Positions 1 to 64,000 of a DNA stretch of 64,000 bases are shown here, piece after piece. The stretch spans positions 1-64,000 of the forward strand of contig CAJOIZ010000003.1 in assembly GCA_905234835.1 (NCBI GenBank), given 5' to 3'. The first letter of the stretch is position 1. Each line of letters begins with the position of its first letter. Under the pieces are notes generated by a model, which was not told the origin of the DNA, made no database searches, and worked only from the letters and a program-made list of their open reading frames with translations. A program made the position numbers and the translations under genes. The stretch is from Paludibacteraceae bacterium. GTDB lineage: Bacteria; Bacteroidota; Bacteroidia; Bacteroidales; Paludibacteraceae.

Positions 1-1
1 G

Positions 2-685
2 GACTACAACGGTCACACTGTCAACACCGCCACACTCAACCGCCGTTTCACACAAGGCAAGTGGGCGACGCTCTGTCTGCCGTTCAATGTCAGCAAAGGC
101 ATGATGATGGCTCTCGGTCTGAACGCCCGCGTCTTTGAGTTCCGTTATGCGGAAACGGTAGATGCTTTGACCGTCATACATTTCGCTGCGGCAAAGTCCA
201 TTGAGGCGGGCAAAGGCTATATTGTCAATGCGAATGCCAAGTTGGCACAGAAGACCTCGTTCGTCTTCCCGAACGTAACCATCAATACCGATGCCGACAA
301 CGAGGACATCACCGCCCTGACAGGTTATAACGATAACTCGGGTCGCGGCAGCATTTACTTGGTAGGCACGCTCCGCACAGGCAAGTTGCAAGGCATGACC
401 AACGGCAACATCTATCTGGGTTTGAAGGACAACAAGCTCTATTACCCGAACACGGTTACAGGAACGAATATCCGCGCTTATCGCGGTTTCTTCCGCAGTG
501 AAGTTCCACTGAACGCCCAGCGCATCCGCATCGTGGCAGAAGGAGTTGATAATGGAGAGTTGATAATTGACAATGGACAGTTGATAATTGATAACTCCTC
601 TGCTGTCAAGTATATTGAGAATGGCATTCTCTACATACGCAGCAACGGCAAGACCTACAACGCGCAAGGCCAGAGTCTCGACTAA
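2..685 (+). CDS. C-terminal part of a secreted protein (5' end outside window) with TLCLPF-type module and NAQGQ tail
   Basis: Open frame from base 2 (DYNGHTVNTATLNRRFTQGKWATLCLPFNVSKG...), ends KYIENGILYIRSNGKTYNAQGQSLD*; parallels the C-terminus of the 1223-aa protein at 34597-38268. Confidence 0.85.
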   Translation, partial: DYNGHTVNTATLNRRFTQGKWATLCLPFNVSKGMMMALGLNARVFEFRYAETVDALTVIHFAAAKSIEAGKGYIVNANAKLAQKTSFVFPNVTINTDADNEDITALTGYNDNSGRGSIYLVGTLRTGKLQGMTNGNIYLGLKDNKLYYPNTVTGTNIRAYRGFFRSEVPLNAQRIRIVAEGVDNGELIIDNGQLIIDNSSAVKYIENGILYIRSNGKTYNAQGQSLD

Positions 686-724
686 ATGCCTGCTCGGCGG
701 GTTAATCCCCGCCGCCATATAACA

Positions 725-759
725 GACGAAAGGCACTTCATTGCGGAGTGCCTTTCGTC
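725..759 (+). terminator. Intrinsic-terminator-like hairpin
   Basis: GACGAAAGGCACT / AGTGCCTTTCGTC, perfect 13-bp stem after the first CDS. Confidence 0.7.
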
Positions 760-827
760 GTTGTGTCAGGAATCTGACACGTTGTTGCGTCGGCATGAAA
801 GCCCGATAGTCTTTTATGGTTGCGGCA

Positions 828-976
828 TAAATTTGCAATTTGCAATTTGAAATCATAAATCAAAAGCCCCTCCTCATTTACAGTCTCTTACAAAGAAAAT
901 GCAAAAAATAGTAAAAAAAGTTGCCTTTCAGGTGATAGATTTTGCCCTTTTTTTGCCTTATATATGGAGGGGTATA
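828..976. repeat. ~149-bp element, near-identical direct copy at 63429-63578
   Basis: taaatttgcaatttgcaatttgaaatcataaatcaaaa[g/a]cccctcctcatttacag...gccttatatatggaggggtatat in both copies. Confidence 0.9.
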
Positions 977-1420
977 TAAATTTGCAATTTGAAATCATAA
1001 ATTTGCAACTATCAACTATCAATTATCAACTCTCAACTTTCTAAACCACCTATAAACTCATAAACTCCTAAACTCATAAACCAAACTTGTCCTTGTTGTC
1101 ACATGTGTAGTCAAAATAATAATTTCCTAGTACTATTTTCTATTATCCGCATAGACAAAACATTCTGACAGTAAGCGTGTTCTGATTGCGTATGCGCTTC
1201 TTTCTGTTCTTTCGTCCTGTCCTTGTTGTCATTTTTTTCTAATTTGACAACAAAAATTAGCCTTCTCTCCCTACTTATAGAAGCGCAATAATGTGCAGAT
1301 ATGAAATCATAAACCATAAATCATAAATTTGCAACTATCAACTATCAATTATCAACTCTCAACTTTCTAACCCCCCCATAAACTTATAAACCTCTAAACT
1401 CATAAACCAAAAAAATACCA
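977..1420. repeat. Intergenic low-complexity repeats (AAATTTGCAATTTGAAATCATAAA and CAACTATCAATTATCAACTCTCAAC families)
   Basis: Same words recur at 12900-12975, 38340-38405, 41770-41840, 43620-43875, 50045-50105, 59700-59830, 60010-60260. Confidence 0.8.
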
Positions 1421-1525
1421 TGGAAGTGCAAACGAAAAAAGATGTCTTGCTTGCAGTTTTTTTGTTCTTACTGCTATGATTTGGCAGATAAAAGCACTAC
1501 CTTTGCCGGAAAATTGAAGAGAACT

Positions 1526-2446
1526 ATGGAAAAACAATCATCCGCCCTGCTATTCCGCTGCTATATATGGCTGGTGGAAACCATCTATACAGCCGGACAC
1601 ATCTCCCGTGCGGACATCAACCGCAAGTGGGCAAAGAACTCCACGCTCAACTATATGCATGAGAGTGCCATACCCGAACGCACTTTCCACAACTGGAGGC
1701 ACGCCATTGAGGACTTGTTTCAGATTATCATCGAGTGCGACCGCAGTCTCGGACGGACATACTACATAGAAGATGCAGACGACCTCGCTCGTGGCGGAGT
1801 GCGCCAATGGCTGATTAACACCTTCGCAGTAAACAACCTCATCAACGAAAGCCACCATCTCAAGCATCAGATTCTGTTTGAGAAGATTCCTTCCGGTCAG
1901 CGTTTCCTGATGCCGATTATCGAAGCGATGCGCGACAAAGTGGAACTGAAGATGACTTATCACGGCTACCACAAAGACCATCCTTCTACTTTCAATGTCA
2001 AGCCCTACTGCGTCAAGGTCTATCGCCAGCGTTGGTATATGCTCGCCAAGTCAGACCTGCCAGAACCGACCGTCTATTCGTTAGACAGAATTGTTGAGTT
2101 GGAAGCGACCGGCAAGACCTATAAGCTGCCTGCCGGCTTTGACGCGGAAGCGTACTTCGCTCCGTTGGTGGGCGTGAGTGATGCGGGTAAGAAGCCTGTG
2201 TTTGTCACTATCCGTGTGAACAGTTGGCAGGCTAACTACCTGCGTTCCCTGCCTCTCCACGACTCACAGCGCGAGACGGAACGCACGGAGGAGTATTCTG
2301 TATTCAAGTATTTTGTAGTCCCCAACTACGAGTTTATGCAGGAACTTCGCGCCCACGGCTCCGCCTTGCAGGTTCTGGAACCAAAGAAACTGGCAGACAA
2401 GATGAAGAAAGAAAGTGAATCAATAACTGAATTGTATAACATATAA
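1526..2446 (+). CDS. WYL domain-containing transcriptional regulator
   Basis: WYL-type core (VKPYCVKVYRQRWYMLAKS...VYSLDRIVELE); start MEKQSSALLF preferred over 1442 because a TACCTTTG promoter-like box lies inside the longer ORF at about 1498. Confidence 0.8.
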   Translation: MEKQSSALLFRCYIWLVETIYTAGHISRADINRKWAKNSTLNYMHESAIPERTFHNWRHAIEDLFQIIIECDRSLGRTYYIEDADDLARGGVRQWLINTFAVNNLINESHHLKHQILFEKIPSGQRFLMPIIEAMRDKVELKMTYHGYHKDHPSTFNVKPYCVKVYRQRWYMLAKSDLPEPTVYSLDRIVELEATGKTYKLPAGFDAEAYFAPLVGVSDAGKKPVFVTIRVNSWQANYLRSLPLHDSQRETERTEEYSVFKYFVVPNYEFMQELRAHGSALQVLEPKKLADKMKKESESITELYNI

Positions 2447-2458
2447 AATCATTAATTT

Positions 2459-3619
2459 ATGGCTGAAACAAAATTAAATTCCAGTGTTCCCAATCTTTTT
2501 GACTACGCTACCTCGGAGTTGAGTCAGGATGCTTTTCTTTTGTGGTTGTTGAATTGGGCTAATCCCTTTGATCAACAGAAAATAGTCCTTAACTATGAGC
2601 AAAAGTGTCTTCATGAAGCAGCTCAAGGATTTGTTCGTATGTTATTGGATATGCCTACCGATTGGCCAATAAATTCCGTTAAATGCTATAAACAGAAATA
2701 CAATATAGATGTTTTAGCAGTAGTCAATGGGAAATATGCTTTAATTATTGAGGATAAGACGGACACAAAGGAACATGGTAAACAAATTGCAACATACACA
2801 GAAGCATTGAAAAAAGACGAGAATTTTAAGATACTTGAACGGCGTTGTATATATTATAAGTCAGGAAATGAAAGTCTCCATAGTATAGAGAAATTAAGTA
2901 AATTCTATTCAGACCCGGAACTTGAGATTTCATTAAAAACTGTTTTGCGCAAAGATGTTATAGATCTCTTTACCCCTTATGTTAATACAATAAAGGATTC
3001 TATCTTTGTTGATTATTTTAATCATTTACAAAAGATTGAAAATCTTACCAATTCATATATGACTAAACCTGTTGCCAAATGGGGAAGCAGAGCATGGCAA
3101 GGTTTTTATATGGCATTAGAAACTTGCCTAAATGAGAAACTAAATAAAGATATAGAAGTAGAAAATAATTGGAAATTATGCAAATGGATAAATGATCCGT
3201 ATAATGATGCTTGGGACTTCAAATTACCAAAGTTTTCCATTAAAGAGGATGGTTCGATTAAATTATATCTGCAAATAGACTCGCAGAATGGTCGTTTAAG
3301 CATGAGAACATATTGTAATCCAAAGAAAAAACAAGACAAAGGATGGTCAGAACCTGTAATAGAAGCAATCTATGCTGAGAGCGATGTTGAGAGCTTTTTT
3401 AATAAACTGAATAAAATCCAATTGACCGTTGTACGCCCTGAAAGAATTGCAGAATCAGAAAACACTACATTTGCTTATATCAAAAATACAGATGATTCTC
3501 ATTTTGTTAGTGGAGATGCGATAAAAGTAGATACTATCGCAGACCGGTTGCTTGAGTTACAAAGTATAATTTCAGATTTAGCATCATCTATACTAAAAAT
3601 CTCTCAACAGAAGCAATAA
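2459..3619 (+). CDS. PD-(D/E)XK nuclease superfamily protein (PDDEXK_4-like)
   Basis: N-terminal SELSQDAFLLWLLNWA and IDVLAVVNGKYALIIEDKTDTKEH, typical of the family; 12 bp after the WYL gene. Confidence 0.75.
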   Translation: MAETKLNSSVPNLFDYATSELSQDAFLLWLLNWANPFDQQKIVLNYEQKCLHEAAQGFVRMLLDMPTDWPINSVKCYKQKYNIDVLAVVNGKYALIIEDKTDTKEHGKQIATYTEALKKDENFKILERRCIYYKSGNESLHSIEKLSKFYSDPELEISLKTVLRKDVIDLFTPYVNTIKDSIFVDYFNHLQKIENLTNSYMTKPVAKWGSRAWQGFYMALETCLNEKLNKDIEVENNWKLCKWINDPYNDAWDFKLPKFSIKEDGSIKLYLQIDSQNGRLSMRTYCNPKKKQDKGWSEPVIEAIYAESDVESFFNKLNKIQLTVVRPERIAESENTTFAYIKNTDDSHFVSGDAIKVDTIADRLLELQSIISDLASSILKISQQKQ

Positions 3620-3673
3620 AAGATTATTTTCTTTCACTTACTGAAACGTTTTGGCAGTCTGGGCACATAATTT

Positions 3674-3706
3674 TGCGGCGTGATTCACAAACAGAGTCAC
3701 GCCGCA
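3674..3706 (+). terminator. Hairpin terminator
   Basis: TGCGGCGTGA ... TCACGCCGCA perfect 10-bp stem. Confidence 0.65.
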
Positions 3707-3755
3707 TTGTTAAACTTAAAAACCAAAAATCATTCTGGCACTTTGGAAAATTACC

Positions 3756-3953
3756 GTGAAGCGCAGAGTCAACAAGGTGGGCTTGCGCTTGGAGGAAGGA
3801 ATGTCCGTCGAGTTAGTGATTCCGTCTTCAACGAATCCGTTGGCTCAGTCGAAATACTTCCCTCAAATCCGACAACTGTTTGAGAACAAGTATGGCATCA
3901 ATCCGGAACATTATGTCAATACCGGCTATATGGAAAGCGAAAAATTATCGTAA
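3756..3953 (+). CDS. Small uncharacterised protein (possibly DUF6140-like)
   Basis: MKRRVNKVGLRLEEGMSVELVIPSSTNPL...; family recalled from memory only. Confidence 0.4.
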   Translation: MKRRVNKVGLRLEEGMSVELVIPSSTNPLAQSKYFPQIRQLFENKYGINPEHYVNTGYMESEKLS

Positions 3954-4056
3954 TTTTCCATAATGACTGCCACGATTCGGCAGTATAAGGTCGTACTTTT
4001 GCAGCGCAATTCCAAAACAAAGGGATTGCACTGCAACTTTTTAACATTATAAAAAT

Positions 4057-4521
4057 ATGAGCTTCAAAAGAAAACAACAACAATTAGAGCAAAGAATCTT
4101 GTATCTGTTCTATGACCGCTCTATCGAAATTGAGAAACCGCAGTTCAATCTGCGATGGACGTATATTTTTGCACAGGCTGCGCATCGCCTTAATAAAACA
4201 GGTTACGCCGTAACCTTATATGCGACTTCTAATAAGACCAGCCTGCAATTTTCAATAGGTCCGCAGCAACGCAAGTTTCGTCTTGTGTTGGATTGGGATG
4301 ATGACAACCAGCCTGTGGCGGTGGTGGAGTTCCTTCAGTTTGATCCGGATTATATTATCAATGTGTTGCGCCCCGTCTTTGCTGCCACCGAAACATTACA
4401 GGATTTCACCCGCTGCAGCGGCAATGCATTCTATCATCCGCTGACAGGAACCAAAGAGGAAATAGTGGCTTTCCTTTGTAAAACTGTCGCTACATTGTGT
4501 ATCGCTATCAACAAACTCTAA
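4057..4521 (+). CDS. Hypothetical protein, 154 aa, upstream partner of MreB-like gene
   Basis: ORF preceded by TACTTTTGCAGCG promoter at about 3995; 11 bp before next ORF. Confidence 0.65.
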   Translation: MSFKRKQQQLEQRILYLFYDRSIEIEKPQFNLRWTYIFAQAAHRLNKTGYAVTLYATSNKTSLQFSIGPQQRKFRLVLDWDDDNQPVAVVEFLQFDPDYIINVLRPVFAATETLQDFTRCSGNAFYHPLTGTKEEIVAFLCKTVATLCIAINKL

Positions 4522-4532
4522 ATGATATTGTT

Positions 4533-5162
4533 ATGAAAAAATTATCTCTTAAAGAATTTGCCAATGATCTTGGCTCTGAAATCACCATTCTCACTCATGG
4601 TAAGGTGGTATTGAACAAACCGATTGCTAAGGCAATCAGTATCGGGCTGGATGTCAGAAACACACGAGGATGTATGATGGTGGATATAGGGAATACCATA
4701 ACCGAGGTCTTTGTGATTGCAAACGGACGCGTCTTGTCCAGTCACCATACTGCGGCAATCTCATACGACATTTTAATTCAGGATATTATCCTTTATATGG
4801 CAAGTATGCATAGTACGCGGATTGATAAAGCTATCGCAAAAAAGATTATGACCGTTGTCGGCTCTGCCTGCACAGAGTTGGAAGATGCGCCGAATGATTA
4901 TAAAGTGATTGGCCCGAATATCACGACCGCTCTTCCGATGCGGACTTCTGTCTCTTATACAGAGATAGCGCACTGCTTGCGTAGGAGCATCGAGAGACTT
5001 GAATACATGATTATACAAATTCTCGAAACAACTCCGGTATGGTTGAATAACGATATTGCTGAACGTGGCATTTTCCTGACAGGAGAAGGTGCTTCGTTGC
5101 GCGGGCTTGACAAGCGACTGGAGTTTAGGACAACTGTTCCTGTTCATATTCGTTCTCGATAG
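4533..5162 (+). CDS. MreB-like actin-fold protein, internally deleted
   Basis: LGSEITILTHGKVVLNKP, CMMVDIGNTITEVFVI, ERGIFLTGEGASLRGLDKRL match MreB motifs; start MKKLSLKEF. Confidence 0.75.
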   Translation: MKKLSLKEFANDLGSEITILTHGKVVLNKPIAKAISIGLDVRNTRGCMMVDIGNTITEVFVIANGRVLSSHHTAAISYDILIQDIILYMASMHSTRIDKAIAKKIMTVVGSACTELEDAPNDYKVIGPNITTALPMRTSVSYTEIAHCLRRSIERLEYMIIQILETTPVWLNNDIAERGIFLTGEGASLRGLDKRLEFRTTVPVHIRSR

Positions 5163-5268
5163 GGGGAATAGGATTCTAATGCGCTGGCGTTGGTGCTGGC
5201 GCTATGGATAATCAAAAAAGAAAGAAACCGATAAGTTATGCTTATCAGTTTCTCGCTTTCCGTTAGTG

Positions 5269-5341
<73 letters not shown>

Positions 5342-5555
5342 CGCTTGTCATACGCTTTCCTGAACAAATATCCAGTACTAAACATCGGAACTTTTTCCGA
5401 AAAGCGGGCGCAAAAGTACACCGTTTTTTCATTCCTGCCAAATAGAATCGTAAAAAAAAGTTTTTTTTATGAAAATCGCAAAAAAATCAGTTACCTTTGT
5501 GCGCTTTTACAAGATAATTGTGAGGAGCATAATAGGGCAAATACCCATTGACGCG

Positions 5556-7073
5556 ATGAACGAGCAAACATATACTATCCTGTCGGAACTCTATCGCAAA
5601 GCAACCGGTATGGATGCAGGCGAAATAACCCCATTGACTCAGTCGGGAAGCAACCGCCATTATTTTCGGATATGTCCTTTGCATACTCCTTCTTCCGGCT
5701 CTGACAACCGATCACAGGAAGAACCGGTATGCTCAGACCTTATAGGGGTGGAAGGCACATCTCGGGAAGAGAATCATGCCTTCCTGTATATGGTTAGGCA
5801 CTTTGCCGATAAGGGACTTAACGTGCCGCATGTCATAGCGCAATCCGATGACGAGATGTACTATGTGCAGCAGGATCTTGGACAGACGCTGCTCTTTGAC
5901 TACATCGCAGAAGGACGCAAAACAGGTGTTTTTTGTGAGCGCGAGAAGCAGATGCTCAGGAAAACCATCCGCGCCCTTGCACGCTTCCAAATCAAAGGAG
6001 CGGAAGGTATGGACTACACGCACTGTTATCCGCAGCCGCAGTTCAACCGCAGAAGCATCCTCTGGGACCTCAACTATTTCAAATACTGCTTCCTGAAAGC
6101 CACAGAAATAGAGTTTCAGGAAGACCGTTTGGAAAACGACTTTGAGCGATTGGCAGACATACTGCTTGGCGAATCTGCATCACAGCCGCAGAATAGCCCG
6201 ATGTCGATGTGGGCGTTCATGTACCGCGATTTCCAGAGCCGAAACGTAATGGTGGTGGATGATGAACCCTACTTTATAGACTTTCAGGGCGGACGGAAAG
6301 GACCTGTCTATTACGATGTCGCCTCTTTCCTTTGGCAGGCGAAAGCCAATTTCCATGATGACTTGCGCGGGGAACTTATCAGCGAATACTTGGACGAACT
6401 TCGGCATTTTATTCCGGTTGACCCAACCGCTTTCCTTTCTACGCTTCGTCATTTTGTACTTTTCCGCACGTTGCAAGTGTTAGGCGCATACGGTTTTCGC
6501 GGCTATTTTGAGAAGAAACCCCATTTCCTGCAGTCCATTCCTTTTGCTATTGACAATCTCAGAAGATGGCTGGATGCTGCGCCTGATAACGGGGATGACT
6601 ATGCCTACCTCAAAGAACTATTGCAGAGGATGACCGAACTCAAGCAGTTCAAGGAAGTGGCTATCCGCAAACCGTTGGTCGTTAAGGTATATAGTTTCTC
6701 TTATAAGAAAGGCATTCCGGCGGATGATAGTGGGAACGGAGGAGGCTTCGTGTTTGACTGCCGTGCCGTTAATAACCCGGGGAAGTACGAACGCTATAAT
6801 GCTTATACGGGACAGGACGAACCCGTCATCCGCTTTTTGGAGGATGACGGTGAGATACTTACCTTCCTGCGCTCGGCCTACCAGCTCGTAGATGCAAGTG
6901 TCAAACGCTATATGGACCGAGGTTTCCAGCACCTGATGGTCAGTTTCGGATGTACGGGAGGACAGCACCGGTCCGTCTATGCTGCCGAGAAAATGGCTGA
7001 ACACATACACAGCACGTTCGGCGTTACCGTCCAGCTTATCCATCGTGAACAGAATCAGCAACGGCAGTTATGA
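5556..7073 (+). CDS. Aminoglycoside-phosphotransferase-fold (AmgK-like) kinase fused to RapZ C-terminal domain
   Basis: APT motifs (SMWAFMYRDFQSRNVMV..PYFIDFQGGRKGPVYYDVASFLW) followed by RapZ-C (GGGFVFDCRAVNNPG...MVSFGCTGGQHRSVYAAEKMA). Confidence 0.85.
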   Translation: MNEQTYTILSELYRKATGMDAGEITPLTQSGSNRHYFRICPLHTPSSGSDNRSQEEPVCSDLIGVEGTSREENHAFLYMVRHFADKGLNVPHVIAQSDDEMYYVQQDLGQTLLFDYIAEGRKTGVFCEREKQMLRKTIRALARFQIKGAEGMDYTHCYPQPQFNRRSILWDLNYFKYCFLKATEIEFQEDRLENDFERLADILLGESASQPQNSPMSMWAFMYRDFQSRNVMVVDDEPYFIDFQGGRKGPVYYDVASFLWQAKANFHDDLRGELISEYLDELRHFIPVDPTAFLSTLRHFVLFRTLQVLGAYGFRGYFEKKPHFLQSIPFAIDNLRRWLDAAPDNGDDYAYLKELLQRMTELKQFKEVAIRKPLVVKVYSFSYKKGIPADDSGNGGGFVFDCRAVNNPGKYERYNAYTGQDEPVIRFLEDDGEILTFLRSAYQLVDASVKRYMDRGFQHLMVSFGCTGGQHRSVYAAEKMAEHIHSTFGVTVQLIHREQNQQRQL

Positions 7074-7804
7074 GAGCGATGATTTTTGCAGCGGGGTTGG
7101 GTACACGGTTGCGCCCGTTGACTAACCGTATTCCCAAGGCACTGGTTCCGATACTCGGCAAACCGTTGTTGCTTTGGCAGATTGAGCGGCTTAAAACAGC
7201 CGGCATTAGCCGGATTATCATCAATGTGCATCACAAGGCAGAGCAGATTATTGAATACCTGCACACCAACCGCAATTTTGGCTGTGAGATTTATATCTCT
7301 GACGAGCGGGAAGAACTTCTCGAAACGGGAGGCGGGCTGCGGAAAGCGCTGAAGGAATACCCCTATGACGAACCGACTCTTGCACTAAATGCGGACATCC
7401 TTTCTACCAATATACTGAACGGACTGACGGCGGCTTATCAAAACGACCTTGCTCTTTTGGTTGTCAGTCAGCGCAAAACGCAACGATATCTCGCCTTTGA
7501 TGAAGACTTGCATCTGAAAGGCTGGACCAATGTCAGTACCGGCGAGATACGTCCTACAGGACAGGACTTGACCGGCACACAACTATTGGCTTTCTCGGGA
7601 ATGCAGATTGTTTCACCGCAAATTCTGCCCTATATGGATAGGATGGGGAACGACAGATTCTCCCTCATTGATTTGTATATGGATATCGTCAGGAGAAAGG
7701 GGGAGATACGGGCTTATATACCGGATGACTATCGAATGATTGATGTGGGAAAGATAGAACAATTAACCGAAGTGGAGCAATGGGCAAACGAATGGTTGAG
7801 GTAG
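7070..7804 (+). CDS. Sugar-phosphate nucleotidyltransferase, MurU-like
   Basis: MIFAAGLGTRLRPLTNRIPKALVPILGKPLL; ATGA overlap with upstream kinase. Confidence 0.85.
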   Translation: MRAMIFAAGLGTRLRPLTNRIPKALVPILGKPLLLWQIERLKTAGISRIIINVHHKAEQIIEYLHTNRNFGCEIYISDEREELLETGGGLRKALKEYPYDEPTLALNADILSTNILNGLTAAYQNDLALLVVSQRKTQRYLAFDEDLHLKGWTNVSTGEIRPTGQDLTGTQLLAFSGMQIVSPQILPYMDRMGNDRFSLIDLYMDIVRRKGEIRAYIPDDYRMIDVGKIEQLTEVEQWANEWLR

Positions 7805-7805
7805 C

Positions 7806-8429
7806 ATGGTATATGGATATATTAGAGTATCAAGTGACAAACAGACCGTTGACAACCAACGGTATGAAATAAGTTCTTTCTGTAGTAAAAATGGCTTGCA
7901 GATTGACCGTTGGATTGAAGAAACGATTTCCGGCACCAAGAATTACAAGCAGCGTCGGTTAGGAACTCTTCTGCGGGGCATCAAACAGAATGATCTTATT
8001 ATCTGCAGCGAATTGAGCCGTCTGGGAAGAAGTTTCTATATGATTATGGAGATTCTGAGCTTATGTATGAACAAGGAGTGCAGAGTATGGACAATCAAGG
8101 ACGGCTACCGCTTGGGCGATGACATCCAGTCTAAGGTACTGGCTTTTGCGTTTGGCATCTCAGCAGAAATAGAAAGAACACTCATCTCACAACGAACCAA
8201 GGAAGCACTCGCACGAAGAAAAGCAGAAGGAAAACAACTTGGAAGGAAGAAAGGAACTGTCATCGACTACGAACATTTGAGACTGCACCGCTATCACAAT
8301 CGGATTATGACTTACATACAGTCCGGATATTCGGTGAGCGAAATGGCTAAAAAACTGAAATGCGGTTATATGCAGCTCAAACGTTATATAGAGCGTTACA
8401 ACCTTGCCCAACAACCTAAACACCAATAG
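7806..8429 (+). CDS. Serine-type site-specific recombinase (Mpi-type DNA invertase family)
   Basis: YGYIRVSSDKQTVDNQ ... SELSRLGRSFYMIMEIL ... FGISAEIERTLISQRTKEALARRKAEGKQLGRKKG. Confidence 0.9.
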   Translation: MVYGYIRVSSDKQTVDNQRYEISSFCSKNGLQIDRWIEETISGTKNYKQRRLGTLLRGIKQNDLIICSELSRLGRSFYMIMEILSLCMNKECRVWTIKDGYRLGDDIQSKVLAFAFGISAEIERTLISQRTKEALARRKAEGKQLGRKKGTVIDYEHLRLHRYHNRIMTYIQSGYSVSEMAKKLKCGYMQLKRYIERYNLAQQPKHQ

Positions 8430-8430
8430 T

Positions 8431-10716
8431 TTGAATAAAGATTTTACTCTTTCGGAATATAGACGTCTTCTCATAGCCTTGCAGCAGGCAGGTTATCGCT
8501 TTGTACCTTTTGGCGATGTATGTAGGTATAGGCTTGACCATCCGGACGGAATACCGCTTGCTGACAGGTATGTCATGCTGCGTCACGATGTGGACCTGCG
8601 GGCGGAAAACAGCTTGTGTACAGCACGGATTGAACACTCGCTCGGTATTAGGGCATCCTACTATTTCCGTGTCATACCGCAGTCCAATCAGCCTGACATT
8701 ATTCGTGCCATTGCAGAGTTGGGGCACGAGATAGGCTACCATTATGAGGATATGGCTATTGCCAACGGGAATGTTACTGAAGCGTTGGCGCATTTTGAGA
8801 AATGGCTTGCTTATTTCCGGCAGTTCTATCCCGTCACCACTATCTGTATGCATGGTGCGCCTGCCAGTCGGTACGATGGACGTGATCTGTGGAAGACAAA
8901 AAGTTACCGCGACTACGGTATAATCGGAGAACCGTATTTCGACATTGATTTCAATCGGGTGTTTTACCTTACCGACACGGGCAGACAGTGGGACGGCTAC
9001 CGCGTTTCGGTCCGTGACAAGGTAAAGCAGCAGGAGGAATGGACGCGTCAGGGACGAACCTTCCACACCACAGGTGATATTATCCGGTGCTTGACGGACG
9101 GCTCGTTTAAAAGCAAACTCGGCAATGCCGTGATGATAACCACGCACCCGCAACGATGGACCGATAACACGCGGCTGTGGATGCAGGAATATATATCCCA
9201 ATCAGTTAAAAACATTGTGAAACGCTTACTCTTCGATATTTTTCTATGGCTGCTCTGCGGAACGCTTTATACGCTTTTCCGCGTAGTGGCCCAGAAAGAG
9301 GATGTACTTTCGTATGTCTTTCTTTTCGGCGCAATGGCGCTTGTATGGATTCTGCTTGGATTGCTTTTCGCCAAATACCGTAGGTCGTATAAGGAGGCTT
9401 GGTACTGGCAGGAACTGCTTTCGCTTTGTTTGACAGGTGGTTCATTGATGCTTGTCCTTCACTTTGTTCTGCCGTTACTGCCATGGGAATTTTCGATGAC
9501 GGTGGCGCTATGGATGGTGGGCGTTGTAGTCATAGTGGATGCCTTGTCGCAATTAGGCAAGCATTACTGGAAATTTGCTCTCAATATGACCGTACCTGTT
9601 ATGGAAATTGAGCAGCGCGAGAATGCCGTGGTAGTACGGCCGGATGAACTGCGCAACGAGAAATCGCAACGCACTATCCACGAAACAGTCCTGTCGCTTA
9701 CGACTGAGGATGAATACTGGATGCTGGTCAGGGAAGCCAACCTGAACAACAAGCGTACCAAGGTTGTTGCCAACCGTGACCGCTATTCCTTCCTCGAGAT
9801 ACCCGACTACCAGTACGATACGCTCGTTGACCTGATTCTTCTTAATGAAGTGAAGGGTATCAACCGTCGGTTCTGTATTATCAACCAGAAACTGCCCGAC
9901 AACGGAAGGTATATCTGCTGCTACCGACCGCAAGAGTACATCAAGAAGAAGATACTCGCTTCCTATCCAAAGGGAATCAACTATATTGTTTATACTGTAT
10001 GGTTCGTATGGAAGCGGCTTTTGCCGAGGCTCTTGCTTGTCAGCCGTCTCTATTATGATGTCACCAAAGGAAAGAAGCGCGTACTGTCCAAAACGGAAGT
10101 GTTGGGAAGACTCTACTACTGCGGATTTGAGGTTGAGAAAATCATCCCGTCTGAACATATTGAGTACATCTTTGCACGCCGCCATTCGCAGCCATATGAC
10201 CAGGAGCAGATCAAGGTGTATGGACCGCTTATCAAACTCCCGCGTGTCTGCAAAGACAAGAAGATAGTCTATTTCTACAAGTTCCGGACCATGCACCCCT
10301 ATTCGGAGTACATACAGAAATACGTCTTTGACAAACGTGGTGGAATGAACATAGCCGACAAGTCCGATGACGACTGGCGCATCACTACATGGGGACGATG
10401 GATGAGGCGCTATTGGCTGGACGAGTTGCCTATGCTAATCAACTTTTTCAAAGGCGATATCAAACTGGTGGGAATACGCCCTCTGTCACGTACAATGTTT
10501 GATACGTATCCCGAGTACTTGCAGGACAAACGCACACGTACCAAACCGGGACTCATCCCGCCTTTCTACATCGACCACCCGAAAACGTTTGATGAACTTT
10601 ATGCTTCTGAGAACAAGTACTTGGACGAGTATTTCCGGCATCCGCTTTGGACGGATACGAAGTACTTCTTTATGACCGTTTATTCCATTCTCTTCAAGAG
10701 AATGCATAGTGCTTGA
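8431..10716 (+). CDS. Multidomain envelope enzyme: polysaccharide-deacetylase-like N-terminus, membrane segment, bacterial sugar transferase C-terminus
   Basis: YVMLRHDVDL...YYFRVIPQ; hydrophobic segments; YFYKFRTMHPYSEYIQKY..DDWRITTWGRWMRRYWLDELPMLINFFKGDIKLVGIRPLS. TTG start (8404 or 8431). Confidence 0.75.
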   Translation: MNKDFTLSEYRRLLIALQQAGYRFVPFGDVCRYRLDHPDGIPLADRYVMLRHDVDLRAENSLCTARIEHSLGIRASYYFRVIPQSNQPDIIRAIAELGHEIGYHYEDMAIANGNVTEALAHFEKWLAYFRQFYPVTTICMHGAPASRYDGRDLWKTKSYRDYGIIGEPYFDIDFNRVFYLTDTGRQWDGYRVSVRDKVKQQEEWTRQGRTFHTTGDIIRCLTDGSFKSKLGNAVMITTHPQRWTDNTRLWMQEYISQSVKNIVKRLLFDIFLWLLCGTLYTLFRVVAQKEDVLSYVFLFGAMALVWILLGLLFAKYRRSYKEAWYWQELLSLCLTGGSLMLVLHFVLPLLPWEFSMTVALWMVGVVVIVDALSQLGKHYWKFALNMTVPVMEIEQRENAVVVRPDELRNEKSQRTIHETVLSLTTEDEYWMLVREANLNNKRTKVVANRDRYSFLEIPDYQYDTLVDLILLNEVKGINRRFCIINQKLPDNGRYICCYRPQEYIKKKILASYPKGINYIVYTVWFVWKRLLPRLLLVSRLYYDVTKGKKRVLSKTEVLGRLYYCGFEVEKIIPSEHIEYIFARRHSQPYDQEQIKVYGPLIKLPRVCKDKKIVYFYKFRTMHPYSEYIQKYVFDKRGGMNIADKSDDDWRITTWGRWMRRYWLDELPMLINFFKGDIKLVGIRPLSRTMFDTYPEYLQDKRTRTKPGLIPPFYIDHPKTFDELYASENKYLDEYFRHPLWTDTKYFFMTVYSILFKRMHSA

Positions 10717-10728
10717 CGAGGTACGTTT

Positions 10729-11751
10729 ATGCGCCGTTTTACCGATTTTTTCAATCGCTACGCTCTTTTTATTGCAATTGTTATCGGGGCAGCAGGCTTC
10801 CCCTTCTTTAGAATTTTTACGCCAGCTCTGCCGCCGCTCATCTTCTTGATGCTCTTTTTTACATTCTGCAAAGTCAATCCGTTGGACTTGCGTCTCCATG
10901 TATGGCACGGACTGGCATTGCTTGTTCAAATGCTGTTGGCAATAGGCTCCTGTTTTCTGTTGAGAGCATTTCAACCTTTTGTCCCCGTATTGCAGGACCC
11001 TGCAGTTGCAGAGAGTGTGATGCTTTGTTTCCTTCAACCCACGGCGACGGCGGCACCTATCATTGCAGGCAGACTTGGTGGTAGCATACAGAACCTGACT
11101 ATGTACACGATTGTCTGCAATTTTGCCATTGTGCTGATTGTACCTCTCCTATTCCCGTATATCCATCCTGTAGATGCATTCTCGTTCTCTGTGGCTGCGT
11201 GGATTATTCTGAAGAAAGTGGGGGGACTTTTGGTAGGTCCGTTTATCCTTGCGTGGGCAATTCGACTTATCTATGACGCCTTGCAGCGGCGTAAAGGAAG
11301 TACAAAGAGGTTCTATCTCCCTCGGACTTGGGCGCAAGTACCTTTTTATCTCTGGGCGACTACCATCGTCATACTGATGGGCGATATAGTTCATACCCTC
11401 GTCTATGGCACTTATGACTTGTGGGCGGCTGTAGTTATTTGTATTGGGGCGGCTGGGGCGTGCCTCATGCAGTTCTGCTTGGGCAGACGGATAGGATTCC
11501 GTTTCCCCGCTTCAAGCCACGGAACCGATTATCACGATGTGGTCATCAATCCAGACACTGCTCCGACCACACCAAGCGGCATATCGCGTATTACTGCCGG
11601 ACAGGCAATGGGGCAAAAAAATACGACCCTCGCCATATGGATGGCGCAGACATATCTTTTCCCGCTTGCGGCTCTCGGTCCTGCCGCTTATATGATAGTA
11701 CAGAACTTCTTTATTGCCCGTCAACTGCGAGTCGCTGCTCGCGGACGATAA
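10729..11751 (+). CDS. Bile acid:sodium symporter (BASS) family transporter
   Basis: Multi-TM with FTFCKVNPLDLR and SVMLCFLQPTATAAPIIAGRLGG. Confidence 0.65.
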   Translation: MRRFTDFFNRYALFIAIVIGAAGFPFFRIFTPALPPLIFLMLFFTFCKVNPLDLRLHVWHGLALLVQMLLAIGSCFLLRAFQPFVPVLQDPAVAESVMLCFLQPTATAAPIIAGRLGGSIQNLTMYTIVCNFAIVLIVPLLFPYIHPVDAFSFSVAAWIILKKVGGLLVGPFILAWAIRLIYDALQRRKGSTKRFYLPRTWAQVPFYLWATTIVILMGDIVHTLVYGTYDLWAAVVICIGAAGACLMQFCLGRRIGFRFPASSHGTDYHDVVINPDTAPTTPSGISRITAGQAMGQKNTTLAIWMAQTYLFPLAALGPAAYMIVQNFFIARQLRVAARGR

Positions 11752-12115
11752 GCAACGCTTCTTCGCGTATTTCAGGTGGTAGGGAAATACGGCGCATCTC
11801 AAGACTGCGTACCCAACCCGATACATCCTCCGCACGCATACTGCGAAAGACCTCGCCGATAGCTTTGGTTTGCTCATCGGTCATATCCTCCGGTGCTATT
11901 CCTGCGAAGGCATCCAGTTCCTCGTCATCGTAATAGACAGGATGATCGAGAGGTTGTAGCAACTTCTCGCGTTCGCAGACTAAATGCTGCCCGCAACAAC
12001 CCGATACGGGTGCCTGCTTAGAAGCACCCGTATCAGCTTTGCGGTGTCTTTCGCGCCATTCAAAAAGGATAAGAATGGCGAGTCCGAGCGAAAGAAAAAC
12101 AATGAGAGGAATCAT
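11711..12115 (-). CDS. Conserved membrane-anchored hypothetical protein
   Basis: N-terminal TM (MIPLIVFLSLGLAILILFEW); abuts zinc-ribbon gene; convergent overlap with 10729-11751. Confidence 0.55.
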   Translation of the reverse strand: MIPLIVFLSLGLAILILFEWRERHRKADTGASKQAPVSGCCGQHLVCEREKLLQPLDHPVYYDDEELDAFAGIAPEDMTDEQTKAIGEVFRSMRAEDVSGWVRSLEMRRISLPPEIREEALLIVREQRLAVDGQ

Positions 12116-12862
12116 TTATTTCATTTCCGAATCCACAAGAATGCGCCCGCAGAACTCGCAGACAATAATCTTCTTGCGTTGGCGGATATCTAACTGGCGT
12201 TGGGCAGGAATCTTACTATGACAACCGCCGCAACTGTCGCGCTCGATCTTTACAACAGCCAGACCGTTGTGGGCGTTTTTGCGGATGCGTTTGAAAGCGG
12301 ACAGCAGACGCTCGTCCACTTGTGATTCCAGTTCGGCAGAGCGGATCATCAGTGTTTCCGTTTCGTTTTTCGTCTCTTCCAAGATAGAGTTCAAATCGGC
12401 TTTCTTCTGATTCAAATCTACAGTCTTTTCTTCAATCTCAGAAACGGTTCTGGCTTTTTCTGCCTGACGTGTTTCCAAGTCGGACGTGTAGTTCCTGATT
12501 TTCTTCTGACTCAACTCAATATCCAATTGCTGATACTCGATCTCTTTGGTCAGATTGTCGTACTCGCGGTTGTTGCGCACATTGTCTTGCTGCTCTTTAT
12601 AGCGGGAGATGGCGGCATTGGCATTCTCAATGCGGACACGGTGGTCGGATATCTGTGTTTCGCATTCCTTGATGTCGTTTTCGATGTTCTTTAGACGGGT
12701 TTTCAGCCCTTCTAATTCATCGCTCATGTCTTTTACCTCTTGAGGCAGTTCGCCTGCCAGTATGCGCAGTTCGTCTATTTTCGAATCTACCGCTTGCAAA
12801 TCATAGAGGGTTTGCAGTTTCTCCTCTATGGATAACTCTTTTTCTTCTTTTTTTGTTGTCAT
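12116..12862 (-). CDS. C4-type zinc ribbon coiled-coil protein
   Basis: Long coiled coil then CGGCHSKIPAQRQLDIRQRKKIIVCEFCGRIL. Confidence 0.85.
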   Translation of the reverse strand: MTTKKEEKELSIEEKLQTLYDLQAVDSKIDELRILAGELPQEVKDMSDELEGLKTRLKNIENDIKECETQISDHRVRIENANAAISRYKEQQDNVRNNREYDNLTKEIEYQQLDIELSQKKIRNYTSDLETRQAEKARTVSEIEEKTVDLNQKKADLNSILEETKNETETLMIRSAELESQVDERLLSAFKRIRKNAHNGLAVVKIERDSCGGCHSKIPAQRQLDIRQRKKIIVCEFCGRILVDSEMK

Positions 12863-12968
12863 AATATATGTCGTTTTGATTAGTCTCTTAAACCTTAAAC
12901 ACTAAACTCTTAACTTCTCTCAACTATGAACTTTCAACTTTCAACTTTCAACTCTCAATTATCAACTC

Positions 12969-13784
12969 TCAACTATAGTACCTGACCGGGCTTTGGTCTT
13001 TTTCCGAAATCACAATATCCACTTTCCCTGCCAGCAACTCTGCAAACACCTCCCGTGTGAAATGTTCGCTCACCCAATGATCCATATCGATAACTCCGAT
13101 TTGACCTGCTGCAGGCTGAAAGACATGGTATTTGAAATCTGCCGATACAAAGACATCTGCTCCTTGCTTTATTGCCGCGTCCATGAACTCGCTGCCCGCA
13201 CCGCCGCATAAGGCGATTGTCTGTACGGATGTTTCTTTTGGTGGAATATAGCGCAGAATGTCCGCTCCGAACGCCTCTTTCACGTGTTGTAACAACGCCT
13301 CGAAAGCCACAGGCTGTGGCAGTTTGCCGATGACTCCTAATCCGTATTGCGCTTCACTGATTGGCTGACCCGTTCGTACATCACAATCAGGCTGGTCAGG
13401 TTGCGGAACAAGAATACGGTAATTGTCTAAACCAATCTTCTCCGCCATCCTGCCGCTCACTCCGTGCAGGTAGTTGTCCATTGACGTATGTGCCGAATAG
13501 ACGGCTATTCTATTACATATGGCTTCGATCACGCAACGTTCCTGTTCCGTCTTGCCGGTAATGGACCGCAGACCTCGGTAGAGTAGGGGATGGTGCGACA
13601 AAACAAGTTGGCACTGCTTTTCATACGCCTCGCGTACCACGGCTTCAGTAACATCCGTAGTAAGCAACACGCGCTTTACCTCCGCATTGCCATTGTCAAT
13701 CTGCAGTCCCGAATTATCCCACTCCTCTTGCCTCGCCAAGGGGGCTACAGATTCTATGATATCAATTATATTACTGAGGACCAA
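12969..13784 (-). CDS. Nif3-like dinuclear metal centre hexameric protein
   Basis: EEWDNSGLQ...VLLTTDVTEAVV...LVLSHHPLLYRGLRSI...VYSAHTSMD. Confidence 0.9.
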   Translation of the reverse strand: MVLSNIIDIIESVAPLARQEEWDNSGLQIDNGNAEVKRVLLTTDVTEAVVREAYEKQCQLVLSHHPLLYRGLRSITGKTEQERCVIEAICNRIAVYSAHTSMDNYLHGVSGRMAEKIGLDNYRILVPQPDQPDCDVRTGQPISEAQYGLGVIGKLPQPVAFEALLQHVKEAFGADILRYIPPKETSVQTIALCGGAGSEFMDAAIKQGADVFVSADFKYHVFQPAAGQIGVIDMDHWVSEHFTREVFAELLAGKVDIVISEKDQSPVRYYS

Positions 13785-13808
13785 CCTTTCTTTGTTTCCT
13801 GTCGTGTG

Positions 13809-14348
13809 TCAGCCTTTCTTGGCACCTACACCTGTCTTGGCTGACGCACCGGTCATTTTCTTCTGGGTCTTTACTTGTGATTGGCGTGCCGTCTTCTGCT
13901 CCTCGCGGACATCTTTGCTCTCCGTGGTAGTTTCCACATTGTCACCTTCTTCTTTCTCCACACTGAAGTCGGTGATACCCGCTGCAATCAGCAAGTTGTA
14001 CCATTTGATAAGTTTCTGGATGTCGGTCGGATAGACGCGGTCACGGTCGAAGTCGGGTAGCACACCCTCAAAGAATGTGCGCAGTGCATCGGGAGTGGCG
14101 TTCTTCACGTCCATCTCCACCGGACGCATCTCCTGCTTCTTGCCTAATGCGGTCAGCACATCGCTCAAAGGTACATCTTCCCCGGTTGTGTACATTGACA
14201 CATCCGCTAACGAAACAATCTTGTCGCGGGCGTATGTCGGCATACGTTTCCCGTCCGACAGCGATTCAACAATCAGCATGTTCTTGCCTTGACTGACTAA
14301 CTGGTATAAACCGGACTTGCCCGTAATGGATAGAATTTTGTTCAGCAT
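13809..14348 (-). CDS. DUF5606-like protein
   Basis: MLNKILSITGKSGLYQLVSQGKNMLIVESL...MYTTGEDVPLSDV. Confidence 0.7.
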   Translation of the reverse strand: MLNKILSITGKSGLYQLVSQGKNMLIVESLSDGKRMPTYARDKIVSLADVSMYTTGEDVPLSDVLTALGKKQEMRPVEMDVKNATPDALRTFFEGVLPDFDRDRVYPTDIQKLIKWYNLLIAAGITDFSVEKEEGDNVETTTESKDVREEQKTARQSQVKTQKKMTGASAKTGVGAKKG

Positions 14349-14371
14349 ATAGAATGGTAATTATTGTCTTC

Positions 14372-15595
14372 TTATGGGATACGTCCTCCAAGGACGTTGA
14401 ACCATTGTCCGTCGCGAAGGATGAACATCTGGCCATTGCGCATCACTTTCGTGTAACGCTTTTCGTTTTTCTGTTCGTCCAATGCGGTAGGCACAGGGTA
14501 ACCGTACTGCAACGTGAACACATTGTCTCCTTTCGTCAAATGTATCCGCCAGTAGTTGATATTTTTGTTCTGGTATGCGCCGTCGCGCACGAGGGCGAAC
14601 TGCGAGACATCGCCGCCTCCGATATTCAGTATGTAGTCGTCTTCAGCAGGGGCATAGATATGCAGTTGCACGTCCGCCTTGCCGTTGGTCAGAGCAGCCG
14701 TATGTACCGCAAGATCCGTCCCGTATGCCTCCATCCATAACTGAAGTACACCCGTTCCATCACCGTGCAGTTTGGCAAGGTCTTTACCGATGACGTAACT
14801 ATTCTTCGCCTGCTGCTGGAGATAAAGTTCTATATTGTCATTGAATCCCCCGTCGGGATGGGAGATGACCAGTGTGTATCCCCCTGATTCTGTCTCGCTG
14901 GACGGCAAACGGCGGGGAGAGTCAAACTCCTCACCTGGGTCCATGTTTCCGCCGAAATCGAAACCGACACCCGATTTGGTGAATGCCAGTTTGCCCGCAG
15001 CGGCGGTCTGGATAATCAGCGGTTCACCCACGTCCCATGAACGGTCAAGCAGTTCGAGTACATAGACGCTATTGGTATTGTCATAACGGAAGGCGTAGTC
15101 CACCCCCGTCAGTTCGCCCGTTGCCTTGCTCCATGCTGTGTTGGCTACTCCGTTCCATCCGCTGACGGCGGGGTTGGTACCCTCGTTCTTGCTGACGGTC
15201 ACGTTCTTGGCTTCGGACGGGTTGTTGCCCGGACGGCATTTCCATGTGTTCTGGGTCGTGCCATTCAGCACCATCTTGTAACATCTTCCCGAGTTCAACT
15301 CGCTGTTGGTACTCACCGCCACCCACGGATCCTGCCCAGCTGCGTACCGCGAACCGTCATACACATAAATGGTGACTTTGCCTTGCGCGGCGTTCACGGA
15401 GGCATTGGTGGATGACACGATGTTCGCTACCGGTACGGTGTAGGGGACGGCAAACAGATAAGCCTTGCCTTCCACGGCTTTTGACTTGTTCTGCTCGAGT
15501 TTGAGTTCGTGGATGGTGGTCTGAGCTGTTGCAGCCCCTCCACAGAGGACGATGCTGCATAGCAGCATCAGTCCTCTTATAGAAAAGCTTTTCAT
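14372..15595 (-). CDS. Secreted protein with variant C-terminal tail
   Basis: Signal peptide; ends YTKVMRNGQMFILRDGQWFNVLGGRIP*. Confidence 0.75.
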   Translation of the reverse strand: MKSFSIRGLMLLCSIVLCGGAATAQTTIHELKLEQNKSKAVEGKAYLFAVPYTVPVANIVSSTNASVNAAQGKVTIYVYDGSRYAAGQDPWVAVSTNSELNSGRCYKMVLNGTTQNTWKCRPGNNPSEAKNVTVSKNEGTNPAVSGWNGVANTAWSKATGELTGVDYAFRYDNTNSVYVLELLDRSWDVGEPLIIQTAAAGKLAFTKSGVGFDFGGNMDPGEEFDSPRRLPSSETESGGYTLVISHPDGGFNDNIELYLQQQAKNSYVIGKDLAKLHGDGTGVLQLWMEAYGTDLAVHTAALTNGKADVQLHIYAPAEDDYILNIGGGDVSQFALVRDGAYQNKNINYWRIHLTKGDNVFTLQYGYPVPTALDEQKNEKRYTKVMRNGQMFILRDGQWFNVLGGRIP

Positions 15596-15601
15596 AACGT
15601 C

Positions 15602-15757
15602 TTAGCGTACTTTGGGTGATTGGGGCGCGTAGGTTTTGTCGGGAAGTGCGGAATCTGCACTGCCACCTCCGCCGCCGTACGACAGAGTGACTTCATCCAT
15701 CATTCTTTCTCCAGCCAAATGTAGAACTTGTGTGGTCGGATTTTGATACGTTTTCAT
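15602..15757 (-). CDS. 51-aa Gly-rich peptide (missed by the ORF track)
   Basis: MKTYQNPTTQVLHLAGERMMDEVTLSYGGGGGSADSALPDKTYAPQSPKVR*; sits between two same-strand secreted-protein genes. Confidence 0.6.
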   Translation of the reverse strand: MKTYQNPTTQVLHLAGERMMDEVTLSYGGGGGSADSALPDKTYAPQSPKVR

Positions 15758-15790
15758 AGATATGATTTTTTTATGTTTGTTATTTGTTTT

Positions 15791-17098
15791 TTAGTTCATC
15801 TGCTGACCCTGTGCGTTGTAGCGGACACCGTTATTCTCAATAACCAGTCTACCGTTTTGCATATACTTCCTGGAAGCATTGCTGTCCGTTACATTGTCAT
15901 TCAAACCGGTGGGGGCTTGGCGGTTGCGGATAATGAATCGTGCGGGTGCGCCCGCTCTGCCCGGTGCGGAAATGAGTCCGGCAGGCAGTTTGAAGTAAGC
16001 ACGGAATCCTTTCAGGTTGAAATCTTCATTGGGATAATACACCTTGTTGCCTTTGCCGATGAACAGCACCGTCTTGTCGTCTTTGGTGAGAGGAGTGGGT
16101 TTTTCAATACCTACAAACTGGATGCCGTTGCCGATGGTCTGGGGAGTGAAGGTCTCTACCATTACATCGTCAAAGAAAATGTGGTCAATATTTGTTTCGG
16201 GCTTAACGAGATAAGGCACGTTGGTTTCCGTTCCGGCGGTGATATGACTGCATTCGATTGTCAGCCCTACGCTTTCCGAGAAAGTCGCACTCTCAAAATT
16301 AAAGACGACATCGGTTCCGAAGTAAGACTCTACCTGGCTCTGCGTAAGGGCAAACGGGAAGCAGAAGGTGTTCCATTGGTCAGCAGTGAACGTCCTTTGA
16401 TAGTAAACATCAAGTTTGCCGGAAGGCTGGTCGGAATAATCATTTACATCGCTGTCGCTCCATGATTTGCGCATTCCTTTCTCGTATTTATAACCGGAAT
16501 CTTTGTACTCTTCAATCAACTCATCAGTAACTTCGATAGTGTGCTTCCAACTTGGAGCATTACCGTCTTCCCAATCAATTGGATCGAGTACGACAGTACC
16601 GCGATATTCAGGTTTCACTTCCAGATAAACTATGGAACCGTTTTGCTGGAAGGGGATTTCGATAACTCCGTTTTTGCAGTATGGATCTACAGACTGAGTC
16701 ATACCATCAATCTTCAGATTGAAGATTTCGCAAGCATTGGAAAATCCTATTTGCACTGTCAAAGAAGGTGCATCTGCCGCAATGGATAATTCCTCAGGTA
16801 ATGACGCGTCAATAGTGATGGAAGAACCGGAAGTACAGTAAGCAACGTAATCACCTGTGTTTTCATCGATACAATAAACCATCAGGTCATTGTAATTCAG
16901 CGTAAAGTACAGCGTCGTACCATCAGCAATCTCAAATTGCTCATACCCGCTTGATACGTCATACTCGTTGTTGTTCTGGTCAACAATGGACTGGAAATTG
17001 GGATCCGATGCGTAATCGTAGAACGTTACAGTATGCGTTTGAGCGAACGCATAACTGATGCCCAACAGGGCAATTAGTGTTAGAAAACAGTGTTTCAT
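15791..17098 (-). CDS. Secreted protein with TLCLPF-like module and NAQGQ tail
   Basis: Signal peptide; FTADQWNTFCFPFALTQSQVESYFG; ends RKYMQNGRLVIENNGVRYNAQGQQMN*. Confidence 0.8.
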   Translation of the reverse strand: MKHCFLTLIALLGISYAFAQTHTVTFYDYASDPNFQSIVDQNNNEYDVSSGYEQFEIADGTTLYFTLNYNDLMVYCIDENTGDYVAYCTSGSSITIDASLPEELSIAADAPSLTVQIGFSNACEIFNLKIDGMTQSVDPYCKNGVIEIPFQQNGSIVYLEVKPEYRGTVVLDPIDWEDGNAPSWKHTIEVTDELIEEYKDSGYKYEKGMRKSWSDSDVNDYSDQPSGKLDVYYQRTFTADQWNTFCFPFALTQSQVESYFGTDVVFNFESATFSESVGLTIECSHITAGTETNVPYLVKPETNIDHIFFDDVMVETFTPQTIGNGIQFVGIEKPTPLTKDDKTVLFIGKGNKVYYPNEDFNLKGFRAYFKLPAGLISAPGRAGAPARFIIRNRQAPTGLNDNVTDSNASRKYMQNGRLVIENNGVRYNAQGQQMN

Positions 17099-17142
17099 AA
17101 TGTTTTGTTTTTGGTTAATATTGAGGTTAATTGTTTTGGTTG

Positions 17143-17820
17143 TTATTCTTCTGTTCGTTGTCCCTGTGCGTTGTAAATCAGTCCGTTATGCCGGATCTTC
17201 AGCGTGCCGTTGTCTATGAACTTCTCTGCGGTTGCCGTACTATCCGTTTCTTCTATACCGCTGGGAGCTTGCGGATTGCTGAAATAAGCTATGTAGGTTC
17301 TGTCACCGTCAGCAGGCACTATCCGGATACGGTCGGTCACACCATCGTCCCATCCCGTGAACTTAAACCCTGTTGTTTCGTCCTCCGAGGCAATGAGCTG
17401 CACCTTCGAGCCGCAGTTCACTGAACCTGCCACATCAATGAAGATGTCGCCTACGCCGCATCGTATGAGCGCACGACCTGCATCGGCAGGCATCACCTGT
17501 GCCTCAATCGTGTACTGGACAATCTGGAACCGGGCATATATGGTCAGCGGCTCCGTTCCCACCGTTAGACGGTCGTTCTCCATCATGCCTCCGATGCACT
17601 GCCATTCTGCAAACACACTGCATTCGCTTTTCGGTGTGCTGATGAATGTCAACTGCGTGCCTTGCGCAAGGTCGTAAGGCGTGTCGGAAGCGGGATACTG
17701 ATTCCCCTTCCCGTCTGTGGCGACCACCGAACCGAAATTGGGCTTCACAATCCGCACCGGAATGGCCATCGACGTGAGGGCGAAGACTGACATCAAGTAT
17801 ATTGCGATTGTTCTCTTCAT
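17143..17820 (-). CDS. Secreted protein with InlB-like repeats and NAQGQ tail
   Basis: Signal peptide; FKFTGWDDGVTDRIRI; ends EKFIDNGTLKIRHNGLIYNAQGQRTEE*. Confidence 0.75.
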   Translation of the reverse strand: MKRTIAIYLMSVFALTSMAIPVRIVKPNFGSVVATDGKGNQYPASDTPYDLAQGTQLTFISTPKSECSVFAEWQCIGGMMENDRLTVGTEPLTIYARFQIVQYTIEAQVMPADAGRALIRCGVGDIFIDVAGSVNCGSKVQLIASEDETTGFKFTGWDDGVTDRIRIVPADGDRTYIAYFSNPQAPSGIEETDSTATAEKFIDNGTLKIRHNGLIYNAQGQRTEE

Positions 17821-17840
17821 CTGTTCTTCTTGTTGGTCTC

Positions 17841-20800
17841 TTATTCAGCTGTCAGGTCAGGCATAGTGTTCTCTGTTATCTGTCCGTCTGACGACATAAT
17901 CCTTATTCTTCGAATCGGAGCATTCGCCGCCCCCGGTATATAGAAATAGGCGCGGAAGGCATTGAGGTACATTCCGAGTTCCGCGTTGGGATAATAGACT
18001 TTGTTGTCGCGGAAAGCCACTACCGACTTGCCCATGTTCATTAGATGCACGGGACGAACTACGGCACGGAACTCTACGGTTCCGCCTTTTAGGGTCTTGC
18101 CCTCAAACCGGCGCATCGTCACGTTCTTGAAGAACGGATTGACGATGGTATCGGAGGCAAGAATTAAGTACGGGACACCCGCCTTGATCTCTGTGGCGAA
18201 CGTGAAGGTCAGTGTCAGCCCCTCGTCGGCATCGCCGGTGGCTTTCACGAACTGCAAGACGCTACCGCATAAGTCCGTACCCACGATATCAGGTACGTCG
18301 AACGGCAAACAGAAGGTGGAGTAGGTGTTTGACTTGATTGTGCGCTGGATAACTACCAGACCGACTTTCGCGTCCACGTAGTCCGCCATACTATTGTAGT
18401 ACAGACTATCGCCGTCCTCGCGGATGGACAGATAAGGTATGTCGTCACGTGCGAAGAGGGCTGTCAGTTGGGTTTCGCCTGTCATAATGACCGTGCGCGG
18501 GTTGTCCTTCACGCTGTCGTTCCAGCAGACGAAATGGCAGTTGACGGAAGGTGATGCATAGAGTTGTACAGCCGTTTCATAATCCAATTGCGTCTCGTTG
18601 TCAAGCAATTGTCCGTTAGATGTGGCGACCACCGTTCCTTTGTCGCTTGGCGATGCAGACACCTGCAACAAGTACTGTCTGCGACTGAACTGCGCCGACA
18701 GAAGGGTGTCCTGTGTCAGTATGATTGTGCGCGGATTGGTTGTTGTGCCATCGCTCCATTGGTCAAACTGCCATCCTTCCGAAGGCACCGTGGTGGCTTG
18801 GACGGCGCTCTCAAAGTCCGCTTTCTCTCCGCTCAGCAGGGCGTTTCCGTTGACGGTCAGCTGCACTTCGCCTTTTCCTACAGGTAGAGACTCTGTCCGC
18901 ACGGTATATTGTTCGCGAACCATCACGGCGGTTATGCCGACAGCCGCTGTTACAGTTACGGTACGTGGATTGACGGTCTCGCCGTCGCTCCATCCCGCAA
19001 AACGCCAACCTGCAATAGGTGTCGCCTCAAACACCGCTGCCGTTTCGTAAGCCAGCAGGCTGCCGTTCGCCTGCTCCTTGTCGTCAACGGTCATTTTCAC
19101 CGTGCCTTTGTCGGCAGGACTGACCGCAGATGTCACCACATATGACTTGCGGCCTATAACGGCGGTAAGTGCTGTATTGTCAGACATCGTGACAATTCGC
19201 GGATTCGACTTGTCGCCGTCGCTCCATTGCTCAAACTGCCAGCCTTCTGTGGGCGATACGGACAGACTCAATTCGGTTTCATAGGGTATGGCATCCGTAT
19301 TGAAGTCTGCTCCGTCTTGTGCGGTGACAGAAACGTCTGCTTTTCCTTCAGGGTCAACGGATATAGTCAACGAATACGTCTCACGCACAAAGTACGCCGT
19401 CATTTCCACATTCTCTTTGACCAATATGTTGCGCGGGTTCTGTGTCCCGTTGTCACTCCAGCGGTCAAACCGCCATCCCTTTACGGCTTTTGCCTGCAAG
19501 GTCACTGTCTTGCCGTACTCCGCTTTTGAGCCGTTTTCCATCGTATTGCCATCCGCCGTAATGATTACACTGCCTTTGTTGTCAGGACTGCAGGATAAAT
19601 TGACGAGATGGCTCCGTTTCTTCCATACCGCTTCCAGTACGTAGTCTTGTTTGCCAATCAGTATTGAATAAACGCCTTCGTTACTTGTCACTTTGGATGC
19701 GTCCTTGCCGCTCCATCCAGTCAGTTCGTAACCGGTGTCGGGTTGAGGAATCAGCACGACGGACGTACCCTCCTCGAATGTGCCGGTGTTGATACTCTCT
19801 TTCTTGTCGGCGGATCGGAGTGCAACTTGTCCGTATGAGGAGGCGGCAACTGTTATTGTGTGTATCTCCGGCTTGGGAACAACGTATGAGAAGAATGCGG
19901 TCAGCGAAAGATTGTCCGTCAGCGTTATGGTGCGTGGGTTGGTCATATCGCCGTCGCTCCAGCCGTCAAAGCGGTAACTTTTGGCAGGTATCGCCTCATA
20001 GACTACTTGTGTCTCGTACGGCAGAGCCGTTCCGTTGGTTATTGCCTTCGAGTCAACGGTCATTTTGACCGTTCCGTCATTGGTGGGACTGGCTGCCACC
20101 GATACGGTAAACTGTCTGCGGCTGACTTGGGCGGTCAGCGAGCAGTCGCCCGTTATATTATAGGTACGCGGGTTGTCCTTGTTCCCGTCATCCCACTGGT
20201 CAAACTTCCACCCTTGTACGGGTCGGACGAACATTGTTATGTTTGTTTCGTAAGGAACGGCTTTGGTATCGGCTATCGGGCTTCCATTGACTGTCGCGTC
20301 AATCTGGGCTTTGCCATCAGGGGTGACGACTGTCGTGAGAGTGTAACCCTTGCGTGAGAAATAGGCAGTTAGACGGATATCGTCAGTAACTTGTAGGGCT
20401 CTCGGATTAGCGGTTTCGTTGTCGTTCCAGCGTGTGAAAGTCCATCCGTCCGCGCCTGTAGCTGTTAAGGTTACCTGAGTCTGGAAGGATACGGAGCTGC
20501 CGTTCTCGATCTCCTTGTCACCTGCCTTGATGACCGTGCTGCCGCTGCCGTTCGGACTGTTTTCAATTGTTATCGTATAATTGCGCTTTTCCCATTGTGC
20601 CTCTAATTGGTAGTCCTGTCTGCCGATGACAATGGAATATACATTGTTGTTGAATACGACTTGCGAAGCGTCCTGACCGGTCCAGCCTGCAAACTGCCAA
20701 CCCGTTGCTGATTCAGGGGTCAGTACGACTGTTACCCCTTCCTGATAGGTTCCTGTGTTGATGCACTCTTTGGTGTTGATTGAACGCAGACGCACTTGTC

Positions 20801-23132
20801 CGTAGACGGAGGACGTTATGGTGATACTATGGTTTTCGGGTTTTGGAATGACATATGAGAACAAGGCGGTCAGTAGCGTGTCGCTCGTGACGGTGATGGT
20901 GCGAGGATTGGTCATGTCGCCATCGCTCCACCCGTCAAAACGGTAGTTATCCCCGGCGGTAGCCTCAAATGTGACCTGCGTCATATAGGGAATGGATGAT
21001 CCATCCGTCAGCGTGTTGCCGCCCATGCGGATGGTGACACCACCTTTGCCAGCAGGCGAGCAGGCGCTGTGCACCTCGCACGACTGACGGGTGAACGATG
21101 CACTAACTGCAAGGTCGTTCTGTCCCATTGTCAGGAGATGAGTGTTGTATGAAGACTGAATCAGGGAAGCGTTCTTCCCGCCCCACTGGTCGAACAGCCA
21201 CCCCTTGTCTGGCGATGGGAGGAGTTGCACAGACGTGCCTTCGCTGTATGACCCCGTGTTGGTCTTGGAGTTGTAGCCGGCGGCCAGCAACGTGACCGAC
21301 CCGCCTTCCGAACAACTAACCTGTAGTGTGTGTTGTATTGGCTCGGTAGCACTGACCTTGAAATCGCCAACCAGACGGTAGGTGTTGAATTCGTTCATCG
21401 TCAGCGATAGGTCTATATGGTATAGGTTCTGCCCGTTGATGGTCACTTTCCCACTTACTCCCACTGGGGGCATACGGACACCACCTTGTTCTATGTAACT
21501 ATCGGCAAGGGAGATGTTGGTTGAGGTGTAATTACCTGCATAGACGGACGACAGAACTTTCACCTTTGCCTTGTAACTCTCTCCGTTGCCGTCCTTGAAT
21601 GATCCGAATACAATGTACGATGGCGATGAAACTGTAGTCAGGTCGTCTAACGACAATACCGACTCTGCAGTCAGCAAGACCGTTTTCGGTGTGCGGTTAT
21701 AGATGAAGTTGACCTGCTGGTTCTCCTCCGTAATGTCGCTCAGTGTCCTGTTCTGGGTTATCTGGCGGAAAGTCACTCCCATCTTGCCTGGGTAGGAGTC
21801 GCTTGATGTGCCAAGGTCAGTGGTTGAACCAGTGGCGGACAGCAGCGTATAGCGTGGTGAATAGGCGGTGTTGTTGGGGTTGTTGTTGCTCCAGTTGCTT
21901 TTGTTGTATTTCACTTGCCATACCAACAGCCCGTGTCCCGGCAGGTAGCGGTCCCAGCCTACTCGCTCGCGGCATTCCACATAATATACCGTTTCCTCCG
22001 TGCGTGCAGGAGCGAGTTTGCCGGATGTGGTGACTTGACAAGTGGTGTACTCCTCCGTTCCTATCGGATTAAGGGTAACGCGCTGCTCCTGCGCACCCAA
22101 GTTGGCTGGGGTGTGCCAGCCTATGTAGTAGCGGTCGAACGCGCTGTAGTTGGGCGGTGTCTTACTTTCGTTCAGGTAACTGCCAACATCCATTATTGAC
22201 CAGTAGCGCGGCGTGAGACGGTTGGAATAATTTATGCCTGACTTGGTGTCGTAATAGTCGGGCAGTCCGATAACGTGACCGAACTCGTGGCAGAACGTGC
22301 CTATGCCTGCACGCTTGCCGGTGCGGCCGTTCTTCTCAGCCGCGCAGGCGTAGTTGTCTATGTACAGCCCGTCCACAATGCACGTTTTCTTGGCACCGGT
22401 ACGGACGTACCAATTGTGGGGCCATATGCTCTCCGCCGGACCGCCGTCGGCTTCGCCTTTGTCGGCAAAGATGATGAACACAAAATCCACCGTTCCGTCG
22501 TGGTTGTTGTCGTAGAGAGTGAAATCAACCCCTGCCTCGTCCGCTTTGATGCAGGCGTCTATAGCCATCTGCGCGGTGTTCACGTCCAGTCTGCTGCCGT
22601 TGTTGGCGCCGTAATAGGCACGGGGCTGGTCAAGGGTGACAGGACCGAACACATCAAACTGTGGGGCATACTGACCATCCGACTGGTCGATGAAATAACG
22701 GCGTGCTGAACCGGTCGCGTCCTCATACGTGTAATTGTCGCCGTTCAGCATCTCGTACATGCCCTCTGGACTGTTGGAGGCATCGAAAGAAATGTCCGAA
22801 TAATTGACCAGAATGACCAGCCCTCGTGGAGCGAGATTAATATCTCCTATCCGCCTCGGACGCTGCATCAGCGGGGACGCGTTGCGGCGGCGGGTTATCT
22901 GCTGCCTGCTCTCGTTTGGATTAAGTTGCTGCCAGTAACCGTCCGAATCCAGTTCGTAAACGATACCGTCCCTGTCTTCGTAGTGCCGCTCGTATTCATC
23001 GCCAACGATGCACAACTCGACGGACGTGCCGTCAGGCTGCCAGAACACTTGCCAGTATTCATCGGCAGGCACGGCTCGTAGTGAGACTGTCATTGCAAGC
23101 AAAACGAGTATCAATGCGAATGGTCTTTTCAT
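17841..23132 (-). CDS. M6-family metalloprotease with about 12 divergent InlB-like repeats and TLCLPF-like module
   Basis: GTFCHEFGHVIGLPDYYDT zinc motif; repeated W-x-F-x2-W-[SN]-[DG]...NPRT; KSNTYSTFCLPFDVP; start MKRPFALILVLLAMTVSLRA; promoter box on minus strand at about 23188. Confidence 0.9.
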   Translation of the reverse strand: MKRPFALILVLLAMTVSLRAVPADEYWQVFWQPDGTSVELCIVGDEYERHYEDRDGIVYELDSDGYWQQLNPNESRQQITRRRNASPLMQRPRRIGDINLAPRGLVILVNYSDISFDASNSPEGMYEMLNGDNYTYEDATGSARRYFIDQSDGQYAPQFDVFGPVTLDQPRAYYGANNGSRLDVNTAQMAIDACIKADEAGVDFTLYDNNHDGTVDFVFIIFADKGEADGGPAESIWPHNWYVRTGAKKTCIVDGLYIDNYACAAEKNGRTGKRAGIGTFCHEFGHVIGLPDYYDTKSGINYSNRLTPRYWSIMDVGSYLNESKTPPNYSAFDRYYIGWHTPANLGAQEQRVTLNPIGTEEYTTCQVTTSGKLAPARTEETVYYVECRERVGWDRYLPGHGLLVWQVKYNKSNWSNNNPNNTAYSPRYTLLSATGSTTDLGTSSDSYPGKMGVTFRQITQNRTLSDITEENQQVNFIYNRTPKTVLLTAESVLSLDDLTTVSSPSYIVFGSFKDGNGESYKAKVKVLSSVYAGNYTSTNISLADSYIEQGGVRMPPVGVSGKVTINGQNLYHIDLSLTMNEFNTYRLVGDFKVSATEPIQHTLQVSCSEGGSVTLLAAGYNSKTNTGSYSEGTSVQLLPSPDKGWLFDQWGGKNASLIQSSYNTHLLTMGQNDLAVSASFTRQSCEVHSACSPAGKGGVTIRMGGNTLTDGSSIPYMTQVTFEATAGDNYRFDGWSDGDMTNPRTITVTSDTLLTALFSYVIPKPENHSITITSSVYGQVRLRSINTKECINTGTYQEGVTVVLTPESATGWQFAGWTGQDASQVVFNNNVYSIVIGRQDYQLEAQWEKRNYTITIENSPNGSGSTVIKAGDKEIENGSSVSFQTQVTLTATGADGWTFTRWNDNETANPRALQVTDDIRLTAYFSRKGYTLTTVVTPDGKAQIDATVNGSPIADTKAVPYETNITMFVRPVQGWKFDQWDDGNKDNPRTYNITGDCSLTAQVSRRQFTVSVAASPTNDGTVKMTVDSKAITNGTALPYETQVVYEAIPAKSYRFDGWSDGDMTNPRTITLTDNLSLTAFFSYVVPKPEIHTITVAASSYGQVALRSADKKESINTGTFEEGTSVVLIPQPDTGYELTGWSGKDASKVTSNEGVYSILIGKQDYVLEAVWKKRSHLVNLSCSPDNKGSVIITADGNTMENGSKAEYGKTVTLQAKAVKGWRFDRWSDNGTQNPRNILVKENVEMTAYFVRETYSLTISVDPEGKADVSVTAQDGADFNTDAIPYETELSLSVSPTEGWQFEQWSDGDKSNPRIVTMSDNTALTAVIGRKSYVVTSAVSPADKGTVKMTVDDKEQANGSLLAYETAAVFEATPIAGWRFAGWSDGETVNPRTVTVTAAVGITAVMVREQYTVRTESLPVGKGEVQLTVNGNALLSGEKADFESAVQATTVPSEGWQFDQWSDGTTTNPRTIILTQDTLLSAQFSRRQYLLQVSASPSDKGTVVATSNGQLLDNETQLDYETAVQLYASPSVNCHFVCWNDSVKDNPRTVIMTGETQLTALFARDDIPYLSIREDGDSLYYNSMADYVDAKVGLVVIQRTIKSNTYSTFCLPFDVPDIVGTDLCGSVLQFVKATGDADEGLTLTFTFATEIKAGVPYLILASDTIVNPFFKNVTMRRFEGKTLKGGTVEFRAVVRPVHLMNMGKSVVAFRDNKVYYPNAELGMYLNAFRAYFYIPGAANAPIRRIRIMSSDGQITENTMPDLTAE

Positions 23133-23442
23133 AGTCATTTCTCCTTTTGCAGAGAAAAATGTTTTCTCTTTGCATAGAGAACGCCGCAAAAGTACGAACT
23201 TTTTGATGTTTTCCAAAATAATTTTGTTCTTTTTGTTGTTTTCCTGTGCTATCTTGTATTTTTCGGTGCGGATTATTGTTTAGTAAAAAAGAGTGAAAAT
23301 GGAGAAAAAATAGGATAAGGCTGTTGGATGAAGGAGCAGATAGAGGTTGGATAAGAGACAGAAAGGACAGTGTAAGGATAGTATGGCGAAGAAAAAAAGC
23401 AGAAAAATTAAAAAAAAAGTTGGCAGAATGATTATTATACAA

Positions 23443-23450
23443 TACTTTTG
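23443..23450 (+). promoter_or_regulatory. Bacteroidetes-type promoter, -7 box TACTTTTG
   Basis: TTGGCAG about 20 bp upstream; drives 23505 gene. Confidence 0.7.
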
Positions 23451-23504
23451 CGCGCTTTACCCTGTTTATTTGTTTAGGGGTAAGTAACATTTTAAGTTAG
23501 AGCG

Positions 23505-26500
23505 ATGATTAGAACAAACTTTTTGACGTTTTCCAATAAGATATCCCATGTGTGTGTCCGTGTGGCGTGCTTGTTTGCTTTGTGGTGCGTTGCTGCCCTT
23601 CCTTTCTACGGACAGGAGCCGGAGGAAAAAATCAATACCACGGAAGGTACACGTTTCCTGATTGTTTTTCCGCGAATTACAGCTTCCAAATTCGTTGACC
23701 CTACCCTGCAGATGTATGTGATGGCCACGGCAAATGAGGCGGCGACGATTACGGTTAGACACAAAAATAGGAAAATGGGCGAAATCAGAATCCCTGCAGG
23801 TGGTGGTTTTGGTGCTGTAAAGATCGACAACAATTACTTGAGTTATGTGTTTGACGATGACAATGTATATCCACGTGGACTCACTGCGTTTTCCAATGAC
23901 GGCAAGACACCTTTTTCCTGTTATGCCTTTATCCAATCGGGACCGTTAGGCGCTTCCGCCCGTGATTACGCTTTGGCTATTCCGCAGAAAGCCTTGGGGC
24001 GCGAATATATGATTCAGACTTTCCCCACAGACGGTAAAAGTACGGAATTTGTCATTATGGCAACCGAGGACAATACGACCGTCCGCATCACACCGAGTGC
24101 TGCGACATCCACAGGTCAGGCTGCGGGAACTCCCTTTGTCCGGAAGTTGGCCAGGATGGAAAGCGTAATGATAGCCAGCAAGCAGAAAGTGAAGGATTCG
24201 TCGGACACGCTGGATATGTCCGGCTCGCTTATCTGTTCGAACAAACCGGTTGCGGTATTTGCTGCCAACGAAGCGACTAACATACCGTTTACGGATGCCT
24301 ATTCCGATGACTACACATTCGAACAAGTTCCGCCGCTCAACACGTATGGTAAACGTTTCTTTGTCGCACGACCAGACAAGTACGTAAAGAATATGGAATG
24401 CTGTGTTACGGCGTTGTATGACAATACAGAAGTGAAGGAAACCCGCTATAACGAGGAAACCGGCAAGACAACGACCGTTACGACTAAACTGAATGCTTAT
24501 CAGTCGCTTGCAAACCGTCTCGTTCTGACAGAGAAATTCTCCAATATCGTAATCGAAACGTCCCAGCCTGTCTTGTGTCATACTTATCTTACCAGTGCCT
24601 CCTACAACAGCGAATCGATTTATGATGAGAACGGAAAACTGATAGCAACCAACACGTGGGGCGACCCTGCCAACGCAATGCTGGTGCCGTGGGACCATCG
24701 TGTCAAGGATATGACTTTCCTTACTAATGCATTGCAGACAAAAGAGAATGCTATCCAGTACCACTATGTGCATGTGAACGTTCGCCAAAACGAGATTGGT
24801 TTGCTCCAGTTGGACGGTGAGACTGTCAGCAGCAGTCTGTTCAAAACGTATGGTGGGGATGCCAATATGGCGTATGCCATCATTCCTGTGGAGAAATTCG
24901 GCAAGCACCGTCTGACTACCACAGGGGAAGGCTTTACCGGTTATGTGTATGGCATTTCGGCGGATGCCACCGCCTATATGTACACGCTCGGTTATCGGCT
25001 GGATCTCCTGACAGACTCGCTCTATATCACCGACAATACTAACTATATGAGTCCGAAGTCATACGACTTGGAGCGTATGAAGAACGGTTGGTACCAGCGG
25101 CAGTTTGACGATTTTCCACCAGACCAGCCTCGGCTGGACACCGCCATTGTCTGTGACAGGTCGACACTCAACTTTGCCGTTGATTGTGACCACACCTATG
25201 ACAGCGTTGTATGGCAAGTGGATAAAATGACCAAACAGGGCAAACTGGAACGTGTCATCATACGAGAGGATTTCAAGTTCGCCAAGTTGAGCAAGTGGCA
25301 GCATCAGTTCGTCCAAGATCCGGATAAGGATCTGGAAGCCTCCAAGCGTGACCGTTACACCAACTATCAAGTGCATGCCATCCTACGGCAGCCGCGTATC
25401 ATCTGTCCCGATGAAATGCCGGTGTTTGACACGTTGACCACGGTGGTGCGCGTGATGCGTTCCTACGATGACACCATTCCGCGTGTCATCTGCGACGGTG
25501 CGCAAGTAGAATTCTTCTCCGATAAGTCTCACGTTGAAACCATAAATAGTCCTAACATTCCTCAAACCAGCGAACTGGGACTCCGCACAGAAAGGAAACC
25601 CACTGTCTTCATAGGCGACGCGTCTGTCACGGGCGAGGTGAAAGTGGATGACCAGACATACAAAATAGGACTCGGCAAGCATTTCTTCAAGCGCAAGTAT
25701 GAAACTGTGTCCGGTTGCGACTCCATCGTTACCTTCGCTGTCTATGTATGCAACATCCCCAACCCTGTCACGTTAAAGGATATGGTGCTGACGCACGACA
25801 AACCGAGCATCAAGTTTGAAGGCGGGGAGAACACGTTCTACAACGGCAAGACCATCGACAAACCGGGTGTATACACCGACCACCTGCGGACGGTGGGCTG
25901 TAACTGTGGCGGCTTGGAAGACCCCGAATTCCAAGGTTGCGACAGTACGGTCATACTAAAAGTGCATCTGCGTGATACGCTGACTACAAGTTTCTGCGAC
26001 CGGACCGATAATCCTGAACTGTACGGAGTGGACTGGAAGGATTACGTATGGAAAGGACACGAAAAAGTGTTCCCGGATGTAGCCAGTCAGGTCGCGGTAG
26101 GGGAGACAAAGAAATTCGTTGACGATAATAAGACAAAAGACGGTCTGGACAGTCTCTATGTGCTTTACCTGACCCGCAATAAGGTGACGGTAAAGGAATA
26201 CGCATTCACTATCCCCAATGGTTTCGCCTATACATGGGAGTACAGCGACGGCGATGTGACACGCACAATGGATATTCCTCCCGGACAAAATGAAACCAAG
26301 ACGTTCAATGCACGTATCAATTACGAGGGCGGTTGCCCGATGCTCTTCCACCTCACTCTGACTTGGATAGAGATGGAAGCGAAGATAGAAGAGAGAAGCG
26401 TCTGTCTGAACGATACCATTATGTATCGCGGCAAGATATATGCCGGTACCAACTGGCAGGACACCTACCCGAATGCTTCTTTCACACCAGTTGAAACGAG

Positions 26501-29500
26501 GGGGCTCGGCAGATTCCAGATAGAGGTAGAGACCGTTGATCTTGGCTCCTCCAAAATTACCTATTGGGTTGGTCTGACTGTCAATCCCATTTATGAGAAA
26601 GACAACAAGCGGTACTTGTGCGACAACGAGGTTATTGAACACAACGGCGAGTACTTTGCCGGTAGCAAAGCCGTAACCAATCTGCCTATCACGTTGCGAT
26701 TGAACAAACCGGAAACCCAGTATGACCGTAATATAGGCTCCGTACTCGGTTGCGACAGTATAGTCCATACCGTCTTCTATATGAGCGAATCCTATCGCAT
26801 TGAAACCTTTGACACTATCTGTAGCAACAGTGACTATGTGTGGGAGGGACATTCCAATTCAGGCCGTCCTATCTATGATACCGAAACGGGCGGACCGATC
26901 AATTTCGGTCACGGCCGTCTGTGGAACAACACTACCCCAAGGACCACATTCGTGCTGGCGGACAGTCTGCGCACCAAGTCCTGTCCTGAATGTCCGAAGA
27001 AGGGCTGCGACAGCGTGTATGTTCTCAACCTGACCGTGCTTCCATATTACTATCAAGAGATTGATGTCGATTTCTCGGAAGAGGAAGTGCTGGAGTGCGG
27101 TGGCGTGATTTACGGCGGAGCCAAAGCGACCAAACCGTATGATGTTCTCATTGACCAGGACCAGACCATAACGTGCAGTTACAAGCTCCGTACCGGCACG
27201 TACGAGTGTGACAGTATAGTGGTCAAGCACGTCCGCTTAGGAGAGGTAAAGCGCGACACGACTTACGTCTTCCTTGAAGGCGGCGAGGAGTACACGTGGC
27301 ACCGCACGATGGCAGATGGTACTGTCAAAGCCGTATGTACGCAAAAAGCCGTAGGCGGCGAGACAGTCTATTGCTATGACAGATACACGACCGCGCTTGG
27401 TTTCGACTCTATCTTTGTATTGGCGTTGTATGGTGCCCAGGACTATCATTTTGACGAGACCGATTCGATTTGTCAGGCAGACGGGACCTACGATTGGACA
27501 GGACACATGGGGTCTGATCATAACCTGCGTATCAATGGTCTGGCTGTCAAGGAGATCTCGCTTCGCGATTCGGGATGGGTTACCATACAGGATCGTCTGA
27601 AATCCATCAAGACGTATAAAGACCCGCACGGCGGACCGCCCACTACCACGTATACGGACAGTATCTACACGCTACGCTTGTACGTACGCCCTGTATTTAA
27701 CGAGGTGTTCAACAAGGACGTGGTTGTTTCCCGCGATACGCTTTGCTCCAATGAAACGTATGTATGGGAGCGTACCTTATATATAGGTAAGGACTACGAC
27801 GAGACGGCTAATCCTATTGATGCGTCATCGCCTTATTACGATGACATAGTCTATCTGACATCCAGCGACCTTGATGCGAACGGCTTCCTCAACCGCCAGA
27901 TACCGATGAAGACCGTGTTAGGGTGTGACTCTATCTTATCGCTCCACATCAAGTTCAATACGATAGGGCAGACATATCTCACTCCGCGAATAGGTGATAA
28001 TGATACCACATGGACCTTCGGGCACGGGAGCAACAGGCATACCGGCAAGGAGTATTTAGTGGACGACTACACGGACGAGACCCGCACCATACGCGAATAC
28101 TCATACGTAGATACCTTACAGACATCTGCCGGTTGTGACAGTATTCTCCATTGTGACCTCACTGTTCTGCCCACGTATCTCTTCTGGGATCCGGATGACA
28201 AGACGTGTACCACGGAGAAGTACGACTGGCGGGCAGAGTATACTGACAAGTTCCTGAACATCAACCTTATCCGAAAGGACTATTTCTATGACACTTTGAA
28301 GTCCGTTCAGTTCGGTGCCGACTCCATCCGTGCTCTCCATCTGGTTCATATCCCCGGTTATCTGGAAACGTCGGAGAAACAGTTGTGTAAGGATGCGGAA
28401 CTTCCGTGGCACGGTTTGGTGATTAAGTTCAAACCCGAGAACGAAGGAGATCTGTGGGTTAATTATGAGCAGCGTTTTACCGGTGTGGACGAGTGTGACA
28501 GTCTCTTCCAAGCCAGGGTTCAGTATTTCGATGTTTACAGTTTCCCTGTCAAAGAGGATGAGGTTTGCCGTTATCAACCTTACCATTGGATGACAGAAGA
28601 CGGTGTAGAACATACGAAAGGGCTACGTGATGAAAACGGAAAGAAACTGAAAGCCGTTCCTACCGACACCGTCGGATGGATTACCATCTACGACTCGCTT
28701 TCCACCGTCACCTGCAAGTGCGACTCCGTCTATACGCTTCGTCTGTTCGTCAATGACGCGGCACTCGACCGAGATTCTGTGACCATCTGTTCAGACGCTT
28801 CCTATACGTGGGACAGGAACGGCCGTACCTATGCTTACGATGCTGACACACTTGTCCGCGATACGTTCGTTGTGCTGAACGATGCCGCCTGCAATGATAC
28901 GAGTTTCCTCTACCTGAAGATTAACAAGGCATACCATTTCGTGGACGATACGGTAGTTGTCTGCGGCTTCGACCTGCCCTATACGTGGCCGGGACATTCG
29001 GACCGCATAGACCTATTGCCATCCGATGCAGAGAAATGGACGCAAGACAGGATCTTTGACCTTTGGGATAGGAACCAGACCGTATTAGGTTGCGACTCCG
29101 ACTACCATCACCCTGTTCGCGTGATGCCCGAACAAAAGACCTTCCTGTTCGATACCATCTGTCAGGGTGACACCTTGTACTTCCGCGACCATATACTGAC
29201 GCAAACAATCACCATAACCGATGAGGATAAGAACATCTATGGTTGTGACTCCAGCATCACGATGAATCTGTTAGTCATCCCGCCGACCGAGTTTACCGTG
29301 GTTGATATCCCTGCCATCTGTGCGGATGACAAGATCTTTGATGTTCACTTCGCATCGGTCGGCGAACCGGCTATCGCTTATTGTGTACGGTTTGACGAAC
29401 GGGCTCACTTGCAGAACTTCACGGATGTGAATTGGACAGCTATTCGTACCACAGATCGGACGCTGACCCTGCCGATGCCTGCGATTCCTGATCCTATGCA

Positions 29501-30116
29501 CTATACTGTGCCCGGCGACTATTCGGCGACTATCTATTTCGATAACGGCTATTGCCTTGACTCCAATCTGCTCGTTATGCCGTTTGACTTCCAAGTGCGT
29601 TATCCGTCGTGGCTGATGGAGCAGCACTGGAACGATGCGATAGGTCTGCTCGTTGATTCGCTCAACGGCGGGTATCATTTCTATGCGTTCCAGTGGTACA
29701 AGAACGACGTACTGATGCCGGGCGAGACCAAGCCTTATTTCTACTGCCCGCAGTACTTGGAGAGCGATGCCCTGTATAGCGTGGCGTTGAGCCGTTCCAG
29801 CGATTCGCTGACGTATTTCACCTGTTATCTGTCGCCCGACCTGTCGCAGCAGCAGACGCTTACACCTTCGTTACCCTATATATCCGTAGTACCCACTCAC
29901 GTGGTGGTAGAGAACCCCGTGGTCAATATCCTGTGCGTGAACAGCGGTACGTATGAGATTTTTGACCCGTACGGAGCCAAGCTAACGAGCGGCGTTTATC
30001 ATCCAGGGGCGCATAATGCCCAAGAGGTTCAGTTGCCTGCCGTCCCGGGAGTTTATATTTTCCACCTACACGACTCGTCCTTCTTGGAGCGAACGGTTAA
30101 AGTGCTTGTCAAATAG
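23505..30116 (+). CDS. Giant surface protein: IgGFc-binding-like N-terminus, about 16 'GCDSI' repeats, T9SS type-A sorting domain
   Basis: N-terminal GTRFLIVFPR...CSNKPVAVFAANEATNIP; repeats such as GCDSIVTFAVYVCN, GCDSVYVLNLTVLP; C-terminus PVVNILCVNSGTYEIFDPYGAKLTSGVYHPGAHNAQEVQLPAVPGVYIFHL..RTVKVLVK*. Confidence 0.85.
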   Translation: MIRTNFLTFSNKISHVCVRVACLFALWCVAALPFYGQEPEEKINTTEGTRFLIVFPRITASKFVDPTLQMYVMATANEAATITVRHKNRKMGEIRIPAGGGFGAVKIDNNYLSYVFDDDNVYPRGLTAFSNDGKTPFSCYAFIQSGPLGASARDYALAIPQKALGREYMIQTFPTDGKSTEFVIMATEDNTTVRITPSAATSTGQAAGTPFVRKLARMESVMIASKQKVKDSSDTLDMSGSLICSNKPVAVFAANEATNIPFTDAYSDDYTFEQVPPLNTYGKRFFVARPDKYVKNMECCVTALYDNTEVKETRYNEETGKTTTVTTKLNAYQSLANRLVLTEKFSNIVIETSQPVLCHTYLTSASYNSESIYDENGKLIATNTWGDPANAMLVPWDHRVKDMTFLTNALQTKENAIQYHYVHVNVRQNEIGLLQLDGETVSSSLFKTYGGDANMAYAIIPVEKFGKHRLTTTGEGFTGYVYGISADATAYMYTLGYRLDLLTDSLYITDNTNYMSPKSYDLERMKNGWYQRQFDDFPPDQPRLDTAIVCDRSTLNFAVDCDHTYDSVVWQVDKMTKQGKLERVIIREDFKFAKLSKWQHQFVQDPDKDLEASKRDRYTNYQVHAILRQPRIICPDEMPVFDTLTTVVRVMRSYDDTIPRVICDGAQVEFFSDKSHVETINSPNIPQTSELGLRTERKPTVFIGDASVTGEVKVDDQTYKIGLGKHFFKRKYETVSGCDSIVTFAVYVCNIPNPVTLKDMVLTHDKPSIKFEGGENTFYNGKTIDKPGVYTDHLRTVGCNCGGLEDPEFQGCDSTVILKVHLRDTLTTSFCDRTDNPELYGVDWKDYVWKGHEKVFPDVASQVAVGETKKFVDDNKTKDGLDSLYVLYLTRNKVTVKEYAFTIPNGFAYTWEYSDGDVTRTMDIPPGQNETKTFNARINYEGGCPMLFHLTLTWIEMEAKIEERSVCLNDTIMYRGKIYAGTNWQDTYPNASFTPVETRGLGRFQIEVETVDLGSSKITYWVGLTVNPIYEKDNKRYLCDNEVIEHNGEYFAGSKAVTNLPITLRLNKPETQYDRNIGSVLGCDSIVHTVFYMSESYRIETFDTICSNSDYVWEGHSNSGRPIYDTETGGPINFGHGRLWNNTTPRTTFVLADSLRTKSCPECPKKGCDSVYVLNLTVLPYYYQEIDVDFSEEEVLECGGVIYGGAKATKPYDVLIDQDQTITCSYKLRTGTYECDSIVVKHVRLGEVKRDTTYVFLEGGEEYTWHRTMADGTVKAVCTQKAVGGETVYCYDRYTTALGFDSIFVLALYGAQDYHFDETDSICQADGTYDWTGHMGSDHNLRINGLAVKEISLRDSGWVTIQDRLKSIKTYKDPHGGPPTTTYTDSIYTLRLYVRPVFNEVFNKDVVVSRDTLCSNETYVWERTLYIGKDYDETANPIDASSPYYDDIVYLTSSDLDANGFLNRQIPMKTVLGCDSILSLHIKFNTIGQTYLTPRIGDNDTTWTFGHGSNRHTGKEYLVDDYTDETRTIREYSYVDTLQTSAGCDSILHCDLTVLPTYLFWDPDDKTCTTEKYDWRAEYTDKFLNINLIRKDYFYDTLKSVQFGADSIRALHLVHIPGYLETSEKQLCKDAELPWHGLVIKFKPENEGDLWVNYEQRFTGVDECDSLFQARVQYFDVYSFPVKEDEVCRYQPYHWMTEDGVEHTKGLRDENGKKLKAVPTDTVGWITIYDSLSTVTCKCDSVYTLRLFVNDAALDRDSVTICSDASYTWDRNGRTYAYDADTLVRDTFVVLNDAACNDTSFLYLKINKAYHFVDDTVVVCGFDLPYTWPGHSDRIDLLPSDAEKWTQDRIFDLWDRNQTVLGCDSDYHHPVRVMPEQKTFLFDTICQGDTLYFRDHILTQTITITDEDKNIYGCDSSITMNLLVIPPTEFTVVDIPAICADDKIFDVHFASVGEPAIAYCVRFDERAHLQNFTDVNWTAIRTTDRTLTLPMPAIPDPMHYTVPGDYSATIYFDNGYCLDSNLLVMPFDFQVRYPSWLMEQHWNDAIGLLVDSLNGGYHFYAFQWYKNDVLMPGETKPYFYCPQYLESDALYSVALSRSSDSLTYFTCYLSPDLSQQQTLTPSLPYISVVPTHVVVENPVVNILCVNSGTYEIFDPYGAKLTSGVYHPGAHNAQEVQLPAVPGVYIFHLHDSSFLERTVKVLVK

Positions 30117-30118
30117 CA

Positions 30119-31180
30119 ATGAGAAGAAGAATTACCATAGTCCTTTTCTGTTTGTTGGCCTCGTTGCCTCTGTTTTCTCAGACACGTATCGCCGGCGAGC
30201 CGTCCATGCGCGGTTTGTCTTCCCGGCATTTTACTTCCCGCGATGTCAAGCGTCAGCGTGACTCACGCGGTTTGCTTCGCTCAAAGGAAACCGGCGAAGT
30301 GCATACCTTCGGTTTCTATGGCATTGGCGCTTATTCCAACGTAATGGGCGGTCCTTCGCTCCTTAAGTTGAAACCCGGCGGTTACGATGGCCGTTTCGGA
30401 ATGGTCTATGAGTTCCGTCAAGGATTGCTGATGATTCAGACCGGCGTAGGAGTATCCTTGCGCGAGATACGGAATAACGTCGGCGATATGCGTTTCACCA
30501 ACAGGGATCTTGTCTTGTATGACCCGCTGTGGGAACGCGTTATCGATTCGTGGGGTACGCCCCTTTCTACCCTCACCTATACCGTAACGGAGCGTCAGGA
30601 CCACCTGATGCAATTGCACGGGCAGATTCCGTTGTTGGCGGGAATGCATATCTACGGGTATTATCTGATGGGTGGTTTAACTTTCACGTTTCCTTTCGTG
30701 CAGGAGACCAAAACCGAGATGAACGTCACCTCCCGCGGTTCGTACGACCGTTACTACGGTATGGGTGATGATACGGAGTGGATGGAAATGGATAACCACG
30801 GCTATCGTGAACAAGTACCTCTGAAGAGCCGTAATGACGAAACGGACAAACGCTTTGATGTGCTTCTGACGTTGGAGACCGGTTACGACTGGACGACCTA
30901 CAAGAACGGTACGCATCTGCGTATCGGTGCATACGCCGATTTGGGGCTGTTCAATTTTTCCACCCAGTCGGGCGATCCCGCCATTTACGTTCCGTATGTT
31001 TCCAAGTGGGACTTTGCGACGTTTGTGGCCAAGCCGATTTGGTTCTCCAATTCGATGGGCAACTACTATCTGCACAATTTCTCGGCAGGACTGAAGTTCA
31101 CCATCCTGTTCACGTTCCCGGGCAGGGAGAAGTGCGTGATGTGCGGACTTCGCGACCGTAACGCCCGCCGTTACAGATAG
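30119..31180 (+). CDS. Outer-membrane beta-barrel-like protein, operonic with the giant protein
   Basis: Signal peptide; alternating aromatic/Gly-rich strands; starts 2 bp after upstream stop. Confidence 0.7.
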   Translation: MRRRITIVLFCLLASLPLFSQTRIAGEPSMRGLSSRHFTSRDVKRQRDSRGLLRSKETGEVHTFGFYGIGAYSNVMGGPSLLKLKPGGYDGRFGMVYEFRQGLLMIQTGVGVSLREIRNNVGDMRFTNRDLVLYDPLWERVIDSWGTPLSTLTYTVTERQDHLMQLHGQIPLLAGMHIYGYYLMGGLTFTFPFVQETKTEMNVTSRGSYDRYYGMGDDTEWMEMDNHGYREQVPLKSRNDETDKRFDVLLTLETGYDWTTYKNGTHLRIGAYADLGLFNFSTQSGDPAIYVPYVSKWDFATFVAKPIWFSNSMGNYYLHNFSAGLKFTILFTFPGREKCVMCGLRDRNARRYR

Positions 31181-31202
31181 AGTTTCTACCGTTATTTTTG
31201 CA

Positions 31203-31676
31203 TTATCCCCAACGCCTGTAAAGGTGAAGCACAGCTCGGGCAAGCAGGAAGAGAAGCAACAGGATGGCAAGGGCTGTGCAGTACTTGTAAAAGCGAGGGA
31301 TGTAACGGACTTGGATGGTTTCTGTGCGTATGACCTCGTTGGTTATGGTGTCGGCCCGTATGGTTTCACGGTCGCGCCAGCGGGTGTGCCACTTCTCAAG
31401 ATAAACGGTATCAACACGGACAGGGTGAGGCAACGAATTACCTTCCATGTCAGTTTTGTTTTCTGTCCGCGGAGTAAGCGGCGAGCCGCGCCTATACTCC
31501 ACGCGTATGCTGTCGTGGAGCCAGGTGCTGTCGCGGAGAAAGAGATTAGCGACCTGCGAGCGGCTGGTCTCTGTAGTATTTCGCACCGTGGAGCAAGCAG
31601 GTAAGATCATCGATAGTGCTGCAATGCTCAGTGAAGAAACGCTCAGGCGTAGTGACTTCAATATAATGCTCTTCAT
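31203..31676 (-). CDS. Putative lipoprotein with C-terminal TM
   Basis: Lipobox-like MILPACSTV; hydrophobic YCTALAILLLLFLLARAVL; 131-bp out-of-frame overlap with upstream ORF. Confidence 0.5.
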   Translation of the reverse strand: MKSIILKSLRLSVSSLSIAALSMILPACSTVRNTTETSRSQVANLFLRDSTWLHDSIRVEYRRGSPLTPRTENKTDMEGNSLPHPVRVDTVYLEKWHTRWRDRETIRADTITNEVIRTETIQVRYIPRFYKYCTALAILLLLFLLARAVLHLYRRWG

Positions 31677-32034
31677 CTTTGTGTTTGTTTAATCGTTCAA
31701 CAAGATCACTTTCCGTAGAGAGTGAATAGTAGAGTGTGTTACCGCATAATTGCCCCACGAGGATGCACCCTGCGGTATGTTCGCGGTTGTTGCCCGCGTG
31801 GATGCGAATACCCTCGAAGCCCGGGACATAATGGAGCAGCGGTAGCACACGTCCGAACTTGGGTGAGCGGGTGAGTGTCAGTTTGTACCAGCCAAGCGGA
31901 ATGGCTCCTTTGGGGTGCTGTGCATTGGGGACGGTAGGCGGCTCGAGTGTGCCACAAAAAGGCTTGCCGCCGATAAGCAGAATGCCCGTTGTTTCAGAGG
32001 GCGATTCATTTGTACGGATAAGAGATAATAACAT
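31546..32034 (-). CDS. DUF5675-like protein
   Basis: KPFCGTLEPPT...AIPLGWYKLTLTRSPKFGRVLPLLHYVPGFEGIRIHAGNNREHTAGCILVG. Confidence 0.8.
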   Translation of the reverse strand: MLLSLIRTNESPSETTGILLIGGKPFCGTLEPPTVPNAQHPKGAIPLGWYKLTLTRSPKFGRVLPLLHYVPGFEGIRIHAGNNREHTAGCILVGQLCGNTLYYSLSTESDLVERLNKHKDEEHYIEVTTPERFFTEHCSTIDDLTCLLHGAKYYRDQPLAGR

Positions 32035-32064
32035 AAGGATTTTGGTTTAATGGTTTAACAATAG

Positions 32065-32215
32065 GGCGGCGATACAATTGCCGGAGCTTTCATCAGAGCG
32101 GCAATCAGATTGCCGGACAATGGAAGAAAGTGGCGGTCAGGGGACCGATGTCAGGATGCTATCCTGACGCAATGAACAAAACTTTACGCGGCGATCGAAT
32201 CGCCGGAGAATGGAC
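32065..32215. repeat. Cluster of short hairpins with different stems
   Basis: GGCAATcagATTGCC, GTCAGGATgctATCCTGAC, GGCGATcgaATCGCC within about 150 bp. Confidence 0.7.
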
Positions 32216-32229
32216 GGAGGGCAATGCTT

Positions 32230-32418
32230 CTATTCCTTTTTCTTATATTGGTAATCGATACCTATTACTGCACCGGCAAAGGTGAGGATCTCGCCGAAGG
32301 CGGTGAGGACGGAAGCATCAATCACACCCAATGGAGGGACAAAGAATGCGGTAATGATAAGCAACACACCGAAAATAACGAGGACGGTTGCAAGGACGGG
32401 TTGTTTCTTGGTTTTCAT
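32230..32418 (-). CDS. Small two-TM protein
   Basis: MKTKKQPVLATVLVIFGVLLIITAFFVPPLGVIDASVLTAFGEILTFAGAVIGIDYQYKKKE; start inside longer ORF. Confidence 0.6.
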   Translation of the reverse strand: MKTKKQPVLATVLVIFGVLLIITAFFVPPLGVIDASVLTAFGEILTFAGAVIGIDYQYKKKE

Positions 32419-32422
32419 TTTG

Positions 32423-32602
32423 GTCAACGAATTAAACGGATGATGCTTGCGCATCTTCTTTTTGGTCAAAAATGATCAAAAATGATTCAAAAATTGTTCT
32501 TTCTTCTCTTTATCAACGAATTAAACTAATTGAACAAATGATGCTGACGCATCTTCTTTTTGGTCAAAAATGATTCATAAATATTTCTTACTTCTCTTTG
32601 TC
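32423..32602. repeat. Two tandem ~90-bp units
   Basis: TCAACGAATTAAAC...GATGCT[T/G][G/A]CGCATCTTCTTTTTGGTCAAAAATGAT..TTCTCTTT twice. Confidence 0.75.
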
Positions 32603-32611
32603 AACGAATTA

Positions 32612-32728
32612 GACAGGTCGGACGAGTCAGACTTGTGGGACTGGTCAGTCGAGTAGGACTTGTAGGAGTTGTAAGACTCGTAGGAATTGTCAGACTTTTA
32701 GGACTCGTCTGACTTGTCCGGCCTGTCG
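32612..32728. repeat. Degenerate 9-bp tandem array, 13 units without indel
   Basis: gacaggtcg gacgagtca gacttgtgg gactggtca gtcgagtag gacttgtag gagttgtaa gactcgtag gaattgtca gacttttag gactcgtct gacttgtcc ggcctgtcg. Confidence 0.9.
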
Positions 32729-32736
32729 GTTAACGA

Positions 32737-33060
32737 TTACAATGTCTGATACACTTTGGCGAAGATGAATCCTCGCAGGGTGCGGTAGCGGGGATGAGCG
32801 CTTTGCATGTGTGCACGCCACTGGGTGCGGTAGAGTTGTTGCTGGTCAACATCCGCCATGATGGCAGTGGTCTGCAGTGCCGCCTGCCGGAACTTGGTCA
32901 TGGCGGCAATCTGCGCCGCTGTGGGTGAGCCCGAGTAGTCGGTGTGCTGCTGTGTGTACTTGGCACCGGTGGCCGTGCGGTAACAGAAGATGGTGCGGTG
33001 CTTGCGACTGATCTTGCCGCTAATGTGGTCGATGGGGTCGATATAGACTACTTTAGACAT
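32737..33060 (-). CDS. Uncharacterised ~100-aa protein, paralogue of 33360-33665
   Basis: HISGKISRKHRTIFCYRT...PTAAQIAAMTKFRQAA...FIFAKVYQTL. Confidence 0.65.
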   Translation of the reverse strand: MSKVVYIDPIDHISGKISRKHRTIFCYRTATGAKYTQQHTDYSGSPTAAQIAAMTKFRQAALQTTAIMADVDQQQLYRTQWRAHMQSAHPRYRTLRGFIFAKVYQTL

Positions 33061-33286
33061 GATTGTGCTTTTTGTTTTTTAGAGGCATCTACTGCGGCAC
33101 CGCTCCTTCGTCGCTCGGTTTCGGTCATTATGCCCGCATAACTGGCATCCCATTCGAGTAAAACTCTTTGGGAACCCTGCAACTTCTTCAACCGTGCCTT
33201 GTATCTGCTCTCTAAAAAATCAAAAAGCAGATAAGATGAGTGTGCACACAATAGATGCGGTTTGTAAATCAAGGATAGATTTTTAG

Positions 33287-33358
33287 GACAGGTGGGACGA
33301 GTCGGACTTGTAGGACTTGTCAGTCGAGTGGGACAAGTCCGACTTGTCGGAGTTAGTG
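33287..33358. repeat. Second degenerate 9-bp tandem array (about 8 units)
   Basis: gacaggtgg gacgagtcg gacttgtag gacttgtca gtcgagtgg gacaagtcc gacttgtcg gagttagtg. Confidence 0.85.
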
Positions 33359-33359
33359 A

Positions 33360-33665
33360 TTAGAGTTTCGCGTACTCTTGGGCGAAGACGTAGCCGTTGA
33401 AGTCCTTGTACTTCTTCTGGTTCTTGAAGGAGGCGAGGTACGCTGCGGCTTGGGTCGGGTCTGCAAGGGCTGTCTTGGCGTTAGCCCTGGCGGTTGCGAA
33501 CTTGTCGCGCTGCGCCGTCTGTGCGGCAGTGGGGGCTTTGGTGGACGGATAACAGATCTTGCCCGAAAAGACTTTGCCGAACTTGCGGAAGAAATACATG
33601 TCGGAGTGACCGCAGATCTTGCCGTGCATGGACTCAACGAGTCCCATAGGTTTAACTTGTGACAT
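33360..33665 (-). CDS. Uncharacterised ~100-aa protein, paralogue of 32737-33060
   Basis: SMHGKICGHSDMYFFRKF...PTAAQTAQRDKFATAR...YVFAQEYAKL. Confidence 0.65.
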   Translation of the reverse strand: MSQVKPMGLVESMHGKICGHSDMYFFRKFGKVFSGKICYPSTKAPTAAQTAQRDKFATARANAKTALADPTQAAAYLASFKNQKKYKDFNGYVFAQEYAKL

Positions 33666-33900
33666 AATGATAGTTTTGGTTTTGGTGCCTGGACTAGACC
33701 GCTTCGCTGACGGACAGCTGACGCTGACGGATCGCTCGTTTCACTCGCTGACAGACCGCTGACAGACCGGGTTTGGTTCAGGCGGGTTAATAAAAAGGAA
33801 ATAACAGTTTGATTTCGAAATCGGGTGCAAAAGTACGATAGCGGGGAAATGCATGTTGGGACATTGTGGGACTTGGCGGCAAATGGCCCGACATAGCGTG

Positions 33901-34095
33901 TTATTGCCCGACTTCGATGTCATACTTCTCACAGAGGTAGCGAACTACTTTTGGAGGGAGAAGCTGCTGCTTGGGTTTGAGGCCCATAGAAGCCAGAAAG
34001 GCTTTGTCCGATTTGAGCCAGCGGCGGAATGTTTCCGATGATACGCCTGCCGCATTCGCGAGCTCGTATTTATACATTGATTTGTATTTTGTCAT
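33901..34095 (-). CDS. Small HTH protein (DUF4248-like)
   Basis: YELANAAGVSSETFRRWLKSDKAFLASMGLKPKQQLLPPKVVRYLCEKYDI. Confidence 0.6.
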   Translation of the reverse strand: MTKYKSMYKYELANAAGVSSETFRRWLKSDKAFLASMGLKPKQQLLPPKVVRYLCEKYDIEVGQ

Positions 34096-34596
34096 AATGC
34101 TATGTTTTATTTTAAACGAAAACCCCGAATCAAATTCGGGACAATAGAAGAAAGAATCGTATAAATCAAGAAAGAGTCAGCCCGAACAGTATTCGGGAAA
34201 ACTGACAACGTATAGCATCGGAGGTGGTCTGGCACAAGTATAACACAAAAAGAGCAACGGCAAAAAGATGCTGTCGCTCACAACCAATCTATGTAAATAA
34301 ATATGTGCTTTAAGTTATTCTCACATTATGTTAAGTCCTTTCTACTTTATGTCAGACTATTGTTGATATATATCCAACACGCATGTCAGTGTGCAGGTAC
34401 ATAGGATCTATTTTATGGCGTTTCTCGCGCTGACATACGGAAGTTTCAGTTGGGTACAAACAGAAGGCCCGTCCGCGAGTTAAAACCCCTAAGGAAGAAT
34501 TGCAGTCTATGAAAATCTGCCCCCCCTTCTCGCGAACGAGCCTCTTGCTCTTATGTTAAGTACTCCGGATGTACAGAGTACTTTGTATTATCCTGT

Positions 34597-37500
34597 TTAC
34601 TCTACACGCTGTCCTGCTGCGTCGTAGATAACGCCTTCGCGCTCGATGTAGAGAACGCCGTCACGGATGAACTTGCGTGTTTCGGGAACTGCCTGTAGTT
34701 CGCCGTTAACTACTTCGAGTTCGCCGGCATCCTCGCCGTCAACCACGATGCGGACACGCTCCATGACTTCTAATGAAGCACCGTTGATACTGCGGAACAC
34801 ACCGCGATAAGCGAGAACCGTGCTACCCGAAGTAGTGTTCGGATAGTAAATCTTGTTCTCTTTCAGACCCATGTATGTGTTCTCCGAATCTTTTATCTTC
34901 AGCGTACCTTTACGCAGCGTACCTACCAATTCGATTTTGTTGTCTGTCTGGCTTGGGTCGCTGTAACCGTCCAGTCCGTCGTATGCGTCCGCCACCGTCA
35001 AGTCCGCAACCTTGTCAGCAGCCAGATTGAAGGTCACGTTGTTGAATACGAACGACGACCTGCCCGCCAGCGCGTTGTTGGCATTGACGATGTAGCATTT
35101 GCCCGCTTCCAGTGAGACCGGTGCCGAGAAGTACAGCGTCACCTTGTTGCCATCGTTGGCGTTACCTGTAGCATAACGGAACTCGTATACACGGCCCTTC
35201 ATTCTGAGGTTGGTCATCTGGGCGGAGCTCACGTTGAACGGCAGGCAGAGCGTTGACCAGCGTCCCTGCACGAACGTGCGGTTGTAAATCACATTCTCCG
35301 TGCGACCGTCATTGTCAAGGAACGAGTTGTAGTGAGCGTTGTTGCAGCTTTCACAGAGAGTGAGGCCGAAGGTAGCAACAATAGTGATGTTCTCTGTCAG
35401 GGTGAGCGTATTGCCGGATGTGAAACCCTTACCGCCAACGGTCAGAGTTGCCAAGTCATGTCCGCTGGTTCCTACGGCGGTGATGGTAAGTGTGGTGCCA
35501 GGAGCTATATTGCGGCTGCCCGAAGTGAACGACTGTGCCGAGCCGTCGTTGTAACTTACCGTAATCGTACCATTGGTCGGAGCGGTGATGGTCACGGTGC
35601 GTGCAGCCACTTCCCATTTTGCATAAAGCGTGATGTCGGCAGTGATGCTGTTGGCTGCTATGGTGGTGATGGCATCGCCTGTGCACTCGCTGTTGTCATA
35701 CCAGCCGAGGAAGTTATATCCGCTCTTTGTCGGACTTACCAATTCTGTGGCACTGCCGTAGGTGTGCTTGGTCGGATAACCGCTTCCGTGTACACCGCTG
35801 AATGCTGCATCGCCTTGATCTTTGTAGGTGATGTTATACTGTTTGGCTGTCCATGTAGCGGTGTATTCCGTGTTGGCAGCGGGCATGGTGGCAGCGGGTG
35901 TCGGACTCCAGACATTGAATGTATAACCTGTCTTGGTCGGGGTGGCGGGTTGGGCAATCGTTGTGCCGTAAGCCACTGTGCCGTGCGTATAGTCGCCTGT
36001 CAGCGCGTCGCCGTCGGTCGTCCATGTCAGGGTGTAAGTGTTGCGGGTGTATTGGTACTCAATCACGAGCGTACCGTCTGCCAATATTGCCTCTGTTTGT
36101 GTGGATGGAGCGGTGAAGCCTGTGTAACTCTTCACGGCGGGTGTCACATTCGTTGCAGTTGTGCCGGTCAGGTTCTGTGTCTCTGTCGGCGTGGAAGGAT
36201 AGGTGCCGTCAAGGTTCTGCTGATAATGCTTGACTGTATAAGCCGTGTTGGTGTTGGGAGCGAAGGTTGCAGCGATGGTAACATTGCTGGTCACATTGTA
36301 TGTGTTGCCGGAAGTGAAAATGTTGCCACCTACCGTCAATGTGTTCAGGTGATAGCCGGTATTACCTGTGGCAGTGATTCTTAATGTTGTACCGTCTGCC
36401 ACTTCCGCCGTGTTGTTGGTAAATACCACATCTTCACTGGCAGTTACATTATATACGGCGAGTGTTCCGTTGGCTCCTACTGATTGAGTAACAGTGCGCG
36501 ACGATACTTCCCACTTGGCGTAAAGGGTAATATCCGCTGTGTAGTCTGTTGCACCGAGGGATGCAGATGTCGTATTGCCTACTGCGCCGGACTGACAATC
36601 AGAGGCAGTGAACCAACCGCCAAAGTTATATCCATCTTTGGTCGGTATTTTAAGCGTTGTGGCAGTACCATAGGTGTGTGTTGTCGGTGCATCGGTCTGT
36701 GTTCCGGTAAATGCTACATCGCCTTGATCCTTGTAAGTGATGGTGTAAACATCCGGCTCGAAGGTGACAGTGATGGTGTGGTCTCCGTCCATAAAGATTC
36801 CATCACCCGAATTGATATTCCCTTCCTCCGAATCTGTATGCGTGCCTACATGATAACCGGCTGCCGGTGTATAAGTGATGACGATTTCGTCCTCATTCTC
36901 AATCTCCGCCTCGTTGTTCGTGAAAGTGACAAATTCACCATTGTTGTTACTATACGCCGTCACTGTTCCGTTTCCGGTAACATTAAGGGTGAGGGTGTGT
37001 GTGGTGGGAGCCGATGCGGTCCACTTGGCATAGAGAGTGAAATTTGCCTGTTGTGCCGTTGCTCCAATGCTTGAACCAGCACTTGTGGTGCAGGCGGAGT
37101 TGGTGTACCAGCCGTCAAATGTGTATCCAGATTTTGTAGGATTAACAAGTGTAGTGGCTTTGCCGAATGTGTGTGTTGTCGGATAACCGCTGCCATGCAC
37201 GCCGCTGAATGCCACATTGCCTTGGTCTTTGTAGGTAATAGTATAGACAGGAGCATTACCAATAGTTGTTAATATTGTTGTTCCTGAACTTACCATGTCA
37301 CAATAAAAATAGGGATGATTATCTGCGCTTCCATTCAGAATGTAAATTGTTCCTCCTGTAAATTTGTAAATGTTCTGAGTATTAGGGGCGAAATAAGATG
37401 CGGCGGCCACAGAATTATTGTTCGACGTTCCCACTTTTGCATCTTTGACAATATACCCCACATAACTACTGTTATTGAGCCTAGATGTTGAGGTATATAC

Positions 37501-38268
37501 ATTCGACCACGTCCCATAATATGGAACATACCATCCGTGAGAACATGCCGAAAGATAACCGTTGGTTTTATTCTCTTTGTTAGGATCTACAATGAAATCC
37601 AAATTTAAAGCAGGATAACAAGTCTCACCAAAATCTGTTCTATTTGCTTGAACCTGCGAACGAACCACAGCATAATTGCTAGCCACGTATAATGAACCCT
37701 CAACAACCATATCATCCCAATAATAGTGCTGCGTATAGTTGTGTGTGTCCTCCAACTCATCAGTCAGTTCAATGGTAGTCGTACCATCACTCTGTTTGCA
37801 GAACACAGGAAGTTCCCATGTTGCTTCAAAACCAGTCTGCAAAGCGTTATTATAACCCATTCCGGTTGCGAGTTGGATACGGTATTTAGGTGCGCCAGTA
37901 GATGCGTCTGTCCCAATTCTTGTGAATGTTAGGTTTCCGCATATCGGACAGTCAATATAAACTGCCCCAGTTGAACTGTTAAATTGTTGAACCCAATAAC
38001 AATTGTTGTCATTTTCGTTATAAAAGAAATGAGTTCCACTTATACTCGTAGGAGAGTTCATAGTAACGTTTGCCAAGAAAATATACTTATTGGCACCGCC
38101 ATAGTTATTCGTGGCAAGGATTTTTACGTAAAACGTGGATGACCCAGCTGATTTCTGAATCAGTTGACACTGCTTCGGTGTTGAGTTCTTACCTACGGGC
38201 TGTGCTGCCTGCACCACCATCCCTGCGGACAGCAGTACAGCGGTTAATAACAAGAATAGTTTTTTCAT
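34597..38268 (-). CDS. InlB/Listeria-Bacteroides-repeat surface protein with TLCLPF module and tail
   Basis: YTFDGWYTNSACTT-type repeats; FVQGRWSTLCLPFNV; ends RKFIRDGVLYIEREGVIYDAAGQRVE*; signal peptide MKKLFLLLTAVLLSAGMVVQA. Confidence 0.85.
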   Translation of the reverse strand: MKKLFLLLTAVLLSAGMVVQAAQPVGKNSTPKQCQLIQKSAGSSTFYVKILATNNYGGANKYIFLANVTMNSPTSISGTHFFYNENDNNCYWVQQFNSSTGAVYIDCPICGNLTFTRIGTDASTGAPKYRIQLATGMGYNNALQTGFEATWELPVFCKQSDGTTTIELTDELEDTHNYTQHYYWDDMVVEGSLYVASNYAVVRSQVQANRTDFGETCYPALNLDFIVDPNKENKTNGYLSACSHGWYVPYYGTWSNVYTSTSRLNNSSYVGYIVKDAKVGTSNNNSVAAASYFAPNTQNIYKFTGGTIYILNGSADNHPYFYCDMVSSGTTILTTIGNAPVYTITYKDQGNVAFSGVHGSGYPTTHTFGKATTLVNPTKSGYTFDGWYTNSACTTSAGSSIGATAQQANFTLYAKWTASAPTTHTLTLNVTGNGTVTAYSNNNGEFVTFTNNEAEIENEDEIVITYTPAAGYHVGTHTDSEEGNINSGDGIFMDGDHTITVTFEPDVYTITYKDQGDVAFTGTQTDAPTTHTYGTATTLKIPTKDGYNFGGWFTASDCQSGAVGNTTSASLGATDYTADITLYAKWEVSSRTVTQSVGANGTLAVYNVTASEDVVFTNNTAEVADGTTLRITATGNTGYHLNTLTVGGNIFTSGNTYNVTSNVTIAATFAPNTNTAYTVKHYQQNLDGTYPSTPTETQNLTGTTATNVTPAVKSYTGFTAPSTQTEAILADGTLVIEYQYTRNTYTLTWTTDGDALTGDYTHGTVAYGTTIAQPATPTKTGYTFNVWSPTPAATMPAANTEYTATWTAKQYNITYKDQGDAAFSGVHGSGYPTKHTYGSATELVSPTKSGYNFLGWYDNSECTGDAITTIAANSITADITLYAKWEVAARTVTITAPTNGTITVSYNDGSAQSFTSGSRNIAPGTTLTITAVGTSGHDLATLTVGGKGFTSGNTLTLTENITIVATFGLTLCESCNNAHYNSFLDNDGRTENVIYNRTFVQGRWSTLCLPFNVSSAQMTNLRMKGRVYEFRYATGNANDGNKVTLYFSAPVSLEAGKCYIVNANNALAGRSSFVFNNVTFNLAADKVADLTVADAYDGLDGYSDPSQTDNKIELVGTLRKGTLKIKDSENTYMGLKENKIYYPNTTSGSTVLAYRGVFRSINGASLEVMERVRIVVDGEDAGELEVVNGELQAVPETRKFIRDGVLYIEREGVIYDAAGQRVE

Positions 38269-38435
38269 AGTTGTTTGTTTTTAGGGAGTTAATAATATGT
38301 TTAGTTAATGTTAATGACTGCGTGTTGGGGAGTTAATGTTTAGGGTTTATGATTTATGGTTTATGATTTCAAATTGCAAATTTCAAATTGCAAATTTATG
38401 GTTTAGACTGCGTGTTGTTGACTTCGTGTTAGTGA

Positions 38436-38508
38436 CTGCCATCCACGCCATTGTCCGCAACCATAAAAGTCCACCGGACTTTCATGTAATTACTGCGTGT
38501 TGGTGAGT
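38436..38508 (+). repeat. Dispersed hairpin repeat, copy A
   Basis: ctgccatccacgccattgtccgcaaccataAAAGTCCaccGGACTTTcatgtaattactgcgtgttggtgagt. Confidence 0.9.
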
Positions 38509-38645
38509 AAATGTTGTGCATTTTTTTACTGACACACACAACAAAAAGCGGCAATACCATGTTGCATTGGATTACCGCTTTTATTGATTAAAACAAACCT
38601 GGTGTTCAGTGTATATAGACAGGTCTGTTATGTGTCGGATGCTGT

Positions 38646-39179
38646 TTACATCGCCACTTTGCTCATCATCCCGCCGAAGGAGAAGAACTCATGCAGCCAT
38701 TGGAAATTGGGCTTGCGCTTTATCTCACTGATGATGGTCTTCTCTATCCTGCTGCACAGTTTGTTGTACTCCTGCTCGGTCATCTCCCTTTTGCAGCCTT
38801 CCACATAACGCATGAACACAGCCGGTGTCTGTATGGTGCGCAGCATCTTGCCGATGGCTTCTGATGGCATCTCGCCGTCCTCGTACAGGCGGTACTGGTT
38901 AGCGCCCAAGCCAAGAATCTGCGACATCTTGGCTGCAGAGAGTCCGTACCGCTCGCGCAGGGCGGTCAGTTCGGCAGGCGACGGGATGTCGTGCTTGGCG
39001 CGGTACTGCTCGTAGATGCGCTCGAGGTTGCCTGTGTCTATCTCTGTCGTTGTGTATTCAATACCTGTCTCCAAATCCTTTACATTATGATGCTCGTAGG
39101 TGTACATCTCCCCGCGATATTCTATCTCGCGCATCTCTTTCTGATAAACGGCTTCGCCTTCTGTAAGCATGCTTTTCAT
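38646..39179 (-). CDS. HTH antitoxin, MqsA-like
   Basis: LTALRERYGLSAAKMSQILGLGANQYRLYEDGEMPSEAIGKMLRTI; overlaps upstream toxin by 4 bp. Confidence 0.7.
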   Translation of the reverse strand: MKSMLTEGEAVYQKEMREIEYRGEMYTYEHHNVKDLETGIEYTTTEIDTGNLERIYEQYRAKHDIPSPAELTALRERYGLSAAKMSQILGLGANQYRLYEDGEMPSEAIGKMLRTIQTPAVFMRYVEGCKREMTEQEYNKLCSRIEKTIISEIKRKPNFQWLHEFFSFGGMMSKVAM

Positions 39180-39541
39180 AATGTGCCTCCTTTCTTATAG
39201 GGATAATCCATGGGGTGCTCCGCTATGTGGAACGAAACGCAGATGGTGGAACGGTTGGGCAGTCCGTAACAGATTTTGATATACACCTCCTGTCCGTTCA
39301 CGTCCTTGCCGAAAACCCACAGGTCGCCCAAACGGTTCAGCAGGTTCTTGATGGGACCTTCGGAATAATCTTCCACCGTGATGGTTTTCACTATCTCTTT
39401 TCGTTCTATAGCTGTGATACCCAGTTTGGTAAGAGCTTGTGCGTTCTTCTCACGCTCATCCCAAAACAGGATGTCAAACACCTTTACTTTCTGCTGGAAT
39501 TCGTTCAGGAAGCGTTCCACTTCCGCGATGGTTGCTATCAT
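39176..39541 (-). CDS. MqsR-like toxin candidate
   Basis: VERFLNEFQQKVKVFDILFWDER...VYIKICYGLPNRSTICVSFHIAEHPMDYPYKK; pairs with HTH antitoxin. Confidence 0.6.
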   Translation of the reverse strand: MIATIAEVERFLNEFQQKVKVFDILFWDEREKNAQALTKLGITAIERKEIVKTITVEDYSEGPIKNLLNRLGDLWVFGKDVNGQEVYIKICYGLPNRSTICVSFHIAEHPMDYPYKKGGTL

Positions 39542-39700
39542 TTTTCCGTTTGAATAGTTTTACGCCTGCAAAGGTACGGCATTATTATGAACAGTGCAAG
39601 TTTTTTTTCAACTTTTTCGTTGAAAAAACGGATTTTTACGGTAATCCAATATGTCAAAGATCAATTGGCAGCTTCGCTGTTGTGACTGCGTGTTAGTCAA

Positions 39701-39770
39701 CTGCCATCCTCGCCCTTGTCCGCAACCATAAAAGTCCACCGGACTTTCATGTAGTCACTGCGTGTTGGTT
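39701..39770 (+). repeat. Dispersed hairpin repeat, copy B
   Basis: ctgccatcctcgcccttgtccgcaaccataaaagtccaccggactttcatgtagtcactgcgtgttggtt. Confidence 0.9.
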
Positions 39771-39889
39771 AACTGCGTTGTTGATTACTACGTGTTGGTT
39801 ACTTATAGATTGAAACAACTGACATTAAAAACAATCTGACACGGTATGATTCCGTGTCAGACTGATAAGAGGAGGCAAACGAGTGGGGG

Positions 39890-41095
39890 TCAGTACAGCA
39901 GGCCGAAAAGCCACAGCGGGATTTTGTTACCCGCCGGATAGTCCATGTCATCAGCGGCAATAAAAGCCTCTTCCTTGGCACGGGCAATCTGCCTGCCGTC
40001 TTTCGCTTTTCCGCCGACCTCAAACAGCCAACGTCTGTCCACCCTGAAATCTCCCTGTCCGGAATACTCCACCTGATGGCGGCAGCCGGTCTGGTTGGCG
40101 AAGAACGTCTCGCGCACCGTCCCCGGATTAGGTTCCGCTAATGACAAGGCATAAACAAGGTTGCTGTTCTCCATCAGCATCTTGTCCGGCTTCTGCATTT
40201 TCTTCACCGACAATTCATCGGCATACAGCAGCCGGATGAGTTTCGCCTCGTGGAGATACTGCAAGTACGCCAGCAGGGTTGTCCGTGCAATGCCGGTCAT
40301 TCGGGACAGTTTGGCTATGTCCACCATCATCGGCACCTGCGTGGCGATGACCGCCAGTAGCGACTTGAGTTTGCGGACATTGGCGATATCTACCTTGCGC
40401 AGTTGCGGGAGTTCGATATTGAGCAGCAAGTCCACCGTGTTCTCCACCCGCGTGTCATAAGCGGCGAAGCCCTCCGCACCGAAAGGATAATACCCTTTAC
40501 GGAGATAATGCCAGAAATGCTCCATCGGGCGGCACAAGCGCGCCACCTCGGAACAGATGTCCGTTCCGTGCCGCAGGATGTCCTCTAACGACACCTTCGG
40601 CAGGCTGATGCGGTGATAGAGCTGCATGTACTCGCGGTAAGAGAGTCCCTGCATGTCGTAACTCAATGCGCGGCGTGACAAGTCCGCTTCTGCATTCAGG
40701 ATATGCAGCAACGACGAGCCGCTGAACACCACCCGCAGAGAGGCGTAGGTGTCGTGAATCTCCTTTATCTCCTTGCTCCAGAAGGGGTAGTGCTGCACTT
40801 CGTCCACTAACAGCAGTTCGCCGCCCTGCCGGTAGAAACGTTCCGCCGTTTCCAGCAGCGTGTGTTGGGTGAAATAGGTGCTGTCCAAGCGGACAAACAG
40901 CGATTTGCGGTTGGCGACGCTCCCGTATTTGGCTTTCTGGCGCTGAAGCATGAGTGTCGTCTTTCCGACCCCACGTGAACCGCGAATGGCAATCAGACGC
41001 GATTCGTCCCATAAGACATCATCCATCATCGAGCGGACAAAACCGTCGGGCAGATGGTCAAGCAGCTCCTGGTTGCGTGCAAAAAGAATATCCAT
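39890..41095 (-). CDS. AAA_14/DUF4143-type ATP-binding protein #1
   Basis: Walker A GSRGVGKTTLML, LLLVDEVQHYPFWSKEIKEIHD, RVVFSGSSLLHI; promoter box at about 41150 on minus strand. Confidence 0.85.
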   Translation of the reverse strand: MDILFARNQELLDHLPDGFVRSMMDDVLWDESRLIAIRGSRGVGKTTLMLQRQKAKYGSVANRKSLFVRLDSTYFTQHTLLETAERFYRQGGELLLVDEVQHYPFWSKEIKEIHDTYASLRVVFSGSSLLHILNAEADLSRRALSYDMQGLSYREYMQLYHRISLPKVSLEDILRHGTDICSEVARLCRPMEHFWHYLRKGYYPFGAEGFAAYDTRVENTVDLLLNIELPQLRKVDIANVRKLKSLLAVIATQVPMMVDIAKLSRMTGIARTTLLAYLQYLHEAKLIRLLYADELSVKKMQKPDKMLMENSNLVYALSLAEPNPGTVRETFFANQTGCRHQVEYSGQGDFRVDRRWLFEVGGKAKDGRQIARAKEEAFIAADDMDYPAGNKIPLWLFGLLY

Positions 41096-41432
41096 AAAAC
41101 TTAATCCTTTATTTTAAGGTCATTCAGTCTGGTCGTATTTCAAAAATCGCCGCAAAGATAGTGCTTTTGTTTGATGTGTACAACTTTTTATTGTAAAAAG
41201 TGTTTTGTGTACGATACATTTTTATGTAATATGTGTTTTGTACAAATTACATTATGGTCAGTGAGAGACAGGGAACAAGGCAGATTGCCAGAAATTCAAG
41301 TTCCGTTTTATCAGTTGTTTCAATACGTCAAAGGTCGATTTCAGCTGCGCTGTTGGGCAACACTGCGTGTTAGTCAGCTTCACTGTTAGTGACTGCGTGT
41401 TGGAGAGTACATGTTATTCACACATTCACTGT

Positions 41433-41630
41433 CATTTAAACGGTCGTTTATTTGTTAATACCTTATTATATACAGAGACCCCATCTGTAAGGTCTGAAGA
41501 TTACGACAACCAACACCCATAAATAGCATGAATACTGTTAAAAAACGGAAAAAAGAGTCTGTAAATTTGGCAGAATGGAAATTATGCCGTACATTTGCGG
41601 CGCAGTTACGTATAAACGACCGTTTAAATG
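41433..41630. promoter_or_regulatory. Candidate invertible promoter: 18-bp perfect inverted repeats flanking 162 bp with a complete promoter
   Basis: IR-L CATTTAAACGGTCGTTTA (41433-41450), IR-R TAAACGACCGTTTAAATG (41613-41630); inside TTTG (41566) - 20 bp - TACATTTG (41590-41597); CAGTTAC/GTAACTG terminator straddles IR-R. Confidence 0.6.
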
Positions 41631-41877
41631 TAACTGCTTTTTTGTATTGAACACAAGGCGCATCGTTGCTCTGTTCAACAAAACCAATCTTGTAAATGTT
41701 TGTGACTGCGTGTCGGTGAGCCTTCGGCTGTTGGTTACTGCGTGTTTGTTACTGTGTGTTGGTGAGTTAATGTTTATGATTTATGGTTTATGGTTTATGA
41801 TTTCAAATTTCAAAATTCAAATTGCAAATTTATGGTTTAGACTCCGTGTTGGTTACTGCGTGTTGGTTAGCTAGAAA

Positions 41878-41940
41878 TCCTCGCTATTGTCCGCAACCAT
41901 AAAAGTCCACCGGACTTTCATGTAGTGACTGCGAGTTGGT
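41878..41940 (+). repeat. Dispersed hairpin repeat, copy C
   Basis: tcctcgctattgtccgcaaccataaaagtccaccggactttcatgtagtgactgcgagttggt. Confidence 0.9.
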
Positions 41941-42134
41941 GACTACGTGTTGGTCACTTCTTATCTCCGCTTCGCTCCGAACGATCGGCAGAGCCGTGCG
42001 TGTTGGTTAGTGTATGTTGTTTTTTCTGCCACTTTGTTTTATTGGCAGCGCAAGGGTACTCTATTTATACTGAAAAACAACAAGCAGGGCGATGGTCCTG
42101 CTTGAGAAAAAGATGAGATGTTATCAGATTGCCG

Positions 42135-43418
42135 CTATGGTTTAAGACAACCGATAGGGACTATATGCGTGCCGTTTTGTGCGGTCAGTGCATAATCGCC
42201 AACCGCAGTCAGCACCATACGAAAAGCAGGTAATCCGGCCTTGTCGGTATCTATTTTCTTTGCGAGTTTGGCTAATGTCTGCTTACCCTGCTCTACACCA
42301 TATTCGCCGCCCAGCTTGATTTCCACCAATCCATAAGTCCCATCGCGCCGTTCGATAACGGCATCACATTCCAGTCCGTCTTTGTCACGATAGTGATAGA
42401 CATTTGCATCTATGGCATCAGCATAAACGCGCAGGTCACGCATTGCCATCGTCTCAAAGAGCAGTCCCAAAGTCTCAATGTCAGCCATCAGTTTGTCGGG
42501 CGTAGCACCCAAAGCGGCTGTAGCGATACTGGGGTCAGTGAAATAACGGTTGGCTGTAGTGCGTATGGCTGTTTTTGACCGCAGATTAACGCTCCATGCA
42601 GGCATATCCTCAACGACAAAAATCTTCTCCAAGGCGTTGAGATATGAAGCTATTGTATGCTCCGACAGCGAGTCGTCGTCATTGGCCGCCATATCTTTGC
42701 GCAGTGTGCTCATAGGAGCCTGACTGCCTTGCAGACGAGCCAACGATCGAAGCAAGAGGCGTGTGCGCCGGGGATTTCGCAAGGTGTTGTCCACCTTCGA
42801 TATGTCCGATTCCACAATGGCATCCAGATAGTTGACGGCTGTTTGCAAAGCTTCTTTTTGCGTCAGTTGCAAAGTGACGGGCCAGCCACCGCGACAAAGG
42901 AAATAGGCTATGTCCTGTAACTGCCACCTGCTATGTCCGAATACTTTCCCTTGTCCGCCGAATAATGTCTCCAAACTGACGTCGCCTGTTGACTCTTCTG
43001 ACTCCCACAGACTCATAGTTCTCATTTTCAGCCATGCGAAACGCCCTGTGCCGGTGTGGTAAATCTTCTCCGTATCAGCAGGGACGGCAGAACCAGTCAA
43101 TATGAACTGTCCCGTCTGACGGCGATTATCCACCTCAAAACGGATAGCATCCCATAGTTCCGGGACTACTTGCCATTCATCGAACAAACGTGGCGTCAAG
43201 CCGTTAAGCAGAAAGTCAGGAGCGGTTGTAACCAGTTCCCGCGCGCTCCGACGGGCTTGCGGGCTGCCGAGCATCATACTGCTGCCCGCAATCTGCAAGG
43301 CAGTGGTCGATTTGCCGCACCATTTGGGGCCTTGTACCAGAACTGCTCCCGCTGATGACAGTTTGCTTTTCAGCTGCTGATCCGCTATCCGGGACCTGTA
43401 TTTCCAATCTTTCGACAT
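42135..43418 (-). CDS. AAA_14/DUF4143-type ATP-binding protein #2
   Basis: VQGPKWCGKSTTALQIAGS, RLFDEWQVVPELWDAIR, FILTGSAVP, C-terminal CDAVIERRDGTYGLVEIKLGG. Confidence 0.9.
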   Translation of the reverse strand: MSKDWKYRSRIADQQLKSKLSSAGAVLVQGPKWCGKSTTALQIAGSSMMLGSPQARRSARELVTTAPDFLLNGLTPRLFDEWQVVPELWDAIRFEVDNRRQTGQFILTGSAVPADTEKIYHTGTGRFAWLKMRTMSLWESEESTGDVSLETLFGGQGKVFGHSRWQLQDIAYFLCRGGWPVTLQLTQKEALQTAVNYLDAIVESDISKVDNTLRNPRRTRLLLRSLARLQGSQAPMSTLRKDMAANDDDSLSEHTIASYLNALEKIFVVEDMPAWSVNLRSKTAIRTTANRYFTDPSIATAALGATPDKLMADIETLGLLFETMAMRDLRVYADAIDANVYHYRDKDGLECDAVIERRDGTYGLVEIKLGGEYGVEQGKQTLAKLAKKIDTDKAGLPAFRMVLTAVGDYALTAQNGTHIVPIGCLKP

Positions 43419-43619
43419 AGATATTGTGTTTTGCGCCGCAAAGGTAATACCTATTTTTCAAATACACAAATATTTATTGCTGTTTTTGGATAGTTTGGCG
43501 AAAAACTGTTGGACAGTTTGGCGGATATTTTTTGTCTAATACGGCGAAAAATATCTTTTGCTCAAAATGTTTTTCAGTATGTCAAGGGTCGTTGTGACTT
43601 CGTGTTAGGCAGCTGCGTG

Positions 43620-43880
43620 TTGGTGAGTGGATGTTTATGATTTATGATTTATGGTTTATGATTTCAAATTTCAAATTTCAAATTTCAAATTTATGGTTTA
43701 GACTTCGTGTTGATTGTTTATGATTTATGATTTATGGTTTATGATTTCAAATTTCAAATTTCAAATTTCAAATTTATGGTTTAGACTTCGTGTTGATTAC
43801 TACGTGTTGGGGAGTTAATGTTTATGATTTATGGTTTATGATTTCAAATTTCAAAATTCAAATTGCAAATTTATGGTTTA
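43620..43880 (+). repeat. Three near-identical AT-rich units
   Basis: gtttatgatttatggtttatgatttcaaatttcaaa...tttatggtttagact[t/g]cgtgtt repeated three times. Confidence 0.9.
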
Positions 43881-44078
43881 GACTGCGTGTTTGTGAGCTG
43901 CGTGTTTTTTTGTTGTTTGCGGACATACATGGGATATGTTCGTAATGGTAGGTCATATTGAAAGAACAGATAATGGACAAAAGCGGATGAGGATGATTTT
44001 ACTATAAAAAGTCAGACACAAAACTTTCGTTCCGTGTCTGACAGATAAAGTGATATACCCAATCCACTTATGAAAGAC

Positions 44079-44387
44079 TTACAAGCCTTGTGCCAGCGAT
44101 TCAGGCTCGCGCCGACATTCCCAAAAATCAGCAATGACAATCCGCTCGCTTTCTACGTAATAAATGAGCTTGCTTTGTTTGGTCACAACCACGCTCCGGT
44201 AACTCTTTTGCCGGTGCGCTAACAATGGCTCAATCTTCCCATAATGGGGGAAAGATGCCAATTGCCCGGCGGTCGCCTCAGCCTTCTGCATAAATTTCAA
44301 ACGAGCCTGTTCTCCAAAATCACGCTTGATATATTCCTCGACACTATGCAGAGCCTGCTCCGCCCTTTCAGCCCAAATGACCGTCAT
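44079..44387 (-). CDS. RelE/ParE-family toxin
   Basis: MTVIWAERAEQALHSVEEYIKRDFGEQARLKFMQKAEATAGQLASFPHYGKIEP...KSYRSVVVTKQSKLIYYVESERIVIADFWECRREP. Confidence 0.8.
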   Translation of the reverse strand: MTVIWAERAEQALHSVEEYIKRDFGEQARLKFMQKAEATAGQLASFPHYGKIEPLLAHRQKSYRSVVVTKQSKLIYYVESERIVIADFWECRREPESLAQGL

Positions 44388-44614
44388 ACGGCAACTTGCT
44401 TTTGAGAGTGAAAGACCTGTTCGGTGGTTTTCCATCTGCCTTCCTCTATCTGCCGCTCCGTTTCATCAAGGCGTGCGTCTATTTCGGACAGCGAATAAGG
44501 CTCAACCTTGCGGGTGGAAATCCTTTCGTTCAGTTGTCTCGAAAACCATTCCTGCTCCGTTTCAGACAGACTGAGAACCACTAACAGAAGATGCTGCAAT
44601 GCTTCCTGTGCCAT
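44384..44614 (-). CDS. Cognate antitoxin candidate
   Basis: 76-aa ORF with ATGA overlap onto toxin start. Confidence 0.65.
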   Translation of the reverse strand: MAQEALQHLLLVVLSLSETEQEWFSRQLNERISTRKVEPYSLSEIDARLDETERQIEEGRWKTTEQVFHSQKQVAV

Positions 44615-44753
44615 AGTTGTATAGTTTTTGAGATGTAATTCCGGCTGAATAACAGCGCAAAATTACGGCAACTTTTGCAAACTGCAAAAATTCCGTCACA
44701 TTATCTGTTTTTTTCAATACGTCAAAGGTCGATTTCAGCTTCGCTGTTGGTCA

Positions 44754-44810
44754 CTGCCATCCTCGCCCTTGTCCGCAACCATAAAAGTCCACCGGACTTT
44801 CATGTAGTGA
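44754..44810 (+). repeat. Dispersed hairpin repeat, copy D
   Basis: ctgccatcctcgcccttgtccgcaaccataaaagtccaccggactttcatgtagtga. Confidence 0.9.
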
Positions 44811-44856
44811 GTGGATGTTTGTGACTGCGTGTTAAGATGTTACATCATTTAAACGG

Positions 44857-45172
44857 ACGCTTTGTTGGATAATATCCAACCCAACAGACGATGCTATATG
44901 CCGATTGACAATCGGCGAAATGCAAAGAAGAAAAAACGCGAGGCTGACGCCTCGCGCACTGAATAAAGAAGGTGCCGGATACAATCCGAGGGAATGGACA
45001 TACGTTTTGATTAGTCCAAAATGTTCAACAATGACTCAAAAAGACACAATCTAAAACAATACGCTTTGTTGGATAATATCCAACCCAATGGACGATGCTA
45101 TATGCCGATTGACAATCGGCAATTACAAAGAAACAGAAACGCGAGGCTGATGCCTCGCGTTTCTGAATAAAG
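44857..45172. repeat. Two copies of a ~115-bp three-hairpin unit (44857-44976 and 45061-45172)
   Basis: acgcttTGTTGGATaatATCCAACcca..gacgatgctatatGCCGATTgacAATCGGC...GCGAGGCtga[c/t]GCCTCGC in both. Confidence 0.85.
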
Positions 45173-45249
45173 AGGGGGCCGGAATAAGATTCCGGGCTAA
45201 CGGACGAAGATGGGGTCTGAATAATGAACGGAGCGGCGATGTTGCAGGG

Positions 45250-45951
45250 TTACATTATCGGGAACCAGACGAAGACGGCGGCATCCCAGAGGGCGTGGCT
45301 CAGGATGATAGCTGGCAGCCAGTCGCGGCGGAAAGCGTACAGCCCGCCCCAGACGATGCCGCAGACGAGCGCTGCCATCACGAGCATGAAGTTCATTGCG
45401 GGTACATGTATGAGTGTGTAGATGGCAGTAGCGACCACCATTGCCGCCCATCCGGCAGGCAGACGTTGGAGCCACAGAGGGCGGTTCTCCTTGAACAGGC
45501 GGCAGAAAGACTCCTGCACGTAGCCGCGCCAGAAAATCTCCTCCGCCGGACCAATCAGACACAGCAGCAGCCAGCCAATCAGTTGCTGATCGGCTGACTG
45601 TTTCAGTCCATAGACGGCATCCACCTCCACACGTGCGAAGGACGGGAACAGCCATTGGGCAGCTTTGTCGCCGACCCAGAACATGCCCCACAGAACAGCA
45701 GCTATGCCTATGCCCAAGCCGAGTTGCTTTATGGCAAACAGCACTGCGCCGGAGGACGAGCAGGCGCTCTTCCAATCCTGCCAGCGTTCCTTCCAGAGGT
45801 CACGACCGTACCAGAAGGACAGTGCCAGCAACAAGACAGCGGCAGAGGACATGACGCCCCAGAAATTCACATTGCCCGCCGTCCACGGCGAGAACATCAT
45901 GAACCACAGCAGTGCTGCGACGAACAAGGCATTGGAGAGATGTCGTTTCAT
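45250..45951 (-). CDS. CPBP/CAAX-type intramembrane metalloprotease
   Basis: LIGPAEEIFWRGYVQE ... TLIHVPAMNFMLVMAALVCGIVWGGLYAF. Confidence 0.85.
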   Translation of the reverse strand: MKRHLSNALFVAALLWFMMFSPWTAGNVNFWGVMSSAAVLLLALSFWYGRDLWKERWQDWKSACSSSGAVLFAIKQLGLGIGIAAVLWGMFWVGDKAAQWLFPSFARVEVDAVYGLKQSADQQLIGWLLLCLIGPAEEIFWRGYVQESFCRLFKENRPLWLQRLPAGWAAMVVATAIYTLIHVPAMNFMLVMAALVCGIVWGGLYAFRRDWLPAIILSHALWDAAVFVWFPIM

Positions 45952-45955
45952 AGGT

Positions 45956-46864
45956 TTATCCGAAGAAATGTGTGAACCCTACCGTCCCCATTATACCTGC
46001 AAAGAGCAGCAGGGAGGAAACGAGTTGCTGTTTGGCGGTCAGTTCGTCGAGGTGGTTGATAGCGTCCTTGTCGGTAGAAAGACGTGCCATCATCCGGCAG
46101 TTGCCCCAAGCCATCGGCAGCGACAGCAGGATGAGCAGTGCGCCCCACGGCAGTTTGCCGTACAGGATGCAGACCACCACCCATACGACGGGCAGCATGA
46201 CCTCGATGTAATAGATTACCTGGCTTGCCGAGACACCAATCATCATCGGTACGGTGCGTATGTTTGCGCGTGTGTCGGTGGCTATGTCGCGTGTGTTGTT
46301 GGCGTGGAGTACTGCGTTCGTGATGGGCACGTATGCCAGCACGAGCCACAGCGCATCGGTATAGACCGCACAATCGGACGCATCCGTCACGACGACCATA
46401 GCCGTACCCAGTGCGGGCAGCAGACCGAAGTTCAGGAAGATGTCCACGTCGCCGAGGGCGCGGAACTTCAGCACCCAATAAAAGAACGCGGTCAGTCCTC
46501 CGACAGCACCTATCCACAGCAGGTTCCACGAACCTGCCCACGCAATCGCCAGTCCGTTCAGCACGGCAAGTGCGAACAGCACATAGGCATAGCGTTTGAT
46601 CTGCACATCCGTCATCGCGCCGTCCACGAGTGTCCGTGACCCGTAGGTGTCGGCAGCATCCACGCCACGACGGTAGTCATAGTAGTCGCTCAGGGCATTG
46701 GCGGCTGCGTGGAAGAGGATAATCCCGACGGTCGCCCATAAGGACATACACCAACTGACGGGATAACCCATCCAAAAAAGACCCGCCGTGGTCACCAGCA
46801 CCGGCATGACCGATACGGGAAATGACCACGGACGAGTAGCAATAAAATATGTGCGTGCGCTCAT
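45956..46864 (-). CDS. menA: UbiA-family prenyltransferase (1,4-dihydroxy-2-naphthoate polyprenyltransferase-like)
   Basis: MSARTYFIATRPWSFPVSVMPVLV...AAANALSDYYDYRRGVDAADTYGSRTLVDG. Confidence 0.75.
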   Translation of the reverse strand: MSARTYFIATRPWSFPVSVMPVLVTTAGLFWMGYPVSWCMSLWATVGIILFHAAANALSDYYDYRRGVDAADTYGSRTLVDGAMTDVQIKRYAYVLFALAVLNGLAIAWAGSWNLLWIGAVGGLTAFFYWVLKFRALGDVDIFLNFGLLPALGTAMVVVTDASDCAVYTDALWLVLAYVPITNAVLHANNTRDIATDTRANIRTVPMMIGVSASQVIYYIEVMLPVVWVVVCILYGKLPWGALLILLSLPMAWGNCRMMARLSTDKDAINHLDELTAKQQLVSSLLLFAGIMGTVGFTHFFG

Positions 46865-46867
46865 TGT

Positions 46868-48088
46868 TTAGAGACCGAGTTTCTTACGGATATCCTTGGG
46901 AATAGCGTCTTTGTGAACGAGGATGTCGTTGGTCTTGTACTGCATGAAGGCAGTGGAAACGTACCAGATACCGTTGTAGTCAAAGCCCTTGGTTCCCCAC
47001 GAGTTCTTAATCATATAATAGATCTTGCCGTTCTGGTCTTTAGCGCGGCCGAAGATCTGCATTCCGTGGTCATCGGTAGTCTCCCAGTTGTTGTAAGCTT
47101 CCTGACGCATTTCCTGCGTGATGGTGCGTTCGGGCAAGGGGCGTTTGGTCAGTTCCTCGCGTTTGCTCTTCGCGTCCATACCGAGCCAGTGCGCCATGTC
47201 GGTACCGGTAATCTGTGCGCCGTTCTCCTCATCGGGAACCACGCCCACGCCTTTGCGGGTGAAGCCTTGTTCGCTAACGTCAGCACCCCAAGCCATAGTG
47301 AAGCCTTTGTCGAGCGCGTTGTCAATGATACGCATGAGGTCCTCCATCGGGACGTTGTACATCATATCCATGCGCCAGTTGTCGGGCACTTCCAATGCGA
47401 AGCGGGGATGACCTTCTTCGTAGGAGTAGGGGTGGTGGGTGTAGCTGGTGATGCTTACGTAGTCGTCAGCGTTCAGGTTAAGCGCCTTAACGTAGGACAG
47501 GGGAGTCTGTTTCTTTCCGTCCACCATGAAGTCCTTCGGACATTCGCCGAGATAGGTGTCATAGACAGCCTGCAGACCCTGTTTCCATACGGGTGTGAGT
47601 TTGCCGAGGCTGCGGGTGAGCGCTTTCACGTAGCCGTTGGCTACAGCATCCAGTTCTTTGTGAACGGGGAGTGTGTCAGCAGGTGTGCTGCCGTACTTGA
47701 TACCGGGCATTTCCGACTGGGGAACGAGACCGTAGTGCTTCATGCAGTAGATGACGTCGTACGCGCTGCCGCCGGCTGCGAACTGTGCGTTCTGATACAT
47801 ACGTACCACATACTCAGCGCGGTCCACCATCGTATGGCTGACCACGAACATCTCGGCAAAGTCCACCACTTTGCCCTTGTTGAGACGCATTACCTCGCTC
47901 TCAAGGAATCCGAGGGTAGAGAAGCACCAGCATGTGCCGCTACGGTGTTGGTCTTTGATGGGCGTAATGGCTACGCTGTCAACTGTGGTGAACACGAACC
48001 CCGAATCCTGTTTCTGTTCGGTTTCCTCTGTCTGCGCCATAGCAATTGCGCTGACTGCTGTCAAAGCTAAAAGAAGGAACTTTTTCAT
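46868..48088 (-). CDS. C1-family (bleomycin hydrolase-like) aminopeptidase
   Basis: PIKDQHRSGTCWCFSTLGFLESE; DDHGMQIFGRAKDQNGKIYYMIKNSWGT. Confidence 0.9.
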   Translation of the reverse strand: MKKFLLLALTAVSAIAMAQTEETEQKQDSGFVFTTVDSVAITPIKDQHRSGTCWCFSTLGFLESEVMRLNKGKVVDFAEMFVVSHTMVDRAEYVVRMYQNAQFAAGGSAYDVIYCMKHYGLVPQSEMPGIKYGSTPADTLPVHKELDAVANGYVKALTRSLGKLTPVWKQGLQAVYDTYLGECPKDFMVDGKKQTPLSYVKALNLNADDYVSITSYTHHPYSYEEGHPRFALEVPDNWRMDMMYNVPMEDLMRIIDNALDKGFTMAWGADVSEQGFTRKGVGVVPDEENGAQITGTDMAHWLGMDAKSKREELTKRPLPERTITQEMRQEAYNNWETTDDHGMQIFGRAKDQNGKIYYMIKNSWGTKGFDYNGIWYVSTAFMQYKTNDILVHKDAIPKDIRKKLGL

Positions 48089-48208
48089 CTTTGTGTTGGT
48101 TTATAAATGTTGGTTAATTGTTGATTATCCATTAACGAGCGGCAAAAGTACAAGAAAAACGGATTTCTGCAAAATATTTCGCAAAAATCCGTTTCCTTTC
48201 ATGCCTTG

Positions 48209-48279
48209 TTGCCTAACCAGGACTCGAACCCAGACAGACAGAACCAGAATCTGTAGTGCTACCATTACACCATTAGGCA
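48209..48279 (-). tRNA. tRNA-Gln (CTG)
   Basis: TGCCTAATGGTGTAATGGTAGCACTACAGATTCTGGTTCTGTCTGTCTGGGTTCGAGTCCTGGTTAGGCAA. Confidence 0.93.
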
Positions 48280-48341
48280 ATGCATTTTCCCTCGAAAAAG
48301 CGCGCAAAGGTACGGCTATTTTCCGAACCGCCAAAGGAAAA

Positions 48342-48941
48342 TCATAAAAAATCGCACAAAAAATACTCAATCAGTCCTAACGCCCCGAAAAACAGTATGA
48401 GGTAGATGGGGTGGCTCACGGCATCGAGCACCTTCCGGCGCGCACTTCCTTCCGATGAGGCAACCACCACAGGCAGGACGCTGCAAACGAAAGCCAGTCC
48501 AAAGACGACCCAGCTGCCCCAATCGGGGAACGTAGCCGGTGTGACCAGCATCACGGCGGCGTGTGCGATGAGCAGCACTACTGCCAGACGGATGATGCGG
48601 AGCACCCAAATAAAGACGGCATTGTCCTGCCAGCGGTCGCGTATATAGTCGTACATGCGGCACACCGCCAGCATAATCACCAGCGACGGCAGCACAATCC
48701 CCGCAGAGGCAATGAGGCTGCCCCATACGCCGCCCGCCGTGTAACCCACGTAGGTAGCGCAGTTCATGCCAATCGGTCCCGGCGTGACCTGACTGATGGC
48801 GACCATATCCACGAACTCCTGCTCCGTAGCCCATCCGTAATGCAGCACCTCCTGCTGAATGAGCGAGATAATCGCCATGCCTCCTCCGAAACCGAGGAAG
48901 CCTATCTTCAGGAACGAAAGAAAGAGTTGCAGGTAAACCAT
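48342..48941 (-). CDS. Chromate transporter family protein
   Basis: FLKIGFLGFGGGMAIISLIQQEVLHYGWATEQEFVDMVAISQVTPGPIGMNCATYVGY. Confidence 0.9.
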   Translation of the reverse strand: MVYLQLFLSFLKIGFLGFGGGMAIISLIQQEVLHYGWATEQEFVDMVAISQVTPGPIGMNCATYVGYTAGGVWGSLIASAGIVLPSLVIMLAVCRMYDYIRDRWQDNAVFIWVLRIIRLAVVLLIAHAAVMLVTPATFPDWGSWVVFGLAFVCSVLPVVVASSEGSARRKVLDAVSHPIYLILFFGALGLIEYFLCDFL

Positions 48942-48942
48942 A

Positions 48943-49362
48943 TCACCATATATGTTTGGCAATCCGTACGACCGTTGCGGCAATCAGCGCCACGACAGCG
49001 GGGCGTATCCAACGGAACACCGCTTCCACGGCAGGAAGCGTCTTGTATCGGGAGAAAAACACCGCAATCAGCAGAATAACAATGACGGAAGGCAATACAG
49101 CTCCTGCGACGCAGACCGTCACGCCGCGCCATCCCGCCAGCCGGTGACCAAGAAAAATAGCGCTGTTAACGGCAATCAGTCCGGGAGCCGCCTGCGCGAG
49201 CGCCATCATATTGAGGAACTCTTTCTCGTCGAGCCAGTGATGCCTGTCCACCACTTCGCGCTGAACGAGCGCGAGCATGGCGTACCCGCCGCCGATGGTG
49301 AACGCACCAATCTTCAGGTACGTCACGAACAGCGTCCATAGTTCCGGCTTATTCGCGCTCAC
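48943..49362 (-). CDS. Chromate transporter family protein (short)
   Basis: YLKIGAFTIGGGYAMLALVQREVVDRHHWLDEKEFLNMMALAQAAPGLIAVNSA. Confidence 0.88.
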   Translation of the reverse strand: MSANKPELWTLFVTYLKIGAFTIGGGYAMLALVQREVVDRHHWLDEKEFLNMMALAQAAPGLIAVNSAIFLGHRLAGWRGVTVCVAGAVLPSVIVILLIAVFFSRYKTLPAVEAVFRWIRPAVVALIAATVVRIAKHIW

Positions 49363-49966
49363 GAATCTGCTGTTTGATGAATTTAGCCATCATGTTGATG
49401 GCAGCGTTGTTGTGTCCTCCCTGGGGGATAATGACGTCGGCGAACCGCTTGCACGGCTCGATGAACTGCTCGTGCATGGGTTTGAGCACTTTCTGGTAGC
49501 GTTCAATGACCATCTCGGTCGTGCGTCCGCGTTCCACTATGTCGCGGCTGATGACGCGTATCAGTCGGTCGTCGGCATCCGCATCCACGAACACCTTCAG
49601 ATCCATCTGCTCGCGCAGTTTATAGTGGTGGAGCACCATGATCCCTTCCAGGATGATAATCTCGCTCGGCTCTACATGCACCGTATCTTTGAGGCGTGAG
49701 GAGGTCACGTAGTCATATACAGGCTGCTCGACCGCATGGCCTTGCTTCAGCTCCTGCAAGTGGTTGATGAGCAGTTTCCACTCGAACGCGTCGGGATGGT
49801 CGAAGTTAATCTTCTGCCGCTCCTCCACAGGGATGTTGCTCGAATCCTTGTAGTACGAATCCAAAGGAATGACTGTTACTTCGCCTTTAGGAAGACGCTC
49901 AATGAGTTTTCTCACCACCGTCGTTTTGCCCGAGCCGGTGCCGCCCGCAATGCCGATAATAAACAT
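49349..49966 (-). CDS. udk: Uridine kinase
   Basis: IGIAGGTGSGKTTVVRKL...VIPLDSYYKD...INFDHPDAFEW. Confidence 0.93.
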   Translation of the reverse strand: MFIIGIAGGTGSGKTTVVRKLIERLPKGEVTVIPLDSYYKDSSNIPVEERQKINFDHPDAFEWKLLINHLQELKQGHAVEQPVYDYVTSSRLKDTVHVEPSEIIILEGIMVLHHYKLREQMDLKVFVDADADDRLIRVISRDIVERGRTTEMVIERYQKVLKPMHEQFIEPCKRFADVIIPQGGHNNAAINMMAKFIKQQIRERE

Positions 49967-50409
49967 AGTGTTGCTTTTTTGCGCCGCAAAAGTAGGCTAT
50001 ATTTTTGTAGTGTGCAATATAATCATCATAAAACCCTCGGGATTGTGATAGTTGATAGTTGATAGTTGATAGTTTAGTGAAGTTGAGAGTTGAGGGTTGA
50101 AAGTTTATGGTTTATGACTGCGTGTTGGTGACTGCGTGTTGGGGAACACTGCGTGTTTGTTACTGCGTGTTAGTTAGTAAATGTCGTTTTGGGTTGTTAT
50201 GGTTAATATTATTGGTTTCGTTATTCTTCTTGGCTGTATAATATATTTCCGTGTTCTGAAACAATGCTTATCCCACGCCTTTTTTGTAAATTCATTACTT
50301 GTTATCCCACGCCTTTTTTGTAAAAATGATGCTTTTTATCCCAAGATATTTTTGTAATGTATTTATTTACCGTACTTTTGCGGCGTTAAACCAAAACGAC
50401 CGTAATAAT

Positions 50410-51738
50410 ATGTCAGAATCCGTTTATTTTTCCCGTCGCATAGACTCATCCTTGACCGAATGGAAAGACAGTCCTTTGCGCAAACCGTTGTTGCTTCGCG
50501 GGGCAAGACAAGTCGGCAAATCGTCCGCAGTAAGGCATCTGTCAGAACAGTTCGAGTATTTTGTAGAGGTCAATTTTGAAATTGAAAAGCATGCCATTGG
50601 GGTGTTTGAGCCAGATTTGTATCCTGACCGTATTTGTTCTGACTTGGAAAGTTTGTATCGTATTCCTATTACAGACGGCAAGACACTGCTGTTCCTTGAC
50701 GAGGTGCAGGCTTGTCCGCGCGCTATCAGCGCATTGCGTTTCTTTTATGAGAAGCGTCCCGGACTGCATGTCATTGCTGCCGGCTCGCTGTTGGAGTTCG
50801 CTTTGGCGGAACTGCCCTCTTTCGGTGTCGGCAGGATTCAGTCGATGTATATTTTTCCTTTCAATTTCGCGGAATTCCTGCATGCTGCCAATGCAATGAT
50901 GTACAAGTATCTATATAATAAAGCAGATTACGAACCTCTGACCCCAGCCATTCATAACAAAGTGGTGGAATACTTCAAAACCTTTATGTTAATCGGTGGC
51001 ATGCCCGAAGTCGTGAGGATGTGGCTCAAACAAGGTCGTTCACTTTTGTGCCATCAGATACAAGCCGACATAATCGCTACATATACGGATGACTTTGCCA
51101 AGTACAAAACCCGTATCCCGCCTCTTGTGCTGCGTAACACATGGCAGTCGGTTGCGGAGCAGGCAGGCAGCAAGTTTGTCTATTCGGCAGTACAGGGAGG
51201 CTTTGACACCACCAAAGTGAAAGAGGCTTTGGAACTGCTGCAGATGGCTGGGCTGATTATCCCTGTCACCCACACATCCGCCAACGGAGTGCCTTTCGGC
51301 GCCCAGTCCAACCCCAAGTTCCGCAAGTTCCTGCCTGTCGATACCGGCATTATGCTTCATCAGTTGGGGCTTAACATAGGCGAGATGCTGCTATTGTCCG
51401 ATACAGACCTCGTATGCAAAGGCGGTTTGGCTGAAGTGTCAGCCGGACTGGAACTTCTCAAAAACGGCAATCCGCGTGTGCGGGAAGACTTGTATTACTG
51501 GCTTAACCTGCACAAGGACCGTCAGGCGGAAATCGATTACCTGTTTGCCGTGCAAGGCAGGATGGTTCCTGTGGAGGTGAAAGCCGGCACTCGCGGCTCG
51601 ATGCAGAGTTTGTACTATTTCCTGCAACTGAAGGACTTGCCTTACGGCATCCGCACCAGCATGGAGCCTTTCGGAGAGATGGAGAGAGTGCATCTCGTCC
51701 CTCTCTACGCTCTCGGCGCAATGCGCGACAGACTGTAA
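50410..51738 (+). CDS. AAA_14/DUF4143-type ATP-binding protein #3
   Basis: LLLRGARQVGKSSAVRHL, LLFLDEVQACPRAISALRFFYEKRPGLHVIAAGSLLEFAL; TACTTTTGCGGCG promoter at about 50373. Confidence 0.92.
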   Translation: MSESVYFSRRIDSSLTEWKDSPLRKPLLLRGARQVGKSSAVRHLSEQFEYFVEVNFEIEKHAIGVFEPDLYPDRICSDLESLYRIPITDGKTLLFLDEVQACPRAISALRFFYEKRPGLHVIAAGSLLEFALAELPSFGVGRIQSMYIFPFNFAEFLHAANAMMYKYLYNKADYEPLTPAIHNKVVEYFKTFMLIGGMPEVVRMWLKQGRSLLCHQIQADIIATYTDDFAKYKTRIPPLVLRNTWQSVAEQAGSKFVYSAVQGGFDTTKVKEALELLQMAGLIIPVTHTSANGVPFGAQSNPKFRKFLPVDTGIMLHQLGLNIGEMLLLSDTDLVCKGGLAEVSAGLELLKNGNPRVREDLYYWLNLHKDRQAEIDYLFAVQGRMVPVEVKAGTRGSMQSLYYFLQLKDLPYGIRTSMEPFGEMERVHLVPLYALGAMRDRL

Positions 51739-51836
51739 AAAGTGAGCTGCGCTGTTGGTGACTGCGTGTTAGTTAGGCTTCGCTGTTTGTGACTGCGTGT
51801 TGGTCAGCTGCGCTGTTGGTGACTACGTGTTGGTGA

Positions 51837-51900
51837 CTGCCATCCTCGCCATTGTCCGCAACCATAAAAGTCCACCGAACTTTCATGTGGTCACTGCGTG
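51837..51900 (+). repeat. Dispersed hairpin repeat, copy E (one stem mismatch)
   Basis: ctgccatcctcgccattgtccgcaaccataaaagtccaccgaactttcatgtggtcactgcgtg. Confidence 0.88.
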
Positions 51901-52049
51901 TTGATTACTGCGTGTTGGTGACTACGTGTTAGCGTTGCTGTTGGTTGTGTCTGTTTATTTTTGCTCGCGGGGGTAGCCGCGAGAGATAAACCTGCAAGGC
52001 GTTCCTATTGCTCAAAGGTCGGTCATAATAAACGAGTCAACCTTTTTCA

Positions 52050-52192
52050 GGTTGGTCAAGGGTTGGTCAATAGTTGCTTAAAGGTAGTTCATAGGTTGGT
52101 CAAGGGTTGCTCAATGATTGCTTAATGGTAGTTCAAAGGTTGGTGAAGGATAGCTCACGGGTAGCGCAAAGGTAGCGCAAGGGTAGCGGAAT
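52050..52192. repeat. 11-bp tandem array, 13 consecutive units without indel
   Basis: ggttggtcaag ggttggtcaat agttgcttaaa ggtagttcata ggttggtcaag ggttgctcaat gattgcttaat ggtagttcaaa ggttggtgaag gatagctcacg ggtagcgcaaa ggtagcgcaag ggtagcggaat. Confidence 0.95.
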
Positions 52193-52252
52193 GGGCAGAT
52201 AGGTCGCTTTTTTTTTGTCGGTTCCGTAAAAAGCGTTACTTTTGCGGCTCAA

Positions 52253-53140
52253 ATGGGTAACCATCTATCGTTTAGCATGGGTCAAACAACCACAGACAAT
52301 AATCAATGGGACATCGTCATCACTCCTAAAGCGAACCTCTTGGCGTTCGACTGGAAGGAGCTTTGGAGGTATCGCGATATGTTCGCCCTGTTCGTGCTGC
52401 GCGCTTTCCGCGTGGCGTACAAACAGACGATTCTTGGTCCGCTGTGGTTCCTGATTACACCCGTGTTGTCGGTAATCGTGTATGTGGCGGTGTTTGGCGG
52501 CATAGCCAATATCCCGACTGACGGCATTCCGCCCGTACTGTTCTACCTGTTGGGCATCTCGCTGTGGGGCTATTTCGCCTCATGCCTCAGTTCGACGAGT
52601 AACTCATTCGTTACCAATGCCGATGTTTTCGGGAAGGTCTATTTCCCGCGCATCATCATGCCGCTCGTGGCGGTGACGGTCAACCTGCTCAGCCTCGCTA
52701 TTCAGTTGGGCATCTTCCTCGCGTTCTATATATATTATGCAGCCACCGGTTCGGAAGTGGCCGTGCACTGGCAAATAATACTCTTCCCTGTATTGATACT
52801 GATACTGGCGCTGTTCGCTGTGGGTGTGGGGATGATCGTGTCGTCGTTCACCACGAAGTACCGTGACCTGCAGATTGTGTTTGCGAAGGTCATTACGCTG
52901 TGGGTGTATATCACTCCGGTCATCTACCCGATGTCGATGGTGACAAACCCCAAGCTCCATCTCGCTATGTCGCTCAATCCCGTGACTCCGATTATCGAGG
53001 CAATCAAGTACTCGGTGCTTGGTGCAGGCGAGTTCTCGTGGCTGTGGCTCGGCTACAGTCTGGTGATGACTCTGATTACCTTATTTATAGGTGTCGTGAT
53101 ATTCAACAAGGTGCAAAAGTCGTTTATGGATACGGTTTAG
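52253..53140 (+). CDS. ABC-2 type polysaccharide export permease #1
   Basis: RDMFALFVLRAFRVAYKQTILGPLWFLITPVLSVIVYVAVFGGIANIPTDGIPP; TTACTTTTGCGGC promoter upstream. Confidence 0.85.
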   Translation: MGNHLSFSMGQTTTDNNQWDIVITPKANLLAFDWKELWRYRDMFALFVLRAFRVAYKQTILGPLWFLITPVLSVIVYVAVFGGIANIPTDGIPPVLFYLLGISLWGYFASCLSSTSNSFVTNADVFGKVYFPRIIMPLVAVTVNLLSLAIQLGIFLAFYIYYAATGSEVAVHWQIILFPVLILILALFAVGVGMIVSSFTTKYRDLQIVFAKVITLWVYITPVIYPMSMVTNPKLHLAMSLNPVTPIIEAIKYSVLGAGEFSWLWLGYSLVMTLITLFIGVVIFNKVQKSFMDTV

Positions 53141-53149
53141 CCGGACATT

Positions 53150-54007
53150 GTGAAGCAGACAAAGGATACATATTGGACCACCGTCATCGCACCCCGTGAG
53201 AAGTTCTTCAACCTCGGGCTCAAGAGCGTATGGGAGAAACGCTACCTGCTGTGGCTGTTTATCAAGCGCGACATCACCGTGCAGTTCAAGCAGACCGTCT
53301 TCGGTATGGGATGGTACTTTATGGCGCCGCTGTTCTCCACCATAATGTATATGGTCGTGTTCGGACGCATAGCCAATATCCCCACTGACGATATTCCCCA
53401 ACCCGTATTCTACCTGAGCGGCATCTGTCTGTGGGAGTATTTCTCCACGTGCCTGACGGCGGTGTCCGGCACATTCCAGACGAATGCCGGTCTATACGGT
53501 AAGGTCTATTTCCCGCGATTAGTGACGCCTCTGTCGGTTGTGTTCGGCAAGCTGTTCCGTTTTTCGCTCCAACTCGCCACCTTTATAATAGTCTATGTTT
53601 ATTTTGTTGCCAGAGGTGTGCATCTGTGCCCGAACGTGTATCTGCTGCTCTTCCCGCTTATAGTGCTTTGTTTAGGCGGCATCGCGTTGGGTCTGGGCCT
53701 GATAGTGTCTTCGCTTACCACCAAGTACCGCGACCTGACGAACTTCTTTGGCACGTTCATCTCTCTATGGATGTATGCCACCCCTATTGTCTATCCGCTC
53801 AGCTATGTCACCAATCCGACTCTCCATAAGATTATGCTCTATAATCCGATTACTCCTCTTGTGGAAGCCTTCAAGTATGGTGCTTTCGGTGCCGGTGCAT
53901 TCTCTTGGGGCGGTCTGGCGTACAGTTTTGCGTGTATGGCAGTGCTTGTGTTTATCGGAATCCTGATGTTCAACCGCAAGCAGCGCTATTTCATAGACAC
54001 GATTTAA
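53150..54007 (+). CDS. ABC-2 type polysaccharide export permease #2 (GTG start)
   Basis: RYLLWLFIKRDITVQFKQTVFGMGWYFMAPLFSTIMYMVVFGRIANIPTDDIPQ; paralogue of upstream ORF. Confidence 0.85.
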   Translation: MKQTKDTYWTTVIAPREKFFNLGLKSVWEKRYLLWLFIKRDITVQFKQTVFGMGWYFMAPLFSTIMYMVVFGRIANIPTDDIPQPVFYLSGICLWEYFSTCLTAVSGTFQTNAGLYGKVYFPRLVTPLSVVFGKLFRFSLQLATFIIVYVYFVARGVHLCPNVYLLLFPLIVLCLGGIALGLGLIVSSLTTKYRDLTNFFGTFISLWMYATPIVYPLSYVTNPTLHKIMLYNPITPLVEAFKYGAFGAGAFSWGGLAYSFACMAVLVFIGILMFNRKQRYFIDTI

Positions 54008-54211
54008 CCGATTCGTGGCATTTTTATAAAAAGTCACTTTTTTTATAAAAATGTTACAAAAGTTTTGCGAAATCAAATAAACGTAGTATCTTTGCCCGAT
54101 TTTTTCGTGGTAAACGGGCTATTTTGTGAGCCTGTCACATGCGAGAAGTACGCTATAAATGAAATCGTTAAAGCGATATTATGGTTAGAAAAATACTAAA
54201 TATTATATACT

Positions 54212-54451
54212 ATGTCAAAAATTTGTCAAATCACCGGCAAGAAAGCCATGATGGGATGCAATGTGTCGCATTCGAAGCGCCATACCAAGCGCAGCTTCGA
54301 TGTGAACTTGTTCCACAAGAAGTTCTACTGGGTAGAACAGGACTGCTGGATTCAGCTGAACGTAAGTGCGGCTGGTCTTCGTACGATTAACAAAATCGGT
54401 TTGGATGCTGCTTTAAAGCAGGCTGCGGAAAAAGGGTATTTATACGAGTAA
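54212..54451 (+). CDS. rpmB: 50S ribosomal protein L28
   Basis: [34 protein letters not shown]. Confidence 0.97.
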
Positions 54452-54468
54452 AGTAAGGAGAAACAACT

Positions 54469-54657
54469 ATGGCAAAGAAAACGAAAGAAGCTCGCGTGCA
54501 GGTTATTCTTGAATGCACGGAACAGAAAGCCAGCGGTATGCCCGGTATGTCCCGTTACATTACGACGAAAAACCGTAAGAACACCCCGGACCGTTTGGAA
54601 CTGAAGAAGTACAATCCCATCCTCAAGAAGTACACAATTCACAAGGAAATCAAGTAA
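54469..54657 (+). CDS. rpmG: 50S ribosomal protein L33
   Basis: [19 protein letters not shown]...[21 protein letters not shown]. Confidence 0.97.
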
Positions 54658-54671
54658 GAAAGGACTAAACT

Positions 54672-54824
54672 ATGGCAAAGAAAGCGGTCGCTACCCTGCA
54701 AACAGGTAACTCGGGACGTCTGCACACCAAGTGCATCAAAATGGTCAAAAGTCCTAAAACAGGCGCCTACGTCTTCCAAGAGGAAATAGTAGAAAACGAA
54801 AAAGCATTGGCTTATTTCAAATAA
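54672..54824 (+). CDS. DUF4295-type 50-aa protein (below ORF-track cutoff)
   Basis: MAKKAVATLQTGNSGRLHTKCIKMVKSPKTGAYVFQEEIVENEKALAYFK* directly after rpmG. Confidence 0.85.
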   Translation: MAKKAVATLQTGNSGRLHTKCIKMVKSPKTGAYVFQEEIVENEKALAYFK

Positions 54825-54853
54825 AGAACGATAAGTCTCTGACTTGTAATCAA

Positions 54854-54892
54854 CAAGAAACCGTCTGACGAATCAGTTCAGACGGTTTCTTG
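54854..54892. terminator. Bidirectional terminator hairpin
   Basis: CAAGAAACCGTCTGA ... TCAGACGGTTTCTTG. Confidence 0.85.
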
Positions 54893-54922
54893 TTTCATTA
54901 TAGGAAAGGCTTTCTGTCGCGC

Positions 54923-55462
54923 TTACTCATCCATCATTTCGACGAGTTTGTCCCAACGGAGGATGGCATCATGTCCGTAACGCCATAGCTTGAAGCGGAC
55001 CTGATCGGTGGTCAGCTCGCGGTCAAGATGGCTCTTGCTGTAGAACTTGTCGGCATAGCAGATGATCTTCTCCTCTAATGAGACGGGAAAATAGTCCGCC
55101 AGCGGCACATTCAGGTTGTCTCGGATGACCTGCTCCATCGGTATGCCTACGCCTGTGTGCCTTTCTGCCACGGAGGCGTGACGGGATAGACCCTCGTGGC
55201 GAAGCAGTTCGGCACCCAAGAACCCATGCTCGATATACGGCCGCTCGCCCGTACAATAGATGCCCGGGGCATCGCAATAAAAGATGCCTATATCGTGCAG
55301 CATCGCCGCCTCGCTGACAAACTGGCGGTCCGCACCCCATTCGGGATGGGCATCCACGATGCGTAGCGCACGGTCGCGCACCTGCTCGCTGTGTATCAGC
55401 AGGACATTACGCAAATCGGGTGCGTCCCCGTAGTATTTGTCTATAATCTCTATCGGGTTCAT
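54923..55462 (-). CDS. HD-domain phosphohydrolase-like protein
   Basis: LLIHSEQVRDRALRI...VSEAAMLHDIGIFYCDAPGI. Confidence 0.85.
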   Translation of the reverse strand: MNPIEIIDKYYGDAPDLRNVLLIHSEQVRDRALRIVDAHPEWGADRQFVSEAAMLHDIGIFYCDAPGIYCTGERPYIEHGFLGAELLRHEGLSRHASVAERHTGVGIPMEQVIRDNLNVPLADYFPVSLEEKIICYADKFYSKSHLDRELTTDQVRFKLWRYGHDAILRWDKLVEMMDE

Positions 55463-55465
55463 ATC

Positions 55466-56371
55466 TCAATGTATTCCGTTGAGCAGGCTCCTGGCGTCCA
55501 TCCGTTTCTTGCCTGGTAGTTGCAGTTCGGCGATGCTGACTGTTCCGTCTGCGCAAGGGACAGCTATCGGTCCATCGCCTTTCTCTGCGCGGAACACTTT
55601 GACGTTCTCGTACAGTTGTCCGCGTATGGTCAGATTGCACCACGCGGCAGGGTAGGGGGACAGCCCCCGGACGAAATTGACTATGTCTTCCGACCGTTGC
55701 GAGAAATCGATTCGGCAGTTGTCTTTGAACAGTTTAGGGGCGGGGCGCAGGTCCTCCGACATCTCTTGAGGGGTTGTGGGGATGGGTATGCCCTGTGCAT
55801 CGCAGTCGGCTATGAGACGAACCGTGCGAAGGGTAAGACCGATACTCATCTCCATCAGACGGTCGTGCAGCGAACCGGCATCCTCGTTGTCGCCGATGGG
55901 GGTGCGCTCCTGCAGCAGTATATCGCCCGTGTCTATATCGTGCCGCAGAAGGAACGTGGTGCAGCCTGTTTCCTTGTCACCGTTGATGACAGCCCAGTTG
56001 ATTGGTGCGGCGCCGCGGTATTTGGGCAGCAGCGAGGCGTGCAGATTGAACGTACCCAACCGCGGCATACTCCATACCACGTCCGGTAGCATCCGGAAGG
56101 CGGTAACAATCTGCAGGTCGGCTTGATACGAACGAAGTTCCGACAGGAAGACCTCGTCCTTGAGTCTCTCCGGCTGCAACACGGGCAGACCTACGGACAG
56201 GGCGTACTGCTTGACGGGCGACTCCTGCATCTTGTGTCCTCTGCCTGCAGGTTTGTCGGGCATTGTCACAACGGCAACCACGTTCCAGCCGTTCTCCACC
56301 AGTCCTCGTAAGCCTGCCACGGCAAACTCAGGCGTACCCATATAAACGATGCGTAACGAACTGTTATTCAT
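55466..56371 (-). CDS. fmt: Methionyl-tRNA formyltransferase
   Basis: RIVYMGTPEFAVAGL...GTFNLHASLLPKYRGAAPINWAVINGDKETGCTTFLL. Confidence 0.95.
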   Translation of the reverse strand: MNNSSLRIVYMGTPEFAVAGLRGLVENGWNVVAVVTMPDKPAGRGHKMQESPVKQYALSVGLPVLQPERLKDEVFLSELRSYQADLQIVTAFRMLPDVVWSMPRLGTFNLHASLLPKYRGAAPINWAVINGDKETGCTTFLLRHDIDTGDILLQERTPIGDNEDAGSLHDRLMEMSIGLTLRTVRLIADCDAQGIPIPTTPQEMSEDLRPAPKLFKDNCRIDFSQRSEDIVNFVRGLSPYPAAWCNLTIRGQLYENVKVFRAEKGDGPIAVPCADGTVSIAELQLPGKKRMDARSLLNGIH

Positions 56372-56374
56372 AAC

Positions 56375-57724
56375 TTAGCGGAATGTGTGTGAGAAGCCTA
56401 TTGAAAGCATCTCCTTGAATTGAATCTTGGCCTTGGTTGCGCCGTTGGGCTTGTACGAGCTGTCGTAGCGCGGATGGAGGGTTATGCGGGTGGTCAGGAA
56501 ACGGTTGATAACAAAGTTACACGTTGTCTGCCAGTCCACTTCCAGTGTGTGCTTCAGGTAGGTATAGTTGATGTAGAACTCCGTCTCCAGAACAATCTCG
56601 CGCAGCGGCGTGTACTTGTATTTGACGCGCAGGCTGCTACCCACGTCGTTCAGGATGTTCTTGCCGGCGGGGATACCGTAGTCGGTGACGGTGACGGTAG
56701 AGTCAGTCACCATCGCGTACACCATCTTGTAGGATGCGGGAGCCACCACGATACTCAGGTCTTTCACGGGCTTGTAGTCCAGACCGAGGTCGATATTGAA
56801 GCGTATAGGGGTGCCGAAAGTGGTCTTGAGATTATTCGTATTGGCTTTCCATGTGTCCCATATCGATGTGCGGAAGTCCGCCGAGGCAGAGAGATACAGG
56901 TTCTTGACTATCTGGTAGCCAACTTTGGAGTAGATACGGAACAGGTCGTCGTTGGTGTTGAACAGTCGTAATGTGTCGCCGGGCGTATTGGCGAAGCCTG
57001 TCCGCCATTCGCCGAGGTTCTCCCATATAAGGTTGTCTTTCGAGTAGTTGATGTTGCCTTTGAGGACGGACAGGATGTTCAGGTTGAACTCGTTGCCGCC
57101 TTGGTACCAGTTCTTGGAGATGTAGCTCTGCGCCATCTGTAGTTGCACCAGTGCGTCTTTCCGCCACGGGCTGTAGATGTTCTGGCGGTTGCGCCGCATA
57201 TCGGCGAGGTCTTCCTCGGTGTCTTTGATGAGGGATTTGGTTACGGCTATCTGTCCGAGGTGTTTCTCTTGTGCCAACTGCTTCGCCACCGAGTCCTGCT
57301 CTCTTTGCAGCCGTGCGATAGAGTCGCGGAATGCCGCTTGCGCCAGTTCGTCGGCGCGGAGGTTGAGAATAGAGTCACGGACGTGTTTCAGTTCGTCCTC
57401 CAATTTGCGCTCTTGTGTATAGAGCTCGTTCAGCAGCGAGTCGCGTTGCAGCGAGTCGCGACGGCGTATGTCGTCGCTCTGCTGCGCTATCATACGTAGC
57501 AGCATCTCGTCCTCGTCGAACCCAACCACCATCGCGTCTTGGTCTTTGAGCGTATCCACATCAAGTACAGTGTCCAACGGCAACGCACTCACACGCAACA
57601 GCGAGTCGGGAATAGCCATCAGTGAGTCGGCAGGAACGGTGTCGCCTCGTAAAACAGGTGTAGCGCACAGCGACAGACCGCTGCACAGCAGAGCGGCAAT
57701 CAGGAAACAGGTTTTTGTCTGCAT
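56375..57724 (-). CDS. DUF3078-like protein
   Basis: WRKDALVQLQMAQSYISKNWYQGGNEFNLNILSVLKGNINYSKDNLIWENLGEWRTGF. Confidence 0.75.
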   Translation of the reverse strand: MQTKTCFLIAALLCSGLSLCATPVLRGDTVPADSLMAIPDSLLRVSALPLDTVLDVDTLKDQDAMVVGFDEDEMLLRMIAQQSDDIRRRDSLQRDSLLNELYTQERKLEDELKHVRDSILNLRADELAQAAFRDSIARLQREQDSVAKQLAQEKHLGQIAVTKSLIKDTEEDLADMRRNRQNIYSPWRKDALVQLQMAQSYISKNWYQGGNEFNLNILSVLKGNINYSKDNLIWENLGEWRTGFANTPGDTLRLFNTNDDLFRIYSKVGYQIVKNLYLSASADFRTSIWDTWKANTNNLKTTFGTPIRFNIDLGLDYKPVKDLSIVVAPASYKMVYAMVTDSTVTVTDYGIPAGKNILNDVGSSLRVKYKYTPLREIVLETEFYINYTYLKHTLEVDWQTTCNFVINRFLTTRITLHPRYDSSYKPNGATKAKIQFKEMLSIGFSHTFR

Positions 57725-58569
57725 GCGTGTACGATTAAATAGATTCCCCATATAATAAACGGTATACTAAGCAGTTGCCCCATATTGAGAGCCATATCGG
57801 CCTCGAATGCCTCTTGGTCGTTCTTGATGAACTCTAACAGGAAGCGGGTCACGAAGATAATCTCAAGAAAGACCCCGAAGATAAGCCCCTGCCGTTTGTA
57901 GCATTGTCCTTTCCAGTACATCAGCCACGTCACGACGAACGCCACGATGCAGTAGAGCATCTCGTATATCTGTGTCGGATGGCAGGGTTCGGTCTGTCCG
58001 TCGCGGACGAAGATGAACCCCCACGGCAGGTCGGTCACGCCGCCGTATATCTCCGAGTTCATCAGGTTACCGAAACGGATGCACGTGGCGGTGATGCACA
58101 CGCCGATGACTAAACGGTCGAAAATCCAGATGACCGAGGTATGGAACTTCTTGTTCTTCGAGAAGTGTTTCTTGTTCAGACCCCATGCGGCGATAATCAG
58201 GCCGAAGGCGCCGCCGTGGCTGCTCAGACCGCCTTCCCAAATGCGCAGCAGTGCCAACGGGTTCTCTATGTACGGGTTGCGGTAGTTCAGGTTCCACGCA
58301 AAGAGTTGGATTGGGTCATCCGTGTGGTGCCATTCGTAGAACCAGCAGTGACCTATCCGCGCACCGATGATGACGCCTAATGCCATCCACAGGAATATCT
58401 TCTCCGGCCAGTCTTTCGGGCAGCCCTCGTTGGCGTACAGCTTCACCTGCACCAAGTAGGCCATATACAGTCCCACTGCCCACAGCAAGCCGTACCAGCG
58501 GATGCCACCGTCGCCTATGTGGATAAGGATGGGGTCCACGTCCCATGTTACATACAGCAGCTGATGCAT
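57700..58569 (-). CDS. lgt: Prolipoprotein diacylglyceryl transferase
   Basis: IRWYGLLWAVGLYMAYLV...ALLRIWEGGLSSHGGAFG. Confidence 0.93.
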   Translation of the reverse strand: MHQLLYVTWDVDPILIHIGDGGIRWYGLLWAVGLYMAYLVQVKLYANEGCPKDWPEKIFLWMALGVIIGARIGHCWFYEWHHTDDPIQLFAWNLNYRNPYIENPLALLRIWEGGLSSHGGAFGLIIAAWGLNKKHFSKNKKFHTSVIWIFDRLVIGVCITATCIRFGNLMNSEIYGGVTDLPWGFIFVRDGQTEPCHPTQIYEMLYCIVAFVVTWLMYWKGQCYKRQGLIFGVFLEIIFVTRFLLEFIKNDQEAFEADMALNMGQLLSIPFIIWGIYLIVHACRQKPVS

Positions 58570-58572
58570 ACT

Positions 58573-59436
58573 TTATCTCCCCCAGTTGAGTTTGACTTTG
58601 AGCGAGTGGATAAAGCCGTTGCCGCCTATCTGCACGATATGGACGGTGTAGCGCGCTTTCTCGATGTGCAGGGTTATGTCGTCGCTGAAGCCCTGGCTGC
58701 GGCCGTCCACGCTGACCAAGTAACTGCCGTTGCGGCTGCGGATGGAGAGGTCTATCTTCGAGTCGTCCGGCACGACTAACGGACGCACATTCAGGCTGTG
58801 GGACGCGATAGGCGACAGCACGAATGCGGGTGTCTGCGGAGTCATCAGCGGACCGCCGACACTCATGTTGTATGCCGTACTGCCTGTGGCGGTCGCTATA
58901 ATCAGACCGTCTGCCTCGTAGGCATGGAGGAACTCGCCGTTCAGGCGTGCCTCGACCGTAATCATACTGCTCAGACCCTGCTTCAGAACGGCTACCTCGT
59001 TGAGGGCGTTCGGGTCTAATATATGTCCATTCTCCGAGCAGGTCACGGACAGGAGCGTACGCTGTTCCACTGTGTAATCGCCCTCTAACAGACGGTCCAT
59101 GATGTAGTCCACGTCCTGTGTCTGCACTTCGGCGAGGAAGCCTAAGTGACCGCAGTTGATGCCGAGGATGGGGACGTTCTTGTCGCCCACGGCTGCGGCG
59201 GTGGTAAGGAACGTGCCGTCACCGCCTACTGAAAGGGCAAAGTCTATCGGGTCTGTATCGTTGAGGTTCGCTTCGTCTGCGCGGGGATAGACCTCGTAGT
59301 CGCGTAGGTTCAGTTCCTGACGCAGTTCTTGGGAGAGATAGATGTGAATCTGATGGGCGGCCATGTACTCAATCAGGTGTCGTACCTCATTGAGTGTCTG
59401 CTGCTTCATTGCGTTTCCGAATATAGCGATATTCAT
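58573..59436 (-). CDS. nadK: NAD kinase
   Basis: FALSVGGDGTFLTTAAAVGDKNVPILGINCGHLGFLAEV...ADGLIIATATGSTAYNMSVGGPLM. Confidence 0.93.
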   Translation of the reverse strand: MNIAIFGNAMKQQTLNEVRHLIEYMAAHQIHIYLSQELRQELNLRDYEVYPRADEANLNDTDPIDFALSVGGDGTFLTTAAAVGDKNVPILGINCGHLGFLAEVQTQDVDYIMDRLLEGDYTVEQRTLLSVTCSENGHILDPNALNEVAVLKQGLSSMITVEARLNGEFLHAYEADGLIIATATGSTAYNMSVGGPLMTPQTPAFVLSPIASHSLNVRPLVVPDDSKIDLSIRSRNGSYLVSVDGRSQGFSDDITLHIEKARYTVHIVQIGGNGFIHSLKVKLNWGR

Positions 59437-59564
59437 AGGATGTATATGGCGGTATGCATTGTGTCGTTAGCCGCCGCAAAGGTAATGCTTTTGCCAATAC
59501 GCCGAAACCCTTTGTCAAAAAAAATATCATCCCCGTCCACATCCTTTTTACACCCTATGCTGAC

Positions 59565-59631
59565 TATACGGATACTATACGGATACTATAGGAATACTTA
59601 TAGGAATACTATAGGGATACTATAGGAATAG
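59565..59631. repeat. 11-bp tandem array, 6 units (TATAGGAATAC type)
   Basis: tatacggatac tatacggatac tataggaatac t tataggaatac tatagggatac tataggaatag. Confidence 0.93.
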
Positions 59632-59837
59632 TATAAAGAAACAAAAATAATAACCAACCAACACGCAGTAACAAACAGCCGAAGGCCAACCAACACGCAG
59701 TATAAACCATAAATTTGCAATTTGAAATTTGAAATCATAAACCATAAATCATAAATAATAAACCATGAACGCTCCCCAACACGCAATTATCAACTATCAA
59801 TTATAAACTATCAACTATCAATTATCAACTACCGTGA

Positions 59838-59892
59838 GCGGGTGATTAGCGGGTGATTAGCGGGTGGTTAGCGGGTGATTACCGGGTGATTC
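59838..59892. repeat. 11-bp tandem array, 5 units (GCGGGTGATTA type)
   Basis: gcgggtgatta gcgggtgatta gcgggtggtta gcgggtgatta ccgggtgattc. Confidence 0.95.
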
Positions 59893-60303
59893 ACGGAACG
59901 ATTCAAAAACAATACAACGATAACGCAACCTGAACTCAACAGAAACACGACGGGATAACGGAGAAGATATCGGTATTCCGAAATCCCGACAGAACGAAAT
60001 CCCGATATTCCGTAACGCCAAAACCAACAAATTTGCAATTTGCTACTTGAAATCATCAACTATCAATTATCAACTATCAATTATCAACTATCCATACGGC
60101 TTCAGCTGATCGTTCGAGGCTTTGCCGAGATAAGAACTGTCAACTCTCAACTCTCAACTTTCTCAACAACCCCTAAACCCCTAAACGTCTAAACTCCTAA
60201 ACCATAAATCATAAATCATAAACCATAAATCATAAATCATAAATCATAAACCATAAATCATAAATTAAACGACATCCCGTTTGTGTATGTCGTTTCCCTA
60301 TTG

Positions 60304-60311
60304 TACCTTTG
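60304..60311 (+). promoter_or_regulatory. -7 box TACCTTTG upstream of ncRNA candidate
   Basis: Matches TAnnTTTG. Confidence 0.65.
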
Positions 60312-60598
60312 CCGCCGCAAATCATACCGTCGCTTGCCGACGTTAAACAGCAAGGACATAAAAAGGCGTTTATTGAACGTTGTTTGCGACTGGTCAGAAT
60401 CTTCGCAACATTCTACAGAATAAAGTCCGAACGGCAACAATGAATGTCCCGTGGATATGTATTATCCGTTCACGCCCGTCAATGGGCGGGACGGTTAGCA
60501 TATCTGGCGTGGACTTCGGTTGTTTTTCTACTTTATTCGGGGATTGCGAAGCCCTTGACCAGCGTGAAGAACAAGTGAACTTCACGCTTCTTTTATTG
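60312..60598 (+). ncRNA. Structured RNA candidate, rod with central bubble (6S RNA-like)
   Basis: Nested helices 60390-60396/60556-60562, 60401-60408/60544-60551, 60418-60426/60530-60538 plus apical helices; terminator GCGTGAAG/CTTCACGC + U-rich at 60562-60598. Confidence 0.6.
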
Positions 60599-60659
60599 TG
60601 TGCAGGTTAAAAGTGTAATAAGTAAACAACATAATTTAACAAACTAAAAATCAAAGACT

Positions 60660-61679
60660 ATGAAAAAACTATTTTTATTGGTTTGCACGATGCTTGTCAC
60701 CGTGCTGTGCTTTGCGCAAGAGACAAAGAAAGTAGCGATTTTGGAAACGGTTGACCGAGAGGGCAAAGTTTCGTATGCCGTCAAACTGATTCTACGTTCC
60801 AGTCTGGCGAAAGCCATTACGGGTACGGAAGGTTATGAGGCATACGACCGCACGGATATGGATGCCATCTTAGGCGAGCAGAATTTCCAACGAACGGGTA
60901 TGGTTAGCAACGAGCAAATCAAGCGTCTGGGGGAAATGACGGGTGCCAAATATGTGTTAGTGGCGGAAGCCGCTGTGGTGGATGCGAACAATATGTACGT
61001 TACCGCCAAACTGTTGGATGTGGAGACAGCTCGCACGGAAATGACCGATAATCAGATGATGGGTGTAACACCGAAAGAGATTCAGCGCGGATGCCAACTA
61101 TTGGCATCTAATCTGATAAAACCGATTCATCAGGCAGCTTCTGAACAAGATTTGGAAGAAGACGAAGAAAAGCCAAGCAAGGCAAAGAATAAGAAACAGA
61201 AAGAGAAACAGATTATTTCCGATTACGAAGACGATTCCGAGTATGAATATGGAAGAAATCCGTATGCCAATTTGGGTGAGATTACAAAAATCAGCGATAA
61301 TGAGTACCGGTTAGGGCGTTACAAGATGACGAAGAAAGGGTACGAGAAATTCATTTACGAGAACTGCCCGGAAGCATGGAAGAAATACAATGGCGGTAAA
61401 AAATGCATTGTAACAGGCTGGTCTTTGTTTGGAATAGGAGCCGCTTCTATGGTAATAGGAGGCTGTTGTATACCGGTATATGGTGGAGAAATTGCAGGTT
61501 TAACTATGATGCCTATCGGAGGTGCTTTATTTATGAGTGGTTTGATAACTTTTTCTTGCGGTTACGGAGCAAAAGGGAACGCCTACAAGACCTACAATAA
61601 GAAATGTGTGGGAGATACGCCGATAACGCTTAATCTGAAGTCTGACCAAAACGGCATCGGGTTGGCATTGCAGTTCTGA
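60660..61679 (+). CDS. CsgG/HfaB-like protein
   Basis: KKVAILETVDREGKVSYAVKLILRSSLAKAI...RTDMDAILGEQNFQRTGMVSNEQIKRLGEMTGAKYVLVAEAAV. Confidence 0.7.
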   Translation: MKKLFLLVCTMLVTVLCFAQETKKVAILETVDREGKVSYAVKLILRSSLAKAITGTEGYEAYDRTDMDAILGEQNFQRTGMVSNEQIKRLGEMTGAKYVLVAEAAVVDANNMYVTAKLLDVETARTEMTDNQMMGVTPKEIQRGCQLLASNLIKPIHQAASEQDLEEDEEKPSKAKNKKQKEKQIISDYEDDSEYEYGRNPYANLGEITKISDNEYRLGRYKMTKKGYEKFIYENCPEAWKKYNGGKKCIVTGWSLFGIGAASMVIGGCCIPVYGGEIAGLTMMPIGGALFMSGLITFSCGYGAKGNAYKTYNKKCVGDTPITLNLKSDQNGIGLALQF

Positions 61680-61683
61680 CCCT

Positions 61684-62751
61684 ATGAAACGGCTTCTTCT
61701 GTTCCTTATTTATCTTTTACCTGCTTTGCTGTCAGCCGCCCGACCGGCACCGCCTGACTGGATTGACCCTGTACTCAGGGAAGAGCGTTATCCCGCAGGG
61801 ACGTATTTTACCGGCTTCGTCTCCGTTTCTCGGAATCAGTACGAAGACAAAGAGGCTGCATACGCACGTGTACGTCAGGAAGCACGTGTCGAAGTGGTCG
61901 CATCCATACAGGTGAGTGTGGAACAAACGGTTGAGCACTTTCTGCAGAACACGCAAAACTATGGCAATGTGTCCACGTATGAAGTTATGACGATGCGCTC
62001 CGGCATAAAGACAACCATCAAGGATGTGCCGGGTTTGAACGTGGAGGTATGGGAGAACACCAAGACAGGGGACATCTGCGCGTTCGCATGGGTCAAATCC
62101 GCTGACCTGTACAAGAAACTGATGCGGCGCATTGCTGTTAATCTGTCGAAAGCCGAGGCCGTACTCAACAGCGTGGAAACGCGTGCCGGAAGCGGAGACA
62201 AGATGCAGGCTCGCCACATGCTGGCGGAAATATCTCCCATACTGGACGGTATTGAGAACGACCAGTTCATCATGCTGGGTATTGATGCCGCGACAACGGA
62301 TGAAGACTTGTCCCTTCGTGAATCAAAACAGATGAAGGAGCGTTTCTTGTCACTGACTGCGAAACTGAAAAACAGCATAGCGGTCTGTATCGACTGCACG
62401 GCGAAACTCTTTGGCACAAGTTATATGGCGTTGAAAAGTGAGATACAAGGCGCGCTGTCGGATTTGGGTGTGATGTTCGTGGATGATGCCGACCGTGCGG
62501 ATTGGGTGATACGGATTACAGCCCGGGCACGCGAGTACAACAAGGTGGATTATGGCAACGCATCGGCGTACTTTGTCTTTACGGACGCACAAATCAGCAT
62601 AGAAAAAACGGCTGACGGCAAGCGTATCTACGAGAATAGCATCAGCGAAAAGGGTACTCATACGCTCGGTTATGAGCAGGCGGCACGGGACGCATACGAA
62701 CACCTTTCCGTGCAGTTGGGTGGTATAGTTAGAGAGCAGATAACAAAATGA
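61684..62751 (+). CDS. LPP20-like secreted protein
   Basis: Signal peptide; PDWIDPVLREERYPAGTYFTGFVSVSRNQYEDKEAAYARVRQEARVEVVASIQVSV. Confidence 0.6.
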   Translation: MKRLLLFLIYLLPALLSAARPAPPDWIDPVLREERYPAGTYFTGFVSVSRNQYEDKEAAYARVRQEARVEVVASIQVSVEQTVEHFLQNTQNYGNVSTYEVMTMRSGIKTTIKDVPGLNVEVWENTKTGDICAFAWVKSADLYKKLMRRIAVNLSKAEAVLNSVETRAGSGDKMQARHMLAEISPILDGIENDQFIMLGIDAATTDEDLSLRESKQMKERFLSLTAKLKNSIAVCIDCTAKLFGTSYMALKSEIQGALSDLGVMFVDDADRADWVIRITARAREYNKVDYGNASAYFVFTDAQISIEKTADGKRIYENSISEKGTHTLGYEQAARDAYEHLSVQLGGIVREQITK

Positions 62752-62843
62752 ACCATCCTGTCCGCAAGTACATCTCCAACGGCATTCTCCTTATCGAACG
62801 CAACGGCATCCGCTACGCCGCCCAAGGCCAGCGTCTCGACTAA
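62748..62843 (+). CDS. 31-aa ORF consisting almost entirely of the C-terminal tail module
   Basis: MNHPVRKYISNGILLIERNGIRYAAQGQRLD*; starts in an ATGA overlap with the upstream stop. Confidence 0.6.
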   Translation: MNHPVRKYISNGILLIERNGIRYAAQGQRLD

Positions 62844-62884
62844 GAGATAAGAACCTGTCACCTCCGTCAATTACGTTCAAATTG

Positions 62885-63340
62885 TATTTGAACACGGCTT
62901 CCCAGAGCCGCTTGTAAAGAATATGGGCTTTGTTCATTGCGTGCGGATAGTATCCGCACCTCTATCACCACAGAAGGCTACCCGCACGGATAGCCTTCTG
63001 TTTGTTTCTTATTGCCTTCTTGTCTTTTTCTTTTATTGCCTTCTTTCTTTTATTGTCTGCGAATTTAATTCGCAGCCCTTTCGTCTGTTGTAGCGGCTGA
63101 GAGCCGCTTTTTTCTTCGTCAGTTAGCCCCGAAATAATCGTGCCCTTGTGGCTAAGAATCTTATTCGGCTTCAAAGCGTATGTCTATTTCGCGGCAATTG
63201 TATTGCCGCAAAGTCTTCTTCGCTAAAGAGTCGGACTTTGTCCATTGTGTCTACATGAAAGCCCTGCAGGCTTTTATGCCTAGAGGCATAATGGGCGGAT
63301 ATTTGAACATCGGCCTTAAGAGCCGCTTGTAAGAACCCCG
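62885..63340. repeat. Hairpin cluster with an internal duplication
   Basis: TGCGGATAGTATCCGCA, GCGAATTTAATTCGC, GCGGCTGAGAGCCGC, CGGCAATTGTATTGCCG; atttgaaca-CGGC..AGAGCCGCTTGTAA(a)GAA at 62888 and 63301. Confidence 0.75.
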
Positions 63341-63428
63341 CCGTCCTCTTCAGATAACGGAGATCCCGACATCCCGAAAGCACGGTATCCCGAAATTCCA
63401 ATAGGACGATATCCCGACATCCCGACCC

Positions 63429-63578
63429 TAAATTTGCAATTTGCAATTTGAAATCATAAATCAAAAACCCCTCCTCATTTACAGTAGTTTACAAAGAAAA
63501 TGCAAAAAAAAGTAAAAAAACTTGCCTTTTAGGTGATAGATTTTGCCCTTTTTTTGCCTTATATATGGAGGGGTATAT
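63429..63578. repeat. Second copy of the ~149-bp element at 828-976
   Basis: Near-identical by eye. Confidence 0.9.
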
Positions 63579-63704
63579 TATTCCGCTGTGGCATAAATTT
63601 GCAATTTGAAACTTGCATTCATAAATCATCCACCGTATTTCTATCGGACAATAGAAAAAATAACAATTCTTACCGCTATTGTTTACAGGAATGTAAAAAT
63701 GTAG

Positions 63705-63712
63705 TACTTTTG
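63705..63712 (+). promoter_or_regulatory. -7 box TACTTTTG for the terminal CDS
   Basis: gtagTACTTTTGcggcg about 70 bp before ATG. Confidence 0.7.
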
Positions 63713-63780
63713 CGGCGAAATTACTACCTTGTGAAACAACAACCATAAACAATAATAAACAATAATCAACAACACACAAT

Positions 63781-64000
63781 GAAAAGACTCTTTTCTGTTT
63801 TGGCTCTGGCGGCGGTGATGCTGCTGCCGGGCACGGGCAAACTCTTCGCCCAAGACCAAGTGACGGACGATTTCACTGCCGTCAACGCAACCGGCAAAAC
63901 CTATATCTGGGGCGATGACTATTACACCTCCGACAAACAGGTCGGACTCTGCGATGTCGTCGTGACGAAAATGCCTTCCGGCTCGACCCCGGGTCAGCTG
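63781..64000 (+). CDS. N-terminus of a secreted protein (3' truncated by window)
   Basis: MKRLFSVLALAAVMLLPGTGKLFAQDQVTDDFTAVNATGKTYIWGDDYYTSDKQ. Confidence 0.8.

Follow-up and report, generated by a model that had tools for sequence, protein, structure and literature searches.

Invertible promoters of the Bacteroidales are best known from capsules and surface proteins, and the Mpi sites of Bacteroides fragilis have a consensus of the AAACG-NN-CGT type. Citing Krinos 2001 and Coyne 2003, PMC4747536 and PMC12632263 place Mpi invertible promoters of this species at the capsule loci PSA-PSH and elsewhere, and a PSA primer in PMC10939037 includes AGACGAACGT. In the flagellar switch of Clostridioides difficile, as described in PMC7446863, the orientation of a small invertible segment decides transcript termination.

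The window analysed here is a stretch of 64,000 nucleotides on contig C3 of a Paludibacteraceae genome (G000), probably a metagenome bin. An earlier note on this DNA had proposed an Mpi-type invertible promoter at 41433-41630 that points away from an ATPase gene. The proposal is supported by two copies of the segment in opposite orientations on contig C46, by a true Mpi gene, and by a site type whose occurrence around promoters is largely restricted to Bacteroidales. We consider it very probable that these 198 bp form an invertible promoter of the Mpi kind that is phase-variable, is now OFF, and works as proposed below.

The switch fits the Mpi kind, a type already known from gut Bacteroides, on every testable feature. 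As in B. fragilis, a TTTG / TAnnTTTG promoter is enclosed by short inverted repeats in a segment of about 0.2 kb, the dyad core is AAACG-NN-CGT, and a serine recombinase of the Mpi family would act at distant sites. It differs from the known cases in its centre (GT/AC instead of TT/AA), in its targets (AAA_14/DUF4143 ATPase and Bro-N-like genes instead of capsule operons), in the proximal promoters that these targets retain, and in its duplicated cassette, in which the gene-side flank was copied together with the segment. Invertons of the Parabacteroides / Mediterranea type likewise have AAACG-NN-CGTTT pairs at a spacing of 150-180 bp, many with internal promoters, and pairs of P. gordonii and P. 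goldsteinii (L102, L129, L136) share the GT/AC-type centre, but their arms are longer, their interiors different and their targets presumably different. Segment orientation would govern termination as it does in C. difficile; there the tyrosine recombinase RecV is involved and Rho terminates the gene's own leader, whereas here an intrinsic-type hairpin would stop a wrongly directed promoter. The locus presents Mpi machinery in a little-studied Bacteroidales genus, duplicated, and placed before ATPase and Bro-N-like genes that have no known function or are defence candidates, which makes the switching of non-surface genes testable.

Repeat arms, internal promoter and hairpin

The features discussed in the text are the following.

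41433..41630, + strand: predicted invertible segment, 198 bp, OFF here relative to the gene starting at 41095
41433..41451, + strand: left crossover site and inverted repeat arm, CATTTAAACGGTCGTTTAT, with dyad TAAACG-GT-CGTTTA
41612..41630, - strand: right crossover site and inverted repeat arm, ATAAACGACCGTTTAAATG, complementing the left arm, centre AC
41566..41597, + strand: Bacteroidetes promoter TTTG-N20-TACATTTG within the segment, with TACATTTG at 41590-41597
41602..41643, + strand: terminator-like hairpin, in the OFF orientation only (CAGTTAC inside the segment, GTAACTG outside, then CTTTTTT)
41397..41432, + strand: gene-side flank TTGGAGAGTACATG...CACTGT, identical at both C46 copies
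41153..41184, - strand: proximal promoter of the ATPase gene, GTTG-N20-TATCTTTG, with similar promoters in most orthologues
39890..41095, - strand: AAA_14 / DUF4143-like ATPase, 401 aa, the gene that the promoter would face after inversion
7806..8429, + strand: serine recombinase of the Mpi family (NCBIfam model), the likely invertase for these sites

The perfect inverted repeats described earlier are present, but their length needed correction: the arms are 19 bp long (19 of 19 complementary), not 18 bp, with 160 bp between them. By base composition, a perfect 19-bp inverted repeat with a loop of at most 300 is expected by chance 7e-5 times per 64 kb. The cores, AAACG-GT-CGTTT on the left and AAACG-AC-CGTTT on the right, are symmetric except for the 2-bp centre, just as the note had it, and the two centres are complementary, which is what inversion by a serine recombinase needs. 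Such an asymmetric dyad centre is a typical feature of serine-invertase sites. The enclosed + strand promoter is also as claimed; it is an exact match to the Bacteroidetes consensus, and since a sense gene lies only on the left side of the segment, it can face a gene in one orientation only. In relatives (L044, L040), a sequence like this promoter precedes translation-related genes. The stretch 41360-42020 and more than 50 places in the genome contain degenerate tandem repeats of the TGACTGCGTGTTGG type, which fill many intergenic regions.

The orientation-dependent hairpin is real as a sequence feature, and we regard it as a putative terminator. Its halves lie at 41603-41609 and 41630-41636, directly followed by the T-run. 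The predicted transcript from the promoter as assembled forms a 15-pair hairpin of -17.7 kcal/mol followed by TTTTTT; inverting the same stretch in silico leaves -8.4 kcal/mol and removes the T-run. The stem is AU-rich and is absent from the list of a simple terminator scan. No + strand gene follows downstream, as had been stated: the next gene, at 42135-43418, sits on the - strand. We examined the same feature at related segments, including that of a congener, G280 (record RUG13111, uncultured Bacteroidales bacterium). In G280 the OFF-direction hairpin is the stronger one (-14.6 vs -11.2 kcal/mol) and is followed by TATTTTTG; at C46 the energies are close (OFF -12.7 vs ON -10.6 kcal/mol) and the OFF tail is T-rich; a fourth segment, on contig C18, has a separate strong hairpin (a predicted terminator) outside it, on the OFF side. 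An OFF-direction hairpin with a T-rich tail is thus common to C3, C46 and G280. In each hairpin the dyad site itself accounts for the inner part, and the difference between OFF and ON lies in the outer stem and the T-run. A hairpin restricted to the wrong orientation of the promoter would be a simple guard against harm from a strong flipped promoter.

Copies of the segment and their orientations

The earlier note had suggested searching the genome for further repeat pairs around promoters. Searching all 57 contigs of the assembly (2.68 Mb) by pattern and at the DNA level turned up three more. Two of them, at C46:333-531 and C46:11514-11712, are 94-96% identical to the window segment, giving three near-identical segments; the other, at C18:20575/20814, has a TC/GA centre and a different interior, with a promoter inside. 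The genome holds 26 core sites in all, and close pairs number four against 0.06 expected.

The C46 copies are separated by 11 kb, and the surrounding regions are duplicates of each other on both sides (84-90% identical), with at least the inner 50 bp of the flanks identical between both copies. Relative to these common flanks the segment is in opposite orientations, and the switch points fall within the arms. Each copy bears its own substitutions, so this is not a single locus that was assembled in duplicate. Judged by the gene on the shared side, the right C46 copy is ON, and both the left C46 copy and the window copy are OFF. The opposite orientations within common flanks are the strongest evidence here that segments of this type flip, as read from assembled sequence; both states are found across two paralogous loci rather than within one, and the window locus was assembled in the OFF orientation only. 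The gene lies on the same cassette side at all three places, and since the flank at 41397-41432 is identical at all three, the copied unit exceeds the inverted segment. At its two ends, the 12-kb contig C46 (L016) has the entire inverton region in inverted copies, and in principle 11 kb of housekeeping genes could be turned round by recombination between such distant sites.

Target genes and the proposed effect of inversion

The gene that the promoter would face after inversion exists as the note had described, except that 41095 is its start and not its end; it runs to 39890 on the - strand. The AAA_14 label is clear (84.5 bits), whereas DUF4143 falls just below the Pfam cut-off (26.2 vs 28.1 bits). 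A weak-to-moderate match to the PADLOC candidate PDC-S01 is only suggestive of a putative defence-type role, and a literature search on the function of DUF4143 ATPases returned nothing useful. In G280, a segment with the same GT/AC core has its promoter facing a 426-aa DUF4143-type ATPase (PADLOC PDC-S01) of the same broad family. As the 2.7-Mb G000 genome contains 31 DUF4143 ATPase matches, including two neighbours within the window (39890-41095 and 42135-43418), the occurrence of this family at both loci is suggestive but not decisive. A toxin-antitoxin-like gene pair lies near the window inverton at 38646-39541 on the - strand, with an MqsA-like antitoxin at 38646-39179, and an XRE-type toxin-antitoxin-like pair lies to the right of the C18 inverton (L017:9033-9895).

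The ATPase gene keeps its proximal promoter, and a promoter-like sequence stands near the start in most orthologues that have enough upstream sequence. Of the simple on/off switching proposed earlier, the OFF facing of the promoter is retained, but a role as sole switch is improbable: inversion would more likely boost or re-time expression, and flipping probably adds an upstream promoter to the gene. Eight orthologues from the same genus, 69-70% identical, showed no AAACG-NN-CGTT repeat pair in the upstream stretches examined. Together with the genes' own proximal promoters, this is most simply read as the inverton being a later addition to the ATPase locus that would supply an upstream promoter when ON. 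The C46 and G280 target genes also have exact consensus promoters shortly upstream of their starts.

The contig ends truncate the target gene at C46. On visual comparison its 21 N-terminal residues, MQDQLSLFDGQLIRYVWDENE, look similar to the starts of two among four Bro-N proteins detected in the genome; a Bro-N search of the genome did not recover the rest of the gene, probably because the contig was cut within a repeat. A conserved motif, TCGACCTTTGACRTATTGA, lies between inverton and target gene at C3, at both C46 copies and in G280 (L051 and L046 leaders). In the window it occurs at 41320-41338 (- strand) and 44715 (+ strand), and weaker versions stand upstream of some ATPase orthologues (seven of 30 loci at four mismatches or fewer).

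We propose that a serine recombinase, most likely the Mpi at 7806-8429, would pair the two dyad sites, cleave at the GT/AC 2-bp centre and rejoin the segment in the opposite orientation. In the assembled OFF state, the strong internal promoter would drive transcription away from the ATPase gene, and the resulting RNA would fold into a U-run hairpin made jointly by the segment end and the outside flank. Such a hairpin would act as a terminator and stop the transcript at once, so that it would not run as antisense into 42135-43418. In the ON state the hairpin would be unable to form, and the promoter would add a transcript with a leader of about 340 nt that passes through the proximal promoter into the ATPase gene. 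We infer ongoing inversion at the window locus, with the window Mpi as its agent, and a change in expression. A broader and more speculative idea, which we put forward tentatively, is that a copied cassette gives candidate anti-phage genes (AAA_14/DUF4143 ATPase, Bro-N-like) an extra phase-variable promoter with its own OFF terminator, and that one recombinase mixes the population for several genes.

Candidate invertase, site pairs in other genomes and alternative readings

The Mpi-type recombinase noted at 7806-8429 is a genuine family member: its product scores 298.8 bits against a cut-off of 272 in the NCBIfam equivalog model 'master DNA invertase Mpi'. A second full gene of the family, at C24:2971-3570, is 62% identical to it, and the choice of invertase therefore rests on an association at the level of the genus, which is not proof. 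No inverted repeat of at least 12 bp adjoins either gene. We searched 178 congeneric genomes for strict site pairs, defined as AAACG-NN-CGTTT repeats 150-180 bp apart. A protein exceeding the Mpi-model cut-off is present in 107 of them, and a window-type Mpi (at least 76%, 76-79% identity, with a sharp gap to the next best at 68%) in five: G000, G279, G280, G283 and G333. Strict pairs occur in G000, G280 and G101, and a reversed control pattern gave no pairs in any of the 178. Two of the five genomes with a window-type Mpi (G000, G280) thus have strict pairs, against one of 173 others (Fisher p 0.002; p 0.045 with G000 left out). No strict pair was found in G279 or G333, and a looser pattern adds a TC/GA pair with a promoter inside in G283. 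The G280 Mpi is syntenic with that of the window, and the two resemble each other in the C-terminal DNA-binding region, where the C24 type differs. This makes the window Mpi the likely invertase for the segment.

Sites of this type also occur more widely. GTDB genomes with the site-pair pattern include Parabacteroides, Mediterranea, Tannerella, Prevotella and B. fragilis, among others. Among 80 matches listed by name (34 from Bacteroidales, 46 from other groups), long complementary arms are found in 28 of the former against three of the latter, and the corresponding counts for an internal promoter are 23 and none. Six pattern matches on viral contigs had neither extended arms nor a promoter (0/6). 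Site pairs in Treponema and Chloroflexota were discarded as tandem or palindromic-looking repeats with unextended arms and no promoter.

Three near-identical copies in one genome, absent from orthologous loci in the genus, might instead reflect the spread to three places of a MITE, about 198 bp long, whose terminal inverted repeats enclose a chance promoter. We consider this highly improbable and reject it on the flanks: identity runs at least 36 bp beyond the repeat on the gene side, a target-site duplication was looked for outside the arms and not found (CACTGT vs TAACTG), and the same two C46 flanks hold the segment in both orientations. The asymmetric 2-bp centre, as in serine-invertase sites, and the C18 and G280 pairs, which have site and promoter in common but hardly the interior, also speak against it. 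A former invertible promoter now locked OFF, its recombinase having lost specificity or expression, would agree with the assembly of OFF alone and with the many Mpi-carrying congeners (most of them) that have no site pair. It is quite unlikely: the arms match perfectly, the promoter is intact, the genome has an undamaged Mpi from the matching subgroup, and the sister copies differ in orientation.

Two further alternatives accept flipping and concern its agent and its role. Inversion by the C24 Mpi, which scores higher in the family model (326 vs 298 bits), or by an unrelated recombinase is a minority possibility that deserves some weight. The C24 type is, however, the common subgroup, and its carriers in the genus are nearly all without a strict pair, whereas the window-type subgroup, with its distinct C-terminal DNA-binding region, is the one common to G280. 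It is unlikely that flipping serves to switch an antisense or leader RNA on or off instead of driving the ATPase gene: the separate promoter of that gene and the length of the leader speak for such a role, but the OFF direction ends at a T-run hairpin within about 50 nt, and the gene's constant cassette side at C3 and both C46 copies fits a promoter for that gene. A phase-variable promoter for the ATPase gene, inverted by the window Mpi, remains our preferred reading.

Other repeats were seen in the same genomes. The Mpi-like gene of G101 is not of the window type and is broken into two frames. Next to it and to a SusC-like gene lies an inverted repeat of 20 bp, ACGTCCCTTTAATTGCAGCC (G101:C1, L228:4105-4298), which probably represents another inverton type. 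More inverted repeats with a related diverged core, GAACGATT, and the same promoter type occur at L042 (G283:C11) and L046 (G280:C23), that is, in two genomes carrying a window-type Mpi.

Follow-up and report, generated by a model that had tools for sequence, protein, structure and literature searches.

We conclude, with a probability of roughly 0.7, that a 31-codon open reading frame (ORF) beginning at the stop codon of an LPP20-like gene in a Paludibacteraceae genome is a chimeric relic, in which the end of a tail-bearing gene appears to have been fused, together with its 3' flank, behind that stop. The ORF is probably unselected. A preliminary description of this DNA had offered three options: a coupled free peptide, a programmed frameshift or the relic of a lost gene. 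The last of these fits best in modified form, with the 3' end of a tail-bearing gene fused on after the LPP20-like stop, and the other two gained no support. The tail family to which the fragment belongs is a more interesting object than the 31-aa ORF itself.

In the window, the whole 64,000-nucleotide stretch of DNA analysed here, the ORF starts with ATG and encodes the C-terminal tail module only (MNHPVRKYISNGILLIERNGIRYAAQGQRLD), with no passenger, read in the -1 frame with respect to the LPP20-like gene (Table 1). Its ATG and the upstream stop TGA (62749-62751) have bases in common, giving the overlap ATGA (62748-62751), and the LPP20-like frame ends ACA AAA TGA, with four A at 62745-62748. 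This overlap, the tail-only content and the A-run had all been described before and were borne out, as was a match of the peptide to the C-termini of five other proteins in the window, four of which were recovered by search (599-682, 15797, 17152 and 34603) and the fifth, at 14372, by eye (TKVMRNGQMFILRDGQWFNVLGGRIP).

Table 1. Features discussed in the text and their positions in the window
Feature	Position	Strand	Basis
C-terminal tail of a long protein, comparison case	599..685	+	Similarity search and frame reading
Divergent tail, C-terminus of a 409-codon open frame	14375..14446	-	By eye (TKVMRNGQMFILRDGQWFNVLGGRIP)
Tail, C-terminus of a 464-codon open frame	15794..15877	-	Similarity search and frame reading
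Tail, C-terminus of a 233-codon open frame	17146..17229	-	Similarity search and frame reading
Tail, C-terminus of a 1227-codon open frame	34600..34680	-	Similarity search and frame reading
Exported CsgG-like protein of 339 aa, opening the duplicated operon	60660..61679	+	ORF; weak Pfam CsgG match
Exported LPP20-like protein of 355 aa with its native C-terminus intact	61684..62751	+	ORF; homologue alignment
A AAA TGA, four-A run plus stop, sharing bases with the start codon of the tail ORF	62745..62751	+	Sequence
31-aa orphan tail ORF	62748..62843	+	ORF list and similarity search
Segment with homology to tail-bearing genes at their 3' ends and flanks	62757..63119	+	DNA alignment

DNA alignment connects the ORF with the ends of genes elsewhere in the genome. 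From 62759 to 63119 the segment shares 87.6% identity over 362 columns with the region at 48966 of contig C19, in an alignment that runs through the tail and its stop and on into about 275 bases of non-coding 3' flank; a relic should display homology of this kind, covering the last part of an intact gene and the flank behind it. Thus, the ORF appears to be a scrap of a gene's 3' end joined to the LPP20-like stop. Identity to contig C24 is 73%, the tail part aligns to contig C38 from 62757, and weaker or partial homology to the segment was found at tail genes on C24, C26 and C45. The tail resembles C38 and C24 slightly more than it does C19, but the flank is nearest to C19, so the segment is a mosaic. 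This mosaicism, with no single exact donor among these contigs, counts against a relic, as do the ORF, start and ATGA that remain intact in both copies of the operon described below. Apparent protein matches in the -1 frame that start upstream of the ATG lie where that frame is broken by stops. Related non-coding 3' flanks were also observed at the tail genes of the window (62841-63140), C19, C24, C26, C45 and C40, and between C19 and the window the flanks look more alike than the tails, which suggests that a tail and its 3' flank may recombine as a unit.

The preliminary description had proposed that homologous loci be compared for conservation of the ATGA and the tail, and had named beforehand relatives lacking any tail at this position as evidence against its proposal. 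A single-protein scan of contigs returned no relatives and an alignment-based search returned 16, from Paludibacteraceae/Bacteroidales bacterium MAGs; the 3' ends of 45 LPP20-like homologues were read, together with about 0.6-1.5 kb of downstream DNA. Such tail-less relatives are what we found, with the tail absent in every frame and from the downstream sequence read in all 45. Most homologues end in KEQIQQ*-like sequences that align with the REQITK* of the window protein, and because they stop at the same position without a tail, an in-frame tail broken by an indel is disfavoured.

An ATGA overlap between the LPP20-like stop and the next ATG does occur in 8 of the 45 homologues, where it leads elsewhere, mostly to a CsgG-like gene. 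The ATGA arrangement is therefore not peculiar to the tail. These eight overlaps would also suit a history in which the tail came from a true third gene of the operon, starting at the ATGA and since reduced by an internal deletion between start and tail. We think this quite improbable, as no tail-like sequence lies downstream of any homologue's stop (within about 0.6-1.5 kb, beyond which a long gene could extend) and the next genes of the homologues are mostly of the CsgG-like type already present upstream in the window. The two genes preceding the tail ORF form an LPP20/CsgG-like pair of the sort found in either order among relatives, but among the loci read a tail ORF follows the pair only in the source genome. 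The CsgG-like protein matches Pfam CsgG weakly (E=7e-4, just under the cut-off), and Pfam LPP20 is matched by 9 of 15 aligned homologues (best E 4.5e-5) and not by the window member.

A second copy of the operon lies on contig C9, with 95% protein identity and about 94% DNA identity over this part, and has the same ATGA and tail. Finding the same junction in this diverged copy rules out an assembly error. Additionally, the junction either predates the divergence of the window (C3) and C9 copies or was spread between them. The two CsgG-like plus LPP20-like operons span 60432-63052 and, on C9, 39000-44500, and they differ by a diverged stretch near 61452-61540 that is flanked by better conserved parts.

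That the ATGA and its A-rich context are kept in both copies is consistent with translational coupling, in which ribosomes ending at the TGA would restart at the ATG and release a 31-aa peptide that would have a role of its own, such as competing for the sorting machinery. The stop and ATG overlaps of the eight homologues, mostly with the CsgG-like partner, indicate that coupling at the LPP20-like stop occurs in the family. However, no such peptide is encoded at the homologous loci, purifying selection was not seen in a C3/C9 comparison of low power, and the peptide, which begins MNHPVRKY and by eye has no hydrophobic stretch, lacks a signal peptide and so would be unable to reach the periplasm by Sec. 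We thus regard a functional coupled peptide as unlikely. The shared bases of stop and start resemble those of overlapping ATGA gene pairs that use termination-reinitiation, but here the downstream frame is a fragment absent at homologous loci.

A -1 frameshift on A AAA TGA, programmed or incidental, would instead extend some of the LPP20-like protein molecules by the tail, giving tagged and untagged forms. The frame relation proposed for this in the preliminary description holds, and the AAA lysine codon, preceded by an A, permits single-tRNA slippage. By eye the LPP20-like protein seems to carry a signal peptide, which would allow export of a tagged form. Yet ATA ACA AAA TGA contains A AAA alone and no X XXY YYZ heptamer, the downstream RNA fold, computed free of pseudoknots, is ordinary (z -1.03, with 30 of 200 shuffles as good), the tail is absent in any frame from all 45 homologues, and A-rich ends before TGA also occur where homologues overlap a real next gene. 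Slippage of this kind is therefore very improbable. There is a slim chance that a few ribosomes slip or restart at AAAATGA, so that the LPP20-like protein occurs in forms with and without a sorting tail, or that a free tail peptide modulates secretion.

The C3 and C9 copies differ by 21 nonsynonymous and 32 synonymous changes in the LPP20-like gene (pN/pS 0.19) and by 5 nonsynonymous and 1 synonymous in the tail. At least five nonsynonymous changes among six have a probability of 0.034 under LPP20-like constraint and 0.57 if the tail is neutral, and the probability that the ORF survives six substitutions without selection is about 0.62. Close pairs of protein-attached tails show 21 synonymous and 12 nonsynonymous changes, and the two orphan pairs 0 and 4 (Fisher p 0.028, for pairs picked by hand). 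The ORF does not behave as a conserved small protein, with the tail at 0/45 homologues and a 5:1 ratio of nonsynonymous to synonymous changes that has low power. As only six substitutions in all separate the C3 and C9 tails, these tests are weak, and they are suggestive only of a tail ORF sequence that may be drifting neutrally.

We infer from the DNA homology that, in forming a chimeric relic, recombination or deletion would have joined the LPP20-like end to the ~90 last coding and ~275 flank bases of a gene for a tail-bearing secreted protein. The join would have landed just behind the ATGA stop, probably by chance, leaving a short open frame with a start, and the fusion was most likely pasted once and then duplicated with its neighbouring genes, yielding the two copies seen on C3 and C9. 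Coupling may give some low-level translation of the peptide, most likely with no mechanism beyond that, and a tail without signal peptide or passenger would have nothing to sort. A relic as such is ordinary; this one hints at how the genus spreads C-terminal tails, with 3' ends and flanks that move or stay behind, and moving 3' ends might serve as material from which newly secreted proteins arise. Were the ORF functional, it would be unusual as a sorting signal separated from its protein.

Searching the 2.68-Mb source genome with the 31-aa peptide gave 74 matches at E<=10, one of them not a tail; the best non-self matches are to the C9 copy (3.0e-13) and C24 (4.5e-11), and the likeness to other C-termini greatly exceeds chance. 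A profile search found 97 tails at E<=1e-4, and the tail count is thus 73-97 depending on whether peptide or profile is used. Almost all form the last ~26-30 residues of long open frames or large proteins, and the long tail-bearing proteins of the window begin with signal-like sequences (by eye). The tail consensus is KxIxNGxLYIxRNGxxYxAQGQRxx, with K, N-G, L-x-I, N-G, Y and G nearly invariant. Every one of the 61 genomes searched from this Paludibacteraceae genus has the tail, with between 1 and 97 matches per genome; at the stricter E<=1e-6 it was absent from all 59 genomes sampled in other parts of the order. No tail model of Pfam or NCBIfam matched in the proteins tested, and a limited search of the open-access literature found no title or abstract describing the short tail. 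We consider a sorting role for the tail in these proteins plausible, and the family may represent a genus-specific sorting signal, not described before, that exists beside the ordinary type A domains.

The genome encodes the T9SS translocon SprA (C23:47991-55334, 2554 bits) and holds at least 12 canonical type A sorting domains scoring over the cut-off. For a T9SS substrate of any type, the polypeptide itself must carry an N-terminal Sec signal peptide (PMC10202324); the translocon is present in the organism, and the 31-aa ORF has no such signal peptide. Like the T9SS type A C-terminal domain (TIGR04183, PF18962), the tail is a C-terminal module of large exported proteins in a T9SS-bearing Bacteroidales genome. 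In contrast to that domain, it is ~26-30 aa long with a GQRLD-like end, and its link to the T9SS is putative; the TIGR04183 profile matched neither the 31-aa ORF nor four tail-bearing proteins, and no Pfam match fell at the C-terminal tails. PEP-CTERM-like sorting tags, in which a short C-terminal homology unit is repeated on many otherwise different proteins, offer a likeness by analogy. The tail differs from such tags, as far as the analogy reaches, in having no visible transmembrane segment or basic cluster, and we know of no matched sortase for it.

Other stranded tails support the relic reading of the 31-aa ORF. Several further short tail frames in relatives are merely cut by contig ends. 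On contig C33 a 48-codon tail frame has no start codon, and the gene carrying a tail on C13 looks broken; tails in broken genes also occur in the relatives G143 and G065, and in the relative G115 a tail frame overlaps, at its 3' end, a gene whose product by eye resembles an ORF6N protein. Near-identical 57-codon tail frames lie beside GATTAGCGGGT-type minisatellites at the contig ends of C7 and C21 (L014 and L015).
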